A stretch of DNA of 64,000 nt from Salinibacter ruber DSM 13855. GTDB lineage: Bacteria > Bacteroidota > Rhodothermia > Rhodothermales > Salinibacteraceae. Each line of letters begins with the position of its first letter. Position 1 is the first letter of the stretch. The stretch is taken from assembly GCF_000013045.1 (NCBI RefSeq), contig NC_007677.1, positions 2,728,001 through 2,792,000 of the forward strand. Reading direction: 5' to 3'. Position numbers and translations under genes: made by a program. The notes beneath the pieces are model-generated. The model ran no database searches. It saw only the letters and a program-made list of their open reading frames with translations, and was not told the origin of the DNA. Shown in pieces: positions 1-64,000 of this stretch.

Positions 1-2023
1 AATTCTCAGCGGTCGCCTGCAGCCCTGTCAGTACAGGATCCGGTACTGCGTCTGGTCCCTGCACAAAGCCCGCTCCGCTCCACGGGTCACGCCCCGATCC
101 GATCTGCTGAAGCGTGTTGGTGCGGTCAGCGCGCTCTGTCACGTCCGCCGCGGTCGACTCCAGGCGGTCGTACACGCCGGCCGGGGCCAGGCCGGGACGC
201 GCCTGCCGAATCAGTGCCCCGATGGCCGCTACGTTCGGCGCCGCCGCCGAGGTGCCAAAGAAATTCGGATGTGGATCCGGGTCGACTCCTCCAAGGGCCG
301 TGTCCGAGATGTCGCTCCCGAAGAACGTGTTGTCGATTCCATCGGTGCCCGTCACGTCTGGCTTTTGCCGAACCTTCGGGGTGGCCCGGCGGCTCCCGTC
401 TTGGTTGAAGAGCAGCGGAATGCCGCCCTTCGAGGAGAACGACTCCAGAATCGCTGGATCGGCGTCCGAGTCGTAAGCGGACGTGAAGAAGAAGGGGGCG
501 GCGGCGACTGCCATGGCCCCTTCCGCCATCGGGTGACCGTACACCGTCGGGCCAAGCGTGTCGTACTCCTGAATGGCATAGCCGCTGCCACTGTACACGT
601 ACTTGACTTCCTCCGGGTCGGGCCCGCCAGCTTTCTCAATCACCAAGTCGAGCGTCTGGGCACTGCCCGTCTCGTTGGTGTAGTCAATGCTCTCGAGTGG
701 AACACCAGTCTCGATGTTATTGCCAATCGACTCCGCAACGATGGTGCCGGTCTCGTCGACCAGCGCCACGTCAATGTCCGTATCGGCCCCGTCCGATCCA
801 TCGACGATAGATGAAGGGTCGGTCCACTGAAAGGAAAAGATGCGAAAGTTGCCACCCGCCTCAAGGGTAATCTCCTGGCGGGTGTCCGTCCCACTCGAAG
901 GGTCGAAGTCGTGGGCATCGGACGAACTGTTGATGACGCCCGGCTCCCCGGAATCTCGGAACGGTGCCTCATAGGAGTTCTGCCCATCGTTCCCGGCGGA
1001 GGAGAAGTAGGGAATACCCTCATTCTGCACTACGTCGTCAACCGCATTTGAGACGGGACCGTCCTGGTAAAACGGCTCGAGGTTGTACCCTACGTCATCA
1101 ACGATCACGGTGCAACCGGCATCGGCCAGGTCCCGGATCCCTTGGGCGAAGATTCCAATTCCTCCGAAGGCCGTATGGAAGCCCAGCTCCGCCCCAGGCG
1201 CGATGTCGTGGATCAGTTGCAGCATTGCCCGCCCCTCGTCACTTCCATCCGCCCCTCCTTCTTGCACCACGTCGACCGGAGACGTATTTCCCTCTGGGTT
1301 GCCCGGTCCCGGGAGATCTCCTGACTGGATGTCTCGGCTCGCCTGCCCGCGGGCATCGTAGCTGTCGGACAGGGCGCAGATCTTCTGCCCGCTTCCGTCG
1401 AGGTTTCTCGTTTCTCGTACCGCTACGGTAGCATGGGACGTGTCTGCCTCCGAGCCGACGCTTCCAGTGTGCGTCCGCACGTGAGCTGGGAGCATGCCCT
1501 GAAGGGCGTCCAACTGCGCCGCGTCTCCGAGCGCCCCAATCGGAAGTTTTCCCGATACCACATCTCCTGCCGATGCCCCGTTCTCCAACCCCAGTCGACG
1601 AAGCTCAGCATACAGCCGGTCCGTTTCGCCTACGGCAATGGCGTTAACGGACACGGACTCACCGTCCGGAGAAATGGGCGATTGCACTCGGCTCCGAATC
1701 TGCCCCACGTCCTCTTGCCTTTTCGCGATCGGCTGCACGGATTGTTCTCGAATCGACCGCACTCCGGCTGCTCCGGCGGCTTGCTGCTGCTCGTACAGCA
1801 AAGCCAACTCCGACCCGATCTTCACCAGGGGCCCATTCTTACCAGTCCCGTCTGGTCCAGTGATCCCCCTCCGGGCCGCCCGCATGACAGAAGTAGATAT
1901 TCCTTCTGTATCGAGCATGCCCACAGCACGAGGGTTTTCGGGATCGTCCTGTCCGGCAGCCGGGACCGTCCCGAAAAGAGCGATCCCCAAGAGCACAAAG
2001 GCAGTCAAACAGACTCGGTACAT
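1..2023 (-). CDS. Secreted S8/S53-like serine protease, C-terminus outside window
   Basis: The gene starts at an ATG at 2023 and reads without a stop to position 1, so about 674 N-terminal residues are visible. A short hydrophobic signal peptide is followed by a prodomain of roughly 190 residues. The catalytic core has Asp220 in ALSDSYDARG. A motif SDEGRAMLQLIHDIAPGA places Glu263 where subtilisins carry the catalytic His. The oxyanion Asn lies in SSAGNDG, and the nucleophile Ser592 lies in GTSAAAPNVAA. The Asp-Glu-Ser set resembles the S53-like (sedolisin-type) branch of the subtilase fold. It probably degrades extracellular or periplasmic protein. About 60 residues follow the catalytic Ser before the edge, so a C-terminal sorting or binding domain may lie outside. 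Fold and export are clear; substrate is unknown. Confidence 0.85.
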   Translation of the reverse strand, partial: MYRVCLTAFVLLGIALFGTVPAAGQDDPENPRAVGMLDTEGISTSVMRAARRGITGPDGTGKNGPLVKIGSELALLYEQQQAAGAAGVRSIREQSVQPIAKRQEDVGQIRSRVQSPISPDGESVSVNAIAVGETDRLYAELRRLGLENGASAGDVVSGKLPIGALGDAAQLDALQGMLPAHVRTHTGSVGSEADTSHATVAVRETRNLDGSGQKICALSDSYDARGQASRDIQSGDLPGPGNPEGNTSPVDVVQEGGADGSDEGRAMLQLIHDIAPGAELGFHTAFGGIGIFAQGIRDLADAGCTVIVDDVGYNLEPFYQDGPVSNAVDDVVQNEGIPYFSSAGNDGQNSYEAPFRDSGEPGVINSSSDAHDFDPSSGTDTRQEITLEAGGNFRIFSFQWTDPSSIVDGSDGADTDIDVALVDETGTIVAESIGNNIETGVPLESIDYTNETGSAQTLDLVIEKAGGPDPEEVKYVYSGSGYAIQEYDTLGPTVYGHPMAEGAMAVAAAPFFFTSAYDSDADPAILESFSSKGGIPLLFNQDGSRRATPKVRQKPDVTGTDGIDNTFFGSDISDTALGGVDPDPHPNFFGTSAAAPNVAAIGALIRQARPGLAPAGVYDRLESTAADVTERADRTNTLQQIGSGRDPWSGAGFVQGPDAVPDPVLTGLQATAEN

Positions 2024-2286
2024 TGAAGCGGTGATTCAATCTGAAAATCTAGCAGAAGCGCCCCCACCCTTTGTTCAATGGTTGGCTACTATTCCATGAG
2101 TCGGTCTGGCGCCCATGAAAGAACTGTTCGTCGGTCGGCAGCCCATATTCAGCCCCGACGATTCTCATTCATGTGAGTGACTTCACGGGCACCAGAAAGA
2201 TAGACAAGGAAAGAAACAAGCGTAAATGTGTATTCGCCCCCGGCACTGCATGGAGTCCAGTTCTCTGACAGAGCAGCAACCAAGAC

Positions 2287-2952
2287 CTACATTCCCCCAA
2301 AGTGATAGGCAAGCCCCAGCGTAAACGGAAACGTCGTGACGGCATTGGCCTTCGCGCCCGGCAGGCTGCCGGTCACGCGCGTCTCCGCCGTGAGCGAAAG
2401 GCCCCTCACGAGCCGCAGGGCCGCCCCAAAGCCCACGTTCCCCCCCGCGTCCGTCACGTCGGTCTCCGAGAGCTGAAATGCGGTGCCCCCCGCGTCGATG
2501 CGGGTGCCGTCGATGGTGGTCTGCGCCACGCCGAGGCCGACCAGGAAGTATGGGGCGATGCGCCCGACCGACGTGAGGTGCAGTTGCCCCTCCAACGACA
2601 GAGCCCGCAGGCGTCCCCCCGGGCACGAGTTCACGCAACGGTCGATCGAAGGGGAAACATCATCGCTTCCCACGCGCAGTTGCAACTGCTGGGCACGGAC
2701 CCGCACCCCCAACGACAGATTGTCCGTGAGCCTCCGCATCAGGCCCACCGCGACGTACCCGCTCGGCCCCGATCCGGGATTGATTTCTGCGGGGCGGTCC
2801 CGCCCTTCAACGGACACGTCAACCTCCGTGGACGGGATCGCCCACCCGCCCCCGGCCTCCACCCGTACGGCCTGCGCCTCGGCCCGCCCGCCCCCGAGCA
2901 GCACAATCAGGAGAACCAACAGGGACACTGCGGCGGACGAACGGACGTGCAT
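2287..2952 (-). CDS. Outer-membrane beta-barrel protein
   Basis: This 221-residue protein has a clear signal peptide (residues 1 to about 27, ending AEAQA). Alternating hydrophobic/polar strands and Gly-rich turns follow, and the end LGLAYHFGGM suits an outer-membrane barrel. Two Cys in the middle (around RCVNSCPGG) may form a loop disulfide. The pattern is that of small porin-like or OmpW/OmpA-type barrels of about eight strands. No substrate can be assigned. It is transcribed towards the protease, with a 263-bp gap between them, so the two need not be co-transcribed. Confidence 0.7.
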   Translation of the reverse strand: MHVRSSAAVSLLVLLIVLLGGGRAEAQAVRVEAGGGWAIPSTEVDVSVEGRDRPAEINPGSGPSGYVAVGLMRRLTDNLSLGVRVRAQQLQLRVGSDDVSPSIDRCVNSCPGGRLRALSLEGQLHLTSVGRIAPYFLVGLGVAQTTIDGTRIDAGGTAFQLSETDVTDAGGNVGFGAALRLVRGLSLTAETRVTGSLPGAKANAVTTFPFTLGLAYHFGGM

Positions 2953-3207
2953 GGAGGGGATTGGGCGGTTGCAGAACAGGATGTCGAGTCCATACTGCCG
3001 ACCCCAACGCAGACGCTTCCGGCTCGTTCTCCTGGAATTTGCTTTTCCTTCGACGTCTGTTCGTCCGTTCGCCTCTGCGTCTCACCCCCGCCTCAGGGGC
3101 GAACGCGGGGGGTGGCTTTTCCCCCGACGGCTTCTTTTCTTTGAGGTGTTGCCTTCGCACCGGAGGTGTTGCCAATCGCCCTTCCTTCCACCGACCGCTC
3201 TTCCAAC

Positions 3208-4626
3208 ATGGCCAACACGCCGATCGAATTTGGGACCGACGGCTGGCGGGCCGTCATCGCCGACGACTATACCTTCGCCAACCTCGAACGCGTGGCCCAG
3301 GCCACCGCGAACTGGCTGCACGACGACTACGGCGACACGCCGTCGATCGTCCTCGGCCACGACACCCGGTTCCTCGGGGCGGAGTTCGCCGAACGGGCCG
3401 CCCGGGTGCTCGCGGATGCGGGCGTGTCGGTCACCCTGGCCGACTCGATCGTGCCCACCCCGGCGGTCAGCTGGGCCACCCAGGCGGCCGGGCACGACGC
3501 CGGCGTGGTGATTACGGCCAGCCACAACCCCCCCTCGTACAACGGCTACAAGATCAAGGCACACTTCGGCGGCCCCGCGCCCCCGGACATGATCGCGTCC
3601 GTCGAGGGGGCCGTGCCGGACCACAATCTGGACGGCACCTCCCTTGCCCCGTTCGGCACCCTCGCCGCCGACGGCGCGGTTCAGACCGACGGCGTCCGGG
3701 GCGGGTACCTCGACGCCCTCCGGGACGCGCTCAACATCTCGGCGATCCAGAACGCCGACCTCACGATTGCTCACGACGCCATGTTCGGCGCGGCGCAGGG
3801 GCTCGTGGAGGCGCTCCTTGGGGACGGCGTGGTGTCCCTCCGCCACGACCTCAACCCCGGCTTTCACGGCGTGGCCCCGGAGCCGATCGCGGACCGGCTG
3901 GGCGAGCTGTCCGACACCGTTGCCCAAAGCGACGCCGCGGTTGGCCTCGCCAACGACGGCGACGGCGACCGCATCGGGATGGTCGACGAGGACGGCACCT
4001 TCGTGAGTTCCCACCGCATCCTCGCCCTGCTCGTGAAGTACCTCTACGAGGAGCGCGGCCTCACCGGCTCCATCGTGAAGACCTTTTCCACCACCCACCT
4101 GCTCGACAAGATGGGCGCCCGCTACGGGCTGGACGTGGAGACGACTCCGATCGGGTTCAAGCACATCGCCCCGAAGATGGCCGAGGGCAACGTGCTGGTG
4201 GGCGGCGAGGAGTCGGGCGGCATCGCGGCGGCCGGGCACATCCCGGAGCGCGACGGCGTCTACATCGGCCTCCTGATCGTGGAAATGATGGTAGAGCGCG
4301 GCATGACGCTCTCCGCCCTCGTGGACGAGCTACTGGAGGAGTTCGGGCCGCACTACAACTACCGCGACGACATCCACATCCGCGAGGACCAGAAGGCGGA
4401 CGTGCTGGACCGGCTCGACAACCAGGGTGGCCTGGAGTCGGTGAACGGCCACGCCGTTGAGGAGGTGCGGACGCTCGACGGCTTCAAGCACGTCACGGAC
4501 CACGGCTGGCTGCTCATCCGCCCGTCCGGCACCGAGCCGGTGCTGCGCGTCTACTCCGAGGCCGAATCGCCGGAAGCCGCCGAGGCACTGGTGAAGGACG
4601 CGTCGGCGCAGCTGGGGCTCAACTGA
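3208..4626 (+). CDS. Phosphoglucomutase/phosphomannomutase family protein
   Basis: This alpha-D-phosphohexomutase interconverts hexose 1- and 6-phosphates. The phosphoserine loop TASHNP (Ser105) is present. So are the Mg-binding loop DGDGDR (250-255), the sugar-binding loop GGEESGG (332-338) and the C-terminal phosphate-binding loop RPSGTEP (about 443-449). The length of 472 residues is normal. I chose ATG 3208 because the family begins with a motif like the FGTDGWR found directly after it. An in-frame GTG at 3166 would add 14 unconserved residues. Whether the substrate is glucose, mannose or glucosamine phosphate cannot be told from sequence alone. The neighbours are unrelated. Confidence 0.9.
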   Translation: MANTPIEFGTDGWRAVIADDYTFANLERVAQATANWLHDDYGDTPSIVLGHDTRFLGAEFAERAARVLADAGVSVTLADSIVPTPAVSWATQAAGHDAGVVITASHNPPSYNGYKIKAHFGGPAPPDMIASVEGAVPDHNLDGTSLAPFGTLAADGAVQTDGVRGGYLDALRDALNISAIQNADLTIAHDAMFGAAQGLVEALLGDGVVSLRHDLNPGFHGVAPEPIADRLGELSDTVAQSDAAVGLANDGDGDRIGMVDEDGTFVSSHRILALLVKYLYEERGLTGSIVKTFSTTHLLDKMGARYGLDVETTPIGFKHIAPKMAEGNVLVGGEESGGIAAAGHIPERDGVYIGLLIVEMMVERGMTLSALVDELLEEFGPHYNYRDDIHIREDQKADVLDRLDNQGGLESVNGHAVEEVRTLDGFKHVTDHGWLLIRPSGTEPVLRVYSEAESPEAAEALVKDASAQLGLN

Positions 4627-4696
4627 TGCCCCTCTCCGGCCCTCTGAGGGATTCTCTTCCAAGGGCCCCGTTGCCCCATTGCCACACACAGTCAGC

Positions 4697-4733
4697 AGGG
4701 GCGGCTTCCCTACGGACTTGGGGGGCCGCCCCT
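4697..4733. terminator. Inverted repeat between convergent genes, possible terminator
   Basis: A perfect 9-bp inverted repeat, AGGGGCGGC (4697-4705) and GCCGCCCCT (4725-4733), lies between the mutase and the convergent ABC ATPase gene. There is no T-tract, so termination is only suggested by position. The rest of 4627-4884 shows no gene. Confidence 0.35.
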
Positions 4734-4884
4734 TGTGGGGCATCCAGAGACCGGTTCTTTCCGTCGAGCCCTCTGTTCCCCGCGGAAAACGAGACGGGGC
4801 GTCCGCATTGCCCCCGGTGCCCCAGGCGCCCTGCGTGTCCGTTTCCGGGCGTCGGAGACCGGCGCCCGGCCGGCAGACAGCCCG

Positions 4885-5592
4885 CTAGGCGACGCCGGCC
4901 GGTTCCGACACCTGTTCGTCGTCGACGACCTGCCCGCCACGGAGGTGGAGGATGCGTTCCGTGCGGGCGGCCAGCTCCTGGTCGTGCGACACCAGGACGA
5001 GCGTCGTGCCGGCGGTCTCGTTCAGCTCGAAGAGAAGATCCTCGATCCGACCGGCCGTCTCGGCGTCGAGGTTGCCGGTCGGCTCGTCGGCGAAGAGCAC
5101 GCGGGGGCGGTTGATGAAGGCCCGCGCCATGGCCACCCGCTGGCGCTCGCCCCCCGAGAGCTGCGTGGGGTAGTGGTCGAGCCGGTCGCCCAGCCCCACC
5201 TCGTCGAGCAAATCGGCGGCCCGGGTGCGCGGGTCGGCATCGCCCCGCAGCTCGGCCGGCACCATCACGTTCTCCAGGGCCGTCAGCGTCGGGAGCAGGC
5301 GGAAGGTCTGGAAGACGAACCCGACGTTTCGGTTGCGCACCTCGGCACGCTCGTCTTCGTCGAGGGGCGTGAGGTCGACGCCACAAAGCTCCACGCGCCC
5401 GCTCGTCGGCTGGTCGAGGCCGGCGCACAGCCCCAGCAGGGTCGTCTTGCCACTGCCCGACGGGCCGACGATGGAGCAGGTGTCGCCCTCGTTCACCGAA
5501 AAGCTCACGTCGTCAATCACCGTCAGGGTGCGCCCCCCGCTGGGAAACGTCTTCGTCAGGGACTCGACCTGGAGAACGGAGGTCTCGCTCAT
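4885..5592 (-). CDS. ABC transporter ATP-binding protein, YbbA/LolD type
   Basis: This 235-residue ATPase has Walker A GPSGSGKT (43-50), the signature LSGGERQRVAMARAF, and Walker B VLFADEPTGNLD followed by an H-loop (VSHD). It belongs to the MacB/LolD/YbbA group that powers FtsX-like permeases in lipoprotein handling or export. It is divergent from a TesA-like esterase, the same arrangement as E. coli ybbA and tesA. In E. coli a YbbP permease follows ybbA; here the downstream neighbour is an unrelated convergent gene, so the partner permease must be encoded elsewhere. Confidence 0.88.
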   Translation of the reverse strand: MSETSVLQVESLTKTFPSGGRTLTVIDDVSFSVNEGDTCSIVGPSGSGKTTLLGLCAGLDQPTSGRVELCGVDLTPLDEDERAEVRNRNVGFVFQTFRLLPTLTALENVMVPAELRGDADPRTRAADLLDEVGLGDRLDHYPTQLSGGERQRVAMARAFINRPRVLFADEPTGNLDAETAGRIEDLLFELNETAGTTLVLVSHDQELAARTERILHLRGGQVVDDEQVSEPAGVA

Positions 5593-5730
5593 GGGCGCGA
5601 AGAAGAATCGTTGCGAAATGAGAGAGGGTGCAGTGTCGGACGACGATGCCCCGGAAACCCTGCTGCGTCGGTTTCGGTTCGGCGAGCCGAAGCGATTCCC
5701 CGCTCTTTCCGACGCTGCCCCGCCGCGTGT

Positions 5731-6462
5731 ATGTCGACCATCCGTCTATACCTGTTTCTGCTCGTAGGGGTTCTGGGCCTGGTGGGCTGCGGGCAAGATC
5801 GTTCCACTTCGGCGCCCGCCGCCTCGTCGGCCGACACGACCCAGTCCCCGCCGGCGTCGGGCGCGGCGGACACGACCGACGCGGAGGCGCGCGTGCTGGT
5901 CCTCGGCAACAGCATCGCCGCCGGGTCCGGCGTGTCGTCCCGGGAGGCGTTTCCCGCCCGTCTCCAGCAGAAGGTCGACTCCCTCGGGTGGGACGTACAG
6001 GTTCAAAACGCGGGGGTGAGCGGGGAGACCACGGCCGGGGGCCTGCAGCGCATCGGGTGGGTGTTGCAGAGGCCGGTGGACGTGCTCGTGCTGGAGCTGG
6101 GGGGGAACGACGGCCTGCGGGGCATCGACCCGGGCGTCACCCGCAAGAACCTGCGCGGCATTATCGACACGACCCTGAGCACGTACCCGGAGGCCCGCGT
6201 CCTCCTGACGGGGATGCAGGTGCCCCCGAACCTCGGGCCGGAGTACGCCCGGCAGTTCCGCCAGGTCTACCCGGCGGTCGCCGAGGCGTACGACCGCGTC
6301 ACGCTGATTCCGTTCCTCCTCAATGACATCGCGGGGTCCGATTCCCTAATGCAGGACGACGGCATCCATCCCACCGCGGCCGGCCACCGCCTCATCGCAA
6401 ACGAGATCTGGACCGACCTCCGGCCCCTCCTGGAAGAGAGGCGCCCCCAGGACCCAGCGTGA
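5731..6462 (+). CDS. tesA: TesA-like SGNH arylesterase/lysophospholipase, lipoprotein
   Basis: The 243-residue protein starts with a lipoprotein signal (lipobox LVGC, Cys at residue 17). A Ser/Ala/Thr-rich linker and an SGNH hydrolase domain follow. Block I is GNSIAAGSG, with Asn instead of the usual Asp before the nucleophile Ser. Block III is GGND and block V is DDGIHP, holding the catalytic Asp and His. E. coli TesA is a periplasmic thioesterase/lysophospholipase; here the enzyme is probably anchored to a membrane. ATG 5731 was chosen because it directly precedes the signal peptide. The longer upstream reading frame is antisense to the ABC gene. Confidence 0.85.
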   Translation: MSTIRLYLFLLVGVLGLVGCGQDRSTSAPAASSADTTQSPPASGAADTTDAEARVLVLGNSIAAGSGVSSREAFPARLQQKVDSLGWDVQVQNAGVSGETTAGGLQRIGWVLQRPVDVLVLELGGNDGLRGIDPGVTRKNLRGIIDTTLSTYPEARVLLTGMQVPPNLGPEYARQFRQVYPAVAEAYDRVTLIPFLLNDIAGSDSLMQDDGIHPTAAGHRLIANEIWTDLRPLLEERRPQDPA

Positions 6463-6475
6463 GAGGGGCCGATGG

Positions 6476-6500
6476 AACGTTACACGTTGAATGTTCAACG
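6476..6500. repeat. Short palindrome next to the pntB stop codon
   Basis: The palindrome CGTTGAA-TG-TTCAACG (6485-6500), preceded by a related GTTACACGTT, fills the gap between the convergent tesA and pntB genes. It may end transcripts, and it resembles the 14-bp-period repeats at other spacers of this window. Confidence 0.4.
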
Positions 6501-6501
6501 C

Positions 6502-7935
6502 TTAGGCCTCCTCCATCTCCTTCACCGCGTCGGTGATTTCGGCGACCGCCTCCTTCGCGTCGCTGAAGAGCATCTTCGTGTTTTCCGCGTAGAACAGCTC
6601 GTTGGGCACGCCGGAGTAGCCGGGGCTGAGGCTGCGCTTGATCATGACGACCGTGTCCGCGTCGTCGACGTTCAGGATCGGCATGCCGTAGATCGGGCTG
6701 CCTTCGTCGTCCCGGGCCGCAGGGTTGACGACGTCGTTCGCCCCCACGACGATGGCGAGGTCCGTCGTCGAGAACTCGGGGTTGATGTCCTCCAGTTCGT
6801 AGAGCTTCTCGTAGGAGACGTCGGCCTCGGCGAGAAGCACGTTCATGTGCCCCGGCATGCGCCCCGCCACCGGGTGAATCGCGTAGCTCACCTCGATGCC
6901 CTGCGCCTCCAGCCGGTCGGCCAGCTCGCGCACCTCGTGCTGGGCCTGCGCCACGGCCAGCCCGTAGCCCGGCGCGATGACCACCCTGTCGGCGTAGCGG
7001 GCGAGGATGGCCGTGTCGTCCGGCGACGTTTCGTTTACCGTCTTGCCCTCCGGCACGTCGAGCCCCGCCGCGGGCCCGTCGCCCCCGCCGAAGCCGCCGA
7101 GCATGACGTTCGCCAGGGACCGGTTCATCGCCTCGCACATGAGGACGGTCAGGATCATGCCCGCCGCCCCAACGAGCGTCCCGCTCACGATGAGGGCCGT
7201 GTTGTCGAGCACGAATCCGGCCGCGGCGGCCGCGAGGCCGGAATACGAGTTCAGGAGCGACACGACCACCGGCATGTCGGCCCCCCCGATGGGGATGACC
7301 AGCAGGACGCCGAGCAAGAGGGCCGTCGCCCCGAGGCCGAGGGCCGCGAGGATCATCGGGCGGGCGAGCGTGGGAAAGGCCTCCGCGTACGCCACCATCA
7401 CGCCGAACGCCACGCCCGCCCCCACGAGCAGAAGGCCCGTCAGCACCCGCAGGCCGGGAAAGGAGATGGGGCTGCCCGTAATCCAGCCGCTCAGCTTGCC
7501 GTTGGCGATGATGCTTCCCGAAAAGGTGACGGTCCCAATGAGGATCGAGAGCGCGATGGTCACCGCCGTGACGGCCCCGAACCCGTACACGTCCCCGCTC
7601 GCATACTGGGCCAGCTCCGCCCCCGATACGAGCGCGGAGGCGAGCCCCCCAAACCCGTTGAACACAGCCACCAGCTCCGGCATGGCCGTCATTTCGACCG
7701 TCCGCGCCAGCGCCACGCCGATCAGCCCGCCCAGCGCGAGCCCGCCCAGAATCAGGGGCCACGACAGAATGTCCTGCAGGAAAAGGGTCGCGACGACGGC
7801 GACGAGCATGCCCAGGGAGGCCAGCGCGTTGCCGGTGCGGGCGGTGACGGGCGACTGCATGCGCTTGAGCCCGAACACGAAGAGCACCGCCGAGAGCAGG
7901 TACGCGAGGTCGATGATCGCAGTTTTCATAGGCAA
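6502..7935 (-). CDS. pntB: NAD(P) transhydrogenase subunit beta
   Basis: PntB carries the NADP(H)-binding domain III and about nine membrane helices of the proton-translocating transhydrogenase, which uses the proton gradient to reduce NADP+ with NADH. Multiple hydrophobic segments occupy residues 1-260. The C-terminal Rossmann-like domain has GYGLAVAQAQ and the typical KRSLSPGYSGVPNELF region. The 477-residue length is normal. It is last in a pntAA-pntAB-pntB order on the minus strand. The 138-bp gap before it holds an unusual inverted tandem repeat. Confidence 0.95.
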   Translation of the reverse strand: MPMKTAIIDLAYLLSAVLFVFGLKRMQSPVTARTGNALASLGMLVAVVATLFLQDILSWPLILGGLALGGLIGVALARTVEMTAMPELVAVFNGFGGLASALVSGAELAQYASGDVYGFGAVTAVTIALSILIGTVTFSGSIIANGKLSGWITGSPISFPGLRVLTGLLLVGAGVAFGVMVAYAEAFPTLARPMILAALGLGATALLLGVLLVIPIGGADMPVVVSLLNSYSGLAAAAAGFVLDNTALIVSGTLVGAAGMILTVLMCEAMNRSLANVMLGGFGGGDGPAAGLDVPEGKTVNETSPDDTAILARYADRVVIAPGYGLAVAQAQHEVRELADRLEAQGIEVSYAIHPVAGRMPGHMNVLLAEADVSYEKLYELEDINPEFSTTDLAIVVGANDVVNPAARDDEGSPIYGMPILNVDDADTVVMIKRSLSPGYSGVPNELFYAENTKMLFSDAKEAVAEITDAVKEMEEA

Positions 7936-7978
7936 AACCGTACGGAGGAGAGTCTATCGGGAGAGGTGACTTTTCCCT

Positions 7979-8066
7979 CGTATTTCGTGTTGCGTATTTC
8001 GTCACTTGGCTTCCAGCGTACAACTACGCACTATGCAATACGCACTACGCAATACGCACTACGCAA
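7979..8066. repeat. 14-bp-period tandem repeats in inverted arms, pntAB-pntB gap
   Basis: The right arm holds three 14-bp units: TACGCACTATGCAA (8025-8038), then two copies of TACGCACTACGCAA (8039-8066). The left arm holds two units, CGTATTTCGTGTTG (7979-7992) and CGTATTTCGTCACT (7993-8006). These roughly match the reverse complement of the right arm, so the RNA could fold as a long imperfect hairpin between two operon genes. Each unit splits into two 7-mers (TACGCAC/TACGCAA). Confidence 0.75.
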
Positions 8067-8073
8067 TACACAC

Positions 8074-8394
8074 TCAGTCTGCTGAGCCGTTCGTCTGTCC
8101 GGCCCCGACCGACGCGGGGGCTGCCTCCTTCTTGCCAAACATCTTCAGCATGCGGTCGGTCACCAGGAAGCCGCCGACGACGTTGATGGTGGCCACCACG
8201 AGCGCCCCAAAGCCGATCCAGGTCGACCACGGCCCGGTCGTCATGCCCGCCGCCACGAGCGCCCCCACGACCGTGATGCCGCTGATGGCGTTGGCGCCCG
8301 ACATGAGCGGGGTGTGCAGGGTTTGCGGCACCTTGGTTAGCACCTCCGTGCCGAGGAACGCTGCGAGGACGAAAATAATCAGGTTGTTGAGCAT
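8074..8394 (-). CDS. pntAB: NAD(P) transhydrogenase subunit alpha, part 2 (membrane part)
   Basis: This 106-residue protein matches the C-terminal membrane domain of PntA as found in bacteria with a split alpha subunit. Three hydrophobic helices are visible, with the conserved VPQTLHTPLMSGANAISGI segment. With pntAA and pntB it forms the proton channel and nucleotide-binding enzyme. The C-terminus is a charged/polar tail (residues 88-106). It lies 177 bp after pntAA and 138 bp before pntB, in the same direction. Confidence 0.93.
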   Translation of the reverse strand: MLNNLIIFVLAAFLGTEVLTKVPQTLHTPLMSGANAISGITVVGALVAAGMTTGPWSTWIGFGALVVATINVVGGFLVTDRMLKMFGKKEAAPASVGAGQTNGSAD

Positions 8395-8522
8395 GGCGGT
8401 CTATCGGATGGGAGGAGTGTAGACCTCGAAGAAAGAGCTTTGATACGACCCGGCCGTGCGTCCGAACACCGCGGGGTGCGGGAGTCGTGGTGCGTGACCG
8501 CCATGGCGGGCGCCCTCAGGCA

Positions 8523-8578
8523 TCACGCGTCCGCCTTCACGGGTCACTCTCCACGTGTCACGGATCACGAGTCACGCC
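8523..8578. repeat. 14-bp-period repeat, pntAA-pntAB gap
   Basis: Four imperfect 14-bp units of consensus TCACGNGTCACNNN occupy 8523-8536, 8537-8550, 8551-8564 and 8565-8578. The last overlaps the pntAA stop codon (8572-8574). A partial inverted arm, GTGGTGCGTGAC, lies at about 8487-8498. Confidence 0.7.
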
Positions 8579-9729
8579 TTCGCCTCTTCCGCCGTCCCCA
8601 GGAGCCCCCGGACGCGGTCGTTCTGCACCGTTCCGTCGCGCGTGAGGCACGACTCCGCAAAGATCTCGTCGTCGAAGTCCGGCGCGAACGCGTCCGCCTC
8701 CAGCCCCTCCTCAATCATCGCCGCCACGGTCTTGGCGTAGAGCTCACTCGCGTGGACCGGCATTTCGGCGGGCAGGTTGGTGGGCCCTAAGATCTGGACG
8801 TTGTGCGCTACGATCTCTTCTCCGGTCTCCGTGAGGGCACAGTTCCCCCCGTTTGGCGCGGCGAGATCGACGATCACCGACCCGGGATCCATGGCCGCCA
8901 CGGCCTCCTCGTTGATGAGCAGGGGGGCAGGCTGGCCGGGAATGAGGGCCGTGGAGATCACCACGTCGGCCTCGGCGAGGTGGGGCTGCAGGAGCTCGGG
9001 CTGTCGCTCCTGCTTCTCCTTCTCCACCTGCTCCGCGTACCCGCTCTCGTCCTGGTCGGCCTCGATGTCCACCTCCAGCTCCACGAAGGACGCGCCGAGG
9101 CTTTCGACCTCCTCCCGGGTCGGCTCGCGGATGTCGTACCCGAACACCTTCGCCCCCAGGCGCTTGGCGGTGGCGATCGCCTGCAGGCCCGCCACGCCGG
9201 CCCCAAGCACGAGCACCCGGGCCGGGCGCACCGTGCCGGCGGCGGTGGTGAGCAGCGGGAAGAACGCGGGCAGTCGCTCGGCCGCCCCGATCGCCGCCCG
9301 GTACCCCCCGATCGAGCTCATCGCGGAGAGCGCGTCGAGCTTCTGCGCCCGCGAGATGCGCGGCACGAGCTCCATCGCCAGCGCCGTCACGCCCCGGTCC
9401 GCCAGCGCCTGTGCGGTCTCCGGGCGTTCGAGCGGGCTGAGAAACCCGACGAGGACCTGCCCCTCGCCGAGCCGGTCCACCTCGTCGTCGGACGGGGGGG
9501 CCACCTTCGCGATGATGTCGGCGTCGAACGTCGCGTCCCGCCCCACGACCAAACACCCCGCCGCGTCGTAGTCGGCATCGGTGTGGTACGCTCCCTGCCC
9601 GGCGCCCTCCTCGACGCGGATGTCTAGATCGTCCACCGTCGCCAACAGGCGATCGGCCACGTCGGGGACCAGGGCGACGCGGGTCTCGCCCGGTTCGGTT
9701 TCGCGTGGGACGCCAATCGTGAGAGCCAT
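8572..9729 (-). CDS. pntAA: NAD(P) transhydrogenase subunit alpha, part 1 (NAD-binding)
   Basis: This 385-residue soluble domain I binds NAD(H), with an alanine dehydrogenase-like fold. The start IGVPRETEPGETRVALVPD is typical. The Rossmann loop VLGAGVAGLQAIATAKRLGA is present, as is the STALIPGQPAPLL segment. The protein ends without membrane helices, consistent with the split architecture. ATG 9729 gives the standard N-terminus. It follows serC by about 95 bp, possibly in one transcript. NADPH from this enzyme could support biosynthesis under salt stress. Confidence 0.94.
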   Translation of the reverse strand: MALTIGVPRETEPGETRVALVPDVADRLLATVDDLDIRVEEGAGQGAYHTDADYDAAGCLVVGRDATFDADIIAKVAPPSDDEVDRLGEGQVLVGFLSPLERPETAQALADRGVTALAMELVPRISRAQKLDALSAMSSIGGYRAAIGAAERLPAFFPLLTTAAGTVRPARVLVLGAGVAGLQAIATAKRLGAKVFGYDIREPTREEVESLGASFVELEVDIEADQDESGYAEQVEKEKQERQPELLQPHLAEADVVISTALIPGQPAPLLINEEAVAAMDPGSVIVDLAAPNGGNCALTETGEEIVAHNVQILGPTNLPAEMPVHASELYAKTVAAMIEEGLEADAFAPDFDDEIFAESCLTRDGTVQNDRVRGLLGTAEEAKA

Positions 9730-9824
9730 TGCGCCGTGGTCGTTGATTCAAAGACCGTCTCGTACCGTTCTCTCCCCAAGTCCCTGGGGCTCGTCCTGTT
9801 TCTCCCGCCCCGAACGTTCCGGCC

Positions 9825-10934
9825 CTACCCGTGCGTCCGTTCGAACTCTTCCATGAACTGCACGAGCCGCCGGACGCCCGCCTCGGGCATGGCGTTGTAC
9901 ATGGACGCGCGCACCCCGCCCACGGAGCGGTGCCCGGACAGGCCGAGCAGCCCCTCCTGCTCGGCCTTCTGGAGGAAGACCGGCTCCAGGTCCGAGTCAT
10001 GGAGCCGAAACGTGGCGTTCATGGTGGACCGGTCCTCCGGGTCGACGGTGCCCCGGTAGAAGTCGGTCGCGTCGATCGCGTCGTAGAGCATGCGCGCCTT
10101 CCGCCGGTTGATGGCGTGGATGGCGTCGATGCCCCCCTGGTTGCGGAGCCAACGGCAGACCTTTTCCACCATGTAGATGGCAAAGACCGGCGGCGTGTTG
10201 TAGCGACGCTCCGCGTGGGTGCCGTAGTCGAGCATCGTCGGGAGCGGCTGCGTGCGACGCTGCAGAAAGTCGTCGTGCACGAGGACGACGGTGACGCCCG
10301 CCGGCCCGACGTTCTTCTGGGCCCCGGCATAGATGAGCCCGTAGCCCTCCAGGTCCATCGGGCGGCTCAGAAACTCGCTCGACGCGTCGGTGACGACGGG
10401 CACGTCGAGCACCGGGTCGTCGGTCATCTGGTTGCCATTGACCGTTTCGTTGGTCGTGATGTGGACGTACGACGCGTCCGGGGTGAGGTCCCATTCCGCC
10501 ACGTCCGGCACGTACGAAAAGTCCGCGTCTTCGCTGGAGGCCGCGACGTTCACGCCGCCCACCCGTTCGGCCTCGGCGACGGCCTTCACGCCCCACCGCC
10601 CCGACACGACGTAGTCGGCCACGCCGTCCTCGGGCAGAAAGTTGAGCGGCACCTGGTAGAATTGCATCCGGGCCCCGCCCTGCAGAAACAGAATGTGCCA
10701 GTCGTCATCCAGGTCGAGCAGGGCACGAAGATGCTCCCGGGCCGACGCTTCGATCTCGTCGTACGCCGGCGATCGGTGGCTAATCTCCATCACCGAGGCC
10801 CCCACGTGGTCGTACACGGGCAGTTCGTCCTTCACCTCACGCAACGCCTCCACGGGAAGCGTGGCCGGCCCGGCCGAAAAGTTGTACTGGCGCTGGCTGC
10901 GGTCGGCGGGCCCCGCAGCGTCGGAAGTAGACAT
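9825..10934 (-). CDS. serC: Phosphoserine aminotransferase
   Basis: SerC converts 3-phosphohydroxypyruvate and glutamate to phosphoserine, the second step of serine synthesis; it also serves pyridoxal phosphate synthesis in some bacteria. The 369-residue class V aminotransferase has NFSAGPATLP at the start, SHRSPAYDEI, LQGGARMQF, and the PLP lysine in GAQKNVGPAG. SGHRSVGGVRASMYNA near the C-terminus is also typical. No serA lies beside it. It may head a transcript with pntAA. Confidence 0.94.
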   Translation of the reverse strand: MSTSDAAGPADRSQRQYNFSAGPATLPVEALREVKDELPVYDHVGASVMEISHRSPAYDEIEASAREHLRALLDLDDDWHILFLQGGARMQFYQVPLNFLPEDGVADYVVSGRWGVKAVAEAERVGGVNVAASSEDADFSYVPDVAEWDLTPDASYVHITTNETVNGNQMTDDPVLDVPVVTDASSEFLSRPMDLEGYGLIYAGAQKNVGPAGVTVVLVHDDFLQRRTQPLPTMLDYGTHAERRYNTPPVFAIYMVEKVCRWLRNQGGIDAIHAINRRKARMLYDAIDATDFYRGTVDPEDRSTMNATFRLHDSDLEPVFLQKAEQEGLLGLSGHRSVGGVRASMYNAMPEAGVRRLVQFMEEFERTHG

Positions 10935-11291
10935 GAGCGAACGGTTGATTCAGTAGGAGAGAAGCACAATGGGTCGGCGACAGGGCCCCCTACCGCCCCG
11001 AGGCAACGCAAAGTGGCAACGCACACAATGCGGCGGCGCCGCGCAACAAAGCATCCCCCGCACAGGGTGTGTCGGGCTTTTCCATATCGTCCACTTAAGA
11101 TAGCAACGTGCGCGCGGGAAAGACACCTGCGCCCTCCCCACCCTGCTTGCCGTTACACGAACATTGCGCCGGGCTCACGCCGCCCGTCCGGCTGCCTCCC
11201 ACAGCAATGCCCCTGCACAGATCGACCATGCAGGGGCACGGAAAATCCGAAAATGGGACGATGTCCGCGGCGTCCGGACGGTCCGTCCGCA
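10935..11291. other. Intergenic region with a strong inverted repeat
   Basis: No gene was seen between the FKBP gene and serC. The only clear element is a perfect 10-bp inverted repeat, TGCCCCTGCA (11208-11217) and TGCAGGGGCA (11229-11238), with an 11-nt loop. It lies about 54 bp after the FKBP stop and may end that transcript, although no T-tract follows on either strand. The serC promoter presumably lies in 10935-11200. Confidence 0.5.
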
Positions 11292-11777
11292 CTACGGCGT
11301 GACGATGTTTCCACCTTCGCCGCCGCCTCCGCCGTCGGGCGAGCCACTGCCTTCGGCAACGTCGATCACTTCGATGTCGAAGATCAGCGTGCGTCCCGCC
11401 AGCGGGTGATTCGCGTCGATGGTCACCGAGTCTTCCCCAAGGGCCGTGATGAGCACCGGGACGGTCTGGCCGTTCTCCAGTCGCAGCTGAAGCTGCTGAC
11501 CAACCTCCGGCTCCACCTCGTCGGGAATCTGGTCGTGGTCCATCTCCATGACCATGTCTTCGCGGTGCTCCCCGTAGGCCTGTTCCGGCTCCACCTCTAC
11601 GGTCTTCTCGTCGCCCGGCTCCATGCCCGTTACGGCCTCCTCAAACCCCGGAATGACACGATTCTCCCCAATGGTAAAGCTCAGGGGCTCCTCCTCGGAC
11701 TCGTCGAACTTCGTGCCGTCTTCCAGTTTTCCGGTGTAGTGGACCTGGACCTCGTCTCCTGTATTCGCTTGTGCCAC
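11292..11777 (-). CDS. FKBP-type peptidyl-prolyl isomerase, SlyD-like
   Basis: A cis-trans prolyl isomerase/chaperone. The FKBP domain starts with VQVHYTGKLEDGTKFDES, followed by IPGFEEAVTGMEPGD. The inserted flap (about residues 65-120) is typical of SlyD/FkpA-type two-domain FKBPs. The tail is Gly-rich (SPDGGGGGEGGN), unlike the His/Cys-rich metal tail of E. coli SlyD. I prefer GTG 11777 (161 residues, V-A-Q-A-N-T-G), because family members begin just before this point. An in-frame start at 11819 would add 14 residues with no signal-peptide character. Probably cytoplasmic. Confidence 0.85.
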   Translation of the reverse strand: MAQANTGDEVQVHYTGKLEDGTKFDESEEEPLSFTIGENRVIPGFEEAVTGMEPGDEKTVEVEPEQAYGEHREDMVMEMDHDQIPDEVEPEVGQQLQLRLENGQTVPVLITALGEDSVTIDANHPLAGRTLIFDIEVIDVAEGSGSPDGGGGGEGGNIVTP

Positions 11778-12041
11778 GACGCTATATCGGTCTGTTGCGA
11801 TGGGTATGAGTAATAGCAATCACGACGGTGTAACGCGTCGTGCAAACCAGTGTTCGGGAATCCCGGCAGATCGCGCGTTCTTTACCTGCCCATGCCTGCG
11901 CGGTAGCGCCCGCAATTCGGCCCGTCTCCGAGGTGCGACGAACTCGTAAGGGATGACGGCGGCCCGTCGGTCCAGGGAATATTCCCACGGGTTAGGGATT
12001 GAGGCTGGTCCGTAAGTCTTTTCAACTACTCCAAATAGCCA

Positions 12042-12581
12042 ATGACCACCTACGCATCGCGCTTTGTCTTTCTTCTCGGCCTCGGCCTCGCCCTCCTTGC
12101 CGGCCCGGCCGTCGCCCAGCAGGACGACACGGGCGCCGACCAGCCGGACGTCGTTGATACGGCCGTCCAGGCCGATGGCTTCAACACCCTGGCCCAGGCC
12201 CTGAAGGCGGCAGACCTCGTGGAGGACCTGAAGGGCGAGGGGCCGTTCACCGTCTTCGCCCCGACCGACGCCGCGTTTGAGGCGCTGCCCGACGGGCAGC
12301 TTGAGTCCCTCCTGCAGCCCGAAAACAAGGAGCAGCTCCAGGCCATCCTGCGATACCACGTCGTGAGTGGCGCGGTCATGGCGTCGGACGTCACCGGCGC
12401 GGACGCCGTCCCGACCTTTGAAGGGCGCTCCATTCAGGTGCAGGTCGACGACGGCACCGTCCGCCTGATGGGCCAGAACACCGCCACTGTTGTGCAGACC
12501 GACCTCGAAGCGTCAAACGGGGTCATCCACGTCATCGATAGCGTTCTGCTTCCCCCGGAGGCCAGCGACGGAGGCATGTAG
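12042..12581 (+). CDS. Exported fasciclin (FAS1) domain protein
   Basis: This 179-residue protein has a signal peptide (about 1-25, ending AVAQ) and one FAS1 domain. Typical blocks are present: [40 protein letters not shown] and [19 protein letters not shown]1 domains mediate adhesion or matrix interactions, and some bind pigments. A strong terminator follows directly, so it is probably a single-gene transcript. A second FAS1 protein, fused to CHRD repeats, lies near 59 kb. Confidence 0.9.
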
Positions 12582-12605
12582 TCCCCTCCTTCTTCTCTCG
12601 TCCCC

Positions 12606-12636
12606 AAGGGCGTGGCCGGGTGCCACGCCCTTTTTT
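12606..12636 (+). terminator. Rho-independent terminator of the fasciclin gene
   Basis: A perfect 11-bp stem, AAGGGCGTGGC (12606-12616) with GCCACGCCCTT (12622-12632), has a 5-nt loop and runs into TTTTTT. Confidence 0.93.
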
Positions 12637-12667
12637 GTTTGTCGGGATCGGGTGTCGGTGATCGGAA

Positions 12668-13636
12668 TCAGGAGACGGCCTGGGGGGCGCCCTTCTCCCG
12701 CTCCCGGTACATCTTCTCGACGATCACCATGTGGGGAAGGGTCATGATGGCGATCAGGATGAAGAGAAGCGCGACCATCTGGTCCTCCAGCCCGAACGAC
12801 TGGGTGGCGGCGTAGAGGCCCGCCAGTCCGACGAAGGGAATCGCCGTGAACAGGAACGCCTCCCGGTAGAACTGGGCCATCGACATGGCGTCCCCCTGCC
12901 GCCGGAAGAAGCGGAGGAGCTCCAGGATGTGCCCCAGCGCGTGCCACCCCCCGAAGAAGACCGCAAAGGCCACGAGCGGGTGGACGAGCCCAAACAGCGC
13001 CGCGAGCACCGCGACGTTGGTCGCCTCCCGCCCGAGGGCCCAGTCTACACTCGGATCCGCCCCCAGCCTGCCGATTCCGAGCGCCCCCAGGTGCTGCGCG
13101 ACGAGGCCCGCGAACAGGGCGCCCGGCGCCGTCGTCACCCCCGGCCACTCGAGCAGTTGAACGCCCCCCATCGCCTCGAAGATGGGCGCGACGACCTCCG
13201 GAAAGGCCACGATGGGCAGGCCGAGGAGAAAGAGGCCGCGCGACAGGTAGAGGAGACGGGCGGACAGGGGCGGGAGCCGCCAGTAGGCCAAGTCGGCCTG
13301 CCCGAAGTGATACATGGTCATGACCAGAAAGAGACCGAGGCTCCAGGCCGGGGCCACAATCCAGAGCGCCCCGTAGAGCGCCATCAGGACGAGGTAGCCG
13401 CCGTAGAACTTCGCCTGGTCGGCCCACGTCGGGTCGAGGCCCCACAGCCGGGCCGCCACGAGGTGATCGATGGCCCCGTGCGGCATCCCCGTCAGCACGA
13501 CGGCCACGAACAGGACCCCCAGCGCCCAGGGCCCAAGGGAGACGCTGCCCCACGCCCCCACCGCGACGGCCAGTAGCGTCAGGGCCAGCACGCTCCCGTA
13601 GATGCGCGGCGAGCGAAGGGTAACCGGGTTGTGCAT
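12668..13636 (-). CDS. blh: Brp/Blh-type beta-carotene 15,15'-dioxygenase
   Basis: Brp/Blh enzymes are integral membrane iron enzymes that cleave beta-carotene into two retinals, the chromophore of microbial rhodopsins. The 322-residue protein has about eight hydrophobic segments. The signature GMPHGAIDH lies near the N-terminus, and other conserved His occur in MYHFGQAD and GGWHALGH. I chose ATG 13636 (MHNPVTLRSP); an upstream start at 13708 adds 24 residues outside the family pattern. No rhodopsin gene is adjacent, but Salinibacter is known to make several retinal proteins. A TATACT box on this strand at about 13684-13679 could be its -10 element. Confidence 0.9.
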   Translation of the reverse strand: MHNPVTLRSPRIYGSVLALTLLAVAVGAWGSVSLGPWALGVLFVAVVLTGMPHGAIDHLVAARLWGLDPTWADQAKFYGGYLVLMALYGALWIVAPAWSLGLFLVMTMYHFGQADLAYWRLPPLSARLLYLSRGLFLLGLPIVAFPEVVAPIFEAMGGVQLLEWPGVTTAPGALFAGLVAQHLGALGIGRLGADPSVDWALGREATNVAVLAALFGLVHPLVAFAVFFGGWHALGHILELLRFFRRQGDAMSMAQFYREAFLFTAIPFVGLAGLYAATQSFGLEDQMVALLFILIAIMTLPHMVIVEKMYREREKGAPQAVS

Positions 13637-14073
13637 GGTGGAAACAGGACGGCTTCGTAGAAAAACTTGACTGCATACAGTATAAGCGAAGAGACGGGGG
13701 AGGTCCACGGCCGCCTCCGTGGGCCCTGGGAGTTCCCAACAATTTTGTTACACCCGGACGCTCTCCTTCCGCGCTCCGTGACGTGACGCCCCTGCCCCAT
13801 GGGACCGAGGGGGGTGAGACGAAGGAAACGCCCCGTTCTGTCCCCTTCTTGGGGAGACGCGGTGTATGGAAGAATCAATCCCTCATATGGAAGGATCGCC
13901 CCTCGTCCCTGCGGCGGCACGCCGGCCGGCCGTTTCTGCCCCCTGCCGGGTGTGACGATGCTGAGAAACTTACGCTGGGCGGCGATATTACGGAAAGGCG
14001 ACGACCGCGTGGCGTCTAATTTGTTCAGCGTTGTTACGCGCAAGCACCTCATTCCACGCCTCCTCCCCTCCCC
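13637..14073. promoter_or_regulatory. Divergent control region blh/ndh with paired 12-bp repeats
   Basis: This 437-bp region separates divergent blh and ndh and holds no gene. TATGGAAGAATC (13865-13876) and TATGGAAGGATC (13886-13897) are 11/12 identical and start exactly 21 bp apart, two helical turns. This is the geometry expected of a dimeric regulator site. The regulator is unknown. A TATACT/TATAAG motif near 13679-13686 is a candidate promoter for blh. Confidence 0.45.
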
Positions 14074-15429
14074 ATGCCGTTTGACACACCGTCGTCCACG
14101 TCCGACCGCCCCCACGTCGTCATCGTCGGGGCCGGGTTTGCGGGCCTGGAGGCCGCCAAAACGCTGCGCGACGCCCCGGTCCGCGTCACGCTCGTCGACC
14201 GCAACAACTACCACAAGTTTCAGCCGCTGCTCTACGAGGTGGCCATGGCGGGGCTGGAGCCGGACGACATCGCGCACAATGTGCGCAACATCTTTCAGGG
14301 CAACGAGACGGTGAACTTTCGCCTCGGCACCGTGGTCGACATCGACCCTGCCCGCCAGCAGGTGCACCTGCACGGCAGTCAGTCGCTCTCCTACGACCAC
14401 CTCATCCTGGCGGCGGGTGCCGTCTCGACCGACTTCGGGATTCCCGGCGTGGAGGAGCACGCCTACCCCCTCAAGAACGTGCCCGACGCCGTCAACCTGC
14501 GCAACCGCGTGCTGCGGCAGTTCGAGCGGTACGACCGGCAGCGGGCGGCCGCCGGAGAGGGCGCCCTTACCTTTGTCGTGGTGGGCGGAGGCCCAACGGG
14601 CGTCGAGATGGCGGGCGCGTTCGTGGAGCTCTTCGACACGCTCAACGACGACTTTGCCCAATTTGATACGCGCGAGGAGGCCCGCTGCCTTCTTCTGGAG
14701 ATGGAAGACGACCTTCTGCCCCCCTACAAGGCGCCGCAGCGGGCCTACACCCGACAGGTTCTTGAGGCGCGCGGCGTGGACGTCCAGACCAACACGGCCG
14801 TCGAGCGCGTCGCCCCCGACCGGGTCCACCTCGCCGACGGGCGGGTCCTCCCGACGCAGACGCTGGTCTGGGCGGCCGGCGTGAAGGCGAGCCCGGTGGC
14901 CAACCTGCTCGACGCCGAGCAGGACCGGGCCGATCGGGTCGTCGTGAGCCCGGACCTGACGGTCCCCGAGCACCCGGACGTGTACGTCGTGGGTGACATG
15001 GCTGCCATCGAGGGCGAGGACGGATACGAGCCCCAGCTCGCGCAGGTGGCCATCCAGAGCGGCCGGCACGCCGCGGACCAGATTCAGCGCCGCCTCCGCG
15101 ACGCCACCACGGAGCGGTTCGAGTACTGGGACCTCGGCCAGATGGCCACGATCGGCCGGAACGCGGCGGTGGCCGAGTTTGCCGGGGGCATCGCGTTTCG
15201 GGGCTTCATGGCCTGGTTCCTCTGGGTCGTCATCCACATTGCCAAGCTGGTGGGCTTCCGCAACCGCCTCAGCGCCCTCGTCAACTGGGCCTACAACTAC
15301 TTCACGTACAACCGCAGCGCGCGCCTCATCCTCGACGCGGTGCCCCTCTCCGACGACGGGCCCATGGAGGGGGAAGCGGAGGGCGAGCAGGTCACGGAAC
15401 GCCCCCAGACGGTGGGACCCCAGCCGTAG
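14074..15429 (+). CDS. ndh: Type II NADH dehydrogenase (NDH-2)
   Basis: NDH-2 moves electrons from NADH to quinone without pumping protons. The 451-residue flavoprotein has an FAD-binding GAGFAGLEAAKTL near the N-terminus. A second Rossmann loop, VVVGGGPTGVEMAGAF, binds NADH. LVWAAGVKASPV and the FAD motif VYVVGDMAAI are also present. The C-terminal part (about 365-430) is hydrophobic/amphipathic, with WFLWVVIHIAKLVG, and should hold the enzyme at the membrane. It stands alone downstream of a long control region shared with blh. The tail is acidic, as expected in a halophile. Confidence 0.92.
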   Translation: MPFDTPSSTSDRPHVVIVGAGFAGLEAAKTLRDAPVRVTLVDRNNYHKFQPLLYEVAMAGLEPDDIAHNVRNIFQGNETVNFRLGTVVDIDPARQQVHLHGSQSLSYDHLILAAGAVSTDFGIPGVEEHAYPLKNVPDAVNLRNRVLRQFERYDRQRAAAGEGALTFVVVGGGPTGVEMAGAFVELFDTLNDDFAQFDTREEARCLLLEMEDDLLPPYKAPQRAYTRQVLEARGVDVQTNTAVERVAPDRVHLADGRVLPTQTLVWAAGVKASPVANLLDAEQDRADRVVVSPDLTVPEHPDVYVVGDMAAIEGEDGYEPQLAQVAIQSGRHAADQIQRRLRDATTERFEYWDLGQMATIGRNAAVAEFAGGIAFRGFMAWFLWVVIHIAKLVGFRNRLSALVNWAYNYFTYNRSARLILDAVPLSDDGPMEGEAEGEQVTERPQTVGPQP

Positions 15430-15510
15430 TCGTCCGTTTGCAGGGGGGTCGACGCTGGGGCGGAGGCGTCGCTCTTCGCCCCAGCCCCATTCCGCTGCCT
15501 GTACCGCCCC

Positions 15511-16032
15511 ATGCCTCGCTGCCTCGCCCTGCCGCTCTCCCTCGCCGGTCTTTGCCTCGTCCTCCTGCTGTCCGGCTGCGGGGACGCCTCCGATCTCGGT
15601 GTGGCTGCGGGGCGGTACCGCCTCCAGATCCAGGGGGCCGTCACCGACACGCTCGCGGGCCCCGCTGTCCTCCGGTCGGCACGCGACGCCCGTGTCGGAC
15701 TTGAGCTGGGCACCCGCGACGGGCCCGGCCTTTCGATGGCGTTCACGCCGCGCGGCACGGGCGGGGCCCCCGATGCGGCAACGGGCCGCTACGACGTGGT
15801 GCGGGCCGCCCTGCTCAATGCGCCTCGAACCGACAGCCTGCCGGGGCTCGTCGCGTTCCTGTCGCTGCCCGATGCGCGCTTCGAGGCCACGGAGGGCCAC
15901 GTTTCGATCACCCGGGCCGGGCGTGGGGCCGTGGGCGGGACGTTCACCCTCGAAATGACCGAGCAGGCCCCCGCCCTCCCGACTTCGCGGACGATACGGG
16001 TGACGGGGTCGCTCCGGGCGAGGCGGCCCTGA
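15511..16032 (+). CDS. Hypothetical lipoprotein
   Basis: A 173-residue protein with a type II signal peptide: a hydrophobic stretch, then LLSGC, with the lipidated Cys at about residue 23. The mature part is a single small, mostly beta domain (YRLQIQGAVTDT, then VSITRAGRGAVGGTFTLEM) followed by a short basic end. I recognise no family. It follows ndh by 81 bp and may share its transcript, but no functional link is evident. Confidence 0.6.
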   Translation: MPRCLALPLSLAGLCLVLLLSGCGDASDLGVAAGRYRLQIQGAVTDTLAGPAVLRSARDARVGLELGTRDGPGLSMAFTPRGTGGAPDAATGRYDVVRAALLNAPRTDSLPGLVAFLSLPDARFEATEGHVSITRAGRGAVGGTFTLEMTEQAPALPTSRTIRVTGSLRARRP

Positions 16033-16089
16033 CCCAGTCTCCGGCGCCGCAAACACGCCACTGGACGGCTCGACCGACGCTGATGATTG

Positions 16090-16118
16090 CATTTCTCCGC
16101 ACACGCGGGGATAGACCC
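16090..16118 (+). repeat. Solitary type I-E CRISPR-like repeat
   Basis: This 29-nt sequence has the type I-E layout: CTCCGC-ACAC-GCGGGG as a stem, followed by ATAGACCC. It matches the copy at 17109-17137 in 22 of 24 core positions. No further repeat follows at a 61-nt spacing, so this is not an array. Confidence 0.55.
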
Positions 16119-16258
16119 GGACGCACCGCGGCCTCACAGAATCGCATGACGTGGAGGAGCTACTGGAGCAGCCGGGGGGAGGCTCCGACGATCGACAGGG
16201 ACGATCTACTGCTTGTCGATCCGGAAGCGCTCGGAGACGAAACAGCCATAGCCTCCCG

Positions 16259-16864
16259 TCACGCCTCACTTTCGTCGCTCTCAGGCTCCGGCAGATCGCC
16301 GAGAATGTCGCGTACCGGAATGTCGCCGACCGATGTCGGGCGCTCCGGGGTCACCGTGTCGTCCAGGCCCGCGAGATGCCGAGTGCGGTACACGTCGTCA
16401 TCCGGCTCCCGATGCACTTCAATCTGCCGGGCGTCCAGGTCCACAATCCACACTTCCGGAATGCCGGCACGGGCATAGAGGGGTCGCTTCACGTCGCGAT
16501 CGTATGTCAGTGTGGTATCGGACACCTCGACCAGCAACAGCACGTTGTCGGGACGCGGCGCGCCGTCGAGCGCCGTGGACAGCACGACGTCCGGCTCCGG
16601 CTCGTTGTGCTCGTCGATCCGAACGGGATTCTGCACGCTCACCACTACGTCCGGGGTGGTCCGCTCCACAAAGAGGCGGTTCAGGTGATTGACACAGACG
16701 ATGTGCGGATCGTTGATCGGAGACATCACGACGAGCTGACCATCGATGAGTTCGAGCGGGTCGTCCTCGTGCAGAATGCCGGCGTGGAGCATAGCCTGCA
16801 CTTCGTCGGACGTGAACCGACGCGGCTGAACGTCGGTCGCCGCGGGAGAAGCGAGTTCAGTCAT
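16259..16864 (-). CDS. Uma2 family (DUF820) endonuclease-like protein
   Basis: Uma2 proteins have a PD-(D/E)XK nuclease fold, are widespread in cyanobacteria and halophiles, and have unclear roles. The 201-residue protein has the usual layout: an N-terminal helical part, DPLELIDGQLVVMSP, then the catalytic region. NEPEPDVVL supplies the acidic residue, and VEVSDTTLTYDRDVKRPLYA supplies E and K. The motif AGIPEVWIVDL follows. It lies alone on the minus strand between two solitary CRISPR-like repeats, in a gene-poor 1.5-kb stretch, which suggests a mobile or accessory origin. Confidence 0.85.
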   Translation of the reverse strand: MTELASPAATDVQPRRFTSDEVQAMLHAGILHEDDPLELIDGQLVVMSPINDPHIVCVNHLNRLFVERTTPDVVVSVQNPVRIDEHNEPEPDVVLSTALDGAPRPDNVLLLVEVSDTTLTYDRDVKRPLYARAGIPEVWIVDLDARQIEVHREPDDDVYRTRHLAGLDDTVTPERPTSVGDIPVRDILGDLPEPESDESEA

Positions 16865-17427
16865 GGGAGCGGTGTCCTGTAGGCACAGTTCGGAACAGGA
16901 CGTGCTGCAACGAGGGGAAGCCGCGATCAGTTCAGCTCAACCCGCTGTGTTCAGGGAGGCACACGGCCCAGCTGGACGGGTTGCAATTGGAAGGATGTGT
17001 CCTCGAGTTGATGCACCATGACTTGCCCTGCAACAGACTGTCGCTCTTTCGGGGCGATATACGGAGCGACGGGCCCGTAGCGCCCGGCTCCTGACAAACT
17101 ATACTAGGGGTGACCCCGCACCCGCGGGGATAGACCCTCTCATGCCGGCACATGCGGGGAGGGACAACGGCTCCTCCAGGGACCAAGCCCCCTTCCCGGA
17201 GGCCCGGAAGCGCTTCCCTTCACACGTTCATCACCGAATCCGCCGCCAATCGACTTGATCGTTCCGGAGGCGCCCGCTATCGTGAAAACCATTATGACAC
17301 GCCAGCCGACCCTCATTGCGCCGACGACCCGACGTCGAGCCCGACGTGTGCGACGACTGCACATCGCTTCTACGGCTCGACCGGCGTCCCAGGCGTCAGA
17401 TGAGTAAGGCTTAGCCCCCCATTTGAC
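16865..17427. other. Gene-poor region upstream of argG with CRISPR-like repeats
   Basis: No credible gene was found. The stretch holds the second solitary CRISPR-like repeat (17109-17137) with a degenerate third copy next to it. The argG leader follows. A promoter for Uma2 must lie at the left end, and one for argG in the right half, but neither has a convincing consensus. Confidence 0.5.
17109..17167 (+). repeat. Type I-E CRISPR-like repeat plus degenerate copy
   Basis: 17109-17137 has CCCCGC-ACCC-GCGGGG followed by ATAGACCC, the type I-E repeat pattern. 17139-17167 is a decayed copy (CGGCACATGCGGGGA, then GGGACA). Only 30 nt separates the two GCGGGG cores, so there is no room for a normal spacer of about 32 nt. 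Confidence 0.5.
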
Positions 17428-17484
17428 GCGGCATCGCCGCCTTCTCTGCAAAGGCGCTGGTTCTCACGAGCCAGCGCCTTTTTT
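17428..17484 (+). promoter_or_regulatory. Terminator with competing hairpin in the argG leader
   Basis: A strong terminator-like hairpin, AAGGCGCTGG (17451-17460) with CCAGCGCC and TTTTTT (to 17484), ends only 27 bp before the argG start. Upstream, CGCCTT (17438-17443) can pair with AAGGCG (17451-17456), which would break the terminator. A third stem, GCGGC-ATC-GCCGC (17428-17440), could sequester CGCCTT. The three mutually exclusive stems look like transcription attenuation. It could instead just end transcription from upstream. Confidence 0.6.
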
Positions 17485-17511
17485 GTGTTTCCCCCCGATT
17501 TTTGTCTTCCC

Positions 17512-18753
17512 ATGGCCATCGTTCTCGCCTTCAGTGGAGGCCTCGACACCTCCTTCTGCGTTCCGTACCTGCAAGCGACCCACGACGCCCCGGTTCACAC
17601 CGTCACGGTCGACACCGGCGGCCTCACCGACGACGACCGCACGGCGATCGAGGCCCGAGCCCGGCACCTCGGTGCGGACCGGCACCACCTCATCGACGGG
17701 CGGGCGCCGCTCTACGAGGATCACCTGAGCTACCTGATCAAGGGGAATGTCCTGAAGGGCGGCGTCTACCCGCTGTGCGTGGGGCCGGAGCGCATCGTGC
17801 AGGCGCGGGCCGTGGCGGAGGTGGCACAGGCGGTCGGGGCCTCTACGGTCGCCCACGGCTCCACCGGGGCCGGCAACGACCAGGTGCGGTTCGACGTGGC
17901 CCTGCAGCTGGTGGGCGACGACCTCGACGTGATTGCCCCGATTCGCGAGCTCGGCCTAAGCCGGGATGCCTCGACGGCCTACCTCGAGGCGCGCGGCTTT
18001 TCGGTGCCGGACGACACGACCGACTACTCCATCAACCGGGGCCTCTGGGGCACCACGATCGGCGGCAAGGAGACGCTCACGGCGAAGGCTTCGCTGCCGA
18101 CGGACGCCTACCCGGACACGACGGCCCCCGCCGACGCGCCGGACGCGCCGCGCACCCTCACGATCACGTTTGCGAACGGGCTCCCCGTGGCCGTCGACGA
18201 CGCGTCCCTCTCGGGGGTCGAGGTCGTCGAGACGCTCAACGAGGTCGGCGGACGGCATGGCGTGGGGCGGGATGTCCACGTGGGGGACACCATCCTCGGC
18301 ATCAAGGGGCGGATTGGGGTCGAGGCGCCCGCGGCCCAGATCCTGATTACGACCCACCGCGAGCTCGAAAAGGTCGTGCTCTCGGAGCAGCAGCAGGTGC
18401 AGAAGCACACCCTCGGCGACGTGTACGGCCGCCTGCTTCACGAGGGACAGTATTTCGATCCGGTGATGCGGGACGTGGAGGCGTTCCTCGACCACAGTCA
18501 GGACGTCGTCGCCGGCACCGTCACGGTGAAGCTCTTCAAGGGCCGCGCCACGGTGCAGGGCGTCGACAGCCCCCACTCCCTGTTCGACGCCGGTACGGCC
18601 ACCTACGGCGAGGAAAATGCGCTGTGGGACGGTCGGGACGCGGAGGGCTACACCACGCTCGCTGCCATTCCCTCCCTCCTCGCCAAAAAGGCCCGCGCCG
18701 ACACGGATCCCCCGGGCTCCGAGCCGATGATCGCCGAATCGACCACGGGATAG
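17512..18753 (+). CDS. argG: Argininosuccinate synthase
   Basis: ArgG joins citrulline and aspartate using ATP. The 413-residue protein has the ATP pyrophosphatase loop LAFSGGLDTS near its start, GGVYPLCVGPERI, the citrulline/aspartate-binding VAHGSTGAGNDQVRFD, and DYSINRGLWGTTIGG. ATG 17512 (MAIVLAFSGG) is the family start. It opens a same-strand run to argH at 27077. The leader has an attenuator-like terminator. The N-terminal VPYLQATHDAPVHTVTVDTG is closer to the version seen in Bacteroidota than to the E. coli long form. Confidence 0.96.
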   Translation: MAIVLAFSGGLDTSFCVPYLQATHDAPVHTVTVDTGGLTDDDRTAIEARARHLGADRHHLIDGRAPLYEDHLSYLIKGNVLKGGVYPLCVGPERIVQARAVAEVAQAVGASTVAHGSTGAGNDQVRFDVALQLVGDDLDVIAPIRELGLSRDASTAYLEARGFSVPDDTTDYSINRGLWGTTIGGKETLTAKASLPTDAYPDTTAPADAPDAPRTLTITFANGLPVAVDDASLSGVEVVETLNEVGGRHGVGRDVHVGDTILGIKGRIGVEAPAAQILITTHRELEKVVLSEQQQVQKHTLGDVYGRLLHEGQYFDPVMRDVEAFLDHSQDVVAGTVTVKLFKGRATVQGVDSPHSLFDAGTATYGEENALWDGRDAEGYTTLAAIPSLLAKKARADTDPPGSEPMIAESTTG

Positions 18754-18806
18754 CACATCTCCCGTCCCCTCTGCCCCCGCCCTCTCCACTCCCATCCCCC
18801 ACGCCC

Positions 18807-19940
18807 ATGACCGACGACGCCTTCCAGACGGGTCCCGTCGACAAGATTGCCTCTAGCACCGCACACTGCGACATCGAGTCGCCGATCACGCTCTCCCCTT
18901 ATGTCGTGGCCCAGCACGGCTACGTGGTCGTGGTGCGCGCGCTCGACGAGAAGGACCAGTACGACGAGGTCGAGTGCAGCGACGGCGCCTTCCGCCACAT
19001 CCGGGAGGGCGACGTGCTCGTGGGGACGCTCGGCGGGCGGCAGGCGCTCAAAGGGTATAGCGGACGGGTCCCCCGCCACATTGCCCCCGGCGATACGCTG
19101 CACGTGCTCAACCTGGGCGGGCTCATCGGCGAGTGCACCGCAGCCCACCCCAACCTTGGGCCGGCCCTGCCGGTGGAGGTGCTCGGCGCCGTGATGGTCA
19201 AGCGGAACGACCAGTGGACGCACGCCCGGATCCAGGAGGACGCCCTGGAGATGCGGCACCGCCTGGCGACGTCGGTCCCGCTCGTCACGGTCAGCGGCAC
19301 GGCCATGGAGACGGGCAAGACCGAAGCCGCCTGCCGGATCGTGGAGGGGCTGTCGGCGCGCGGGCTTCGGGTGGGCGCCGCCAAGCTGACGGGGGCGTCG
19401 CTCATGCGCGACGTGCGCCGGATGCAGGCGCACGGGGCCACGGCCGTCTCCACCTTCACCGACGCGGGGATTGCCTGCACCGTGGAGGACGCGATCACCC
19501 CCATCGCGAAGGGCGTGATCCATCACCTCAATGAGACGGAGGACCTGGACGTGATCGTGGCGGAGATGGGCGACGGATTCGTCGGCTACTACGGCGTCGA
19601 CGACCTCTTGACGGACATGGAACTGCAGTCCTTCATCGAGGCGCACGTGGTGGCGGCCACCGACCTGGCCGGGGCGTGGGCCGCCGAGCGCACCTTCCGC
19701 GAGCGGTACCACGCCGACATCACCGCACTCACCGGCCCCGTCACCGACAACGACGTGGGGCGCCGCTACATCACACAGCGGCTCGGCGTCACCGCTCTCA
19801 ACGCCCTCCGGCAGGGCACCGCGCTCGTGGACGAGGTCGTGGACGCGCTCCCGGCGTCGGCTTTTCCGGAGGAAATCGAAGCGACGGCCCCCGCAGCACC
19901 GCCGTCGTCCGACGAACAACTCGCAGTCGCGGCGGAATGA
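18807..19940 (+). CDS. P-loop protein of unknown function in arginine cluster, DUF1611-like
   Basis: This 377-residue protein has a beta-rich N-terminal part (about 1-150) and a C-terminal P-loop domain. Walker A is GTAMETGKT (164-172), followed by KLTGASLMRDVRRMQAHG. A Walker B-like strand, DLDVIVAEMGDG, ends at about 257. The layout recalls DUF1611 and BioD/CobQ-type P-loop enzymes. From memory, DUF1611 includes an N-acetyltransferase acting on D-glutamate (DgcN). It sits 53 bp after argG and ahead of argC, inside a cluster that lacks a recognisable N-acyl-glutamate synthase. I infer, without proof, that it may supply that first step. A regulatory or kinase role is also possible. The C-terminal tail (355-377) is low complexity. 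Confidence 0.7.
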   Translation: MTDDAFQTGPVDKIASSTAHCDIESPITLSPYVVAQHGYVVVVRALDEKDQYDEVECSDGAFRHIREGDVLVGTLGGRQALKGYSGRVPRHIAPGDTLHVLNLGGLIGECTAAHPNLGPALPVEVLGAVMVKRNDQWTHARIQEDALEMRHRLATSVPLVTVSGTAMETGKTEAACRIVEGLSARGLRVGAAKLTGASLMRDVRRMQAHGATAVSTFTDAGIACTVEDAITPIAKGVIHHLNETEDLDVIVAEMGDGFVGYYGVDDLLTDMELQSFIEAHVVAATDLAGAWAAERTFRERYHADITALTGPVTDNDVGRRYITQRLGVTALNALRQGTALVDEVVDALPASAFPEEIEATAPAAPPSSDEQLAVAAE

Positions 19941-19950
19941 CGCGCGATTC

Positions 19951-20062
19951 GTGGTGCGTGAAGAGTGGTGCGTGAAGAGTGGTGCGTGAAGAGTGATGCA
20001 CTGGCAGCTGAGCTCTCGCCTCACGTTCCACGCCTCACGTTCCACGCCTCACATTTCACGCC
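19951..20062. repeat. 14-bp tandem repeats in inverted arms before argC
   Basis: Three perfect copies of GTGGTGCGTGAAGA occupy 19951-19992. After a 28-nt centre come two perfect copies of TCACGTTCCACGCC (20021-20048) and one variant, TCACATTTCACGCC (20049-20062). The right arm is an imperfect reverse complement of the left, so the spacer can form a long hairpin between the P-loop gene and argC. Confidence 0.85.
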
Positions 20063-20090
20063 TCCCCCCTCCTCAATTTTACTGCATCCC

Positions 20091-21152
20091 ATGCCACAAC
20101 CTGCGCACTCGTTTTCGGCGTCCCCAACAGCGGTTTCCCACATCGGAGTTCTCCACGGGGCCGGCTACGTGGGCGGCGCACTGATTCGCCTGCTCGCCGC
20201 GCACCCCGCCGCCGCCCTCCACACGGTAACCAGCCGGACGTTCGCCGATCAGCCCGTCGGCGCAGCGCATCCGTCCCTCCGCGGGCAGGTCGATCATACG
20301 TTCACCGCTCCGGACGAGATTGCCTTCGGTTCGCTCGACGCCCTTCTCGTGGCGGCGGAGCACGGCCGGAGCATGCAGGTGGTGCCCGGCATCCTGGAAG
20401 ACGGCTTCGACGGTCCCATCATCGACCTGAGCGCCGACTTTCGGTTCCGGGACCCGGCGGTCTACCCCGAGTGGTTCGACACAGCGCACCCGGCCCCCGG
20501 CCTGCTGGCCGACGCCGTGTACGGCCTGCCGGAGTGGAGCGACGAGATCGGGGGGGCGTCGCTCGTGGCCACGCCCGGCTGCTACGCCACCGGCATCACA
20601 CTGACGCTGGCGCCGCTCGCGCAGCAGGACGTCCCCTTCACCGCCCACGTCACGGCGCTCACCGGCGCGTCCGGGTCGGGCGCCACGCCCTCGTCGGCCA
20701 CCCACTTCCCCGACCGCGACGGCAACGTGCGGCCCTACAAGGTGCTGGGCCACCAGCACCGCCCCGAAATCCGGCAGACGCTCGGCACCCACGTGTCGCT
20801 CGATTTCGTGCCCGCTTCCGGCCCGTGGACGCGCGGCATCTGGGGCACGGCGCAGATCGAGTGGCCGAAGGCGACCGATCCGAACACGGTATCTTCGTGG
20901 TACGAAGAGGCGTACGCCGGCGCGCCGTGCGTCCGCTGCTCGTCAGACAGACTGCCTTCGCTCCAGCCCGCAGTGGGCACCCCGTTCTGCGACCTCGGGT
21001 GGAAAACGGACGGCTCGACCCTCGTCGTCGGCTTTGCCCTCGACAACCTGCTGAAGGGCGCCGCGAGCCAGGCCGTCCAGAACCTCAATCGCATGCTGGG
21101 ACTGCCGGAGACGGCGGGACTGCTTACTTCGCCCGTGTCAGTCTCCACTTGA
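20091..21152 (+). CDS. argC: N-acyl-gamma-glutamyl-phosphate reductase
   Basis: ArgC reduces N-acylglutamyl phosphate to the semialdehyde with NADPH. The 353-residue protein has the dinucleotide loop HGAGYVGGALIRLL, the catalytic Cys in ATPGCYATG, and ALTGASGSGATPSS in the active-site region. ATG 20091 follows the repeat-filled spacer; a longer upstream frame is only read-through of the repeat. The acyl group could be acetyl or succinyl, and the neighbouring ArgF' points to succinyl. Confidence 0.94.
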   Translation: MPQPAHSFSASPTAVSHIGVLHGAGYVGGALIRLLAAHPAAALHTVTSRTFADQPVGAAHPSLRGQVDHTFTAPDEIAFGSLDALLVAAEHGRSMQVVPGILEDGFDGPIIDLSADFRFRDPAVYPEWFDTAHPAPGLLADAVYGLPEWSDEIGGASLVATPGCYATGITLTLAPLAQQDVPFTAHVTALTGASGSGATPSSATHFPDRDGNVRPYKVLGHQHRPEIRQTLGTHVSLDFVPASGPWTRGIWGTAQIEWPKATDPNTVSSWYEEAYAGAPCVRCSSDRLPSLQPAVGTPFCDLGWKTDGSTLVVGFALDNLLKGAASQAVQNLNRMLGLPETAGLLTSPVSVST

Positions 21153-21222
21153 CAGAACGACCGCGGACGGCCGACGGCGGTCCGCGGTCTCATATCTCTT
21201 CCACCCGTAACTAGCACGCCAA

Positions 21223-22410
21223 ATGACCACCGCCGAGACTATCGACATCGAGCAGCAACTCGAGATCCCGACGTACGACAAGATGCCGATGGCGCTCGTG
21301 CGGGGGGAGGGGCCCTACGTGTGGGACGCCGAGGGCACCCGGTACCTCGACTTCTACGGGGGGCACTGCGTGTCGCTGCTCGGCCACTGCCACCCGAACG
21401 TCGTGGCGGCCGTGCAGGCCCAGGCCGAGCAGCTCATCTTCTACTCGAACGTCGCGCACAGCCCGGTCCGCGCCCGGGCCGCCCGGCGGCTGGCGGACCT
21501 GGCCCCCGACGGCCTCGGCAACGTCTTCTTCGCCAACTCCGGCTCGGAGGCCAACGAGACGGCCCTGAAGCTGGCCCGGACGTACACGGGACGGTCCGGC
21601 GTCGTGGCGATGGAGCAGGGCTGGCACGGACGCACCCTCGGCAGCCTCGCCACCACGCACGACGAGACGTACCGCGCCCCCTACACGGACGTGCTTCCGG
21701 AGACGACCTGGGTCCCGGTGGGCGACCTCGACGCCGCGGAGGCGGTGCTGTCCTCTGAGGAGATTGCGGCCGTCCTCCTGGAGCCGATCCAGAGCATCGC
21801 CGGCATGCGGGCGATGCCCGCCGACTACGTGCAGGGCCTCCGTGCCCTCTGCGACGCGACCGGCACGCTTCTGATTTTCGACGAGGTGCAGACGGGCGTG
21901 GGGCGGACCGGCACGTTTTCCATGAGCGCCCCCCTCGGCGCCACGCCGGATCTCATTGCCCTCGCCAAGAGCCTCGGGGCCGGGGTGCCGGTGAGTGCCG
22001 TGCTCGTGGACGACGCCGTGGCCGCAGCCGTGGACCCCGGCGACCAGGGCTCCACGTTCGGCGGGGGGATGCTCGCGATGGCGGCCGTGGAGGCCACCCT
22101 CCGGACGCTGGTGGAGGACGACCTGATGGGCCGGGCGACCGACATCCACACACAGGTGGCCGAGGCCGTGGGGCCGGTCGTCGAGGAAGTGCGCGGGCGC
22201 GGCTGCCTGATGGGGCTCAAGCTGAACCGGCCGGCCGAGCCCGTGATCGATGCGCTTCGCGACCAGAATGTGCTCGTCGGCGGCTCGTCGGACCCCTACG
22301 TGATGCGCCTGATGCCCCCGCTCGTCGTCTCGGACGACGACGTGACCGCCTTCGCGGAGGCGCTCCACGCCGCCCTCGACGCCACCTCGGCCCCTGCCAG
22401 AGCACACTGA
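21223..22410 (+). CDS. argD: Acylornithine aminotransferase
   Basis: This class III PLP aminotransferase makes N-acylornithine from the semialdehyde and glutamate. The 395-residue protein has YLDFYGGHCVSLLGHCHP, FANSGSEANETALKLAR, the IFDEVQTGVGRTG motif, and the PLP lysine in ALAKSLGAGVP. GGMLAMAAVEATL closes the active site. It lies between argC and argF' with 70-bp gaps on each side. Specificity for the acetyl or succinyl form cannot be told from sequence. Confidence 0.93.
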   Translation: MTTAETIDIEQQLEIPTYDKMPMALVRGEGPYVWDAEGTRYLDFYGGHCVSLLGHCHPNVVAAVQAQAEQLIFYSNVAHSPVRARAARRLADLAPDGLGNVFFANSGSEANETALKLARTYTGRSGVVAMEQGWHGRTLGSLATTHDETYRAPYTDVLPETTWVPVGDLDAAEAVLSSEEIAAVLLEPIQSIAGMRAMPADYVQGLRALCDATGTLLIFDEVQTGVGRTGTFSMSAPLGATPDLIALAKSLGAGVPVSAVLVDDAVAAAVDPGDQGSTFGGGMLAMAAVEATLRTLVEDDLMGRATDIHTQVAEAVGPVVEEVRGRGCLMGLKLNRPAEPVIDALRDQNVLVGGSSDPYVMRLMPPLVVSDDDVTAFAEALHAALDATSAPARAH

Positions 22411-22480
22411 CGTGACGACTCCGACGCGTGGAAACCCGCCGATTTCCCCTTTCTCCCTGCGATTGATCTCCTCCACAACA

Positions 22481-23539
22481 ATGCCAACGTCTCCGTCCCC
22501 CACAACCTCGTCCTCCTCCAGCACGGACGACCTGCAGCACATCCTCCGCGTCGACGCGGTTTCGGACGCCACCTGGGACGCGCTCCGTCACACCGCCGTG
22601 CAGCATCGACACGACGGCACCCTGCACGCCGGGGCCGCTTCGGGCTCGTCCCTCGGGCTCGTCTTCATGAACCCCTCGCTCCGCACCCGCACCTCGATGG
22701 AGGGCGCCGCCGCGCACCTGGGGGCCCGCCACACGACCCTGGTGCCGGGCAACGGGAGCTGGGCCCTCGAATGGGAGCTGGGCGCCGTGATGGACGGCGA
22801 GGCGGCCGAGCACGTGCGGGAGGCAATCGGCGTGCTGTCGCGCTACCACGACGCCCTGGGCGTCCGCGTCTTCGCGTCCGGCACCGATTACGGCGCCGAC
22901 GCACAGGACACGCTCATCCGCACTGTCGCCGAGCACGCGACGGTGCCGGTCATCAACCTGGAGTCCGCCTGGGCGCATCCGTGTCAGGGCCTCGCCGACG
23001 CGGCCCTGCTCACCGAGCGGTACGGGGACGCCCTTGCGGACAAAACCTTCGTCCTCTCGTGGGCGCCGCACCCGAAGCCCCTGCCGATGGCCGTGCCGAA
23101 CACGGCGCTCCGCACGGCGGCCCGCTGCGGGATGGACGTGACCGTGGCCCGCCCCGACACGCATGCCCTCGACCCGGGGGTGATGGCCGAGGCGGAGGCG
23201 CTGGCCGAGACGCAGGGCGGATCGGTCTCGGCGACGAGCGACCAGGCGGCCGCGGCGGAGGGGGCCGACGTGGTCTACGCCAAGTCGTGGGGCGGCCCGC
23301 TCGTGTACGAGAACCCGAAGGCCGAGTCCGAGGCCCGGGCGGCCCGTTCCGACTGGCGCATCACCGCGGACCTGATGGCACGCACCCGAAACGGCGCGTT
23401 CCTGCACTGCCTCCCCGTCCGCCGCAACGTGGTGGTGGACGACGCGGTGCTCGATGGGCCGCACGCCGCCCACCTCGATCAGGCCGAATACCGCCTCCAC
23501 GCGCAGAAGGCGCTTCTCCAGTACGTGTGGAGCCTCTGA
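22481..23539 (+). CDS. argF': N-acylornithine carbamoyltransferase, succinylornithine-like
   Basis: This enzyme makes acyl-citrulline from carbamoyl phosphate and an acyl-ornithine. The 352-residue protein has the carbamoyl phosphate loop NPSLRTRTSMEGA (65-77) and HPCQGLAD. WAPHPKPLPMAVPN and HCLPVRRNVVVDD resemble Bacteroides succinylornithine transcarbamylase more than Xanthomonas acetylornithine transcarbamylase. Ala109 (in MDGEAAEH) sits where, by my recalled alignment, the acetyl enzyme has Glu92 and the succinyl enzyme Pro90. The Lys that is carboxylated in the acetyl enzyme is Val here. I use ATG 22481; GTG 22412 would add 23 low-complexity residues. Confidence 0.9.
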   Translation: MPTSPSPTTSSSSSTDDLQHILRVDAVSDATWDALRHTAVQHRHDGTLHAGAASGSSLGLVFMNPSLRTRTSMEGAAAHLGARHTTLVPGNGSWALEWELGAVMDGEAAEHVREAIGVLSRYHDALGVRVFASGTDYGADAQDTLIRTVAEHATVPVINLESAWAHPCQGLADAALLTERYGDALADKTFVLSWAPHPKPLPMAVPNTALRTAARCGMDVTVARPDTHALDPGVMAEAEALAETQGGSVSATSDQAAAAEGADVVYAKSWGGPLVYENPKAESEARAARSDWRITADLMARTRNGAFLHCLPVRRNVVVDDAVLDGPHAAHLDQAEYRLHAQKALLQYVWSL

Positions 23540-23672
23540 GCGCGGGGGAATGAGAGCGCGGGAGCATGGGCGTACTCCTCTACACTCTTGGAAAAGACCC
23601 CAATCCCCCGCGCCCCCACGCTTCCGTGCTCTCTTCTTGCTACTTAAACGACGCGAAGCAGTATCAATCCTG
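23540..23672. repeat. Purine-rich/pyrimidine-rich inverted arms before argB
   Basis: A purine-rich arm (GCGCGGGGGAATGAGAGC, then GCGGGAGCATGGG) is followed by a partly complementary pyrimidine-rich arm (CCAATCCCCCGCG, CCCCCACGCTTCC). The 133-bp argF'-argB spacer thus resembles the other repeat-filled spacers of the cluster, though less regular. Confidence 0.45.
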
Positions 23673-24476
23673 ATGACCAGTAAGACGAAAGCGCCGACGG
23701 TAATCAAGATCAGCGGATCGCTCCTCGACGAGCCGAACGCACTGGCCGACCTCTGGCCCAGTGTCCAGGCGCTGCACGAGGACGCCCCGGTGGTGCTCGT
23801 CCACGGCGGCGGCACGCAGATGACGGCCCTCGCGGACCGGCTCGGCCACACGCCGGAGCGGGTCCAGGGCCGTCGCATCACGACCGACCTCGACCTCAAG
23901 ATCGCGCAGTGGGCCATTCGGGGCTCGCTCAACACGACCCTCGTGTCGGAGGCCCAGCAGCACGACCTCACCGCGGTAGGGGTGTCGGGGGCCGACGCCA
24001 CCCTGGTCCAGGTGTCCAAACGCCCGGCGTGGGACGTCGACGGGCGGACCGTCGACTTCGGATGGGTCGGCGACATCGAGCACGTCGACCCCTCCCTTCT
24101 GGAGGGATTGATGGCCCGGTCGCTGGTGCCCGTCGTGGCCCCCCTCGGCATTGACGACGAGGGGCAGGTCTACAACGTGAACGCCGACACGGTTGCCCGT
24201 GCGCTGGCCGAGGCCCTCGCGGCCGACCCGTTGCTCTACGTCACCGAGGCGGGGGCCGTGCGCCGGGACGCCGAGAATCCCGCGTCTCGCCTGGCCACCT
24301 GTCCCCCGGGCACCGCCCGGCAGGGAATCGCGGAGGGGTGGATCGCAGGCGGCATGCGCGTCAAGGTCGAAACGGCGCTCGACGCCCTCGACGGTTCCGT
24401 TGGCGCAGTGTATATCTGCGGCCCGGGCGACCTCCTGGCTCGGTCGCAGGCCACGGAGGTCGTACTGGAGGCGTGA
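23673..24476 (+). CDS. argB: N-acylglutamate kinase
   Basis: ArgB phosphorylates N-acylglutamate. The 267-residue amino acid kinase has IKISGSL at the start and VLVHGGGTQMTAL for ATP/substrate binding. Also present are GRRITTDLDLKIAQWAI, VYNVNADTVA, and the C-terminal EGWIAGGMRVKVETALDAL. ATG 23673 is preferred because it directly precedes the conserved start; the longer frame overlaps the end of argF'. It lacks the N-terminal helix of arginine-inhibited ArgB, so feedback control by arginine on this enzyme is not expected. Confidence 0.92.
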   Translation: MTSKTKAPTVIKISGSLLDEPNALADLWPSVQALHEDAPVVLVHGGGTQMTALADRLGHTPERVQGRRITTDLDLKIAQWAIRGSLNTTLVSEAQQHDLTAVGVSGADATLVQVSKRPAWDVDGRTVDFGWVGDIEHVDPSLLEGLMARSLVPVVAPLGIDDEGQVYNVNADTVARALAEALAADPLLYVTEAGAVRRDAENPASRLATCPPGTARQGIAEGWIAGGMRVKVETALDALDGSVGAVYICGPGDLLARSQATEVVLEA

Positions 24477-24477
24477 T

Positions 24478-24519
24478 GCGTGAATTGTGATGCGTGAATT
24501 GTGATGCGTGAATCGTGCC
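24478..24519. repeat. 14-bp tandem repeat after argB
   Basis: Two perfect copies of GCGTGAATTGTGAT (24478-24505) and one variant (24506-24519) begin next to the argB stop codon, which itself lies in a partial unit, GCGTGAT. A weak complementary arm, GCGTTTCACGTTTC, lies at about 24544-24557. Confidence 0.8.
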
Positions 24520-24610
24520 CGGTGTCTCTGCTCCCCACGACATGCGTTTCACGTTTCGAGAGGCGAGAATCGGGCAACGACGTGATACATCAACCGACTT
24601 CCCGGATGCA

Positions 24611-25696
24611 ATGGCACTCCCTTCGACGAACACAGCCGCCGTCGACTTCCTCAAGGCCCTCGTTCGCATCCCCTCCCTCACGGGCGAGGAGGCGGCGATC
24701 GCCGGCTTCGTAGAGCAGCACGTCCGCCGCGCCGGGGTCGATGTGCTCCGGCACGAGGACAACGTGGCGTTTGGGATCGGCGAGGGCGACGACACGCTGC
24801 TCCTCAACTCGCACCTCGACGTCGTGCCGCCCTCCGACGACCATCCGTACGACCCGTTCGAGCCGGTCGAGACAGACGGCGTCCTCTACGGCCGGGGCGC
24901 CGTGGACGCGAAGGCCAGCGGCGCCGCGATGACGACGGCGCTGCTCTCCCTGGCGGCGGACGGCTGGGCCCCGACCAATGGCCGGCTCCTGGTCGGCCTC
25001 ACGACCCACGAGGAGTCCGGGGGCACGAAGAACGGGCTGCAGGACCTGCGTCCCAACCTTCCGTCCCTGTCCGCCGCCGTTGTCGGGGAGCCCACCACGC
25101 TCCGCCCCTGCGTCGCCCAGAAGGGCCTTCTCATCCTGAAGATCCACGCCCGGGGGACGGCCGCACACGCCGGACGGTCGCACCTCGGCGACAATGCGAT
25201 CCCCGCGGCGATGACGGCGATTCGACAGCTCGAGGATCTTTCCCTCGACCGGGCGGACCCGCACCTCGGTGCGCCGACCGCAACCGTCACCACCATCGAG
25301 GGCGGCGAGGCGCACAACGTGGTGCCCGAGCACTGCGTCTTCACCGTTGACCTCCGCACCACGCCCGCCTACACGCACGACGAGATTGCGGGGCTGGTAT
25401 CCGAAGCGGTAGACGCGGACGTGGAGGTCTACAGCGACCGCCTCGTGCCCTGCGCCACACCCGAGGACGCGCGGATCGTCCGGGCCGCCCGGGCCGCCTG
25501 CCCCGACGCCGAGCCCTTCGGCTCCCCGACCTCCTCGGATTGGGTCTTCCTCCACGATGTGCCCACCGTCAAGATGGGACCGGGCCCCAGCAACCGCTCC
25601 CACACCGCCGAAGAGCGGATCGACGTGAACGAGGTGAAACGGGCCGTCACCGTCTATCGGGACCTAATCCGGGCCTACTTTTCGCGGGCCGCGTAG
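24611..25696 (+). CDS. argE: M20 acyl-ornithine/acyl-citrulline deacylase
   Basis: This zinc-dependent M20 amidohydrolase removes the acyl group late in the pathway. In an ArgF'-type pathway the substrate is acyl-citrulline. The 361-residue protein has the metal motifs LLLNSHLDVVPPSDDH and YGRGAVDAKASG. The catalytic Glu-Glu is in THEESGG, followed by VVGEPT, and the dimerisation domain has GTAAHAGRSHLGDNA. ATG 24611 follows the repeat-bearing spacer. Because the cluster removes the acyl group by hydrolysis, each turn consumes one acyl donor. A separate acylglutamate synthase is therefore required. Confidence 0.9.
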   Translation: MALPSTNTAAVDFLKALVRIPSLTGEEAAIAGFVEQHVRRAGVDVLRHEDNVAFGIGEGDDTLLLNSHLDVVPPSDDHPYDPFEPVETDGVLYGRGAVDAKASGAAMTTALLSLAADGWAPTNGRLLVGLTTHEESGGTKNGLQDLRPNLPSLSAAVVGEPTTLRPCVAQKGLLILKIHARGTAAHAGRSHLGDNAIPAAMTAIRQLEDLSLDRADPHLGAPTATVTTIEGGEAHNVVPEHCVFTVDLRTTPAYTHDEIAGLVSEAVDADVEVYSDRLVPCATPEDARIVRAARAACPDAEPFGSPTSSDWVFLHDVPTVKMGPGPSNRSHTAEERIDVNEVKRAVTVYRDLIRAYFSRAA

Positions 25697-25763
25697 GGCC
25701 GAACGGGAGGCCCCCGGAAACACAGTCCCCCACCCTCTCCACTCTCACACCCCCACACCCCAA

Positions 25764-27077
25764 ATGACTGCCCCTCTCTGGCAAAAAGACGCCACGCCCG
25801 CGACCGACGACTGGGCCCACCGCTTCACGGTCGGGGACGACTACGAATGGGACCGCCTGCTGCTGCCCTACGACGTGCGGGCGAGCCGCGCCCACGCCTG
25901 GGGCCTCCGCCAGATCGACGTGCTTTCGGAAACGGAGTGGACGCGGATCGGCGACGCCCTAGACGCCCTGCTCGACGCGTTTGAGGCGGGCGACGTGACC
26001 GTGACGCCCGAGGACGAGGACTGCCACACCGTGATCGAGCGGTTCGTGACCGAGCGCGCCGGGGCGGCCGGCGAAAAGCTGCACACGGGGCGCTCCCGCA
26101 ACGACCAGGTGCTCGCGGCGCTCCGGCTCTACCTCCGCGACGCCCTCGCCGCGATCGGGGGCCGGGCCGCCGCCCTCGCCGACGCGCTGTGCGAGCTCGC
26201 GACCCGACACCCGGACGTTCTCATGCCGGGCTACACCCACCTGCAGCGGGCCATGCCGTCCACCGCCGCCCTCTGGACCCTGGGGTACGCGGAGACGCTG
26301 GCGGGCGACCTCGATGCCCTCCGCCATGCCCGCCGCCGGATTAACGTGTCCCCCCTCGGCAGCGCCGCGGGCTACGGCGTGCCCGTGATCGACCTGCCGC
26401 GCGAGGCCGTGGCCGACCGCCTCGGCTTCCGCGCCGTGCAGACCCACGCCACGGCCGTGCAGCTGAGCCGGGGCAAGCACGCACTCGCCGTGGGCCACGC
26501 CTGCACGCAGGTCGGTGCCACCTGCAACCGCCTGGCGTCCGACCTCGTCCTCTTCGCCACCGCCGAGTTCGACTTCGTGGACCTGCCGCCGGAGCACTGC
26601 ACCGGCAGCAGCATCATGCCGCAGAAGCAGAACCCGGACGTGCTGGAGCTGGCGCGGGCCTACCACCACCGCCTCGCCGCCCAGATGCAATCCCTCGCCA
26701 CCGGCCCGTCGAACCTGCCGGGCGGCTACCACCGTGACCTCCAGCTCACGAAAGCGGCGGTCCTGCGCAGCGTGGAGATGACATCCGACGTCCTCACCGC
26801 GCTCGCCGAAGTGGTGCGGGGCGTCACGTTCAATCCCGAACGGACGCGGGCCGCGTGTGCCCCTGACATTCTCGCTACCCAGCGGGCGCTGGAGCGGGTT
26901 GCCGAGGGCGTGCCCTTCCGCTCTGCCTACCAGCAGGCCGCGGATGCGGAGCCGGGCCCTGTCGATCCCGGTGCCGTTCTCGACGCGTACGAGACCGACG
27001 GAACGCCCGGCCAGGAGCGGCCCGACCGCGTCCGGAGCCGGCTCGACGCCCACGGCGACTGGGTCGTGACGCCGTAG
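25764..27077 (+). CDS. argH: Argininosuccinate lyase
   Basis: ArgH splits argininosuccinate to arginine and fumarate. The 437-residue protein has TGRSRNDQVLAALRLYLRD, the MPGYTHLQRAMP motif, and the signature GSSIMPQKQNPDVLELAR with the catalytic Ser. It closes the arginine run and is convergent with terC, with only 13 bp between stop codons. The argE-argH spacer is a pyrimidine-rich tract (CCCACCCTCTCCACTCTC) like the argG-P-loop spacer. Confidence 0.95.
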   Translation: MTAPLWQKDATPATDDWAHRFTVGDDYEWDRLLLPYDVRASRAHAWGLRQIDVLSETEWTRIGDALDALLDAFEAGDVTVTPEDEDCHTVIERFVTERAGAAGEKLHTGRSRNDQVLAALRLYLRDALAAIGGRAAALADALCELATRHPDVLMPGYTHLQRAMPSTAALWTLGYAETLAGDLDALRHARRRINVSPLGSAAGYGVPVIDLPREAVADRLGFRAVQTHATAVQLSRGKHALAVGHACTQVGATCNRLASDLVLFATAEFDFVDLPPEHCTGSSIMPQKQNPDVLELARAYHHRLAAQMQSLATGPSNLPGGYHRDLQLTKAAVLRSVEMTSDVLTALAEVVRGVTFNPERTRAACAPDILATQRALERVAEGVPFRSAYQQAADAEPGPVDPGAVLDAYETDGTPGQERPDRVRSRLDAHGDWVVTP

Positions 27078-27090
27078 CCTCTCCGCCCCC

Positions 27091-27888
27091 CTACGAGGAG
27101 CCCTCTCTCTCCACCGCACGCTCCACCGCCCGCCGCAGCCGGGGCCGGTGGAGGCGGACGGGCTCGTCCACCTTTTCTTTCTCATCACCCTCCCGGACGG
27201 CGCTCAGGTTGAGCACCTCCACCAGCACCGAGAAGGCCATCGCCGAGTAGATGTAGCCCTTCGGAATGTGCTGCCCCAGCCCCTCCGCCACGAGCGTGAC
27301 CCCGATCAGCAGCAGGAAGCTCAGCGCCAACATCTTCAGAGTGGGGTGCGCCTGGATGAAGGACGAGATCGTCTCCGCCGAGGCCATCATAATGAAGATG
27401 GCAATGGTCACGGCGGTGATCATAACCTCGACGTGCTCGGCCATCCCCACCGCCGTGATCACGGAGTCGAGGGAGAAGACGAGGTCGAGCAGAAAGATTT
27501 GGGCGATGACGCTCGTGAAGGTCACCTCGGCCTGGGCCTCCGTCTCGCCGTCTTCCCCTTCCAGTTTGTCGTGGATCTCCGTCGTCGCCTTGCCGATGAG
27601 AAAGAACCCGCCGATCAGCAGAATCAGGTCGCGCCCGCTGAAGGCGTGTGCTAGCACCGAAAAGAGCGGCGCGGTGAGGGACATCACCCAGCTGATCGAG
27701 AGCAGAAGCACGATGCGCCCGGCGAGGGCCAGTCCCAGCCCCACACGCCGCGCGAGCGGCTGCTGCTTCGCCGGCAGCTTGTTCGACAGGATTGAGATGA
27801 ACACGATGTTGTCGATGCCCAGGACGATCTCAAGGACCGTCAGTGTACCGAGCGCGATCCACGCTTCGGGGGAGGCAATCCACTCCAT
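27091..27888 (-). CDS. TerC family integral membrane protein
   Basis: TerC proteins are multi-spanning membrane proteins linked to tellurite resistance and metal (notably manganese) homeostasis at the membrane. The 265-residue protein has about seven hydrophobic segments. The two acidic membrane motifs are EIVLGIDNIVFISI and DLVFSLDSVITAVG. A charged cytoplasmic loop (EGEDGETEAQAE) lies between them, and the C-terminal tail is basic/acidic. ATG 27888 (MEWIASPEAWIALGTL) is the family start; the longer frame upstream runs through a terminator. Confidence 0.88.
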   Translation of the reverse strand: MEWIASPEAWIALGTLTVLEIVLGIDNIVFISILSNKLPAKQQPLARRVGLGLALAGRIVLLLSISWVMSLTAPLFSVLAHAFSGRDLILLIGGFFLIGKATTEIHDKLEGEDGETEAQAEVTFTSVIAQIFLLDLVFSLDSVITAVGMAEHVEVMITAVTIAIFIMMASAETISSFIQAHPTLKMLALSFLLLIGVTLVAEGLGQHIPKGYIYSAMAFSVLVEVLNLSAVREGDEKEKVDEPVRLHRPRLRRAVERAVEREGSS

Positions 27889-27974
27889 GGGGCTGAGGTG
27901 TTGTGTCAAATCTGCGTCGAGGGTACACACGCCCCCACTCGGGTTCGAGGGGGCTACAACGGCGCAGAATGTAG

Positions 27975-28006
27975 AAAAGGGCGCCCCCGCTTCGCAACGG
28001 GCGCCC
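27975..28006 (-). terminator. Rho-independent terminator after the hypothetical gene at 28.1 kb
   Basis: On the minus strand, GGGCGCCC (28006-27999), a 12-nt loop, GGGCGCCC (27986-27979) and TTTT (27978-27975) form a hairpin with a short T-tract, about 70 bp after the stop at 28076. Confidence 0.75.
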
Positions 28007-28075
28007 CCTCGACGGAGCGGATCTGAACCAGATTCTCCCAAAATCTTCGATGGAGCCGGTGGCCTGCCGGTTCGG

Positions 28076-28519
28076 TCAGCTGAGCGGCTCGGCCAAAAAG
28101 GACGCAAGGTTCTGCACGTGCTCCCGGCTGAGAAGCGGTTCCAGGGTCTGCACGATGAGGCTCACGCAGGTCGCACGATAGATGAGCGGCTCGTCGGGAC
28201 GGCCATTTTGCGCCGTCTGATGCTGTATGCGCGTGTTAAGCATTGTCCAGTGACATTTCATCTCGGCGTACCCGAGGGCGAGCCCCCGCTTGAGTTCGTC
28301 GGCGGTGTCGGCCGCCAGCAGGCTGTTGAGCACCCGATCGCGGAGTTCAGTTACGTACTGGCGCACGGCCTGACGCTCAGAGGGAGACGCCTCCGGCCAC
28401 TGCTCCAGCACCTCCGTCCACTGCTCTTCTAGTGGATCGCGCAGGTCTGTCCTGACACGCTGTTTGAGTTTTTCAAATTCAGAGTCGACGCCTGTCGACT
28501 CACCTACGTCTTGTGCCAT
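28076..28519 (-). CDS. Hypothetical protein
   Basis: A 147-residue protein I cannot assign. It looks all-helical and soluble: charged amphipathic helices such as EKLKQRVRTDLRDPLEEQWTE are followed by SERQAVRQYVTELRDRVL. A less polar part (ATCVSLIVQTLEPLL) lies near the C-terminus. ATG 28519 has a weak GAGG upstream; an in-frame ATG at 28546 adds nine residues. A terminator follows, and PYP is divergent, so it is probably transcribed alone. Confidence 0.6.
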   Translation of the reverse strand: MAQDVGESTGVDSEFEKLKQRVRTDLRDPLEEQWTEVLEQWPEASPSERQAVRQYVTELRDRVLNSLLAADTADELKRGLALGYAEMKCHWTMLNTRIQHQTAQNGRPDEPLIYRATCVSLIVQTLEPLLSREHVQNLASFLAEPLS

Positions 28520-28564
28520 TCGCCTCTGCCTCAGATTCGACGACAACCGTTGCGCGCTCCCACC

Positions 28565-28830
28565 TCAGTGGCGACTTCGAAAAGTCACTTCCAATGCATA
28601 GATTGGGGACTCCAGTGAGATGGTATAGAAGGCATCAACCGAGGATTCTTGGCACTTATTCTCGCTCTTGTTCATAGCGACTTGGTTACATCCAATTCCG
28701 GCCCCCAAAGCAAGCCCGATGTCCGACACGACGGATCGATGCCCCGCATGACGAATACGAGAGTACCGCACTGAGGTTGAGAATCCGCATGCTGAGGCCT
28801 CCGGGCCTCGGTTGCTCACAGGCGTGACCG
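28565..28830 (-). pseudogene. Possible remnant of an outer-membrane protein C-terminus
   Basis: Minus-strand reading gives GFSTSVRYSRIRHAGH, then DIGLALGAGIGCNQ, and ends SPIYALEVTFRSRH at a stop at 28565. Such Gly/hydrophobic alternation is typical of the last strands of outer-membrane barrels. There is no start or signal peptide, and the base composition is poorer in GC than the neighbours. It overlaps the upstream region of the PYP gene. It could be chance. Confidence 0.22.
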
Positions 28831-28873
28831 TGGTCGCGTCCTGATCGCCCGTCTCTTCACTGCGTCCGTCCTC

Positions 28874-29344
28874 ATGGCTGACTCTCAGAATCCGTACTCG
28901 TACCTGCGTGAAGACGACCCGGACTCCGCCCCCGGCGACTCGGGCGACGCCGACGAGCCTGAGCCGCCGGCAACGGACCTCGCGTTCGACGACGAGGGGG
29001 TGGGGGAGGAGCTGCGTCACGTCGACGAGGACGAGCTAAATGCGGCCCCGTTCGGCATCATTCAGATTGACGACGCGGGGGTCGTGCAGTTCTACAACCG
29101 CTACGAGTCGAACCTAAGCGGCATCGATCCGGCAGACGCCGTCGGGGCCAACTTCTTCACGGAGCTGGCGCCGTGCAGCAACAACCCGCTGTTCTTCGGC
29201 CGCTTCAAGGACGGGGTTCGGGAGGGGGGGCTCGACGAGTACTTCACGTACACGTTCACCTACCAGATGCGCCCCACCCTCGTCGACGTGCGGCTCTACC
29301 GCGACGAGGCGGAGAACAACTGGATCCTGATTCAGAAGCGGTGA
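28874..29344 (+). CDS. pyp: Photoactive yellow protein
   Basis: PYP is a cytoplasmic PAS-domain blue-light sensor that binds p-coumaric acid through a Cys. Numbering is offset by 32 from Halorhodospira PYP. Cys101 in ELAPCSNNP equals Cys69, Tyr74 equals Tyr42 and Glu78 equals Glu46, so the chromophore pocket is intact. The gate Arg52 is replaced by Ile84, which should alter photocycle kinetics. Residues 1-55 form an acidic, disordered-looking extension. Salinibacter is known from the literature to have a PYP. No tyrosine ammonia-lyase or coumarate ligase gene is adjacent. The gene stands alone and is convergent with the UPF0182 gene. Confidence 0.94.
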   Translation: MADSQNPYSYLREDDPDSAPGDSGDADEPEPPATDLAFDDEGVGEELRHVDEDELNAAPFGIIQIDDAGVVQFYNRYESNLSGIDPADAVGANFFTELAPCSNNPLFFGRFKDGVREGGLDEYFTYTFTYQMRPTLVDVRLYRDEAENNWILIQKR

Positions 29345-29356
29345 GGCGGAGTGGCC

Positions 29357-32215
29357 CTACGACCCGCCGGTCACCTCCGACACGTCCCCCGTCGGGGCCG
29401 TCATGGTGCCGGTCGTGTCGGAGGACGTCGGGGGCGGAACGGTGCCGGTGGTGTCGGGGAGCGGCACATCGTTGAGCACCTGCTGTAGCTCGTCGAACCG
29501 ATCGCCGAAGGTGGCGAAGTCGCCGCCCTGAAGGGCGTCTCGCGCCTCCTGAATCAGCTCTTTGGCCCGCTCCAGCCCCTCCACCTGCTCCGGCGACGCG
29601 GCCTGGGCCGTCTGTGCCGCCTGTTGCATCTGGGCCAACGCCTGGTCGCGCGTCTCCACGACCTGCTCGCCCAGCACGCTGTTGAGCGACTGGCGCAGGG
29701 TCCGCTTCATCGCAACATCCTGGTCGGTCGCCGCGATGACGCGCTGCATCTCCGGAATCTGAATCTCGTCGGCGATCAGGTAGATCGGCTCGACGTAGAG
29801 GAACGACTCCTCAATGGGCACCACAATCAGGTTGCCGCGGATGACGCTCGATCCCCGCTGGTCCCACAGCGACAGCTGCTGGGAAATTTCGGTGTCCTGG
29901 TCGATGCGCGACTCAATCTGATTGGGGCCGCGAATGAGCCGGTCCTTCGGGAGCTCGTAGACAACCACCTCCCCGTAGTTCGGCGGGTCGGACCGGGCGG
30001 CCACCCAGCCGATCATGTTGTCACGCCCGTCGGGCGTCATCGGCAACATGAGCATGAACTCCAGCCCGGCATCGTCCTTTCCCGGCAGGTCCGTGAGGAT
30101 GTAATACGGCTCCATCTTGCGCTGCTGGTTCGCGTATTGCTCCTGCGGCCGCGTCCAAAGGTCCTCGTTGTTGTAGAACACCTGCGGCTGCGTCTGGTGG
30201 TAGCGCCGGTACCGCTCCATCTGGATCTCAAAAAAGTCCTGCGGGTACCGGATGTGGTTCTGCAGCAGCTCCGGCATCGCGTCGAGCGGCTGGAAGAGGT
30301 CCGGGAAGATCCGCTGGTAGGTCTGGATGATCGGATCCTCCGGGTTCGAGACGTACAGGGAAACGTCCCCGTTGTACGCATCCACCACGACCTTCACCGA
30401 GTTTCGGATGTAGCGTGTGCCCTGGTAGCCCTGCTGCCCCCGAATGGGCTCCGAGTAGGGAAACGAGTTGCTGGTCGTGTAGGCGTCCGCGATGTAGTAG
30501 TGACGGTCGTCGCCGTGAACCAGGTAGGGGTCCTTGTCGAGCTTCAGGAAGGGGGCGACGTGACGCACTCGCTCTTCCACCTGATTCCAGAACTGGATCT
30601 GGCTGTCGTCCTGGATGTAGTCGGTGAGAAGAATGTTAAAGTCGCCCATGTAGTAGGAGAAGAGCAGCTGCTTCCAGAAGCTCCCGACGGAAACGCCCCC
30701 CTCCCCGCCGTACCGGGTGTACTTGTTTTCGCCGGAGCGGGGGTAGTCCAGCTCCAACGAGTCGCCCGGGACGCCCGCGGGCACGATTCGGTAGGTGGGC
30801 GTGCGCTCCCCGTAGTAGAGCGCCGGGTTGTCCACGTCGAGCGACTCGTACTTCGACTGGGGCGGAATGTCCTGCGTGAGAAATTCCGGACTGCCTTCCG
30901 AGCCCTCTCGCGCCACGAGGTTGGAGACCGAGCCGTAGCCGTGCGTGAAGCGGACGTGCCGGTTGTCCCAGGTGTCCTCCGGCAACTGCTGGGTGAGCTC
31001 GCGGGGCGACACCATCACCTGCCGGTAGTCGCCGTCGAGCATGTAGCGGTCGACGTCCACGCTGTAAAACTCGTAATAGAGGCGAATCTCCTGGAGCTGG
31101 CGGTAGGTGTCGATCAGGAGGCGGGGGTCCCAGAGCCGCACGTTGTCGATGGTCTCCTCGTTTTGCTCCACAGCGTCCGCCGGCAGGTCCGGCTGGGCCG
31201 GGTACGAGCGCTCTTTGAAGTCCCCGAGCGCGTACGCCTCGCGGGTCATGTCAATGTTGTTTTCCAGGTAGGGACGCTCCACCTGCAGCTCGCTGGGCAG
31301 CACCGTGAGCTGCGTCACGAGCGACGGCGCCAGCACGAGCCCACCGACCAGGAGGACGAGGTACCCGGCCCCTCCGATGCCCAGCAGACGGAGGCGCCGC
31401 CGGTACAGGTTGAGGCCGACCAGCCCCGCAAGCACCAGTGTGGCGGCGACCATGACGTACAGGGCCGGAATCACGACGTTCACGTCCGTGTAGCCCGCGC
31501 CGTACACCGCGCCGCCGCCCTCCTGCAGAAGCTCGTACAGGTCCAGGTAGAAGCCCCATGCCCATCCCAGCAGGAGGAAGATCAGGTTCGCCCCAAGGTG
31601 CCGGAGGGCCCCGGAATCCGCCTCGAACCCGCCGTCCTGGATGCCGATCTGCCCGGCGATGACGTATCCGGTTACGAGGGCCAGGAGGCCGAGGAAGGCC
31701 AGTCCGACGACGGCACTCTGTAGCGACTGCAGGAACGGAAGCTCCAGCATGTAAAACGCCAGGTCCACCCCGTAGACGGGATCGGCCTGTCCGTAGGACC
31801 CCGCGTACCAGAACCGGAGCAGGTCATTCCACCGCCCCGAGAACCCGGCGGCGAAGAGCAGGCTGAGCACGCCCGCGACGACGTAGCCCAGGCGCTGCAG
31901 TCGATCGCGGGTGAGGGGCTCCCCCCCCACCTCGGGCGCCTCGCCCTCTTGGGCCCAGCGCGAGGCCCAGAGGGGCGGGATGTTGCCGATCAGGACACGG
32001 AAGTTGCCCCCGAAGTACAGCCCCGCGACCAGAAAGACGAGCACGAACAGCAGTACCTGCGCGCCCCGGATCGTCCAGAACACGCTCGAGTAGTCCAGCT
32101 CGCTCAACCAGAAGTACTCGACGACCAGGCCCGGGGTGACGAGCAGCACGGTGAACACGACCCCGATAATGCCGAGCAGAATCTGGAGGAGACGACTCGA
32201 CCGGAGAATCGACAT
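29357..32215 (-). CDS. UPF0182 family large membrane protein
   Basis: A 952-residue protein of the UPF0182 (COG1615) family, whose function is not established. The N-terminal third has about seven hydrophobic segments. A large extracytoplasmic domain follows, with family blocks such as VRFTHGYG, YYGERTPTY, SYYMGDFN and LMLPMTPDGRDNMIGW. The last 100 residues are a coiled-coil/low-complexity tail (RDQALAQMQQAAQTAQAA), ending in a Thr/Pro-rich stretch. Length is normal for the family. Only 12 bp separates its stop from that of pyp. Confidence 0.9.
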   Translation of the reverse strand: MSILRSSRLLQILLGIIGVVFTVLLVTPGLVVEYFWLSELDYSSVFWTIRGAQVLLFVLVFLVAGLYFGGNFRVLIGNIPPLWASRWAQEGEAPEVGGEPLTRDRLQRLGYVVAGVLSLLFAAGFSGRWNDLLRFWYAGSYGQADPVYGVDLAFYMLELPFLQSLQSAVVGLAFLGLLALVTGYVIAGQIGIQDGGFEADSGALRHLGANLIFLLLGWAWGFYLDLYELLQEGGGAVYGAGYTDVNVVIPALYVMVAATLVLAGLVGLNLYRRRLRLLGIGGAGYLVLLVGGLVLAPSLVTQLTVLPSELQVERPYLENNIDMTREAYALGDFKERSYPAQPDLPADAVEQNEETIDNVRLWDPRLLIDTYRQLQEIRLYYEFYSVDVDRYMLDGDYRQVMVSPRELTQQLPEDTWDNRHVRFTHGYGSVSNLVAREGSEGSPEFLTQDIPPQSKYESLDVDNPALYYGERTPTYRIVPAGVPGDSLELDYPRSGENKYTRYGGEGGVSVGSFWKQLLFSYYMGDFNILLTDYIQDDSQIQFWNQVEERVRHVAPFLKLDKDPYLVHGDDRHYYIADAYTTSNSFPYSEPIRGQQGYQGTRYIRNSVKVVVDAYNGDVSLYVSNPEDPIIQTYQRIFPDLFQPLDAMPELLQNHIRYPQDFFEIQMERYRRYHQTQPQVFYNNEDLWTRPQEQYANQQRKMEPYYILTDLPGKDDAGLEFMLMLPMTPDGRDNMIGWVAARSDPPNYGEVVVYELPKDRLIRGPNQIESRIDQDTEISQQLSLWDQRGSSVIRGNLIVVPIEESFLYVEPIYLIADEIQIPEMQRVIAATDQDVAMKRTLRQSLNSVLGEQVVETRDQALAQMQQAAQTAQAASPEQVEGLERAKELIQEARDALQGGDFATFGDRFDELQQVLNDVPLPDTTGTVPPPTSSDTTGTMTAPTGDVSEVTGGS

Positions 32216-32832
32216 AAGGCGACGGGAAAGTATGAGGAGCGCAAATGCCTGGGCCGACGAGAGACGCTTCGGCCGGCAATACGGATGGATTCAAGTGCAA
32301 TGCATGCAGACGAGTGGGGTTCGATTCGACGCCCCAGATCCATCTGGTCTCCGCATTCCGCACGCCTCGGCGCTGGCGGCCGAGAGCGACGCCGTCGGTC
32401 GGCCTCAGTGGGACGCGAGGACCGCCTCTCAGGCAGGCCCCCCGTCCATTCTTTCCTCGTGGTCGCCGTGACGGATGCGGTCTTCAAGATGCAGGCCCAA
32501 GGCCCATCGGCGCTTTCTCCAGAACCGGAGCGTACCGCCTACACGTCCCGGCTTTGAGTAAGAGCCCATACACTTCTGTACACGTTTCTTCATCCATCCA
32601 CAACAATGTGGACCTCCCTCCTTCATCTGATGATCGTCGTCGTAAAGATCTGTATGTCGCAAAACTGCCGTGCCTCCCTTCCGTATGAACTGATCCGATT
32701 TTACGGAGACAAAATGACACAAACCGGCTTAAAGACCACATTGTCTCCATTGACGGTGTCCCCGCAGACTTTTCCTTCGGGTGGACCCGTCGCGAAAAAC
32801 CATACCTTCTAATCAAATTATATAAGCTTCAT
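32216..32832. other. 617-bp intergenic region, no gene seen
   Basis: Short frames here have no family features and mixed codon use. The right half is unusually AT-rich for this genome. It ends in TTATATAAG (32818-32826), seven bases before the next start, which could be a -10 box for a leaderless or near-leaderless transcript. No tRNA or hairpin of note was found. Confidence 0.4.
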
Positions 32833-33084
32833 ATGGCTGTATATCTCACACTCGCTTTTCTTTGGACTGCGTACATCGGACTTGAGACCTACATTTTTGG
32901 GCGCCCCCAGTCGCGTCCGTACATTGTGGGGTTTTTGCTCCTCAACACGCTGCTTGCCCCTGTCTCGTTCGCGCTTTCCGCGACGGGCGGTGTGCTTCGG
33001 GAACGCGTCGAGACGGCCTACCGGGCCGCGTGGGCGTCGAAGCAACGGTTCGCCCGAACCGACCGCAAGAAGCTGATTGGGTAG
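32833..33084 (+). CDS. Small membrane protein, unknown function
   Basis: An 83-residue protein with two predicted membrane helices (about residues 3-20 and 30-50), a short loop (GRPQSRPY) and a basic C-terminal tail (KQRFARTDRKKLIG). Codon use fits the genome, and a good terminator follows, which supports a real gene. No family is recognised. An AT-rich promoter-like sequence precedes it closely. Confidence 0.55.
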   Translation: MAVYLTLAFLWTAYIGLETYIFGRPQSRPYIVGFLLLNTLLAPVSFALSATGGVLRERVETAYRAAWASKQRFARTDRKKLIG

Positions 33085-33151
33085 GGCCCTTCCGGGGCTG
33101 CGTTTGGCACCCCGGAACGACATTGTAAGAAGGCTGATACGCCCGTCCATC

Positions 33152-33185
33152 TGGCCGCTGTGGGGACAACCCCCAGCGGCCATTT
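33152..33185 (+). terminator. Hairpin terminator after the small membrane protein gene
   Basis: TGGCCGCT (33152-33159) with GGGG pairs with CCCC and AGCGGCCA (33175-33182), around the loop ACAAC. It is followed by TTT. Confidence 0.7.
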
Positions 33186-33233
33186 GCATTCGGGCGGGTC
33201 CATAGGTTCTCCTCATCGGTATTCCGGTCTCTC

Positions 33234-34010
33234 ATGTCCAGGTCTTTGGTATTCGGAACTGCAGGCCTCGCGCTTCTGCTCGCAGCCGGCGGGCTGCTGT
33301 ATTCGTTCGGTCCGGACGAGCGCCGTGCGCGGGCGGCCCCCACCCCGCCGGACACGACCGATACCTCCGGCGTCTACAGCCAGCGCGCCCCGAGCCGAAA
33401 CGGCATCGGCAAGGTGTACATGGGCCGCGAGATCTCGAAGGTAATGGGCCACCGCGGGGCCAACTGGTTGGAGCGCCCCGCACGGGCGGAAAAGGAGCGT
33501 CCCGACCTGCTCGTCGATAGCCTGCCGCTCGGCCCGTCCGACACCGTGGCCGACATTGGGGCCGGGACAGGGTACCTCTCGTTCCGCGTGGCCCCACGGG
33601 TGCCGCAGGGCAACATCCTCGCGGTCGACATTCAACCGGAGATGCTTAATATGATGCGGGAGCGCATCGATGAGCGGGGGGTAGACAACGTGACCCCGAT
33701 CCGCGGCACGGTCACGGACCCCCAGCTTCCGGCCGACTCGGTCGATCTCGCCTACATGGTGGACGCCTACCACGAGTTTTCCCACCCCTACGAGATGATG
33801 ACGGCGCTCATGGAGGATTTAACGCCGGGCGGCCGCGTCGTCCTCGTCGAGTACCCCCGGGAGGACCCGAGCATCCCCATCAAGACGCTCCACAAGATGA
33901 CGGAGGCCCAGGCCAAGAAGGAGATGCGGGCCGTGGGCCTGGAATGGGTGGAGACCAAAGACATGCTTCCCCGCCAGCACTTCATGGTCTTCCGGAAGCC
34001 GGTGGAGTAG
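33234..34010 (+). CDS. Membrane-anchored or exported class I SAM methyltransferase
   Basis: The 258-residue protein starts with a hydrophobic segment (about 5-24) behind MSRS, then a Pro/Thr-rich linker. A Rossmann-type methyltransferase domain begins at about 95. Motif I is VADIGAGTGYLSFRVA, with the acidic SAM ribose ligand in ILAVDIQPEML and a post-motif LTPGGRVVLVEYPRED. The region before it, REISKVMGHRGANWLERP, recurs in a subgroup of such proteins. The hydrophobic start looks like a signal peptide or anchor, odd for an enzyme that needs cytoplasmic SAM. The substrate is unknown. Confidence 0.82.
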   Translation: MSRSLVFGTAGLALLLAAGGLLYSFGPDERRARAAPTPPDTTDTSGVYSQRAPSRNGIGKVYMGREISKVMGHRGANWLERPARAEKERPDLLVDSLPLGPSDTVADIGAGTGYLSFRVAPRVPQGNILAVDIQPEMLNMMRERIDERGVDNVTPIRGTVTDPQLPADSVDLAYMVDAYHEFSHPYEMMTALMEDLTPGGRVVLVEYPREDPSIPIKTLHKMTEAQAKKEMRAVGLEWVETKDMLPRQHFMVFRKPVE

Positions 34011-34041
34011 TTAGTCCTCCCTTCTCGGCCCCGACACGGGT

Positions 34042-35052
34042 CTAGTCGTCCTGTGATCGGCTCTCCCCTGCCGCCCCATCCCCGGACGGCCGGGGCGTCT
34101 CGCCGTCGGGCCGGAGCGTGAATTCGTCGAGCGAGAGACCGTCGATGACCGACTCGTACTTCGTGAGGTCCGCCGGCAGGAGCACCTCGTTCTCCTCCTT
34201 GCCCAGCTTGGCAATGGTGTCGAGGTACTGCTCCGCGAGTCGTAGCTTCACCGCCTCCTCGCCCCCCGGTGCGGAGACGGACGCGGCCACCCGCTCAATT
34301 GCCTCCGCCGTCGCCTCGGCCAGGGCCTCAATTTCCTGCGCGCGTCCTTCGGCCTCGTTGATGCGGCGCTGCTTTTCGCCCTCCGACTGGTTGATCAGCT
34401 CCTGCTTCTCGCCCTCGGCGTCGTTGACCGTGGACTGCTGCTTGCCCTCCGACCGGGCCACCGTGGCGCGGCGCTCCCGCTCCGCCGTCATCTGCCGCTC
34501 CATCGCCTGCTGCACCGTGCGCGGCGTGTCGATGTTTTTGATCTCGTAGCGGTGCACCTTGATGCCCCAGGTCTGCTCCACCTCACTGAGCACCTCCACG
34601 ACCGCCTGGCTGATGGCCGCCCGCTCCTGAAAGGTGGTGTCCAGCTCCATCCGCCCGATGACCGAGCGGGTGGTGGTCTGCGCCAGCTGAATGGCCCCGC
34701 GGCGGTAGTCGGTCACGCCGTAGGCCGCGTTTTCGGGGTTGGTCACGCTCAGGTAGATGATGCCGTCCACCTCCACCCGCACGTTGTCCTCCGTAAAGCA
34801 CTCCTGCGGCTCCACCGGGATGGCCTGCTCGCGGAGGTCGAGCGTGTAGGCCACGCGGTCGATGAACGGGATCAGGGCGTGGAAGCCGGCGCGCAGCGTC
34901 TTGTGGTAGTTGCCGAGCCGCTCCACCACGTAGGCGTTCTGCTGCGGCACGAACCGGATGGCCCGCAGGAACTTGTAGGCCACGTAGAGGGCCAGTATCG
35001 ACAAAATGCCGAGGCTGAGGGTGTTGAGGAATTCGAAGGGGGAGGCATCCAT
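34042..35052 (-). CDS. SPFH/band 7 (stomatin-like) membrane protein
   Basis: A 336-residue stomatin/QmcA-type protein. An N-terminal membrane helix (about 10-28) precedes the SPFH domain (NAYVVERLGNYHKTLRAGFH, ENVRVEVDGIIYLSV-type pattern). The long charged coiled coil (about 200-270) carries repeated EGEKQ motifs. The acidic/Ser-rich tail follows. Such proteins oligomerise in membrane microdomains. It is third after nfeD and a paralogue, with gaps of about 45 bp, in one operon. Confidence 0.9.
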   Translation of the reverse strand: MDASPFEFLNTLSLGILSILALYVAYKFLRAIRFVPQQNAYVVERLGNYHKTLRAGFHALIPFIDRVAYTLDLREQAIPVEPQECFTEDNVRVEVDGIIYLSVTNPENAAYGVTDYRRGAIQLAQTTTRSVIGRMELDTTFQERAAISQAVVEVLSEVEQTWGIKVHRYEIKNIDTPRTVQQAMERQMTAERERRATVARSEGKQQSTVNDAEGEKQELINQSEGEKQRRINEAEGRAQEIEALAEATAEAIERVAASVSAPGGEEAVKLRLAEQYLDTIAKLGKEENEVLLPADLTKYESVIDGLSLDEFTLRPDGETPRPSGDGAAGESRSQDD

Positions 35053-35099
35053 GGGATTCAGGGAAATTGGCGTGATGAGCGCGTGGGCAGGAAGGACGG

Positions 35100-36014
35100 C
35101 TACTTATTCTGGATCGGATTCGTAACTTCGGATGCGCCTTCGAAGAACGACTTCAGATTGGCGGCCTCCATCGGGAGCACGCTCACGTTGGCGCCGTCCA
35201 CGATCTCGCCGAGGCGGTCGATGAACTGCTCGGTGAGCCGCATCTTGACGGCCAGGGAGCCGCCGGGCTGGGCGATGGCGTCCGCGATGCGCTCGATGCC
35301 GTTGGCCGTCGCCTCCGCGATGAGCTCCATCTCGCGGGCCTCCCCTTCCGCCTCGTTCACGCGGGCCTCCCGCTGGCCCTCCGACATCAGGATCGACTTC
35401 TGCCGGTTTCCCTCCGACACGTTGATTCGGGCGTCCCGCTCCCCGCTGGATTCGGTGATCTCGGCTCGCTTCTCGCGCTCGGCCTCCATCTGCTTCTCCA
35501 TCGTGAGCACGATGTCCTGCGACGGCTGGATGTCCTTCAGCTCGTAGCGCATCACCTTCACGCCCCACGGGTCGGAGGCCTTGTCCAGCTCCTCCACGAT
35601 GGCCTCATTCATCGAGTCCCGCTCGCTGAACGTGTCGTCGAGCGTAATCTTGCCCACCTCGCTCCGCATGGTCGTCTGCGCCAGGTTGACGGCGGCCAGG
35701 CGGTAGTCGTTGATGCCGTAGCTGGCCTTGTAGGCGTCCATCACCTTCAGGTAGACGATGCCGTCCACGTCCACCTCAATGTTGTCCTGCGTGATGCACT
35801 TCTGGTGCGGGACGTCGAGCACCTGCTCGCGGGTCTCCTGCCGGTAGGCCACGCGGTCGACCAGCGGAATGGTGAAGTGGAGCCCGGGATGCAGCGTGTC
35901 GTGATACTTGCCGAAGCGCTCCAGGATCACCTCCTCGCGCATCTCGACGATCACGAACGTGTTGTAGAAAATAAACAGCCCGAGGAGAATGAGGGCGAGC
36001 AGAAGCGTCCACAT
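35100..36014 (-). CDS. SPFH/band 7 membrane protein, paralogue
   Basis: A 304-residue SPFH protein: N-terminal membrane helix (WTLLLALILLGLFIFYNTFV), then EEVILERFGKYHDTLHPGLHF, the SPFH core, and a coiled coil rich in EGE and REAR motifs. It is clearly related to the downstream gene and lies between it and nfeD. Two paralogues suggest a hetero-oligomer, as with bacterial HflK/HflC, but no HflB partner gene is adjacent. Confidence 0.9.
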   Translation of the reverse strand: MWTLLLALILLGLFIFYNTFVIVEMREEVILERFGKYHDTLHPGLHFTIPLVDRVAYRQETREQVLDVPHQKCITQDNIEVDVDGIVYLKVMDAYKASYGINDYRLAAVNLAQTTMRSEVGKITLDDTFSERDSMNEAIVEELDKASDPWGVKVMRYELKDIQPSQDIVLTMEKQMEAEREKRAEITESSGERDARINVSEGNRQKSILMSEGQREARVNEAEGEAREMELIAEATANGIERIADAIAQPGGSLAVKMRLTEQFIDRLGEIVDGANVSVLPMEAANLKSFFEGASEVTNPIQNK

Positions 36015-36056
36015 GGGAGCGGAGAGAACGGGTGGAAGAAGCGAACGGGAAGCGGG

Positions 36057-36653
36057 CTAGCTGGACGAGCGGGCCGACGGGTCGTAGCCCAGCCCGGAGT
36101 CGTCCGACGTCGTGTCGTCGGTACTCGGGGACCGGTTTGCATCTCCCTCGGACACGTCGGAACCGATCGCCGCCGACAGCTCCGCGTCGAGATCGGCGTG
36201 GTCGGCGGGCTCCACGACCCACGTCAGGTTGTCGCGGTAGAGCAACTGGGCCTCGGCGCCGTCCGGCAGCCGGCCCTCAAGGGTACGGGCGTCCCACGTG
36301 GCCCCCCGAAAGCGAATGCGCCCCGGGCTCTCGGGCCCCACCGCCTCGACAACCGTCACGGTCTCCCCCATCGCCTCCGCGTCCTCGTCGGTCATGGCCA
36401 GCGACACGTCGCCCTGCACGAAGCGCAGCATGAGGGGCCGCAGTGCAATCGTGAGACCGGTCGACAGAAAGACCCACGTCACGACCGACGACAGGGGGTC
36501 GACCAGGAGGCCCAGCGCACGGAGCCCCCCCACCACCACGCCCCCAATGCCGAGGAAGAACGCGATGCCGCCCGGCACCACCGCCTCAATCAACATGAGG
36601 AGCGCGCCGCCGACGACGAAAGCCCAGGTGAGAAGGGTTGGGTCCAGGTCCAT
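36057..36653 (-). CDS. NfeD family membrane protein
   Basis: NfeD proteins partner with stomatin/SPFH proteins. The 198-residue protein has three or four membrane helices in residues 8-90, with the family motif EAVVPGGIAFFLGIGGVVVG. A C-terminal OB-fold domain follows (about 100-160: GRIRFRGATWDARTLEG), with an acidic disordered tail. It is the short form without the N-terminal ClpP-like protease domain. It is first in an nfeD-SPFH-SPFH operon. Confidence 0.88.
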   Translation of the reverse strand: MDLDPTLLTWAFVVGGALLMLIEAVVPGGIAFFLGIGGVVVGGLRALGLLVDPLSSVVTWVFLSTGLTIALRPLMLRFVQGDVSLAMTDEDAEAMGETVTVVEAVGPESPGRIRFRGATWDARTLEGRLPDGAEAQLLYRDNLTWVVEPADHADLDAELSAAIGSDVSEGDANRSPSTDDTTSDDSGLGYDPSARSSS

Positions 36654-36826
36654 GGAGCAAGGAAGACCGTGTCTGTGAGTGCCCGCCCTTCGAAGTAATC
36701 GAAGACGTTTATACCACGCGCGAAGGGGACAGAGGTTGCATCGGAAGAGGCCATTGCGCGAACCGATTCGTATGCTTTCGGTTGATTGGACCGACGAGGC
36801 TCTTTCCTGTCTACCGACCCCGCATC

Positions 36827-37597
36827 GTGCCCCCGCCGGCCCCTGGTACCAACCGGTCGCCCCTTCTGCGCCCCCGCATCTTTGCCCACGTGCCGTCCGT
36901 GACGGCCGGCATGAGCACCCGACACGGGGGCGTGAGCGGCCCGCCCTACGACACCCTCAACCTGGGACGCCACGTGGGCGATACGGCCAGTTGTGTGGAA
37001 GAGAACCGGCGCCGGTTCTGTGCCTCCCTCCAGACCGACCCCGCCTGGCTGGCCACGGCCGGGCAGGTGCACGGGTCGACGGTCCGTGTGATCGACGCGC
37101 CGCGATACGAGCCCTTCTGCGACGGCCTCGTCACGACCACGCCCGGCCTCCTCCTCGCCATCGCCGTGGCCGACTGTGCGCCCGTGCTCCTGGCCGACCC
37201 CAAACACGAGGTCGTGGGGGCCTGCCACGCCGGGTGGCGGGGCACGGTCCGCCAAATCGCCGCCAAAACGGTCGCGGCCATGGCGGACTGCGGCGCGGTC
37301 CCGGCCCAGATTCGAGCGTACGTGGGGCCGTGTCTGTCCCGGACGGCCTTCGAGGTGGGGCCGGAGGTCGCGGCCGAGTTCGACGACGCCGTGGTGGCAC
37401 GCCCCCAAGGCGCCGATCGGCCGCACGTTGACCTCAAGGCCGCCCTCCACCGCCAACTCGAAGCCGCGGGCGTGCCGGGCGACGCTATTGAGGCGTCGCC
37501 CCGCTGTACGCTGCAAGACGCGGACGACTTCTTCTCCTACCGCGCCGCCGACGGCCCTACCGGACGCATGTTTGGGGCCCTCGTGCTCCGGCATTGA
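36827..37597 (+). CDS. pgeF: PgeF/YfiH (DUF152) purine nucleoside-processing or peptidoglycan-editing factor
   Basis: This 256-residue protein belongs to the multicopper polyphenol oxidase/laccase-like family. E. coli YfiH is linked to peptidoglycan precursor editing, and other members act on purine nucleosides. GMSTRHGGVS, QVHG, VADCAPVLLADP, GACHAGWRGT and YVGPCLS give the conserved His/Cys zinc-site residues. GTG 36827 gives the normal family length. An upstream in-frame start at 36638 would add 63 residues lying over the divergent nfeD leader and is unlikely. Family certain, in vivo reaction less so. Confidence 0.87.
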   Translation: MPPPAPGTNRSPLLRPRIFAHVPSVTAGMSTRHGGVSGPPYDTLNLGRHVGDTASCVEENRRRFCASLQTDPAWLATAGQVHGSTVRVIDAPRYEPFCDGLVTTTPGLLLAIAVADCAPVLLADPKHEVVGACHAGWRGTVRQIAAKTVAAMADCGAVPAQIRAYVGPCLSRTAFEVGPEVAAEFDDAVVARPQGADRPHVDLKAALHRQLEAAGVPGDAIEASPRCTLQDADDFFSYRAADGPTGRMFGALVLRH

Positions 37598-37656
37598 CGC
37601 TCCGGACTCTTCAGACCCGGCGCTACGCTCTGTGTCGCACGTCGGGACTCCGGAGA

Positions 37657-37684
37657 GCGTATTGCGCAACGTGCATTGCGTGAG
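37657..37684. repeat. Two 14-bp repeat units between pgeF and yheT
   Basis: GCGTATTGCGCAAC (37657-37670) and GTGCATTGCGTGAG (37671-37684) are divergent members of the 14-bp-period repeats seen in other spacers of the window. Confidence 0.5.
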
Positions 37685-37758
37685 TGCCGACTCCCACCGC
37701 CCTGCATCTCCGCGTCCCCCATCCCTCCACGCCCACACCAAGACGCCCTCTCGCCAAC

Positions 37759-38727
37759 GTGCCCGTCCGTCCCTCCAGCTACACCGCCCCGACAGGCCTC
37801 GACGGGGGCCACCGACAGACCCTGTACGCGTCGCTGGTACGGCGCGTCGACTTTGAGTACGACTACCGCGAACGCATCGACACTCCGGACGACGACTTTC
37901 TCGACCTCGACTGGGCCCGGCCGCGCGCGGCTTCGTCGGATCGTGCCGTCATCCTGACGCATGGACTGGAGGGCAGTGCCGGACGCGGATACATGCGGGG
38001 CATGGCCCGGGCCTTCGTCCGGCGCGGGTGGGACGCCTGTGCCCTCAACCTGCGCGGCTGCAGCGGCACGCCGAACCGGCAGGTGGCCACCTACCACAGC
38101 GGCAAGACCGACGATCTCGCCCTCGTGGTCCACCACGTGCTCGACCACGGATACACGTCCGTGGCCCTGATCGGCTTCAGCCTCGGCGGCAACCTCACGC
38201 TCAAATACCTCGGCGAGCGCGGCCCCCAGGTCGACGACCGCATTCGGGGCGCCGTGGCCCTTTCCGCCCCCGTCGACCTCGATGCCTCCGCCGACCGGAT
38301 CGACCGGTGGTCGAACTGGCACTACGTCCAATACTTCCTCCGGTCGCTCCGGCACAAGATGCGCGTGAAGGCCGATCAGCATCCCGCCCGCGTGTCCATC
38401 GCCCCCCTCAGCCGCATCCGCTCCCTCCGGGAATTCGACGACGTCTACACCGCCCCCCTCCACGGCTTCGATGGGGCCGCCGACTACTACCGGCGCGCCA
38501 GCAGCAGGCCGTCGCTTTCCGCGCTTGCCGTGCCGACGCTCCTCCTCAACGCCGCCAACGACCCGTTCCTGCCCGCCTCGTGCTACCCATACCCCATCGC
38601 CCGGCCCCACGACCAGTTGGCCCTGGAGGTCCCGGAGAGCGGGGGCCACGTCGGGTTCGTCTCCTTCAACGACGCCGGAGAGTACTGGTCCGAGCGCCGC
38701 GCCGCGTCGTTTCTGTCCCCGTCGTGA
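37759..38727 (+). CDS. YheT-type alpha/beta hydrolase
   Basis: The 322-residue YheT/EMB8-like hydrolase has the family start (YTAPTGLDGGHRQTLY), HGLEGSAGRGYMRGMA, NLRGCSGTPNR, the nucleophile elbow GFSLGGN, Asp in NAANDPFLP and the catalytic His in GGHVGF. Physiological substrate is unknown; some relatives are esterases. GTG 37759 gives the usual length; a frame starting at 37684 adds 25 low-complexity residues and starts inside a repeat. Follows pgeF, perhaps in one transcript. Confidence 0.85.
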   Translation: MPVRPSSYTAPTGLDGGHRQTLYASLVRRVDFEYDYRERIDTPDDDFLDLDWARPRAASSDRAVILTHGLEGSAGRGYMRGMARAFVRRGWDACALNLRGCSGTPNRQVATYHSGKTDDLALVVHHVLDHGYTSVALIGFSLGGNLTLKYLGERGPQVDDRIRGAVALSAPVDLDASADRIDRWSNWHYVQYFLRSLRHKMRVKADQHPARVSIAPLSRIRSLREFDDVYTAPLHGFDGAADYYRRASSRPSLSALAVPTLLLNAANDPFLPASCYPYPIARPHDQLALEVPESGGHVGFVSFNDAGEYWSERRAASFLSPS

Positions 38728-38775
38728 TGTCGGGCGCCCTCTCCGTCGCTCTTTGCTCGCGCTCCGGTCTCTCAC

Positions 38776-40524
38776 TCACGCCTCGTCCAGGCGCACGTCC
38801 CGGGCCTTCAGTTGCAGGGTCGTGCGCCCGTTCCAGGTGTTCTCCTCCAAAGAAAAGAGCAGCTCCACGGGCGTCCCGGTGTCCTGGCTCTCCCGGAGCA
38901 CCGACAGCTTCTCGCCCATCCCGAACCCGATTGCGTCGTACGTCTGACCGCTTGAGGCATCCCGCTGCCGCACCTCAAACTTAAGGTGCGAATCGTCGCT
39001 CCCCACCGTGCGGGCCGAGACCACGTCCAGGTCCTCGGCGTGAAAGACGGGCGTCGGGTTGGCGGGCCCGAACGGGCCGAACTGCTTGAGCACCGCCCAG
39101 AAGCGGTCCGCGACCGATCCGATCGTATCGAGGTCGACCGACGCGTCCACCTTGATCGACGGGGTGAGCAGCTCCGGCGTCACCCGCTCGCCCACGGCGT
39201 CGTCGAAGCGATCGCGGAAGGCGTCGATGTCGTCGGCCTCCAGCGACATGCCGGCCGCGTGGTCGTGTCCCCCAAACTGCGTGAGCACGTCCTCGCAGTC
39301 CGCGAGGGCCTCGTAGATGTTGATGCCCTCGATGGAGCGGGCCGAGCCCTTGACCGCCTCCCCGTTGTGGGTGAGCAGAATGGTCGGCTTGTGGAAGCGC
39401 TCGACGATGCTGCTGGCCACAATGCCGATCACACCGAGGTGCCAGTCCGGGTCGTACAGCACCAGCGCGTGCGGGCTGCGAGACGTGATCTGGCGCTCCG
39501 CCCGTTCGACCGCCTCCTCCTCGATGGTGTCGTCGATGCGGCGCCGCTCGCGGTTCAGCTGTTCCAGCTCAGCGGCGTGGGGCTCGGCCTCCTCGTAGCT
39601 CCGGGCGAGGAGCAGCTCGACCGCCGAGGAGGCGTGCTCCATGCGCCCCGCGGCGTTGATGCGGGGGCCGAGGGTGAAGACGATGTTGCCGGTGGAGGTG
39701 ACGGTCTGCAGATCGAGGTCGGCGGCATCCGCCAGGGCCTGAACGCCCGGGCGCGTGCTCCGCTGCAGGGCCTCCAGCCCCTCGGCCATCAGGACCCGGT
39801 TTTCGCCGTAGAGCGGAACGATGTCGCTCGCCGTAGAGAGGGCCAGAAGGTCGAGGTACTCGTAGGCCGCGTCGGGGGCCTCGTCGCGGTGCGCGAGGAC
39901 CGCCTGGACGAGCTTGAAGGCCAGCCCGCATCCGGGCAGCTCCTCGAACGGGTAGTCGTCGTCCGGGCGCTTCGGATCAAGCACGGCCAATGCCTCCGGC
40001 AGCGTCTCCTTCGGCGTGTGGTGGTCCGCAATGATGAGGTCGAGCCCCAGCTCCTGCGCGTAGGCCGCCTCCTCGTGGGCCGTGATGCCACAGTCGAGGG
40101 CCACGACCAGCGAGGCCCCGCGCTCGGCCGCCGCGTCGAGGCCCCGCCGGCAGAGCCCGTACCCGTCCTCGTAGCGGTCCGGGATAAAGAACGACACGTC
40201 CACGCCCCGGTCGCGAAGAAAGTCCGTGAAGAGCGCCGTGCCCGTCGTCCCGTCCACGTCATAGTCGCCGTACACCAGCACGGACGTCCCATCGTCGATG
40301 GCATCGGACAGGCGGGCCGCCGCCGCATCCATCCCCGCCATCCCAAACGGGTCGTGCAGGGCCGAGCGGTCGGCCCGGAAGAAGTGCTTCGCTTCCTCAA
40401 GGGTTGTGACCTCGCGCAGGGCGAGGGCACGGGCGAGGGGCGCGGGCAGGTCGTTGAGCTCGCGCTGCAGACGAGGCACCACGTCGGGCTCGTCGAGGGC
40501 ACGCGGGGTCCATCGGTAGGTCAT
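38776..40524 (-). CDS. recJ: Single-strand DNA-specific exonuclease RecJ
   Basis: RecJ is a 5'-3' single-strand exonuclease in recombination and mismatch repair. The 582-residue protein has the DHH motifs VYGDYDVDG, VALDCGI and IIADHHTP. The mid-protein NAAGRM motif and the DHHA1 motif GGHDHAAG follow, and the C-terminal OB-like domain ends in LQLKARDVRLDEA. ATG 40524 (MTYRWTP) is the normal RecJ start; the longer frame lies over intergenic DNA. It is convergent with the yheT-like gene. Confidence 0.95.
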   Translation of the reverse strand: MTYRWTPRALDEPDVVPRLQRELNDLPAPLARALALREVTTLEEAKHFFRADRSALHDPFGMAGMDAAAARLSDAIDDGTSVLVYGDYDVDGTTGTALFTDFLRDRGVDVSFFIPDRYEDGYGLCRRGLDAAAERGASLVVALDCGITAHEEAAYAQELGLDLIIADHHTPKETLPEALAVLDPKRPDDDYPFEELPGCGLAFKLVQAVLAHRDEAPDAAYEYLDLLALSTASDIVPLYGENRVLMAEGLEALQRSTRPGVQALADAADLDLQTVTSTGNIVFTLGPRINAAGRMEHASSAVELLLARSYEEAEPHAAELEQLNRERRRIDDTIEEEAVERAERQITSRSPHALVLYDPDWHLGVIGIVASSIVERFHKPTILLTHNGEAVKGSARSIEGINIYEALADCEDVLTQFGGHDHAAGMSLEADDIDAFRDRFDDAVGERVTPELLTPSIKVDASVDLDTIGSVADRFWAVLKQFGPFGPANPTPVFHAEDLDVVSARTVGSDDSHLKFEVRQRDASSGQTYDAIGFGMGEKLSVLRESQDTGTPVELLFSLEENTWNGRTTLQLKARDVRLDEA

Positions 40525-41107
40525 CAACAACAGGCTAAAGTGGCCGAACAAGACGCGTAACGGGGTTGGAATATATAAGACACACCAGAGCCCCCGTTGT
40601 AACGCGACGGACTGATTCCTCTTAAAAAACAAGCGGACATGGAGAAATGGTGACATTTGGCGCTCGGTCCCGGACGGCGGTCAGCACGCGAACCCCCCTT
40701 CGCTCGTCCCGGACGGCTCGCGACGCGCTTCTCATTCTCCCGTTCCAGGCCTCATGCTCCCGTGAACCAACTGGGGAACCCGCCCGTAGCAGCGAGTCCG
40801 ATTTGCCGTACGTACCGCCTTGAGTAGGCCTCTCCTGCCTTCCGGGGCCTCGGCCGCATCGCGTTGAACGGACAGGCGTCCCACTCCCTGTCCGAGCACT
40901 GACGGTCCGGATCGTCTGTTTCACGCCGGACCCAACTGATTTAGCTTCCTCGCCACCATGCCCCTCCGTTACGACGGCCCCTGCCATTGCCGCCCTTGCA
41001 AGCGCCCGACTCGTCGCGCTGTTCTCCCCCCCGGCAGGTCGTTTTCACCTCGGTCCCTTCGATAACCCATCGGGCCCGAGCGGCCCTTTTGACCCGTGAG
41101 CAACTCA
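40525..41107. promoter_or_regulatory. Divergent recJ/rho leader region
   Basis: This 583-bp stretch holds no credible gene. It must contain the recJ and rho promoters; the long rho leader is common in bacteria because Rho regulates its own leader. Two direct repeats, CGCTCGGTCCCGGACGGC (from 40661) and CGCTCGTCCCGGACGGC (from 40701), are spaced 40 bp apart. Nothing else stood out. Confidence 0.4.
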
Positions 41108-42514
41108 ATGAAAATCTCCACGCTGCAGGACAAGAAGCTCGATGAACTCCGCGAGATCGCGCGGGAGCTGGACCTCACCGGCTACTCCGACCTGCGAAAA
41201 CAAGACCTCATCTACCGCATCCTCGAGGCGCAGGCCGAGGGGGCCGCGTCGGGGGAGGAGCCCGACCTCAACGAGACGGGCCCCTCCTCCACGCCGGACA
41301 ACGGCGCCGGGGAGACCGACCGCACGTCCTCCGATGCGTCCCAGACCCGGAGCTCCGGGAAGCCGGACTACATGCGCCGATACGACCCCAATCAGACGGA
41401 GCTCCGGGGGATGATCAAGAAGGCCGGTGTGCTCGAGATTCTCCCGGACGGTTACGGCTTTCTCCGCTCCGACGAGTACAGCTACCAGTCGAGCCCCGAC
41501 GACATTTACGTCTCGCCGTCTCAGATTAAGCGCTTCGGCCTGCAGGAAGGCGACACGGTAGAGGGCCGCGTGCGTCCCCCGAAGGAAGGCGAAAAGTTCT
41601 TCGCCCTCATCCAGGTCGCGTCGATCAACGGCTGCGACCCGGGCGAGCTCGGCGAACGGGCCGACTTCGAGTTTCTGACCCCAATTTTCCCCGACGAGCG
41701 CTTTACGCTGGAGGTGGAGGCGGACAGCTACGGCCCGCGTATTCTCGACCTGTTCGCCCCGATCGGGAAGGGGCAGCGCGGCCTCATCGTCTCCCCCCCC
41801 AAGGCGGGCAAGACGGTGCTCCTGCAGAAGATCGCCCATGGCATTGCGACCAACCACCCCGACACCCACCTCCTAACCCTCCTCATCGACGAGCGTCCGG
41901 AGGAGGTCACCGACATGGACCGGACCGTGGAAGGGGAGGTCGTCGCCTCCACCTTCGACGAGGAGCCGGAGCGCCACGTGGAGGTGGCGGACACGGTGCT
42001 TCTGAAGGTGCGTCGCCTCGTGGAATCGGGACAGGACGTGTGCGTGCTGCTCGACTCGATCACACGCCTGGCGCGGGCCCACAACGCCGTGACGCCGGAG
42101 AAGGGACGCACGCTGTCCGGCGGCATCGAGGCCGGGGCGCTGCGCGGCCCGAAACGGTTCTTCGGCGCGGCCCGAAACGTTGAGGAGAGCGGGTCCCTCA
42201 CCATCATCGGCACCGCCCTCATCGACACGGGCAGCCGCATGGACCAGGTCATCTTCGAGGAGTTTAAGGGCACCGGCAACATGGAGCTCGTTCTGGACCG
42301 CGAGATGGCCGACCGGCGCCTCTACCCGGCCATCGACCTCATTCTGTCCGGCACCCGTCGGGAGGAGGAACTGCTGCCCAAGCCGATGCTGAAGCGCGTC
42401 TGGGTCATGCGCAAAATTCTGGCCGACATGGAGCCGATCGAGGCCATGGAGTTCCTGCTCGACAAGATGAAGGACACAGCGGACAACGAGGAGTTCCTGG
42501 AGATGATGAATTAG
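41108..42514 (+). CDS. rho: Transcription termination factor Rho
   Basis: Rho is the hexameric RNA helicase of factor-dependent termination. The 468-residue protein has an N-terminal helical domain ([19 protein letters not shown]). A Ser/Thr/Asp-rich acidic insert (about 45-90) follows, then the RNA-binding cold-shock-like domain ([15 protein letters not shown]). The ATPase core has Walker [38 protein letters not shown], and the Q/R loops. The short insert is acidic, as in other halophile proteins. An in-frame GTG at 41096 adds four residues and cannot be excluded. Confidence 0.96.
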
Positions 42515-42603
42515 AAATTCTGTTCGGCCGCCTCTTTCTTACCGGACGGAGTCCTCTCCGACTCTGCGTGTCGTTCCGTTTCCAACTGCCCTTCTTCGCC
42601 CCC

Positions 42604-45600
42604 ATGCGAACCGCCCTGCGCACCCTTGGACTCTCGCTTCTTTGGCTCCTCTTCGTCGTCGCGCCGACCTCGGCCCAGGACGCCGATCCGTTCGTGCGCC
42701 ACCCAGCCGTGCACCCGGACGGCGACCGGATCGCCTTTTCCTATCAAGGGGACCTCTGGACCGTCCCCGTCGACGGCGGTGCGCCCGAGCGCCTCACGAT
42801 CCACGAGGCCTACGAGGGGGAGCCCCGCTGGGGCCCCGACGGCGACCGGATCGCCTTCACGAGCGACCGCTTTGGCAACGACGACCTGTACGTGATGGAC
42901 GCCGCCGGCAGCACGCCGACGCGCCTCACGCACCACTCCACGGGCGACGCCATCGGGGGGTGGACCCCGACCGGGAAGCTCCTCTTTACCACGCGACGCA
43001 CCTACGCACAGGCCGAGTGGTCGGACGAAATCTACGCAGTGGACGGGGACGGCGGCACGCCCGACCGGCGACTCGACGCCGTGGGCAGCGCGCCTCGCAT
43101 GTCGCCCGACGGCCGGTTCATCGCCTTCGAGCGCGGGTACAACGACATCACCAAGAAGGGCTACGAGGGCCCTGCCGACCGCAACGTGTGGGTCTACGAC
43201 ACCGAAAACGACACGTACACGCAGGTGACCACCTACGCGGGCAACGACCACACGCCGGTCTGGACCGGCCCGCGCACGCTGCTGTACGTGAGCGAGCAGA
43301 GCGGCACCTACAACGTTCACCGGCTCGCCCTCACCGACCAGGGCGCGGCCGACGGGGCGCCCGAGGCCGTCACCACGTTCGACGACCACGACGTGCGGAG
43401 CCTCAGCGCAAGCCAGGACGGGTCGGTCGTCGCCGTCCAGCGGCAAACCGACATCTACCTGATTGAAAACGGCGGCGAGCCGCGCCCGCTGGACGTTACC
43501 GTTCCGGCCGACTACCGGTTCGACCCCACCGAAAAGATGCAGATGACCGACGGCCTCCGCGACTACGCCGTCTCGCCCGACGGCGAACAGGTGGCCCTCG
43601 TGCTCCGCGGAGAAATCTTCCTCATGCAGAACGACCCGGAGGAGCCCCGCACCACGCGCCTCACCGACCACACCCACCGCGATCGGGGCGTGGCCTGGAT
43701 GAGCGACTCCACCCTCGTCTTTTCCTCGGACCGGGGGGGGAATCAGTACGACCTGTACAGACTCGAGTCCGCCGACCCCGAGCACCCGGGCGACCTGTAC
43801 GACGCCCTGCAGCACCACGTGACCCAGCTTACGGACACGCCGGAGGATGAGCGGGTGCTGGCCATGGATCCCGACCGCTCGCACGTCGCCCTTCGCCGGG
43901 GCGCCATGACGCCCTACGGGGCCGGCCAGCTCCTAACGGCCGCCGTGGCGGACGGAACGATCGAGGACGCGACCGTGCTCGCAGAGGGCTGGAACGCCCC
44001 CACCGACGTGGCCTGGAGCCCCGACGGCGACTGGCTCGCCTATAGCCAGAACAACCTCAACTTCAACGCCGACGTCTACGTCCACGCCGCCGACGGCTCC
44101 ACCGGCCCGGTCAACGTAAGCCAGCATCCCAAGAGCGACACCGAACCGGTGTGGAGCCCCGACGGCTCGAAGCTGGGCTTCGTCTCCGACCGCAGCGGCA
44201 ACGACGCGGACATCTGGTTCGTGTGGCTGGAGGAGGAGGACTGGGAAAAAACGAAGCGCGATTGGGAGGCACTTGAGGACGAAGACGAGTCCGGTGCGGA
44301 ACGCTCCGAGGACGACGCGCCCCCCGAGGTAAACATCGACCTCGCAAACATCCACGACCGCCTCGAGCGCGTCACGGCCCTGCCCGGGGGCGAGGGCGAT
44401 CCCGTCATCGCCGCGGACGGCGACACCTTCTACTTCGTGGGCGGCCGGGACGCCGGCCCGGCCGACTACGATTCCGAGGTCGACCTCTACCGCATCCAGT
44501 GGGACGGCTCCGAGCGGACGCGCGTCACGGAGCGCAACGTCGGCCCTTCCGACGTCCGCCTCTCGCCGGACGACTCCCAGATCCTCTTCACCCACTCCGG
44601 CGGCCGGCTGGCCCGCGTGCCCGTCGCGCAGAACGAGCTGGAGCGCCTCTCCTTCACCGCCTCGATGACGGTGGACCACGAGGCGGAGCGGACCCAGATC
44701 TTCGACGAGGTGGGCCGGGCCCTGAACCAGGGCTTCTACGACCCCGACTTCCACGGCGACGACTGGGACGCACTGCTCGAGGAATACCGGCCGCGCGCCC
44801 TGGAGGCCTCCACCGCCCAGGACTTTCAGGCCGTCGTCAACCGCATGCTCGGCGAGCTCAACGCCAGCCACATGGGGTATTACGCCGGCGACCGGGCCGA
44901 GACGCAGGACGAGCGCACCGGCCGCCTCGGCGTGGAGCTTGACCCGGTCGAGGCCGGCGTGGAGGTGCAACGGGTGGTGCCCCGTTCCCCCGCCGACCGG
45001 GAGGTCAGCACGCTTCGGGAAGGAGACGTGATTACCACCGTGAACGGACAGTCCGTGGCGGCGGCCAACAACTTCTACGGGCTGCTGGAAGGGACCGTCG
45101 AGGAGAAAATCCTCCTGGGCGTCACGAGCCCCGACGGGGAGACGCGCACGGTGCGGATCCGCCCCACCGGGAGCCTCGACGATGCACTGTACCGCGAGTG
45201 GGTGGAGGACCGCAAGGAGCTCGTCGACGAGTATTCCGACGGGCGCCTCGGCTACGTCCACGTGGAGGGCATGAACTGGGAGAGCTTCGAGCACTTCGAG
45301 CGGGAGCTGTACGCCAGCGGCCACGACAAAGAGGGGCTCATCATCGACGTGCGCTACAACGGCGGCGGCTGGACGACCGACTACCTCATGACGGTGCTCA
45401 ACGTGCGCCGGCACGCCTACACCGTGCCCCGCGGTGCCACGGACGACCTCGACCGGAACCACGAGCAGTTCCGCGGGCACTATCCGTTTGGCGAGCGCCT
45501 CCCCTACGCGGCCTGGACGAAGCCGGTGGCCGCCCTCGCCAACGAAAACAGCTACTCCAACGCCGAGATTTTCTCCCACGCCTTCAAGAACCTCGACCAC

Positions 45601-45846
45601 GGAACGCTCGTGGGCCAGCCCACCTTCGGGGCCGTCATCTCGACCGGCGGGGCGGGCCTGCTCGACGGCTCCTACGTGCGCATGCCCTTCCGGGCGTGGT
45701 ATGTCTACCAGACCGACAAAAACATGGAGCACGGCCCCGCCCGGCCCGACATTCAGGTCGAAAACCCTCCGGGCATCAAGGCGGAGGGCGAGGACCCACA
45801 GCTGCGACGCTCCGTGGAGGCCCTCCTGAACGAGAACAGCGAGTAG
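42604..45846 (+). CDS. Exported tricorn-like S41 peptidase
   Basis: The 1080-residue protein has a signal peptide (about 1-25, ending TSAQ). Two TolB/tricorn-type beta-propellers with repeated P-D-G motifs follow (about 30-640, e.g. PDGDRIAFSYQGDLW). Next come the tricorn C1 core (about 690-770), a PDZ domain (about 780-870) and an S41 peptidase domain. The nucleophile is Ser983 or Ser985 in NENSYSNAEIF. Tricorn-like peptidases degrade peptides; the signal peptide places this one outside the cytoplasm, where it may recycle peptides. An acidic linker (EDEDESGAERSEDDAP) sits between propeller parts. It is the only gene in its transcript as far as I can see. Confidence 0.9.
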   Translation: MRTALRTLGLSLLWLLFVVAPTSAQDADPFVRHPAVHPDGDRIAFSYQGDLWTVPVDGGAPERLTIHEAYEGEPRWGPDGDRIAFTSDRFGNDDLYVMDAAGSTPTRLTHHSTGDAIGGWTPTGKLLFTTRRTYAQAEWSDEIYAVDGDGGTPDRRLDAVGSAPRMSPDGRFIAFERGYNDITKKGYEGPADRNVWVYDTENDTYTQVTTYAGNDHTPVWTGPRTLLYVSEQSGTYNVHRLALTDQGAADGAPEAVTTFDDHDVRSLSASQDGSVVAVQRQTDIYLIENGGEPRPLDVTVPADYRFDPTEKMQMTDGLRDYAVSPDGEQVALVLRGEIFLMQNDPEEPRTTRLTDHTHRDRGVAWMSDSTLVFSSDRGGNQYDLYRLESADPEHPGDLYDALQHHVTQLTDTPEDERVLAMDPDRSHVALRRGAMTPYGAGQLLTAAVADGTIEDATVLAEGWNAPTDVAWSPDGDWLAYSQNNLNFNADVYVHAADGSTGPVNVSQHPKSDTEPVWSPDGSKLGFVSDRSGNDADIWFVWLEEEDWEKTKRDWEALEDEDESGAERSEDDAPPEVNIDLANIHDRLERVTALPGGEGDPVIAADGDTFYFVGGRDAGPADYDSEVDLYRIQWDGSERTRVTERNVGPSDVRLSPDDSQILFTHSGGRLARVPVAQNELERLSFTASMTVDHEAERTQIFDEVGRALNQGFYDPDFHGDDWDALLEEYRPRALEASTAQDFQAVVNRMLGELNASHMGYYAGDRAETQDERTGRLGVELDPVEAGVEVQRVVPRSPADREVSTLREGDVITTVNGQSVAAANNFYGLLEGTVEEKILLGVTSPDGETRTVRIRPTGSLDDALYREWVEDRKELVDEYSDGRLGYVHVEGMNWESFEHFERELYASGHDKEGLIIDVRYNGGGWTTDYLMTVLNVRRHAYTVPRGATDDLDRNHEQFRGHYPFGERLPYAAWTKPVAALANENSYSNAEIFSHAFKNLDHGTLVGQPTFGAVISTGGAGLLDGSYVRMPFRAWYVYQTDKNMEHGPARPDIQVENPPGIKAEGEDPQLRRSVEALLNENSE

Positions 45847-46010
45847 GCAGGCGGGTCCTTCCCTTTTCCCTGACGGACGCCACGTCCCCGGGCGAGACGG
45901 CCTCCGGGCCGTGACGCCCGCCCCGACGGGCAACTCCGGAACCGAACGGCCGGCGCGCTGTGTAGAAAGATTGGTCGCAATCGTCTTCCCCACACCCACA
46001 ACTCCGCTCC

Positions 46011-46757
46011 ATGCCCGAGAACGTAGACCTCAATGCGTTGCTGTTCGACATGGATGGCGTCCTGGTGGACGTCTCCCGCTCGTACCGGCGCGCGATCGAG
46101 GAGACCGTCGAGCACTTCACCGGCCGCCAGATCGGTGAGAATGCCATCCAGCGGTACAAGAACTACGGCGGCTTCGAGGACGACTGGAAGCTGACCCACG
46201 CCATCGTCACCGACACGGCGATGGAGGTCCCCATCAGCCGCGTGATCGACGAGTTTCAGGACCGCTATCGCGGCGACGATTGGGACGGCTTCATCACGGA
46301 AGAGCCCCCGCTGATCGACGATCAAACCCTCGACCGGCTCAATCAGAGCCACATCTTGGGCATCGTCACCGGGCGGCCCGAGGAGGAGGCCCAGTGGACC
46401 CTCGACCACCAGAACTGGACGGACTACTTTCCCCTTCTCGTGGGCAAAGAGAAGCAGGGGGACCGCGCAAAGCCCAATCCCTTCCCCCTCGAACACTCCC
46501 TCACCATGCTGGCCGCCGCCGGCTGCCCCATCGACCCGGAAGAGGCGGTGTACATCGGCGACTCGGTCGACGACATGGACGCGGCCCGGGAGGCCGGCAT
46601 GTGGCGCATCGGGGTCGTTCCCCCGTACGTAGAGACCGACGAGCACAAGCCGCTGCTGGAGGAGCATGGGGCGCACGTCGTCATCGACGACCTCAACACC
46701 CTGCCCGACGTCCTGTCCACCCTGGACGAGCGCACGCCCGCCCGGTCGACGCGGTAG
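46011..46757 (+). CDS. HAD-family hydrolase, haloarchaeal-like
   Basis: The 248-residue HAD phosphatase has motif I FDMDGVLVD, motif II TGRP, and motif III/IV K-P and YIGDSVDDMDAA. The segment NYGGFEDDWKLTHAIV resembles a HAD subgroup (TIGR01548-like, from memory) found in haloarchaea and cyanobacteria. This would fit known gene exchange between Salinibacter and haloarchaea. Substrate is unknown. A strong terminator follows. Confidence 0.82.
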   Translation: MPENVDLNALLFDMDGVLVDVSRSYRRAIEETVEHFTGRQIGENAIQRYKNYGGFEDDWKLTHAIVTDTAMEVPISRVIDEFQDRYRGDDWDGFITEEPPLIDDQTLDRLNQSHILGIVTGRPEEEAQWTLDHQNWTDYFPLLVGKEKQGDRAKPNPFPLEHSLTMLAAAGCPIDPEEAVYIGDSVDDMDAAREAGMWRIGVVPPYVETDEHKPLLEEHGAHVVIDDLNTLPDVLSTLDERTPARSTR

Positions 46758-46795
46758 GCCCCGCCACGTTCGTGGGGCTCAGGCCCGTACAGATG

Positions 46796-46831
46796 CGGCA
46801 GACCGGGGATGTCCCGGGTCTGCCGTTTTTT
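46796..46831 (+). terminator. Rho-independent terminator of the HAD gene
   Basis: A 9-bp perfect stem, CGGCAGACC (46796-46804) with GGTCTGCCG (46817-46825), is followed by TTTTTT. The loop can pair further through GGG/CCC. Confidence 0.92.
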
Positions 46832-46859
46832 GGTGCCCGGCCATACAGGCCTGGGGCGG

Positions 46860-47405
46860 CTACGGGCCGTCCTCCACGACAATCTCCACCCGGCGGTCTT
46901 CCCGGCGCCGCTCCGGCGTCTCGTCTGGCCCCACCATCGTCCGCGGCCCGAACGCCTCGATCTCAAGGCTCGCCGTCCGGATGTCGTGGTTCGTGTCGAG
47001 GTAGTGGGCCACCGCCGCCGCCCGCTGGGCCGATAGGTACCAGTTGCTCGGGTACGTGTCTTGGAGACTGGGCCCGATGGGCACGGGGTCGGTGTACCCC
47101 TGTATGCGAAAGCCCGCGTTCGGGTACTCGTCCTTGATCGTGGCGGCGTGCTCGTCGAGCCGCCGGCGCCCGCGGTCCGGGATCCAGGCGCTGCCCGAGG
47201 GGAAATAGATCGGCGGTTGGAGCGTGGTGCCCGCCTCCCGTGCCCGCAGCGAATCACGGAGCGCCTGCACCTGACGGGTCAGGTTCTGGTTGGCCGTCCG
47301 GAAGGAGTCGATCCGTCCCTGCAGCGGCTGCGGCCCGGTGCCCTGGTTGCCCTGCTGGCACCCCACGAGGACGACCGCCGAAAGAAGCCCGAACAAGAAG
47401 CGCAT
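46860..47405 (-). CDS. OmpA-like peptidoglycan-binding lipoprotein
   Basis: The 181-residue protein has a lipoprotein signal (lipobox VLVGC), a short coiled coil (about 35-65: DSFRTANQNLTRQVQALRD) and a C-terminal OmpA domain. Family motifs are YFPSGSAWIPDRGRRRLDEHA, GYTDPVP, LSAQRAAAVAHYL and RREDRRVEI. The domain should bind peptidoglycan, with the lipid in a membrane. ATG 47405 is taken because it precedes the signal peptide directly; the longer frame upstream has no signal. Confidence 0.87.
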   Translation of the reverse strand: MRFLFGLLSAVVLVGCQQGNQGTGPQPLQGRIDSFRTANQNLTRQVQALRDSLRAREAGTTLQPPIYFPSGSAWIPDRGRRRLDEHAATIKDEYPNAGFRIQGYTDPVPIGPSLQDTYPSNWYLSAQRAAAVAHYLDTNHDIRTASLEIEAFGPRTMVGPDETPERRREDRRVEIVVEDGP

Positions 47406-47560
47406 GGCCCCGACGAGACATTGGGCACAGAATGATGAGGAGTCTCTAAAGTCCCCACTGGGCAACTCGAATGCAACATGCGACACGGCCACCGCCGTGC
47501 AGTCAGCCTCCGGGTCGCGTGGGTCCGCCCGCGGCCTGCCCGTCGGAGGCGCCGTACGGA

Positions 47561-48259
47561 CTACGTTCCCAATGCCGCGCGGACCGTTCCCTCAACCCGG
47601 TCCATGTGTTGCCGGAGCGTGTCGTAGCCCATGTGCGCCCGGGCCACCGCCCATCGGCCCCGCGTCACCCGTCGGATGCCCTCGCGCCGGTCCGGCTCAA
47701 AGGCGCGCTCCGGCGTTCGCATGAGGTACCAGTGTGTCGTCTTTACGGCGTAGCGCGTCCCGTCCGGATAGCCGTGCTGGGTGGTGCCGAGCCCACGGAC
47801 GACGCGAAGGCTCTCGATCCCCACCTCCTCCTGCACCTCGCGCCGGGCACAGGCCTCGATGGACTCGCCGGGGTCTTGGGTCCCCTTCGGCAGGTCCCAC
47901 ACGCCGCGCCGAAAGATCACCAGCAGCACCACGTCGTTCGGCAGCGGGCAGCCCACGTAGCCCCCGCCGGCGGCCACCGGTGCAGGGGGACGGTAGGGGG
48001 CGACGTTGCGGAGGGCGGCCGGCGGCACGGACGGCACGCGCACCGCGGCCTCTGTCTCCGCACTGGGGGCGGGAAGCGCCCGCGGGTCCACCACGAGCAC
48101 GGGATCCGTGCCATCGGGCACCGCCCCCAGGGTTTTCCACAGCCGTACGCCCCCGTTGGACGCAGAGAGCCCACGCTCCGCCACGGCAGACACCGAGGCG
48201 TCGGGGGCCGAGACGGACGCAAACAGGAGCATGTACACGACACACAGTGAACGAGCCAT
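47561..48259 (-). CDS. Nudix hydrolase
   Basis: The Nudix box is complete: a Gly in KGTQDPGES followed by ARREVQEEVGIE. The 232-residue protein also has the strand VVLLVIFRRGVWDLPKGT before it. The N-terminal 80 residues (VRLWKTLGAVPDGTDPVLVVD) are typical of Bacteroidota Nudix proteins with an added domain. The start is uncertain: ATG 48259 gives a hydrophobic beginning, and a later ATG (MLLFASVS) or an upstream one at 48514 are alternatives. Substrate unknown. Confidence 0.75.
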   Translation of the reverse strand: MARSLCVVYMLLFASVSAPDASVSAVAERGLSASNGGVRLWKTLGAVPDGTDPVLVVDPRALPAPSAETEAAVRVPSVPPAALRNVAPYRPPAPVAAGGGYVGCPLPNDVVLLVIFRRGVWDLPKGTQDPGESIEACARREVQEEVGIESLRVVRGLGTTQHGYPDGTRYAVKTTHWYLMRTPERAFEPDRREGIRRVTRGRWAVARAHMGYDTLRQHMDRVEGTVRAALGT

Positions 48260-48623
48260 CGTGCCGTGCCCGCCGCCCTGCCCCTCCAGGGCCGTGTGTA
48301 CGTTCCTTCGGGGGTACGGGACTGCGGGCCAATTCGGCAGTACGTAGACGTATGCCGTAGGGCCTTGTTTGGCCCCGGACACGAATTCCGCTGCCCTTTC
48401 CGCCGTAATTCCCCCGCGAACACGAGGGAGCATCCCCTGGGGCCCGGTAGGCATGCGGTTTGCCTGGTTGGGGAATTGCATTCTTGTATTCACTTCACAA
48501 TCGGCCCGGATCAACAGCCGCCGCGCCTCTTTCCGGTGGTCTGCACTCGTCCCGGTTCTCAGCCGGGCCCGTCCGGCTACACTCGTTTCCCTCCGAGACT
48601 AGGTCGCCCGCAAGGCGCACACC
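48260..48623. other. Divergent intergenic region Nudix/SulP, no gene seen
   Basis: This 364-bp region separates divergent genes. An AT-rich stretch around 48475-48505 (GAATTGCATTCTTGTATTCA) is a candidate promoter area for the sulP gene, 120 bp before its start. No stable hairpin or repeat of note was seen. Confidence 0.35.
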
Positions 48624-50402
48624 ATGTGGAATCAAGCCTGGGCGTGGCTTCGCGATACGCTTCCGCTGCTTCAGTGGCTCCCGGACTATACGACGGAGGC
48701 CCTGCGCGGGGACGCGACGGCGGGGCTCACCGTGGGCGTCATGCTCATCCCGCAGGGCATGGCCTACGCCGTCATCGCGGGGGTCCCGCCGATCTACGGG
48801 CTGTATGCCGGCCTCGTGCCGCTGCTCGTCTACCCGCTGATCGGGAGCTCGCGGCACCTTGCGCTCGGGCCCGTGTCGATCGACATGCTGATCATCGCGG
48901 CGGGCGTGGGGGCGATCGCCCAGGCCGGGACGGAGCGCTACGTGGCCCTCGCCATTCTGCTCACCGCCATGGTGGGGCTGCTGCAGATGGCGATGGGGGC
49001 CATGAAGCTTGGATTCGTGGCCAACCTGTTGTCCCGACCGGTCATCGCCGGCCTCACGACGGCCGCCTCGTTCATTATCGCCATCAGCCAGATTGGAAGC
49101 CTGCTCGGGGTGGAGCTGGGGCGCTCCCAGTACATTCACGTGTTGCTCATTGAGGCCGTTCAGAATGCGGGCAACACCCACCTGCTCACACTGGGCATCG
49201 GAACCGCGAGCATTGTGCTGCTCATGGGCCTCCCCCGCTGGCTCCCCAAGGTCCCCGAGGCCCTGATCGTGGTCGTCGCCGGCACGCTCGCCGGGTGGGG
49301 CTTTGGGCTTCGGGAGAAGGGCGTCTCGGTCGTCGGGTCCATCCCGCAGGGCCTCCCCGCGCCCGAACTGTGGACGCTCAGCTTCTCGGACCTCAACACG
49401 CTCCTGCCGGCGGCCATTACCCTTGCGCTCGTGCAGTTTATGAAGGACATCTCGCTGGACCGCATCTTCGCGGCCCGGCACGGCTACACGATCGACGCCA
49501 ACCGGGAGCTCATCGGGGTCGGGGCCGGCAACTTCTTCGGCAGCCTGTTCCAGAGCATTCCCGCGTCGGGCAGCTTCTCCCGGTCGGCCGTGAACGAACA
49601 GTCGGGCGCCCAGACGGCCCTCGCCAACGTCTTTGCGGCCGGGGTGATCGCGCTCACCCTGCTCTTCCTCACGCCGCTGTTCTACCACCTCCCCACGCCG
49701 GTGCTCGCGGCCATCATTATCGTATCGGGCTTCGGGCTGTTCGACCTGCGGGAGCTGCGCAGCCTGTTCAAGGCGCGGCGGCGGGACGGATACATCGCCC
49801 TCTTTACGGCGGGCTGCACCCTTTTTATCGGGATTCAGGAGGGCATTCTGCTCGGCATCGGCACGTCCGTCGTCGCCATGCTCTACCGCATCAGCCGCCC
49901 CAACGTGGCCGAGCTCGGACACGTCCCGGGCACCCGTCTCTTCCGCGACCTGGACCGGTTCGAGCAGGCCGCCCGCCTGCGGGACATCATGGTCCTTCGG
50001 GTGGACGCGGCCTTCTCGTTCGCGAACGCCGAGTACTTCAAGGACTTCATTTTGGAGAAAAGCGAGCGCGAGGGGCGCCCCGTGAAGGTCGTGATCGTGG
50101 ACGGGAGCAGCATCAACGGCCTCGACACGACGGCCATCGATGCCCTGTTTTCGGTCACCGAGTCGCTGGAGGAGGAGGGCATTGAGCTCCACCTGACCGG
50201 CCTCATTGGCCCGGTGCGCGAGGTGGTGCGGCGCTCGGGGCTGCACGCCCTGCTCGGCGAGAACAAGTTTCACCTCGATCCGCACCAGGCCGTCGTGAGC
50301 GTGCTGGAGCGCTGGGACGCCGCGGAGGGGACCGACCGCGTCACGCACTACTTCAACATGGCGGACTCGGAGGAGACGGAGGCCACGCCCGCGGCGTCGT
50401 AG
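48624..50402 (+). CDS. SulP family anion transporter with STAS domain
   Basis: SulP proteins carry sulfate, bicarbonate or other anions, often with Na+ or H+. The 592-residue protein has the N-terminal SulP signature (DATAGLTVGVMLIPQGMAYA), about 10-14 hydrophobic segments, and the PASGSFSRSAVNEQSGAQT loop. The C-terminal STAS domain (about 440-560) has VDGSSINGLDTTAIDALF. The substrate cannot be assigned; sulfate or bicarbonate are both possible in a marine halophile. No sulfate-assimilation gene is adjacent. Confidence 0.9.
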   Translation: MWNQAWAWLRDTLPLLQWLPDYTTEALRGDATAGLTVGVMLIPQGMAYAVIAGVPPIYGLYAGLVPLLVYPLIGSSRHLALGPVSIDMLIIAAGVGAIAQAGTERYVALAILLTAMVGLLQMAMGAMKLGFVANLLSRPVIAGLTTAASFIIAISQIGSLLGVELGRSQYIHVLLIEAVQNAGNTHLLTLGIGTASIVLLMGLPRWLPKVPEALIVVVAGTLAGWGFGLREKGVSVVGSIPQGLPAPELWTLSFSDLNTLLPAAITLALVQFMKDISLDRIFAARHGYTIDANRELIGVGAGNFFGSLFQSIPASGSFSRSAVNEQSGAQTALANVFAAGVIALTLLFLTPLFYHLPTPVLAAIIIVSGFGLFDLRELRSLFKARRRDGYIALFTAGCTLFIGIQEGILLGIGTSVVAMLYRISRPNVAELGHVPGTRLFRDLDRFEQAARLRDIMVLRVDAAFSFANAEYFKDFILEKSEREGRPVKVVIVDGSSINGLDTTAIDALFSVTESLEEEGIELHLTGLIGPVREVVRRSGLHALLGENKFHLDPHQAVVSVLERWDAAEGTDRVTHYFNMADSEETEATPAAS

Positions 50403-50443
50403 CACGCGCAGTGATCGCGGTGGGCACGAGGCCGCCCCGGGTC

Positions 50444-51115
50444 CTAGCCTTCCCCCTGAACGAGCGTCCCACACGCCTTCGCCCTGGAGATGACCTGCCC
50501 CACGGTGAAGGCCCACCGCGGGGATGCGTCGCACCCGGCCGCTTCGAGCGCCGCCGCAGCCCAGTGGTTGCAGTTGTTGAAGACGTGGTACGGGAGCGGC
50601 GACGCGTAGAACCGACTGTCGGCGTAGTACCCCGGCGCCGCCGTGGGCACTCGTCCCGTGGAGTCGACGGCGAACGACGCCGCCACGAACGTAGTGAAGG
50701 CGTCCAGCTCGGCGGGCGACACTGGCACCCGGACGACGGTCCGCGCCGGAAACCGGTCGGGCACGGGCCGGTCGATGGGCACGACGTGCACCACGCTGCC
50801 CGTGGGCCAGGCGCCGGCCCGAAGCACCCCCCACACGCCCCGCGACGCGCCGGGGTAGTACTGCGCCTCCCCCCAGCCCACTTCCACGTACGGCGCGTCG
50901 GCGACGTCGTCCAGGACGGGCCACCGGCCGGCGGGGACGTCGGCCCGGCGGACGGCGATGCCGGCGTGCCAGCCGTGCTGCACGACATAGAGGACACCCG
51001 TGCTGTCGGGCCCTCCGCCCGCCGAGACGGACCGCCGCGGCAGGTGACAGCGGGCCGCCAGCACGACGAGCCAGACGGCCCCCGCGCCGAGGAGAAGACT
51101 GCGCCACCACTGCAT
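50444..51115 (-). CDS. DUF2459 (TIGR02117-like) protein
   Basis: A 223-residue protein with an N-terminal membrane helix or signal (about 7-22). The DUF2459 domain begins VVQHGWHAGIAV, continues with EVGWGEAQYY, and ends with NNCNHWAAAALEAAG. The conserved His and Cys resemble a permuted papain-like (NlpC/P60-type) site, so a hydrolase role is plausible but unproven. It is convergent with sulP. Confidence 0.75.
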   Translation of the reverse strand: MQWWRSLLLGAGAVWLVVLAARCHLPRRSVSAGGGPDSTGVLYVVQHGWHAGIAVRRADVPAGRWPVLDDVADAPYVEVGWGEAQYYPGASRGVWGVLRAGAWPTGSVVHVVPIDRPVPDRFPARTVVRVPVSPAELDAFTTFVAASFAVDSTGRVPTAAPGYYADSRFYASPLPYHVFNNCNHWAAAALEAAGCDASPRWAFTVGQVISRAKACGTLVQGEG

Positions 51116-51293
51116 GTGCTCGGACGCGCGAGGTGAAAAGAACAGCGAGGGCCTCCTTCAATCAGCGACGCCGTTCTCAAGGTCCAAAATATTCCCCAAG
51201 GCATTCCGCCGAGGCGTCCCCCCCGTCCTGCATTCGCGCCGCCCAGTGGCTATGCTGAGGCTGTACGACGTTCCTGGAATCAGCGAGCCCCCC

Positions 51294-51788
51294 ATGGACC
51301 CAAACGCCGCCCTCCGTTCCCACCTCACGGACCTCCTCACCGCCCGACAGGCCCACTGCACGTTCGCGGACGCCGTGGCCCACATGCCCACGGAGCACCG
51401 GGGCGACCGTCCCGAATCCCTGCCGTACTCGGTGTGGGAGCTCGCCGAGCACATCCGGCGCGCCCAGCGCGACATTCTCGACTACTGCCGCACGCCGGAC
51501 TACGAGGCCGCCGACTGGCCCCACGACTACTGGCCCGATGCGCCGGCCCCCTCCACCCCCACGGCGTGGGACGCGTCCGTGGCCCAGGTGCAGACGGACC
51601 AGGAGGCCCTGTGCGATCTCGTCACCGACGAGACGATCGACCTCTACGAGACGGTCCCGTCCAGCGACGAGCACACGTACCTCCGAGAGGTCATGCTCGT
51701 GGCCGACCACACCGCCTACCACGTCGGACAGATTGTGACCGTACGCCGCGCGCTCGGCCTCTGGCCCCCGAGCGGGGACGCCGAGTGA
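51294..51788 (+). CDS. DinB family protein
   Basis: The 164-residue four-helix DinB-type protein has the metal-ligand His pattern: one in VWELAEHIRRAQRDI and two in VADHTAYHVGQI. The family includes damage-inducible proteins and thiol-dependent transferases, and most members have no assigned role. ATG 51294 gives the normal family length. It is convergent with a PHA-system gene, 10 bp apart. Confidence 0.85.
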   Translation: MDPNAALRSHLTDLLTARQAHCTFADAVAHMPTEHRGDRPESLPYSVWELAEHIRRAQRDILDYCRTPDYEAADWPHDYWPDAPAPSTPTAWDASVAQVQTDQEALCDLVTDETIDLYETVPSSDEHTYLREVMLVADHTAYHVGQIVTVRRALGLWPPSGDAE

Positions 51789-51798
51789 CCGGCGGCCC

Positions 51799-52083
51799 CT
51801 ACGACTGCGACTGCAGGGACTGGTCCAGGTAGTCTTCGGCCTCCGCCTGCACCCGACTGCGCATCGGCTGCAGGAAGGCACTGAGGTTGATGGCAACGTG
51901 CACCGCGTCGGCCTCCACCTCGATGTGGCCGTCGGCCCCCTGCCCACTAAATTGCAACGTGTCGCCCGTCCACTCGGCGTCGACCCCGAGTTCGGTTTCG
52001 AGCTTGTCGGCGACGCGCCCGACGGCCGCCCGGCCGTCGTCGAGCCCTAGAGAATGCGAGCGGGTGATGTCGATGTCGGCCAT
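51799..52083 (-). CDS. Polyhydroxyalkanoic acid system (PHA_gran_rgn) family protein
   Basis: The 94-residue protein begins MADIDITRSHSLGLDDGRAAV, has DAEWTGDTLQFSGQGADGHIEV and ends LDQSLQSQS, matching the small PHA-granule-region family (PF09650-like). These proteins have a beta-rich fold and sit near PHA genes in some bacteria. No PHA gene is adjacent here, and the role is unknown. A very long antisense frame over 52084-54636 is an artefact of the M14 gene. Confidence 0.8.
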   Translation of the reverse strand: MADIDITRSHSLGLDDGRAAVGRVADKLETELGVDAEWTGDTLQFSGQGADGHIEVEADAVHVAINLSAFLQPMRSRVQAEAEDYLDQSLQSQS

Positions 52084-52251
52084 TGTCGGGGATGTTTTTC
52101 GAAGCGTTGGATTCGAAGAGGAGGTACGGGGAACCACGGGATCCGTTCGCTCCGCCTGCGACTCGTTCGTGTCCGTCCCCCTTGTAAGTGCCCTGCCGTC
52201 GTCGTTTGTTGTGGAGGCGCACCGCCCGTTCTTCTCATCGCTCTCCCCACC

Positions 52252-54795
52252 ATGCGCCCTGCTGTTCGTCCCCGCCTCGGCCTCGTGGTTTGTGCCCTTC
52301 TGGTTCTCCCCCTCACGGCCCTGGCCCAGCCGGCGGAGCCCCTGCAGTCCCCTGCCACCTTCCTGGGCTACGCGCTCGGCGAGCAGTTTACGCCGCACCA
52401 CCGGGTCGTGGACTACGTGCGGCACGTGGCCGAGTACTCGCCCCGCGTGGCGCACCGCCAGTACGGCACGTCGGTGGAGGGCCGTCCTCTCCTCCTCGCC
52501 ACCGTGACCGCCCCCGAGAACCACGACCGCATCGAGACGCTTCGTCGGGACAACCGGAGGCGCGCCGGGCTGGCCGACGGCGCCCCCCAGGCCGAGCCCA
52601 CCGCCGTCGTCTGGCTCAGCTACGGGGTGCACGGCAACGAGTCCGTCTCCACCGAGGCGGCGCTCCGCACCCTCTACGCCCTCGGCAATCCCCAAAACGA
52701 GCGGACGGGCACCTGGCTCGGCAACACGGTGGTGTTGCTTGATCCGCTCCTGAATCCGGACGGCCGCGCCCGGTACGTGCAGTGGTACAAGCGCATGACC
52801 GGGGACCAGCCCAACGCCCGTCCCGCGGCCCGCGAGCACCACGAGCCTTGGCCCGGCGGCCGCACGAACCACTACTACTTCGACCTTAACCGCGACTGGG
52901 CCTGGGGCATCCAGCCGGAGACGCGGCAGCGCCTGGCGGCCTACCACCGCTGGATGCCGCACGTCCACGTCGACTTCCACGAGATGGGCGTGAACGAGCC
53001 GTACTACTTCGCCCCCGGCGCCGCCCCGTACCACGAAAACCTGACCGAGTGGCAGCGCGACTTTCAGTTTACCATCGGCCGCAACAACGCCGACTACTTC
53101 GACGAGAACGGCTGGCTCTACTTCACCGAGGAGGTCTTCGACCTGTTTTATCCCGGCTACGGCGACACGTGGCCCCTCTTCAACGGCGCCATCGGCATGA
53201 CCTACGAGCAGGGCGGCTCGGGGCGGGCCGGGCGCGCCATCGTGACCGCCGAGGGCGACACGCTCACCCTGCGGGACCGTCTCCGCCGCCATCACACCAC
53301 CGGTCTCTCCACCGTGGAGGCCACGGCCGAGCACCACGAGCAGGTGGTCCGCCAGTTTGCGGACTACTACGCGTCGGCCCAGGAGGACCCGCCTGGCGAG
53401 TACCGGACCTACGTCGTGCGGCGGGACGCGCAGGGGCACCGGCTCGCGGCCCTCGCCGACCACCTCGACCGACAACGCATCCGCTACGGCTACGTCACGG
53501 ACCCGCAGACGGTGCGCGGACGCAGCTATCGCCGCGGGGAGACCGAGCAGGCGCGCCTCCAGGAGGGCGACCTCCTCGTGAATGCGGCCCAGCCGAAGGC
53601 CCGCCTCGCGAAAGTGCTCCTGGAACCGACGACCACGATCGTCGACTCCCTGACGTACGACATCACCGCCTGGAGCCTGCCGTACGCCTACGGCCTGGAG
53701 GCCCTCGCGCTTCCGGAGTCGATTGCCCCCGACACCAACGCCGCTCCGGGCCCGCCCGCCGCGATGACCGGGGACACGGATGCGCCCTACGCCTACGTTA
53801 CCCCCTGGACGAGCCGGGCCGACGCCCGCTTCGCGGCGGCGCTGCTCGACGAGGGCCTTCGCCTCCGGTTCGCCACGGAGTCGTTCACGGTGGACGATCG
53901 GTCCTTCGACCCGGGCGCCCTCCTCCTCACCCGTGCCGGGAATACGAACCGGACCGGCCGCTTCGACGCGACAGTGCGCCGGCTGGCCGAGGCCCACGAC
54001 CAGTCGCTCCACGGCGCCTCGACCGGATTTACCGCACAGGGGCCGGACTTCGGATCCGACAACGTCGGGTTCGTGGAGCCCCCGCACGTGGCCGCCCTCT
54101 CGGGCGCCCCTGTGAGCCCAACTCGGGTCGGGGAGGTGTGGCACTTCTTCGACCGGCAGCTCAACTACCCGGTCACGCTCCTGCCGGCCGATGACTTTGA
54201 GGCCTCGATGCTGGACGACGTGGACGTGCTGGTGCTTCCGAGTGGGGAATACAGCGAGTGGCTCACGGAGGCGCGGGCTGAGGCCCTCACGGGCTGGGTG
54301 CGGCAGGGTGGGCGCCTCATCGCCATGGGGGCCGCCACCGGCGCCCTCGCGGACCGCCCCCCCTACGCCCTCACGCGGAAGTCCCCCGACGCCTCGGAGA
54401 CCGGCGGAGACGATGCACTCACGTCCTACGACGCCCAGACCCGGCAGCGCCTGGCCGGGGCCACGCCGGGCAGCATTCATCGCGTGCGACTGGACGACTC
54501 CCATCCGCTCGGGTTCGGCGTCGAGCCCCCGTACTTCACCCTCAAGCGCAACGACGACGCGTTCGCGTACCTCGATTCCGGACACACCGTGGGCGCCCTT
54601 GAGGCCCCGGCTCCTGTCGACGGCTTCATGGGCCACGAGGCGCAGCGGGCCATTGGCGACACGTTCCTCTTCGGCACGCAGCCACTCGGGGACGGCCGGG
54701 TGACCTACTTCGTCGACAACCCCCTCTTCCGGGGCTTCTGGTACAACGGGCAGGTGCTCTTCGCCAACGCTGTCTTCTTTGTCGGCAATGGGTAG
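52252..54795 (+). CDS. Secreted M14 family zinc carboxypeptidase
   Basis: The 847-residue protein has a signal peptide (about 1-25, ending ALAQ) and an N-terminal M14 domain. The first zinc His and Glu are in YGVHGNES, with the substrate Arg in DLNRDWAWG. The third zinc His is probably HVDFHEMG, and the catalytic Glu lies in TYEQGGSG. A long C-terminal part (about 400-847) follows, including VLVLPSGEYSEWL, which resembles a class I glutamine amidotransferase-like fold seen in some M14 proteins. It is likely involved in peptide use outside the cell. ATG 52252 precedes the signal peptide directly. Confidence 0.9.
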   Translation: MRPAVRPRLGLVVCALLVLPLTALAQPAEPLQSPATFLGYALGEQFTPHHRVVDYVRHVAEYSPRVAHRQYGTSVEGRPLLLATVTAPENHDRIETLRRDNRRRAGLADGAPQAEPTAVVWLSYGVHGNESVSTEAALRTLYALGNPQNERTGTWLGNTVVLLDPLLNPDGRARYVQWYKRMTGDQPNARPAAREHHEPWPGGRTNHYYFDLNRDWAWGIQPETRQRLAAYHRWMPHVHVDFHEMGVNEPYYFAPGAAPYHENLTEWQRDFQFTIGRNNADYFDENGWLYFTEEVFDLFYPGYGDTWPLFNGAIGMTYEQGGSGRAGRAIVTAEGDTLTLRDRLRRHHTTGLSTVEATAEHHEQVVRQFADYYASAQEDPPGEYRTYVVRRDAQGHRLAALADHLDRQRIRYGYVTDPQTVRGRSYRRGETEQARLQEGDLLVNAAQPKARLAKVLLEPTTTIVDSLTYDITAWSLPYAYGLEALALPESIAPDTNAAPGPPAAMTGDTDAPYAYVTPWTSRADARFAAALLDEGLRLRFATESFTVDDRSFDPGALLLTRAGNTNRTGRFDATVRRLAEAHDQSLHGASTGFTAQGPDFGSDNVGFVEPPHVAALSGAPVSPTRVGEVWHFFDRQLNYPVTLLPADDFEASMLDDVDVLVLPSGEYSEWLTEARAEALTGWVRQGGRLIAMGAATGALADRPPYALTRKSPDASETGGDDALTSYDAQTRQRLAGATPGSIHRVRLDDSHPLGFGVEPPYFTLKRNDDAFAYLDSGHTVGALEAPAPVDGFMGHEAQRAIGDTFLFGTQPLGDGRVTYFVDNPLFRGFWYNGQVLFANAVFFVGNG

Positions 54796-54892
54796 TGGTT
54801 CTTGGGCAAGGGGGCAGAGGGAAGCAGGAAGGGGAAACTGGAATCGCTCTTCACCTCTTCCCCCAATCCCTTTCCCTCTCCCCCACAGGGAT

Positions 54893-55171
54893 TCAGTCCA
54901 TGCCGACCCCGAACATGTTTTCCAGGTCGTGGCTGGAGTGCACGCGGAAGCCGATGAGCGTCTCGGTGTCGGTGATGCCGTCCACCTGGCGGATCTCGTT
55001 CGTCACGAGGTCGGCGAGCGCCTCGTTCTCGTCGACGCGCAACATGGCGACGAGGTCGACGCGTCCCGCCACGGAGTGGACCTCCGTGATGCCATCGAGG
55101 GCCGCGAGCGCGTCGGCCACCTCGTTGACTTTGCCGCGCTTGGTGTCGAGCAGAACGATTGCGGTGACCAT
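54893..55171 (-). CDS. Lrp/AsnC-type ligand-binding (RAM) domain protein
   Basis: This 92-residue protein is a stand-alone RAM domain without a DNA-binding part. Typical elements are AIVLLDTKRGKVNEVADALAA, GRVDLVAMLRVDENEALADLV, and VDGITDTETLIGFRV. Such proteins may bind amino acids or modulate full-length Lrp partners. ATG 55171 (MVTAIVLLDT) is the family start. The gap before it (to M14) holds purine/pyrimidine-rich inverted arms (54806-54890) that may terminate both genes. Confidence 0.85.
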   Translation of the reverse strand: MVTAIVLLDTKRGKVNEVADALAALDGITEVHSVAGRVDLVAMLRVDENEALADLVTNEIRQVDGITDTETLIGFRVHSSHDLENMFGVGMD

Positions 55172-55282
55172 GTTGCCTGGACGTGTTTTGTGCGGAGAGA
55201 TGAGGTAAGCATTTGTGTGGGCAACATACACCAAAATCCCCAGACGGCCAAACGCACTGCTCCGAGATCACAGTTCGCTCCC

Positions 55283-55585
55283 ATGTCCCCTACGCCCTCA
55301 ACGAATGAAGCGTCCGCCGGCGGGCACTACGTATACGTCATTGAGTGCCGTGACGGCACCTACTACACCGGCTACACGACGGACGTGGAGCGGCGGGTCG
55401 AAGAGCACAACGAGGGTACGGCGGCCAAGTACACCCGCGGGCGACGCCCGGTGACGCTGGTTCACGTCGAAACGTACGACAGTCAGTCCGCCGCCATGCA
55501 GCGGGAGTACGCGATCAAGCAGCTCCGACGAAGGGAAAAAGAGCGGCTTGTGCAGAACGGGACGGAGACATCCGACTCGGCGTAG
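55283..55585 (+). CDS. GIY-YIG nuclease superfamily protein (UPF0213/YhbQ-like)
   Basis: The 100-residue protein has the GIY-YIG core: YVYVIECRDGTYYTGYT, then RRVEEHNEG, and AAMQREYAIKQLRRREK with the catalytic Glu. YhbQ-like proteins are DNA nucleases of uncertain role. ATG 55283 starts a slightly longer N-terminus with a disordered Ser/Gly stretch. It is divergent from the RAM-domain gene and convergent with the carboxylase gene. Confidence 0.88.
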   Translation: MSPTPSTNEASAGGHYVYVIECRDGTYYTGYTTDVERRVEEHNEGTAAKYTRGRRPVTLVHVETYDSQSAAMQREYAIKQLRRREKERLVQNGTETSDSA

Positions 55586-55597
55586 CTCCCAGGCCCG

Positions 55598-57184
55598 CTA
55601 CAGCGGCAGGTTGCCGTGCTTCTTGCGCGGATTGTTGACCACCTTGTTCTCCAGCATGTCGAAGCCACAGATGAGGCGCTTGCGGGTCTCGCTCGGCTTG
55701 ATGACGTCGTCGACGTAGCCGTACTCCGCCGCCACATAGGGCGTCGCAAAGCGGTCGCGGTACTGCTCCACGAAGTCGTCCTTCGCCGCCTCCGTGTCGT
55801 CCGCATCGTCCAGTTCGTCGCGGTAGATGATCTCGACGGCACTTTTCGGCCCCATCACGGCCACCTCGGCGGTGGGCCAAGCAAAGTTGAGGTCGCCACC
55901 GATGTGCTTCGAGTTCATCACGTCGTAGGCCCCGCCGTACGCCTTGCGCGTGATGACGGTGATGCGCGGGACAGTCGCCTCGCAGAAGGCGTAGAGCAGC
56001 TTGGCCCCGTGCTTGATGATGCCGTTCCACTCCTGATCGGTGCCGGGCAGAAAGCCGGGCACGTCCTCCAACACGAGCAGCGGCACGTTGAAGGCGTCGC
56101 AGGTGCGTACGAACCGAGCCCCTTTGATGGAGGCGTCGATGTCGAGCGTGCCGGCCAGCACGGCGGGCTGGTTCGCCACAATACCCACCGGCCGCCCGCC
56201 GATGCGCGAGAAGCCGGTGAGGAGGTTCTCACCGAAGTCGGGCTGGATCTCGAAAAAGTCGTCCGCATCGACGAGATGCCGGATGACGTCGCGCATGTCA
56301 TAGGGCTGGTTCGGGTCCTCCGGCACGAGCCCGTCCAGTGCGTCCCCGTCGTGGGCACTCTCCACCTCCTCCCGCGGCACGCGCGGCGGATCCTCCTCAC
56401 AGTTTTGGGGCAGGTAGCCCACCAGCTCGCGGATGCGGCGGAGGCAGTCCACGTCGTTGCTGCAGGTGAGGTGGCTCACGCCGCTCTTGGTGGCGTGGGT
56501 CCGGGCCCCGCCCAGGTCGTTCGCCGTTACCTCCTCCTGTGTGACGGTCTTCACCACGTTCGGCCCGGTCACGAACATGTAGCTGGAGTCCTCCACCATG
56601 AGGGTGAAGTCGGTGATGGCCGGGCTGTAGACCGCCCCCCCGGCGCACGGCCCCATGATTGCCGAAATCTGGGGGACGACGCCCGAGGCCTCCGTGTTCA
56701 GCTTAAAGATGTCCGCGTAGCCGCCGAGGCTCTTGACGCCCTCCTGGATGCGGGCGCCCCCGGAGTCGTTGAGGCCGATCACGGGCGCCCCGTTTTCGAG
56801 CGCCTTCTCCATCACGTTCACAATTTTGTCGGCGTGGGCCCGGCCCAGCGACCCGCCGTAGACGGTAAAGTCCTGGCTGAAGATGTAGACAAGGCGCCCT
56901 TGGATGGTGCCGTAGCCGGTGACCACCCCGTCGCCGGGCGGGCGGTCCTCGTCGAGGCCAAAGTTGGTTTCCTGGTGGCGCACGAACGTGCCGAGCTCCT
57001 CGAACGAGTCGTCGTCGAGCAGAATGTCGAGCCGCTCGCGGGCCGTCAGCTTGTCCTTCTCGTGCTGGCGCTCGATGCGCTCCTCCCCGCCCCCCTTGGC
57101 GGCCTCCGCGCGGCGGCGCTCCAGGTCGTCGTACCGGTCATCACGAGAAGACGTGTCGGCAGGGGTGTCGTCGGGGTCGCTCAT
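55598..57184 (-). CDS. pccB: Acyl-CoA (propionyl-CoA) carboxylase beta subunit
   Basis: This carboxyltransferase beta subunit carries biotin-bound CO2 to an acyl-CoA. The 528-residue protein has [26 protein letters not shown], the acyl-CoA site [26 protein letters not shown], and in the second half [17 protein letters not shown] and [15 protein letters not shown]. Propionyl-CoA is the most likely substrate (Asp near the selectivity position), but this is inference. The biotin carboxylase partner is not in the window. ATG 57184 is the family start. Confidence 0.93.
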
Positions 57185-57497
57185 GTGACAGGCAGGGTCG
57201 TGCAAGAGAGTTGGGGCAGGGAATTGCTCCATGAAGGTAGGTGGTAGCACGGGATTCGTCAACGCAAGACCGAACGGACGCATCGGCCAACGACCGACGG
57301 AAAAAGACTCGGTCGGTCCCCCTATTACGCTCCCGTTTCATTCTCCGATGGGTATTGGTTGTCTCCTCCGTGTCGTAGAACTGCAAATAGAAGGTTAGCC
57401 TACATGTAGCCCTTCGACCGACACGAATCCCGCCACCATGTGATTCACCTTCCCTCAATCTGTTCTTCCAGAGAACCGGTGGACGATCGGTCTCTGG
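57185..57497. other. Intergenic region upstream of the CHRD cluster
   Basis: A hairpin, CGACCGA (57291-57297) with TCGGTCG (57309-57315), is the only structured element. The region is moderately AT-rich at 57340-57420 and may hold the promoters for pccB and the CHRD lipoprotein gene. No gene was seen. Confidence 0.35.
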
Positions 57498-57611
57498 ATG
57501 GGACTGCTGGTCTTCGGGCCCGTCCTCGTAGGCTGCAACAGCGAAGGCTCCGGGATGAAGGAGCCTCTTAACACTTTAACCCATGTTCTTTCGGATACAC
57601 ACCAAGTTTAG
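57498..57611 (+). pseudogene. Truncated lipoprotein signal-peptide remnant of a CHRD gene
   Basis: A 37-codon frame encodes a lipoprotein signal peptide (MGLLVFGPVLVGCNSEG) and stops soon after. It parallels the start of the next gene: VLVGCNSEGSGM...PL against VLAGCDSSDSGM...PL. The frame is in phase with an upstream in-frame ATG-TGA, so the 5' end is also broken. It looks like the leftover start of a duplicated CHRD lipoprotein gene and lies 5 bp before the intact copy. Confidence 0.6.
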
Positions 57612-57615
57612 TCTC

Positions 57616-58587
57616 ATGGACGTCTTCCGTACTTCCACCCTCCCAATCCTCTGCCTTCTTCCACTGGCCCTCGGGGTACTGGCCGGCTGTGACAGCAGCG
57701 ATTCGGGAATGAATGCAGATCAGCCTCTCCGCCAAGTGAGCTACGACCTGTCGGCCCAGTCCAACGACGGGGCGCTCTCCGACGGCGTGAGCGCCACGGC
57801 CACTTTTCGGGAATTGGGCCCCAACCAGACACTCGTCACGCTTGAACTCGACGGTGGAGCCACAAACACAGACGTGTCCCACCCGGCACACATCCACAAC
57901 AACAGTGCATCGGAGGGGGGTAACATCGCGATCTACCTCAGCCCAATCGACGGCACCGGCGGAGGGGGGACAAGTGCTCGGGTCGTGGACCGATCGTTTG
58001 ATCAGCTTGCCGACTTCGACGGATACATCAACATCCACCAGAGCGCCGCGAACCTCGGCAATGTCGTCGCGCAGGGCAACATTGGGGCCAACGCCGACGG
58101 CCAGACCAGCGAAGGCTTCAACGTAGTGGACAATCCCCAATCAACGACGTACTCACTGTCCGCCAGCTCGAACGATGGCAGCGTCGCTCCGGACGGCATC
58201 CCGGGCCAGGTGACGTTTAACGAGGTGACCAACGGAATGACAATCGTCACCTGGAAGCTCGATGTCGACGGTGACGAGCAGTACGAGGACGATGCAACGG
58301 GAGCGAGCGTATCCCACCCGGCGCACATCCACAACAACAGTGCATCGGAGGGGGGTAACATCGCAATCTACCTCAGCCCTGTTGACGGCACCGACCCTGC
58401 GGCTCGGAGCAGCAAGCTCGTCGACCGCTCCTACGACAACCTGACGAGCTTCGACGGCTACGTTAACGTTCACCAGAGCGCCGCGAAGCTTGGCAATGTC
58501 GTCGCGCAGGGCGACATCGGCGCCAATGCCAGTGGCGGCGACGATGGCGGCGGGGGCGGCGGTGGAGGTGGGGGCGGCGGATACTAG
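57616..58587 (+). CDS. CHRD domain lipoprotein with two domains
   Basis: CHRD domains are beta-rich and occur in chordin and exported bacterial proteins. The 323-residue protein has a lipobox (LAGC, Cys about residue 24). Two CHRD-like domains follow (about 40-160 and 175-300), each with SHPAHIHNNSASEGGNIAIYL and a VxVHQSAAxLGNVVAQG end. The C-terminus is a poly-Gly run. It is probably surface-exposed, but its role is unknown. The two domains share a nearly identical stretch of about 68 bp. ATG 57616 is taken because it directly precedes the signal peptide. Confidence 0.82.
   Translation: MDVFRTSTLPILCLLPLALGVLAGCDSSDSGMNADQPLRQVSYDLSAQSNDGALSDGVSATATFRELGPNQTLVTLELDGGATNTDVSHPAHIHNNSASEGGNIAIYLSPIDGTGGGGTSARVVDRSFDQLADFDGYINIHQSAANLGNVVAQGNIGANADGQTSEGFNVVDNPQSTTYSLSASSNDGSVAPDGIPGQVTFNEVTNGMTIVTWKLDVDGDEQYEDDATGASVSHPAHIHNNSASEGGNIAIYLSPVDGTDPAARSSKLVDRSYDNLTSFDGYVNVHQSAAKLGNVVAQGDIGANASGGDDGGGGGGGGGGGGY
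57877..58379 (+). repeat. Near-identical 68-bp direct repeats inside the CHRD gene
   Basis: 57877-57944 and 58312-58379 (TCCCACCCGGC..., ending at ACCTCAGCCC) differ at only about three positions, while the surrounding codons have diverged much further. This is a sign of recent gene conversion or duplication between the two CHRD domains. Confidence 0.75.
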
Positions 58588-58622
58588 TGCATCCCCGCTT
58601 AGCGTCACGTATCACACGAACC

Positions 58623-58665
58623 GGAAAAGGGACCGTCCGACCACGTGTCGGGGGGTCCCTTTTCC
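58623..58665 (+). terminator. Strong terminator after the CHRD lipoprotein gene
   Basis: A perfect 12-bp stem, GGAAAAGGGACC (58623-58634) with GGTCCCTTTTCC (58654-58665), has an inner CCGAC/GTCGG stem. It contains its own T-run. It lies inside the upstream part of the next open frame. Confidence 0.85.
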
Positions 58666-58670
58666 TGCTC

Positions 58671-59990
58671 GTGTTTCTGCCCCGTACGTCCATTTGGACC
58701 GACGGGCCTGCCTCCGATCACCTTCGTTGCTGCATTCCTGTGTTACTGCATTCCTGCTTCCAATGGACGACGAACCCGCAATTCTCAATAATCCAGGTTT
58801 TCAGTAACGACAACGACCTTGGCACCCTCGCCTCCGCGCTCCAGGCCGCGGATCCCGCCGAAACCCTTGGCAATGAGAATGCCACCTTTACGGTCTTTGC
58901 CCCGGCCAATCCGGCGTTCGACAACGTCGACGTGCAGAGCCTGACCAACAACCCGGACCCTCTTCGGGACCTCTTGAACTTCCACGTCGTGCAGGGGGAG
59001 GCGCTCACCGCCAGCGACTTGGAGGGACGCGAGAGCGTCACGACCGTTGAGGGCCAGGAGCTCCAGATCGGATCCGAGAATGGCACGCTCACGGTCGGGG
59101 GCGTACCGGTGAGCCAGTCCGACGTTGAGGCCAGCAACGGCGTCGCCCACGTCATCGGCGGCGTGCTGATTCCGGAAAGCTTTCCGCGACGCGTAAGCTA
59201 CGACCTCGCCGCCCAGTCCAACAGCGGCGCCATCTCGAGCGGGGTTGAGGGAACCGTCACGTTCTGGGAGTACAACGACAGCCAGACGCTCGTGACGCTG
59301 TCGTTGGACAACGGCCCGACCGGGGCCAGCGTCTCGCACCCGGCGCATATCCACAACGAGGGGGATGGAGAAATCGCGATTTACCTCTCATCTCTGGACG
59401 GAACGAATAGAAACGAGGCAAACGACGGCACCTCGGCCCGTCTCGTAGACCGGTCCTTCGATACCCTTGCGGGCTTCAATGGATACGTGAACATCCACGA
59501 GAGTGTCGAAAACCTCGGCAACATTGTCGCCCAGGGCGACATCGGGTCCAATGCGACGGGCACACTCGGCGCGGGACTCTCGCTGGCCGATAACCCGACG
59601 ACGAACACGAAGGAGCTGACCGCCCAGCCCAACAACGGCGACTTTTCGAATGGCGTGCCCGGCCAGCTTCGACTCCGTGAACTCACGGCCGATCAGACCC
59701 TCGTCACTGTCCGGCTCGACCCGGATGGCGACGGCGAATTTGGGGATGGGCCGACGCAGGCCACCGTTTCCCACCCGGCCCACATTCACGGTTCGGGGGG
59801 CGCCATTCAGGACTACCTCAGCCCGGTGGATGGGACCGATTCGAAGGCGCGAAGTAGCCAGATTGTACCGAACGACGTCCTCAACAGCGACGGCATCTAC
59901 GTGAACGTGCACGAGAGTGCCGCCAACCTGCAGTACGTCGTCTCTCAGGGTGACGTGGGCTCCAGCAGCGGGGGAGGCGGCGGCTACTAA
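58671..59990 (+). CDS. Fasciclin-CHRD-CHRD protein, 5' end damaged
   Basis: The readable protein has one FAS1 domain (TLASALQAADPAETLG, FTVFAPANPAF, ASNGVAHVIGGVLIPES) and two CHRD-like domains (SHPAHIHNEG and SHPAHIHGSG). It ends in a short poly-Gly-Tyr. The frame is open back to 58587 but has no ATG and no signal peptide, although all domains are of exported type. A terminator lies at 58623-58665, inside the open frame. I place the start at the first GTG after it (58671), without support from a ribosome site. The gene is probably 5'-truncated, perhaps a pseudogene, and related to the intact CHRD gene before it. Confidence 0.6.
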   Translation: MFLPRTSIWTDGPASDHLRCCIPVLLHSCFQWTTNPQFSIIQVFSNDNDLGTLASALQAADPAETLGNENATFTVFAPANPAFDNVDVQSLTNNPDPLRDLLNFHVVQGEALTASDLEGRESVTTVEGQELQIGSENGTLTVGGVPVSQSDVEASNGVAHVIGGVLIPESFPRRVSYDLAAQSNSGAISSGVEGTVTFWEYNDSQTLVTLSLDNGPTGASVSHPAHIHNEGDGEIAIYLSSLDGTNRNEANDGTSARLVDRSFDTLAGFNGYVNIHESVENLGNIVAQGDIGSNATGTLGAGLSLADNPTTNTKELTAQPNNGDFSNGVPGQLRLRELTADQTLVTVRLDPDGDGEFGDGPTQATVSHPAHIHGSGGAIQDYLSPVDGTDSKARSSQIVPNDVLNSDGIYVNVHESAANLQYVVSQGDVGSSSGGGGGY

Positions 59991-60333
59991 AGGCGCTTCC
60001 ACGTCCGATGACCGATGTCCCACGGGCCTCCTTCTCCTTCAAGGAGAAGACCCCTAGCAACCCGTGGCCGCGCCGGATCTCCTCCCTCACCCAGGGGGGG
60101 AGGTCCGGCGTTTTTTATGATCGACGCTCGCGGAGTGGGTGGAGGATCGGCGTCCTGGTGCGCTCTCGTCTACGAAGAGAAGTCTTGTTACATTATTTTC
60201 ATTACTATGGGTGGTTGTGATCAAGATCGTACGGGTCTAACGGATGCTTATGGACGTGCTTATTGGGTCGGACAACTTTTGATCGACGAGTTTCTCTCGG
60301 TGGTTCTTCATCCATTGCTGTTTCGCCCTTCCG
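59991..60333. promoter_or_regulatory. Region between CHRD cluster and ECF sigma gene
   Basis: The left part holds the terminator of the preceding gene. The right part contains an AT-rich island (60185-60212: TTGTTACATTATTTTCATTA) that is a likely promoter area for the sigma-factor operon. A short frame across it has no family features. No other structure was seen. Confidence 0.4.
60071..60116 (+). terminator. Rho-independent terminator of the fasciclin-CHRD gene
   Basis: CGCCGGA (60071-60077) and CTCCC pair with GGGAG and TCCGGCG (60104-60110), followed by TTTTTT. Confidence 0.9.
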
Positions 60334-60984
60334 ATGACGATGTCCCCCTCCTCGTCTGAGGATTCGACGCCCCGGCCCGGCGCTGCGCCGCGGGCGGGTG
60401 CTTCGCCCCCGGAAGACGACGAGCTCTCCTTCGACGTCTTGCGGAACCGCCTTGGGACGGGCGACGAGGCGGCCTTCGAACGCATTTTTCGGCGGCTCTC
60501 CGAACCGGTCTTTCGCTTCGTGTGCGGCATGGTGCAGGATGAGGCTCTCGCCCACGACATCACGCAGGATACATTTGCGAAGCTCTGGTCGATTCGCGAC
60601 CGGATGGACACGGTCGACTCGCTTCAGGCCTACGTGTTTCAGATGGCCCGAAATCGCGTGTACAACCATCAGCGCGACGAGGCGGTACGCCGCGATCATG
60701 AGCAGGACGTGCGGGACGCCCATCCCGATGCCTCCCCGCCCGCTCCGGACGAGACCCTCGACGCCGATCTGCTTCGGTCCCTGCTCGAACGATGGATCGC
60801 GGAACTGCCCGACCGGCAGCGCGAGGCATTGACGCTGCGCCGGCAGAAGGACCTCAGTCACGACGAGATCGCCGAGATCATGGACGTGTCGCCGAACACG
60901 GTCAACAATCACATCGTCCGGGCCATGCGTACCCTGCGCGAGCGTCTTGGTGAATACCGTCCAGATGTACGGTCCGAGCCGTGA
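60334..60984 (+). CDS. ECF sigma factor, FecI-like
   Basis: The 216-residue sigma-70 family protein lacks regions 1 and 3. Region 2 runs DEAAFERIFRRLSEPVFRF, HDITQDTFAKLWSIRD and QAYVFQMARNRVYNHQR. Region 4 runs LPDRQREALTLRRQKDLSHDEIAEIM, with DVSPNTVNNHIVRAMRTLRE as the helix-turn-helix. A low-complexity Pro/Ala/Asp-rich stretch (about 1-30) is added at the N-terminus. Its stop overlaps the FecR start, so it belongs to a FecI/FecR/TonB-receptor signalling unit, normal in Bacteroidota. Confidence 0.93.
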   Translation: MTMSPSSSEDSTPRPGAAPRAGASPPEDDELSFDVLRNRLGTGDEAAFERIFRRLSEPVFRFVCGMVQDEALAHDITQDTFAKLWSIRDRMDTVDSLQAYVFQMARNRVYNHQRDEAVRRDHEQDVRDAHPDASPPAPDETLDADLLRSLLERWIAELPDRQREALTLRRQKDLSHDEIAEIMDVSPNTVNNHIVRAMRTLRERLGEYRPDVRSEP

Positions 60985-62075
60985 CTCCGCGCTCTGAACG
61001 AGAGACGGACACAGACGTCACTATTTGCCCCTTGATGGCTTCCCGATCGCCCATGGATATGCCCTCGCTTTCCTCCCATTCTGACGACCCGGCCGACGGT
61101 GGCGACGAGAAGCAGGACAATGAACGCATCTGGCGCCTCCTACAGCGCACCGACGAGGAGCGGGCCGAGGCGTACAACGTAGATGAGGAATGGGACCAGC
61201 TTGCCGGCCGCCTCGACCTCGACGCTGCCGACGCGGAGGAGGGGCCCTCCGACACGTCCCCCCCGTCGCGACGGGCCGACGACCGCCCCGCCCGGGCTCC
61301 GGGCTCCGCAGCCGGTCGGCGCCAGCGCTGGACGCAGGTCCTAACGGTCGCGGCGCTCGTGCTCTGTCTCGTCGGGGGCGGCGCCCTGTGGTGGAGCCAG
61401 CCGGCCTCCGTAACCGCGGCGGCCGGGGAGCGCACCTCCATCACCCTGCCGGACGGCTCGACCGTCGAGTTGAACGGGGGCACCACGATCGAATATGCGC
61501 GGGGCTTCTCCACGCTTCCACTGGTGGAGGCCTCCGCCCGCGAGGTTCGGCTGGAAGGGGAGGCCTTCTTCTCCGTTGTGGACGGGGACCGGCCCTTCCG
61601 GGTCGAGACTCCAAACGCCCAGGTGGAGGTGCTCGGGACCGAATTTCACGTTCATGCCCGTCCGCAGGACGACACACCGGAGACCCGCGTGGCCGTTGCT
61701 AGCGGCGAAGTACGGGTCGCGGGAACCTCCTCGGAGACCGGAGCGGTCGTGCTCGATGAGCGCGGCGAGGCGAGCCGAGTGTCCGGTCGGAACGCCCCCC
61801 CGAGCGCCCCGACCCTCACCGACCTCAAGTACGTGCAGGCCTGGCGGACCGGCGGCTTCGGACTGGCGGAGGCGTCGCTCCCGGCCATTTTGCGCGAGTT
61901 GGAGCACCGCTTCGGCGTGTCGCTCCGCCTTAAGGTGCCCGCGGCCGAGACCGACACGATGACGCTCCACTACGCCCGAGATGCTCGCCTGGAGGACGTG
62001 CTCCGCGACGTTTGCATCGTACAGGGCCTCACCTACCGCGAGACGAGCCAGGGATACGAGCTGGTTCGGGACTGA
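60981..62075 (+). CDS. FecR family anti-sigma factor
   Basis: The GTG start at 60981 overlaps the sigma stop codon by the 4-bp GTGA, so the two are translationally coupled. The 364-residue protein has a cytoplasmic part of about 110 residues and one membrane helix (VLTVAALVLCLVGGGALWW). A FecR domain follows (LPDGSTVELNGGTTIEYA, RLEGEAFFSV, VLGTEFHVHA). The last 80 residues (ILRELEHRFGVSLRLKVP, then LRDVCIVQGLTYRE) form the DUF4974/STN-like domain that should meet the receptor signal. It is an inner-membrane relay. Confidence 0.93.
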   Translation: MTPRSERETDTDVTICPLMASRSPMDMPSLSSHSDDPADGGDEKQDNERIWRLLQRTDEERAEAYNVDEEWDQLAGRLDLDAADAEEGPSDTSPPSRRADDRPARAPGSAAGRRQRWTQVLTVAALVLCLVGGGALWWSQPASVTAAAGERTSITLPDGSTVELNGGTTIEYARGFSTLPLVEASAREVRLEGEAFFSVVDGDRPFRVETPNAQVEVLGTEFHVHARPQDDTPETRVAVASGEVRVAGTSSETGAVVLDERGEASRVSGRNAPPSAPTLTDLKYVQAWRTGGFGLAEASLPAILRELEHRFGVSLRLKVPAAETDTMTLHYARDARLEDVLRDVCIVQGLTYRETSQGYELVRD

Positions 62076-62120
62076 GTAGCCCCTTCCCGCCCGCCCTCGC
62101 GCAACCAGCTAATTCCCATA

Positions 62121-64000
62121 ATGCAGGGTGGCTTCACTTCATTTGTTACTTCGGGGTTGTCTCCTCCCTCTACTTGGTGGAGCACACCAGGGCTGTGTCT
62201 GGTTCTTGGGCTTCTCTTCGCCGGAGCGACGCCGGTGCAGGCCCAGGCGCCAGACTCGACCCGTTCGGTCGCCACGTACACGATTGCCCTCCGCGACGTC
62301 CCCCTCAAGACCGCCCTGCAGCGGTTCGTGGGCCGCACCAACGCCGACCTCGCCTACTCGACGGACCTCGTCAAGGGCCGCTCGGTCTACTGCCGCTCGC
62401 AGCAGGTGCCGGTGGAGACCCTGCTCTCCTGCATCCTTAGCGGGACGGGCGTCGATTACCTCCGCACGGCCAGCGGCAGCTACCTTCTCGTCGAGTCGCG
62501 CAGGACAGCCCCGCCCGTGGGCCGCGTCGCCGGCCGGGTGGTGGACGCGGCCACCGGCGAGCCCCTCCCGAACGCCAACGTCCTCCTCGCCGACGCCGGG
62601 ACGGGAACAGCCACGAATCAGGCTGGGCGGTTTACTGTGGCTCCCGTCCTAGCCGGCAAGCACCGCCTCGTCGTGACGTACGTCGGCTACCGCACGGCCG
62701 TCGACAGCGTGCGGGTTCCTCCCGACGGTCGTGATACGATCCGAGTGTCCCTCTCGCGGCGGGTGCTGGACACCGAGCCCATCGTCGTGGACGGCCTGCA
62801 GCGGCGCCTGCCCTCCGCCCGCCTCGGCAAGTCCACCGTAAATGCGTCTGGGCTCAGGCACCTTTCCAGTGCGGGCACCCCGGACGTGGTTCGTGCCGCC
62901 GGCCAACGCGTAGGGGTGTCGCTCAATCGTCCGCTTGCCGAGCTCAACATTCAGGGCGGCGACGGCGGGGAGCAAGTCACCTTGCTCGATGGGACCCCCG
63001 TGCGGGAGCCCGTGAGCTTGGGCGGTCTGTTGGGCGCCTTCAGCCCACAAGCCCTGGAGCGAATGACGGTTCACAAGACCGGTTTCGGCGTGGCCCAGGG
63101 TAGTTACACCGCCGGCGTGCTGGAGGCCACCCACGATCTTTCCCGCTCCGGCACGGCCTACGCCGCGGCCACCCTCGACCCCGTCAGTGCAAATGGGCGG
63201 GCTGAGGCCAGCTGGAATGAGTCGGGGACGAGAACCGGTCGCGCCATGGTGGCCGCTCGCCGAAGTCTGTGGGACATTTACCGCACCCCCTCGCTGCGGC
63301 GCCTCCTCAACGCGCGCACGGCCCTCGATCCTATTCTCACCGCCACGTGGCCCGGAGGCACGAACGGACTCCAATCGTCATCGAGCCAGGTTCAGGCGCC
63401 GCACGCTCAGTTTTCCGACCTCCACGCGGCGGTCCGGCAGGAACTGACGCCCTTCCAGGAGCTGTACGTGTCGGGGCATCACGGTTCCACCCGGCTCAGT
63501 ACAGACGTGGCGACGACGTTGTCGACTCCAGAGGGTCAGGATCGCCGCTTGCTCTCCCGTGAACGGTACAACTGGACCAATACGGCCCTTCAGGGTCGAT
63601 ACGAGTGGGTCGTGGGGAGTCGTGTCACGGGGAGCGCACAGCTTTGGGGAAGCCGCCACGACGCCGAGTCGCTCTACGGATTTCGAGACTCAACCGTGCA
63701 GGAGGGAGGCACACTCACCCCTCCGTCATTCGACCTACGGGCGGGCCCTCATTCGGGAGAGGGAAACGAAATCGAAGAATGGGGACTTCGGATCGAGGCC
63801 GACGCGAGCCTGACCCCGAATGTCCGCCTCCGAGCCGCCTTGGAGCCTCGTCATCACCGCGGCGCGTTTCGGACACGAAATCAGTTCCTCGGGGCCATCG
63901 CGCACGAGACGAGCGCCTGGCAGGTGGGGAGCTACCTGGAGGCCGAGACGTCGCTCGGGCTCCGTTGGACCGCCACTGCCGGCACGCGCCTCACGTACGT
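62121..64000 (+). CDS. STN-containing TonB-dependent receptor, partial
   Basis: The reading frame is open from ATG 62121 to the window end, so about 626 residues are visible. A signal peptide (to about residue 42, ending VQAQ) is followed by an STN domain (about 55-125: TALQRFVGRTNADLAYS, VETLLSCILSGTGVDY). A carboxypeptidase-regulatory-like domain comes next (GRVAGRVVDAATGEPLPNANVLL), then a plug (VNASGLRHLSSAGTPDV, VTLLDGTPV) and the first barrel strands. With the sigma and FecR genes just upstream, this is the receptor that senses its ligand and transmits a signal. The ligand is unknown. Confidence 0.9.
   Translation, partial: MQGGFTSFVTSGLSPPSTWWSTPGLCLVLGLLFAGATPVQAQAPDSTRSVATYTIALRDVPLKTALQRFVGRTNADLAYSTDLVKGRSVYCRSQQVPVETLLSCILSGTGVDYLRTASGSYLLVESRRTAPPVGRVAGRVVDAATGEPLPNANVLLADAGTGTATNQAGRFTVAPVLAGKHRLVVTYVGYRTAVDSVRVPPDGRDTIRVSLSRRVLDTEPIVVDGLQRRLPSARLGKSTVNASGLRHLSSAGTPDVVRAAGQRVGVSLNRPLAELNIQGGDGGEQVTLLDGTPVREPVSLGGLLGAFSPQALERMTVHKTGFGVAQGSYTAGVLEATHDLSRSGTAYAAATLDPVSANGRAEASWNESGTRTGRAMVAARRSLWDIYRTPSLRRLLNARTALDPILTATWPGGTNGLQSSSSQVQAPHAQFSDLHAAVRQELTPFQELYVSGHHGSTRLSTDVATTLSTPEGQDRRLLSRERYNWTNTALQGRYEWVVGSRVTGSAQLWGSRHDAESLYGFRDSTVQEGGTLTPPSFDLRAGPHSGEGNEIEEWGLRIEADASLTPNVRLRAALEPRHHRGAFRTRNQFLGAIAHETSAWQVGSYLEAETSLGLRWTATAGTRLTY

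Follow-up and report, generated by a model that had tools for sequence, protein, structure and literature searches.

We propose that an unnamed gene in the arginine cluster of Salinibacter ruber DSM 13855, here called X, very probably encodes the enzyme that forms N-acylglutamate at the start of arginine synthesis, most likely as N-succinyl-L-glutamate, and that it stands in place of the GNAT-type synthase ArgA2. The gene lies at 18807-19940 (+) of the window, the 64,000-nucleotide stretch of the S. ruber chromosome analysed here, and is an intact open reading frame of 377 amino acids. The proposal draws on the exclusive exchange of X with ArgA2 among related genomes, its fixed place in the arg operon, its absence together with the rest of the pathway, and its BioD-type P-loop fold; from these features we infer X itself to be the catalyst of amide-bond formation. 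A preliminary description of this DNA, made from its letters alone, had suggested X as the missing first enzyme of arginine synthesis, and the exclusion between X and ArgA2 now supports that suggestion as a role prediction.

The genes around X, confirmed with Pfam and NCBIfam models, run in the order argG-X-argC-argD-argF'-argB-argE-argH, all on the + strand. Upstream, argG (argininosuccinate synthase, 17485-18753; TIGR00032 above cut-off) adjoins X here and in every other intact X cluster. Downstream lie argC (N-acylglutamyl-phosphate reductase, 20091-21152; TIGR01850 above cut-off), whose open frame begins at 19965 and whose likelier start is the ATG at 20091; an argD-type aminotransferase (21223-22410; PF00202, with acetylornithine transaminase as the best NCBIfam model); and argF' (N-acylornithine carbamoyltransferase of the N-acetylornithine-carbamoyltransferase type, 22412-23539; PRK04523, 516 bits), which has Ala at the acyl-specificity position (MDGEAAEH). 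These are followed by argB (N-acylglutamate kinase, 23454-24476; TIGR00761 above cut-off), which has no fused GNAT domain and is given here as its longest frame, the true start probably lying further in; an M20 deacylase of the hydrolytic ArgE/DapE type, designated argE (24515-25696; PF01546 and the DapE-ArgE subfamily model); and argH (argininosuccinate lyase, 25764-27077; TIGR00838 above cut-off). Because the M20 deacylase is hydrolytic, each turn of the pathway requires freshly acylated glutamate. As the preliminary description had noted, the run from argG to argH contains neither a GNAT nor an ArgJ acylglutamate synthase. Elsewhere in the window, a frame at 12668-13708 (-) resembles, by eye only, a Brp/Blh-type beta-carotene dioxygenase of retinal synthesis, which would suit a rhodopsin-bearing Salinibacter.

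The gap extends to the whole genome. Arginine synthesis can also begin with ArgJ, classical ArgA or ArgA3 (M20-like) (PMC9026213), and BT3761, an ArgA2 homologue, is required for arginine synthesis in B. thetaiotaomicron according to fitness evidence and has been proposed to be an N-succinylglutamate synthase (PMC7311316, PMC9026213). In Balneolales, as in other Bacteroidota, the ArgA2 gene directly precedes argG. A search of the S. ruber genome (3,587,328 bases in two contigs) returned no homologue of ArgA2, the Bacteroidota GNAT synthase, and no ArgJ; ArgJ was also absent from all 103 Rhodothermales genomes, while control genomes matched as expected. About ten other GNATs of S. ruber, all uncharacterised, exceed the Pfam cut-off, and all score far below any curated N-acetylglutamate-synthase cut-off. 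A clear synthase elsewhere in the genome would, according to the preliminary description, speak against its proposal; we looked for one and found no ArgJ, ArgA2 or synthase-grade GNAT. Our literature search found no published role of X, and no paper on the enzyme that opens arginine synthesis in either Salinibacter or Rhodothermus.

Orthologs of X occur in 20 of 247 genomes of the phylum, all within one class, and the lower-scoring matches elsewhere in the phylum are distant paralogs with 23-28% identity. A contig search with X as the query returned four close relatives only. Since orthologs of 51-97% identity hold the same slot across the class, the slot is conserved far beyond chance. We compared X, ArgA2 and the pathway marker ArgF' over the same 103 Rhodothermales genomes. 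Among the 87 that carry ArgF', X alone is present in 53 (two of these copies being contig-edge fragments), ArgA2 alone in 32, both in one and neither in one (Fisher p 1.7e-21, uncorrected for kinship). The check for mutual exclusion between X and GNAT synthases in arg clusters, which the preliminary description had proposed, thus came out very strongly positive. In the arg clusters fetched, the order argG-X-argC is found in all intact X clusters, whereas argC directly follows argG in every ArgA2 genome; the clusters of G263, G264 and G283 are interrupted, and there X lies on a different contig or is a contig-edge fragment. We also considered X as a mere marker of genomes with an arg cluster and rejected this, since ArgA2 genomes share that cluster but lack X.

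The genomes outside this pattern are few. The one with neither gene (G272) has a contig that ends inside its arg cluster. The only genome with both (G030; L266, L046) carries X inside the arg cluster and ArgA2 elsewhere, and perhaps represents an intermediate state of the exchange. Another 13 genomes have none of ArgF', X and ArgA2; three of these belong to the genus Salinibacter. The genomes G289, G290 and G295 of that genus, together with G286, G287 and G297 of its family, are nearly complete yet lack all three, which suggests that arginine synthesis has been lost in some Salinibacteraceae. Among genomes without a detected ArgF', two carry X (G311 and G316, 99% and 85% complete) and one carries ArgA2 (G309, 88% complete). 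In G311 the locus (L263) reads argG-X-argC-argD on a contig that continues 3.7 kb past argD, and ArgF' was not found in the genome. A highly divergent X, in G262 (L224), has 36% identity and a long branch and still occupies the argG-X-argC slot. Several ArgA2 matches in genomes of f7, f44 and f47 (for example G203, G163 and G249) cross one in-frame stop, often TAG, probably as the alignment continues beyond the natural stop of a shorter protein.

Shared ancestry was addressed with a tree built from a concatenation of five arg proteins in 99 genomes, on which X and ArgA2 have been exchanged at least nine times, six of the exchanges being forced by well-supported branches. When three long branches were dropped, seven exchanges were counted and the six forced ones remained. 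In the six supported independent pairs, ArgA2 moves opposite to X in five and is unchanged in the one that involves the genome with both genes. A sign test corrected for phylogeny gives p 0.0625, and so few pairs allow no lower value. The tree of X itself broadly tracks families, a pattern which suggests that an old X has been repeatedly displaced by ArgA2, or the reverse.

The acyl group can be approached through ArgF'. The choice between acetyl and succinyl substrates depends on the residue at Glu92 of the Xanthomonas enzyme, which aligns with Ala in S. ruber, and the PDB chains nearest to S. ruber ArgF' are variants of the Xanthomonas enzyme at residue 92. In a motif survey this residue is Ala, rarely Pro or Thr, in X genomes and Ala, Val, Ser or Pro in ArgA2 genomes, and never Glu in either. 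Ser, Pro, Ala or Val at position 90/92 denotes succinyl preference (PMC7311316), and the Ala of S. ruber belongs to this set. Given the same kind of specificity residue in X and ArgA2 genomes, both proteins probably form the same product, N-succinylglutamate. The preliminary description had left the choice between acetyl and succinyl; the Ala of ArgF' makes succinyl appear likelier and acetyl less likely. We consider it unlikely that X attaches a different group, such as acetyl, formyl or another carboxylate. Such a product would be in keeping with the acetyl-specific parent of the nearest PDB variants and with the name N-acetyltransferase given to DgcN, a protein of the same fold, and the specificity of ArgF' is read from one residue. 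Nevertheless, Ala in nearly all X genomes, the lack of the acetyl-enzyme Glu in any of them, the same kind of residue in ArgA2 genomes, and a cluster otherwise unchanged by the ArgA2 swap all argue for succinyl.

Less probable still is that X performs some other arginine-related task, as a regulator, chaperone or activator, while an unrecognised GNAT elsewhere makes the acylglutamate. GNAT is the usual fold for this synthesis, and one of the roughly ten S. ruber GNATs could in principle act on glutamate, but none of them nears a synthase cut-off. Across the GNAT loci compared, a part of those in two genomes with X and two with ArgA2, a single S. ruber GNAT has a clear ortholog (about 55%) in both of the former, and this ortholog is equally present in an ArgA2 genome. 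Moreover, a helper protein would not swap so strictly with ArgA2, and the strict exchange favours X as the synthase itself.

The N-terminal part of X (residues 1-150; 18807-19256, +) is predicted to be a separate all-beta domain (AlphaFold2 model of the domain alone, pLDDT 89.6), and a comparison with the PDB gave no convincing fold match (best Foldseek E 0.41; best Z 3.4), a result that does not in itself point to a new fold. The following part (residues 153-347; 19263-19847, +; AlphaFold2 model, pLDDT 90.7) is modelled as a P-loop domain with the fold of BioD, CTP synthase and DUF1611. Foldseek alone placed SRP GTPases and BioD first for this domain, and VIA-align was therefore used. Its matches were the DUF1611 structures 2g0t (Z 17.6, rmsd 2.7, 180 aligned) and 2obn (Z 16.7, rmsd 2.6, 179 aligned), CTP synthase (Z 16.8), BioD 3of5 (Z 16.2) and DgcN 7xrj (Z 15.5, rmsd 3.0, 184 aligned), scores that lie partly within one Z unit and are to that extent tied. 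A phmmer search of the PDB with the single X sequence gave no match, and a whole-family profile produced weak matches, some of them to designed proteins. With a profile of the P-loop half, the top PDB matches were BioD chains at weak E values (0.013-0.065), with the Walker A motif and the following Lys aligned. Neither a GNAT domain, in Pfam up to E 10, nor an evident CoA site was found in X.

Both the Walker A motif GTAMETGKT and the EMGDG that the preliminary description had seen in this unnamed gene are present in the intact frame. Walker A occupies residues 164-172 (19296-19322, +), with G164, G170 and K171 invariant in orthologs and distant paralogs and T172 invariant in orthologs. Lys193 (19383-19385, +), invariant in both groups, is aligned by profile, weakly (E 0.013), to the conserved Lys of the BioD GYKP motif, and the Walker-B-like EMGDG (residues 253-257; 19563-19577, +) contains the invariant Glu253. 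R78, K171, K193, D202 and E253 are retained even in distant paralogs, whereas K82, R90, K235, Y262, D265, W291 and D314 are invariant in the compared orthologs and not in the paralogs.

Curated family models place X outside DUF1611, DgcN and BioD. Against DUF1611 (PF07755) it scores 15.4 bits (E 0.012), below the gathering cut-off of 25 bits, and a DUF1611 search of the S. ruber genome at E 1e-4 was negative. The DgcN model NF041892 (equivalog cut-off 480 bits), on which a true DgcN from G108 scores 561 bits, does not match X at E 0.01, and X matches no BioD family at E 0.01 in NCBIfam or up to E 10 in Pfam. Profile comparison with a DUF1611 set including DgcN indicates a distant tie (probability 72-87%, with E 3.6e-6 at 87%). 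The ATGQTG motif that follows the P-loop helix in DUF1611 is replaced in X orthologs by AK(L/A)TGA, while TGQ is invariant in the DUF1611 set. The DUF1611/BioD-like layout given in the preliminary description therefore holds for the fold of the P-loop domain only, residues 1-150 being modelled as a separate all-beta domain, and its parallel with DgcN applies at the level of fold, not of family membership. X is best labelled a new P-loop family whose kinship to DUF1611/DgcN and BioD lies at the fold level. The shared fold (7xrj, Z 15.5) and the profile similarity (87%) might also suggest that X, like DgcN, whose substrate is D-glutamate, N-acetylates D-glutamate so as to feed or salvage it, and that its position in the arg cluster is due to chance. 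This is very improbable, as NF041892 does not recognise X, a maker of N-acetyl-D-glutamate would still leave the acylation of L-glutamate lacking, and this reading explains neither the obligate order argG-X-argC nor the exchange with ArgA2.

The genome of Rhodothermus marinus DSM 4252 (G008) carries X and lacks ArgA2 and ArgJ (the latter 0 of 103 across the order); its GH12 protein is identical over 224 residues to PDB 2bw8, which we take to be R. marinus Cel12A. R. marinus DSM 16675 needs no amino acids for growth on glucose and ammonium (PMC9590192). Allowing for the difference between these strains, at least one species with X thus makes arginine without any known first enzyme. That X genomes import arginine precursors and need no synthase, so that the pattern is a coincidence, is the least probable reading of all: S. 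ruber is usually cultured with yeast extract or peptone (PMC6508672), but R. marinus grows without amino acids and the rest of the arginine pathway is wholly kept.

For the chemistry of X as a synthase, two courses stand at roughly even chances. In a BioD-like course, ATP bound at the P-loop would activate a carboxylate, here succinate, as an acyl phosphate formed near Lys193, Asp202 and Glu253, for subsequent attack by the amino group of glutamate; Arg78, Lys82, Arg90 and Lys235, invariant in orthologs, are candidate carboxylate-binding residues. Alternatively, and about as likely, the acyl group would be transferred directly from acyl-CoA, as is reported for DgcN. Because X keeps the P-loop and lysine of BioD where the DUF1611 set has GKM/GKR and TGQ, we lean towards ATP-dependent carboxylate activation. 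The fully specified version, an ATP-dependent N-succinylglutamate ligase that would join succinate and L-glutamate at the expense of ATP by dethiobiotin-synthetase-like chemistry, is offered tentatively, as a possibility that we would not yet back over the others.

Distant paralogs may extend this picture. S. ruber has one (28% identity), in an operon with an M20 deacylase and a flavin-reductase-like gene, and this trio of flavin-reductase-like gene, M20 peptidase and X paralog (L065:8028-11031, C1:608027-611030) recurs in a distant Bacteroidota genome (G134, L061:8577-11389); in both it perhaps serves N-acyl amino-acid chemistry. Other distant paralogs (L060, L062 and L063; G009, G037 and G111) adjoin ABC transporter genes, a context that differs from that of X and of the M20-linked subfamily. 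With M20 deacylases as neighbours of two subfamilies, we infer a family of putative amino-acid N-acylating enzymes, which the distant paralogs, two of them next to M20 deacylases, may mark as a wider one.

If our assignment is right, X closes the arginine-synthesis gap across an entire class that includes S. ruber and R. marinus, and the known first enzymes gain a P-loop family that is not GNAT. Automated reconstructions, which would otherwise score these bacteria as arginine auxotrophs, would be corrected. The repeated exchange of X with ArgA2 would also offer a clear case from nature of non-orthologous gene displacement. Should X prove to be a ligase, arginine synthesis in these bacteria would begin without an acyl-CoA-dependent transferase; we know of no first arginine step of the ATP-dependent ligase kind so far.

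Several known systems resemble X or share its proposed role. ArgJ, classical ArgA and ArgA3 have folds unrelated to it. With DUF1611 (2g0t, 2obn) it shares the P-loop fold, as its best fold match, and a weak profile similarity, but its N-terminal half is modelled as all-beta, its score is sub-gathering and it has K-x-TG where DUF1611 has ATGQ(T/S)G. DgcN (NF041892, 7xrj), named an N-acetyltransferase in NCBIfam and the PDB, has the same P-loop domain fold, whereas its Walker A is GTDCxxGKM instead of the GxxMxTGKT of X and the N-terminal domains appear to differ. BioD and the N-terminal domain of CTP synthase resemble X in the Walker A pattern GT-x4-GKT, the next Lys and the fold (Z about 15-17), although X has an extra all-beta domain and belongs to an arginine operon, while BioD serves biotin. 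ArgA2 (BT3761-type), in contrast, is a GNAT-fold protein of about 210 amino acids and X a 377-residue P-loop protein without a GNAT match, yet the two share the proposed reaction and pathway and the kind of ArgF' residue that accompanies them, and they alternate in otherwise identical arg clusters.
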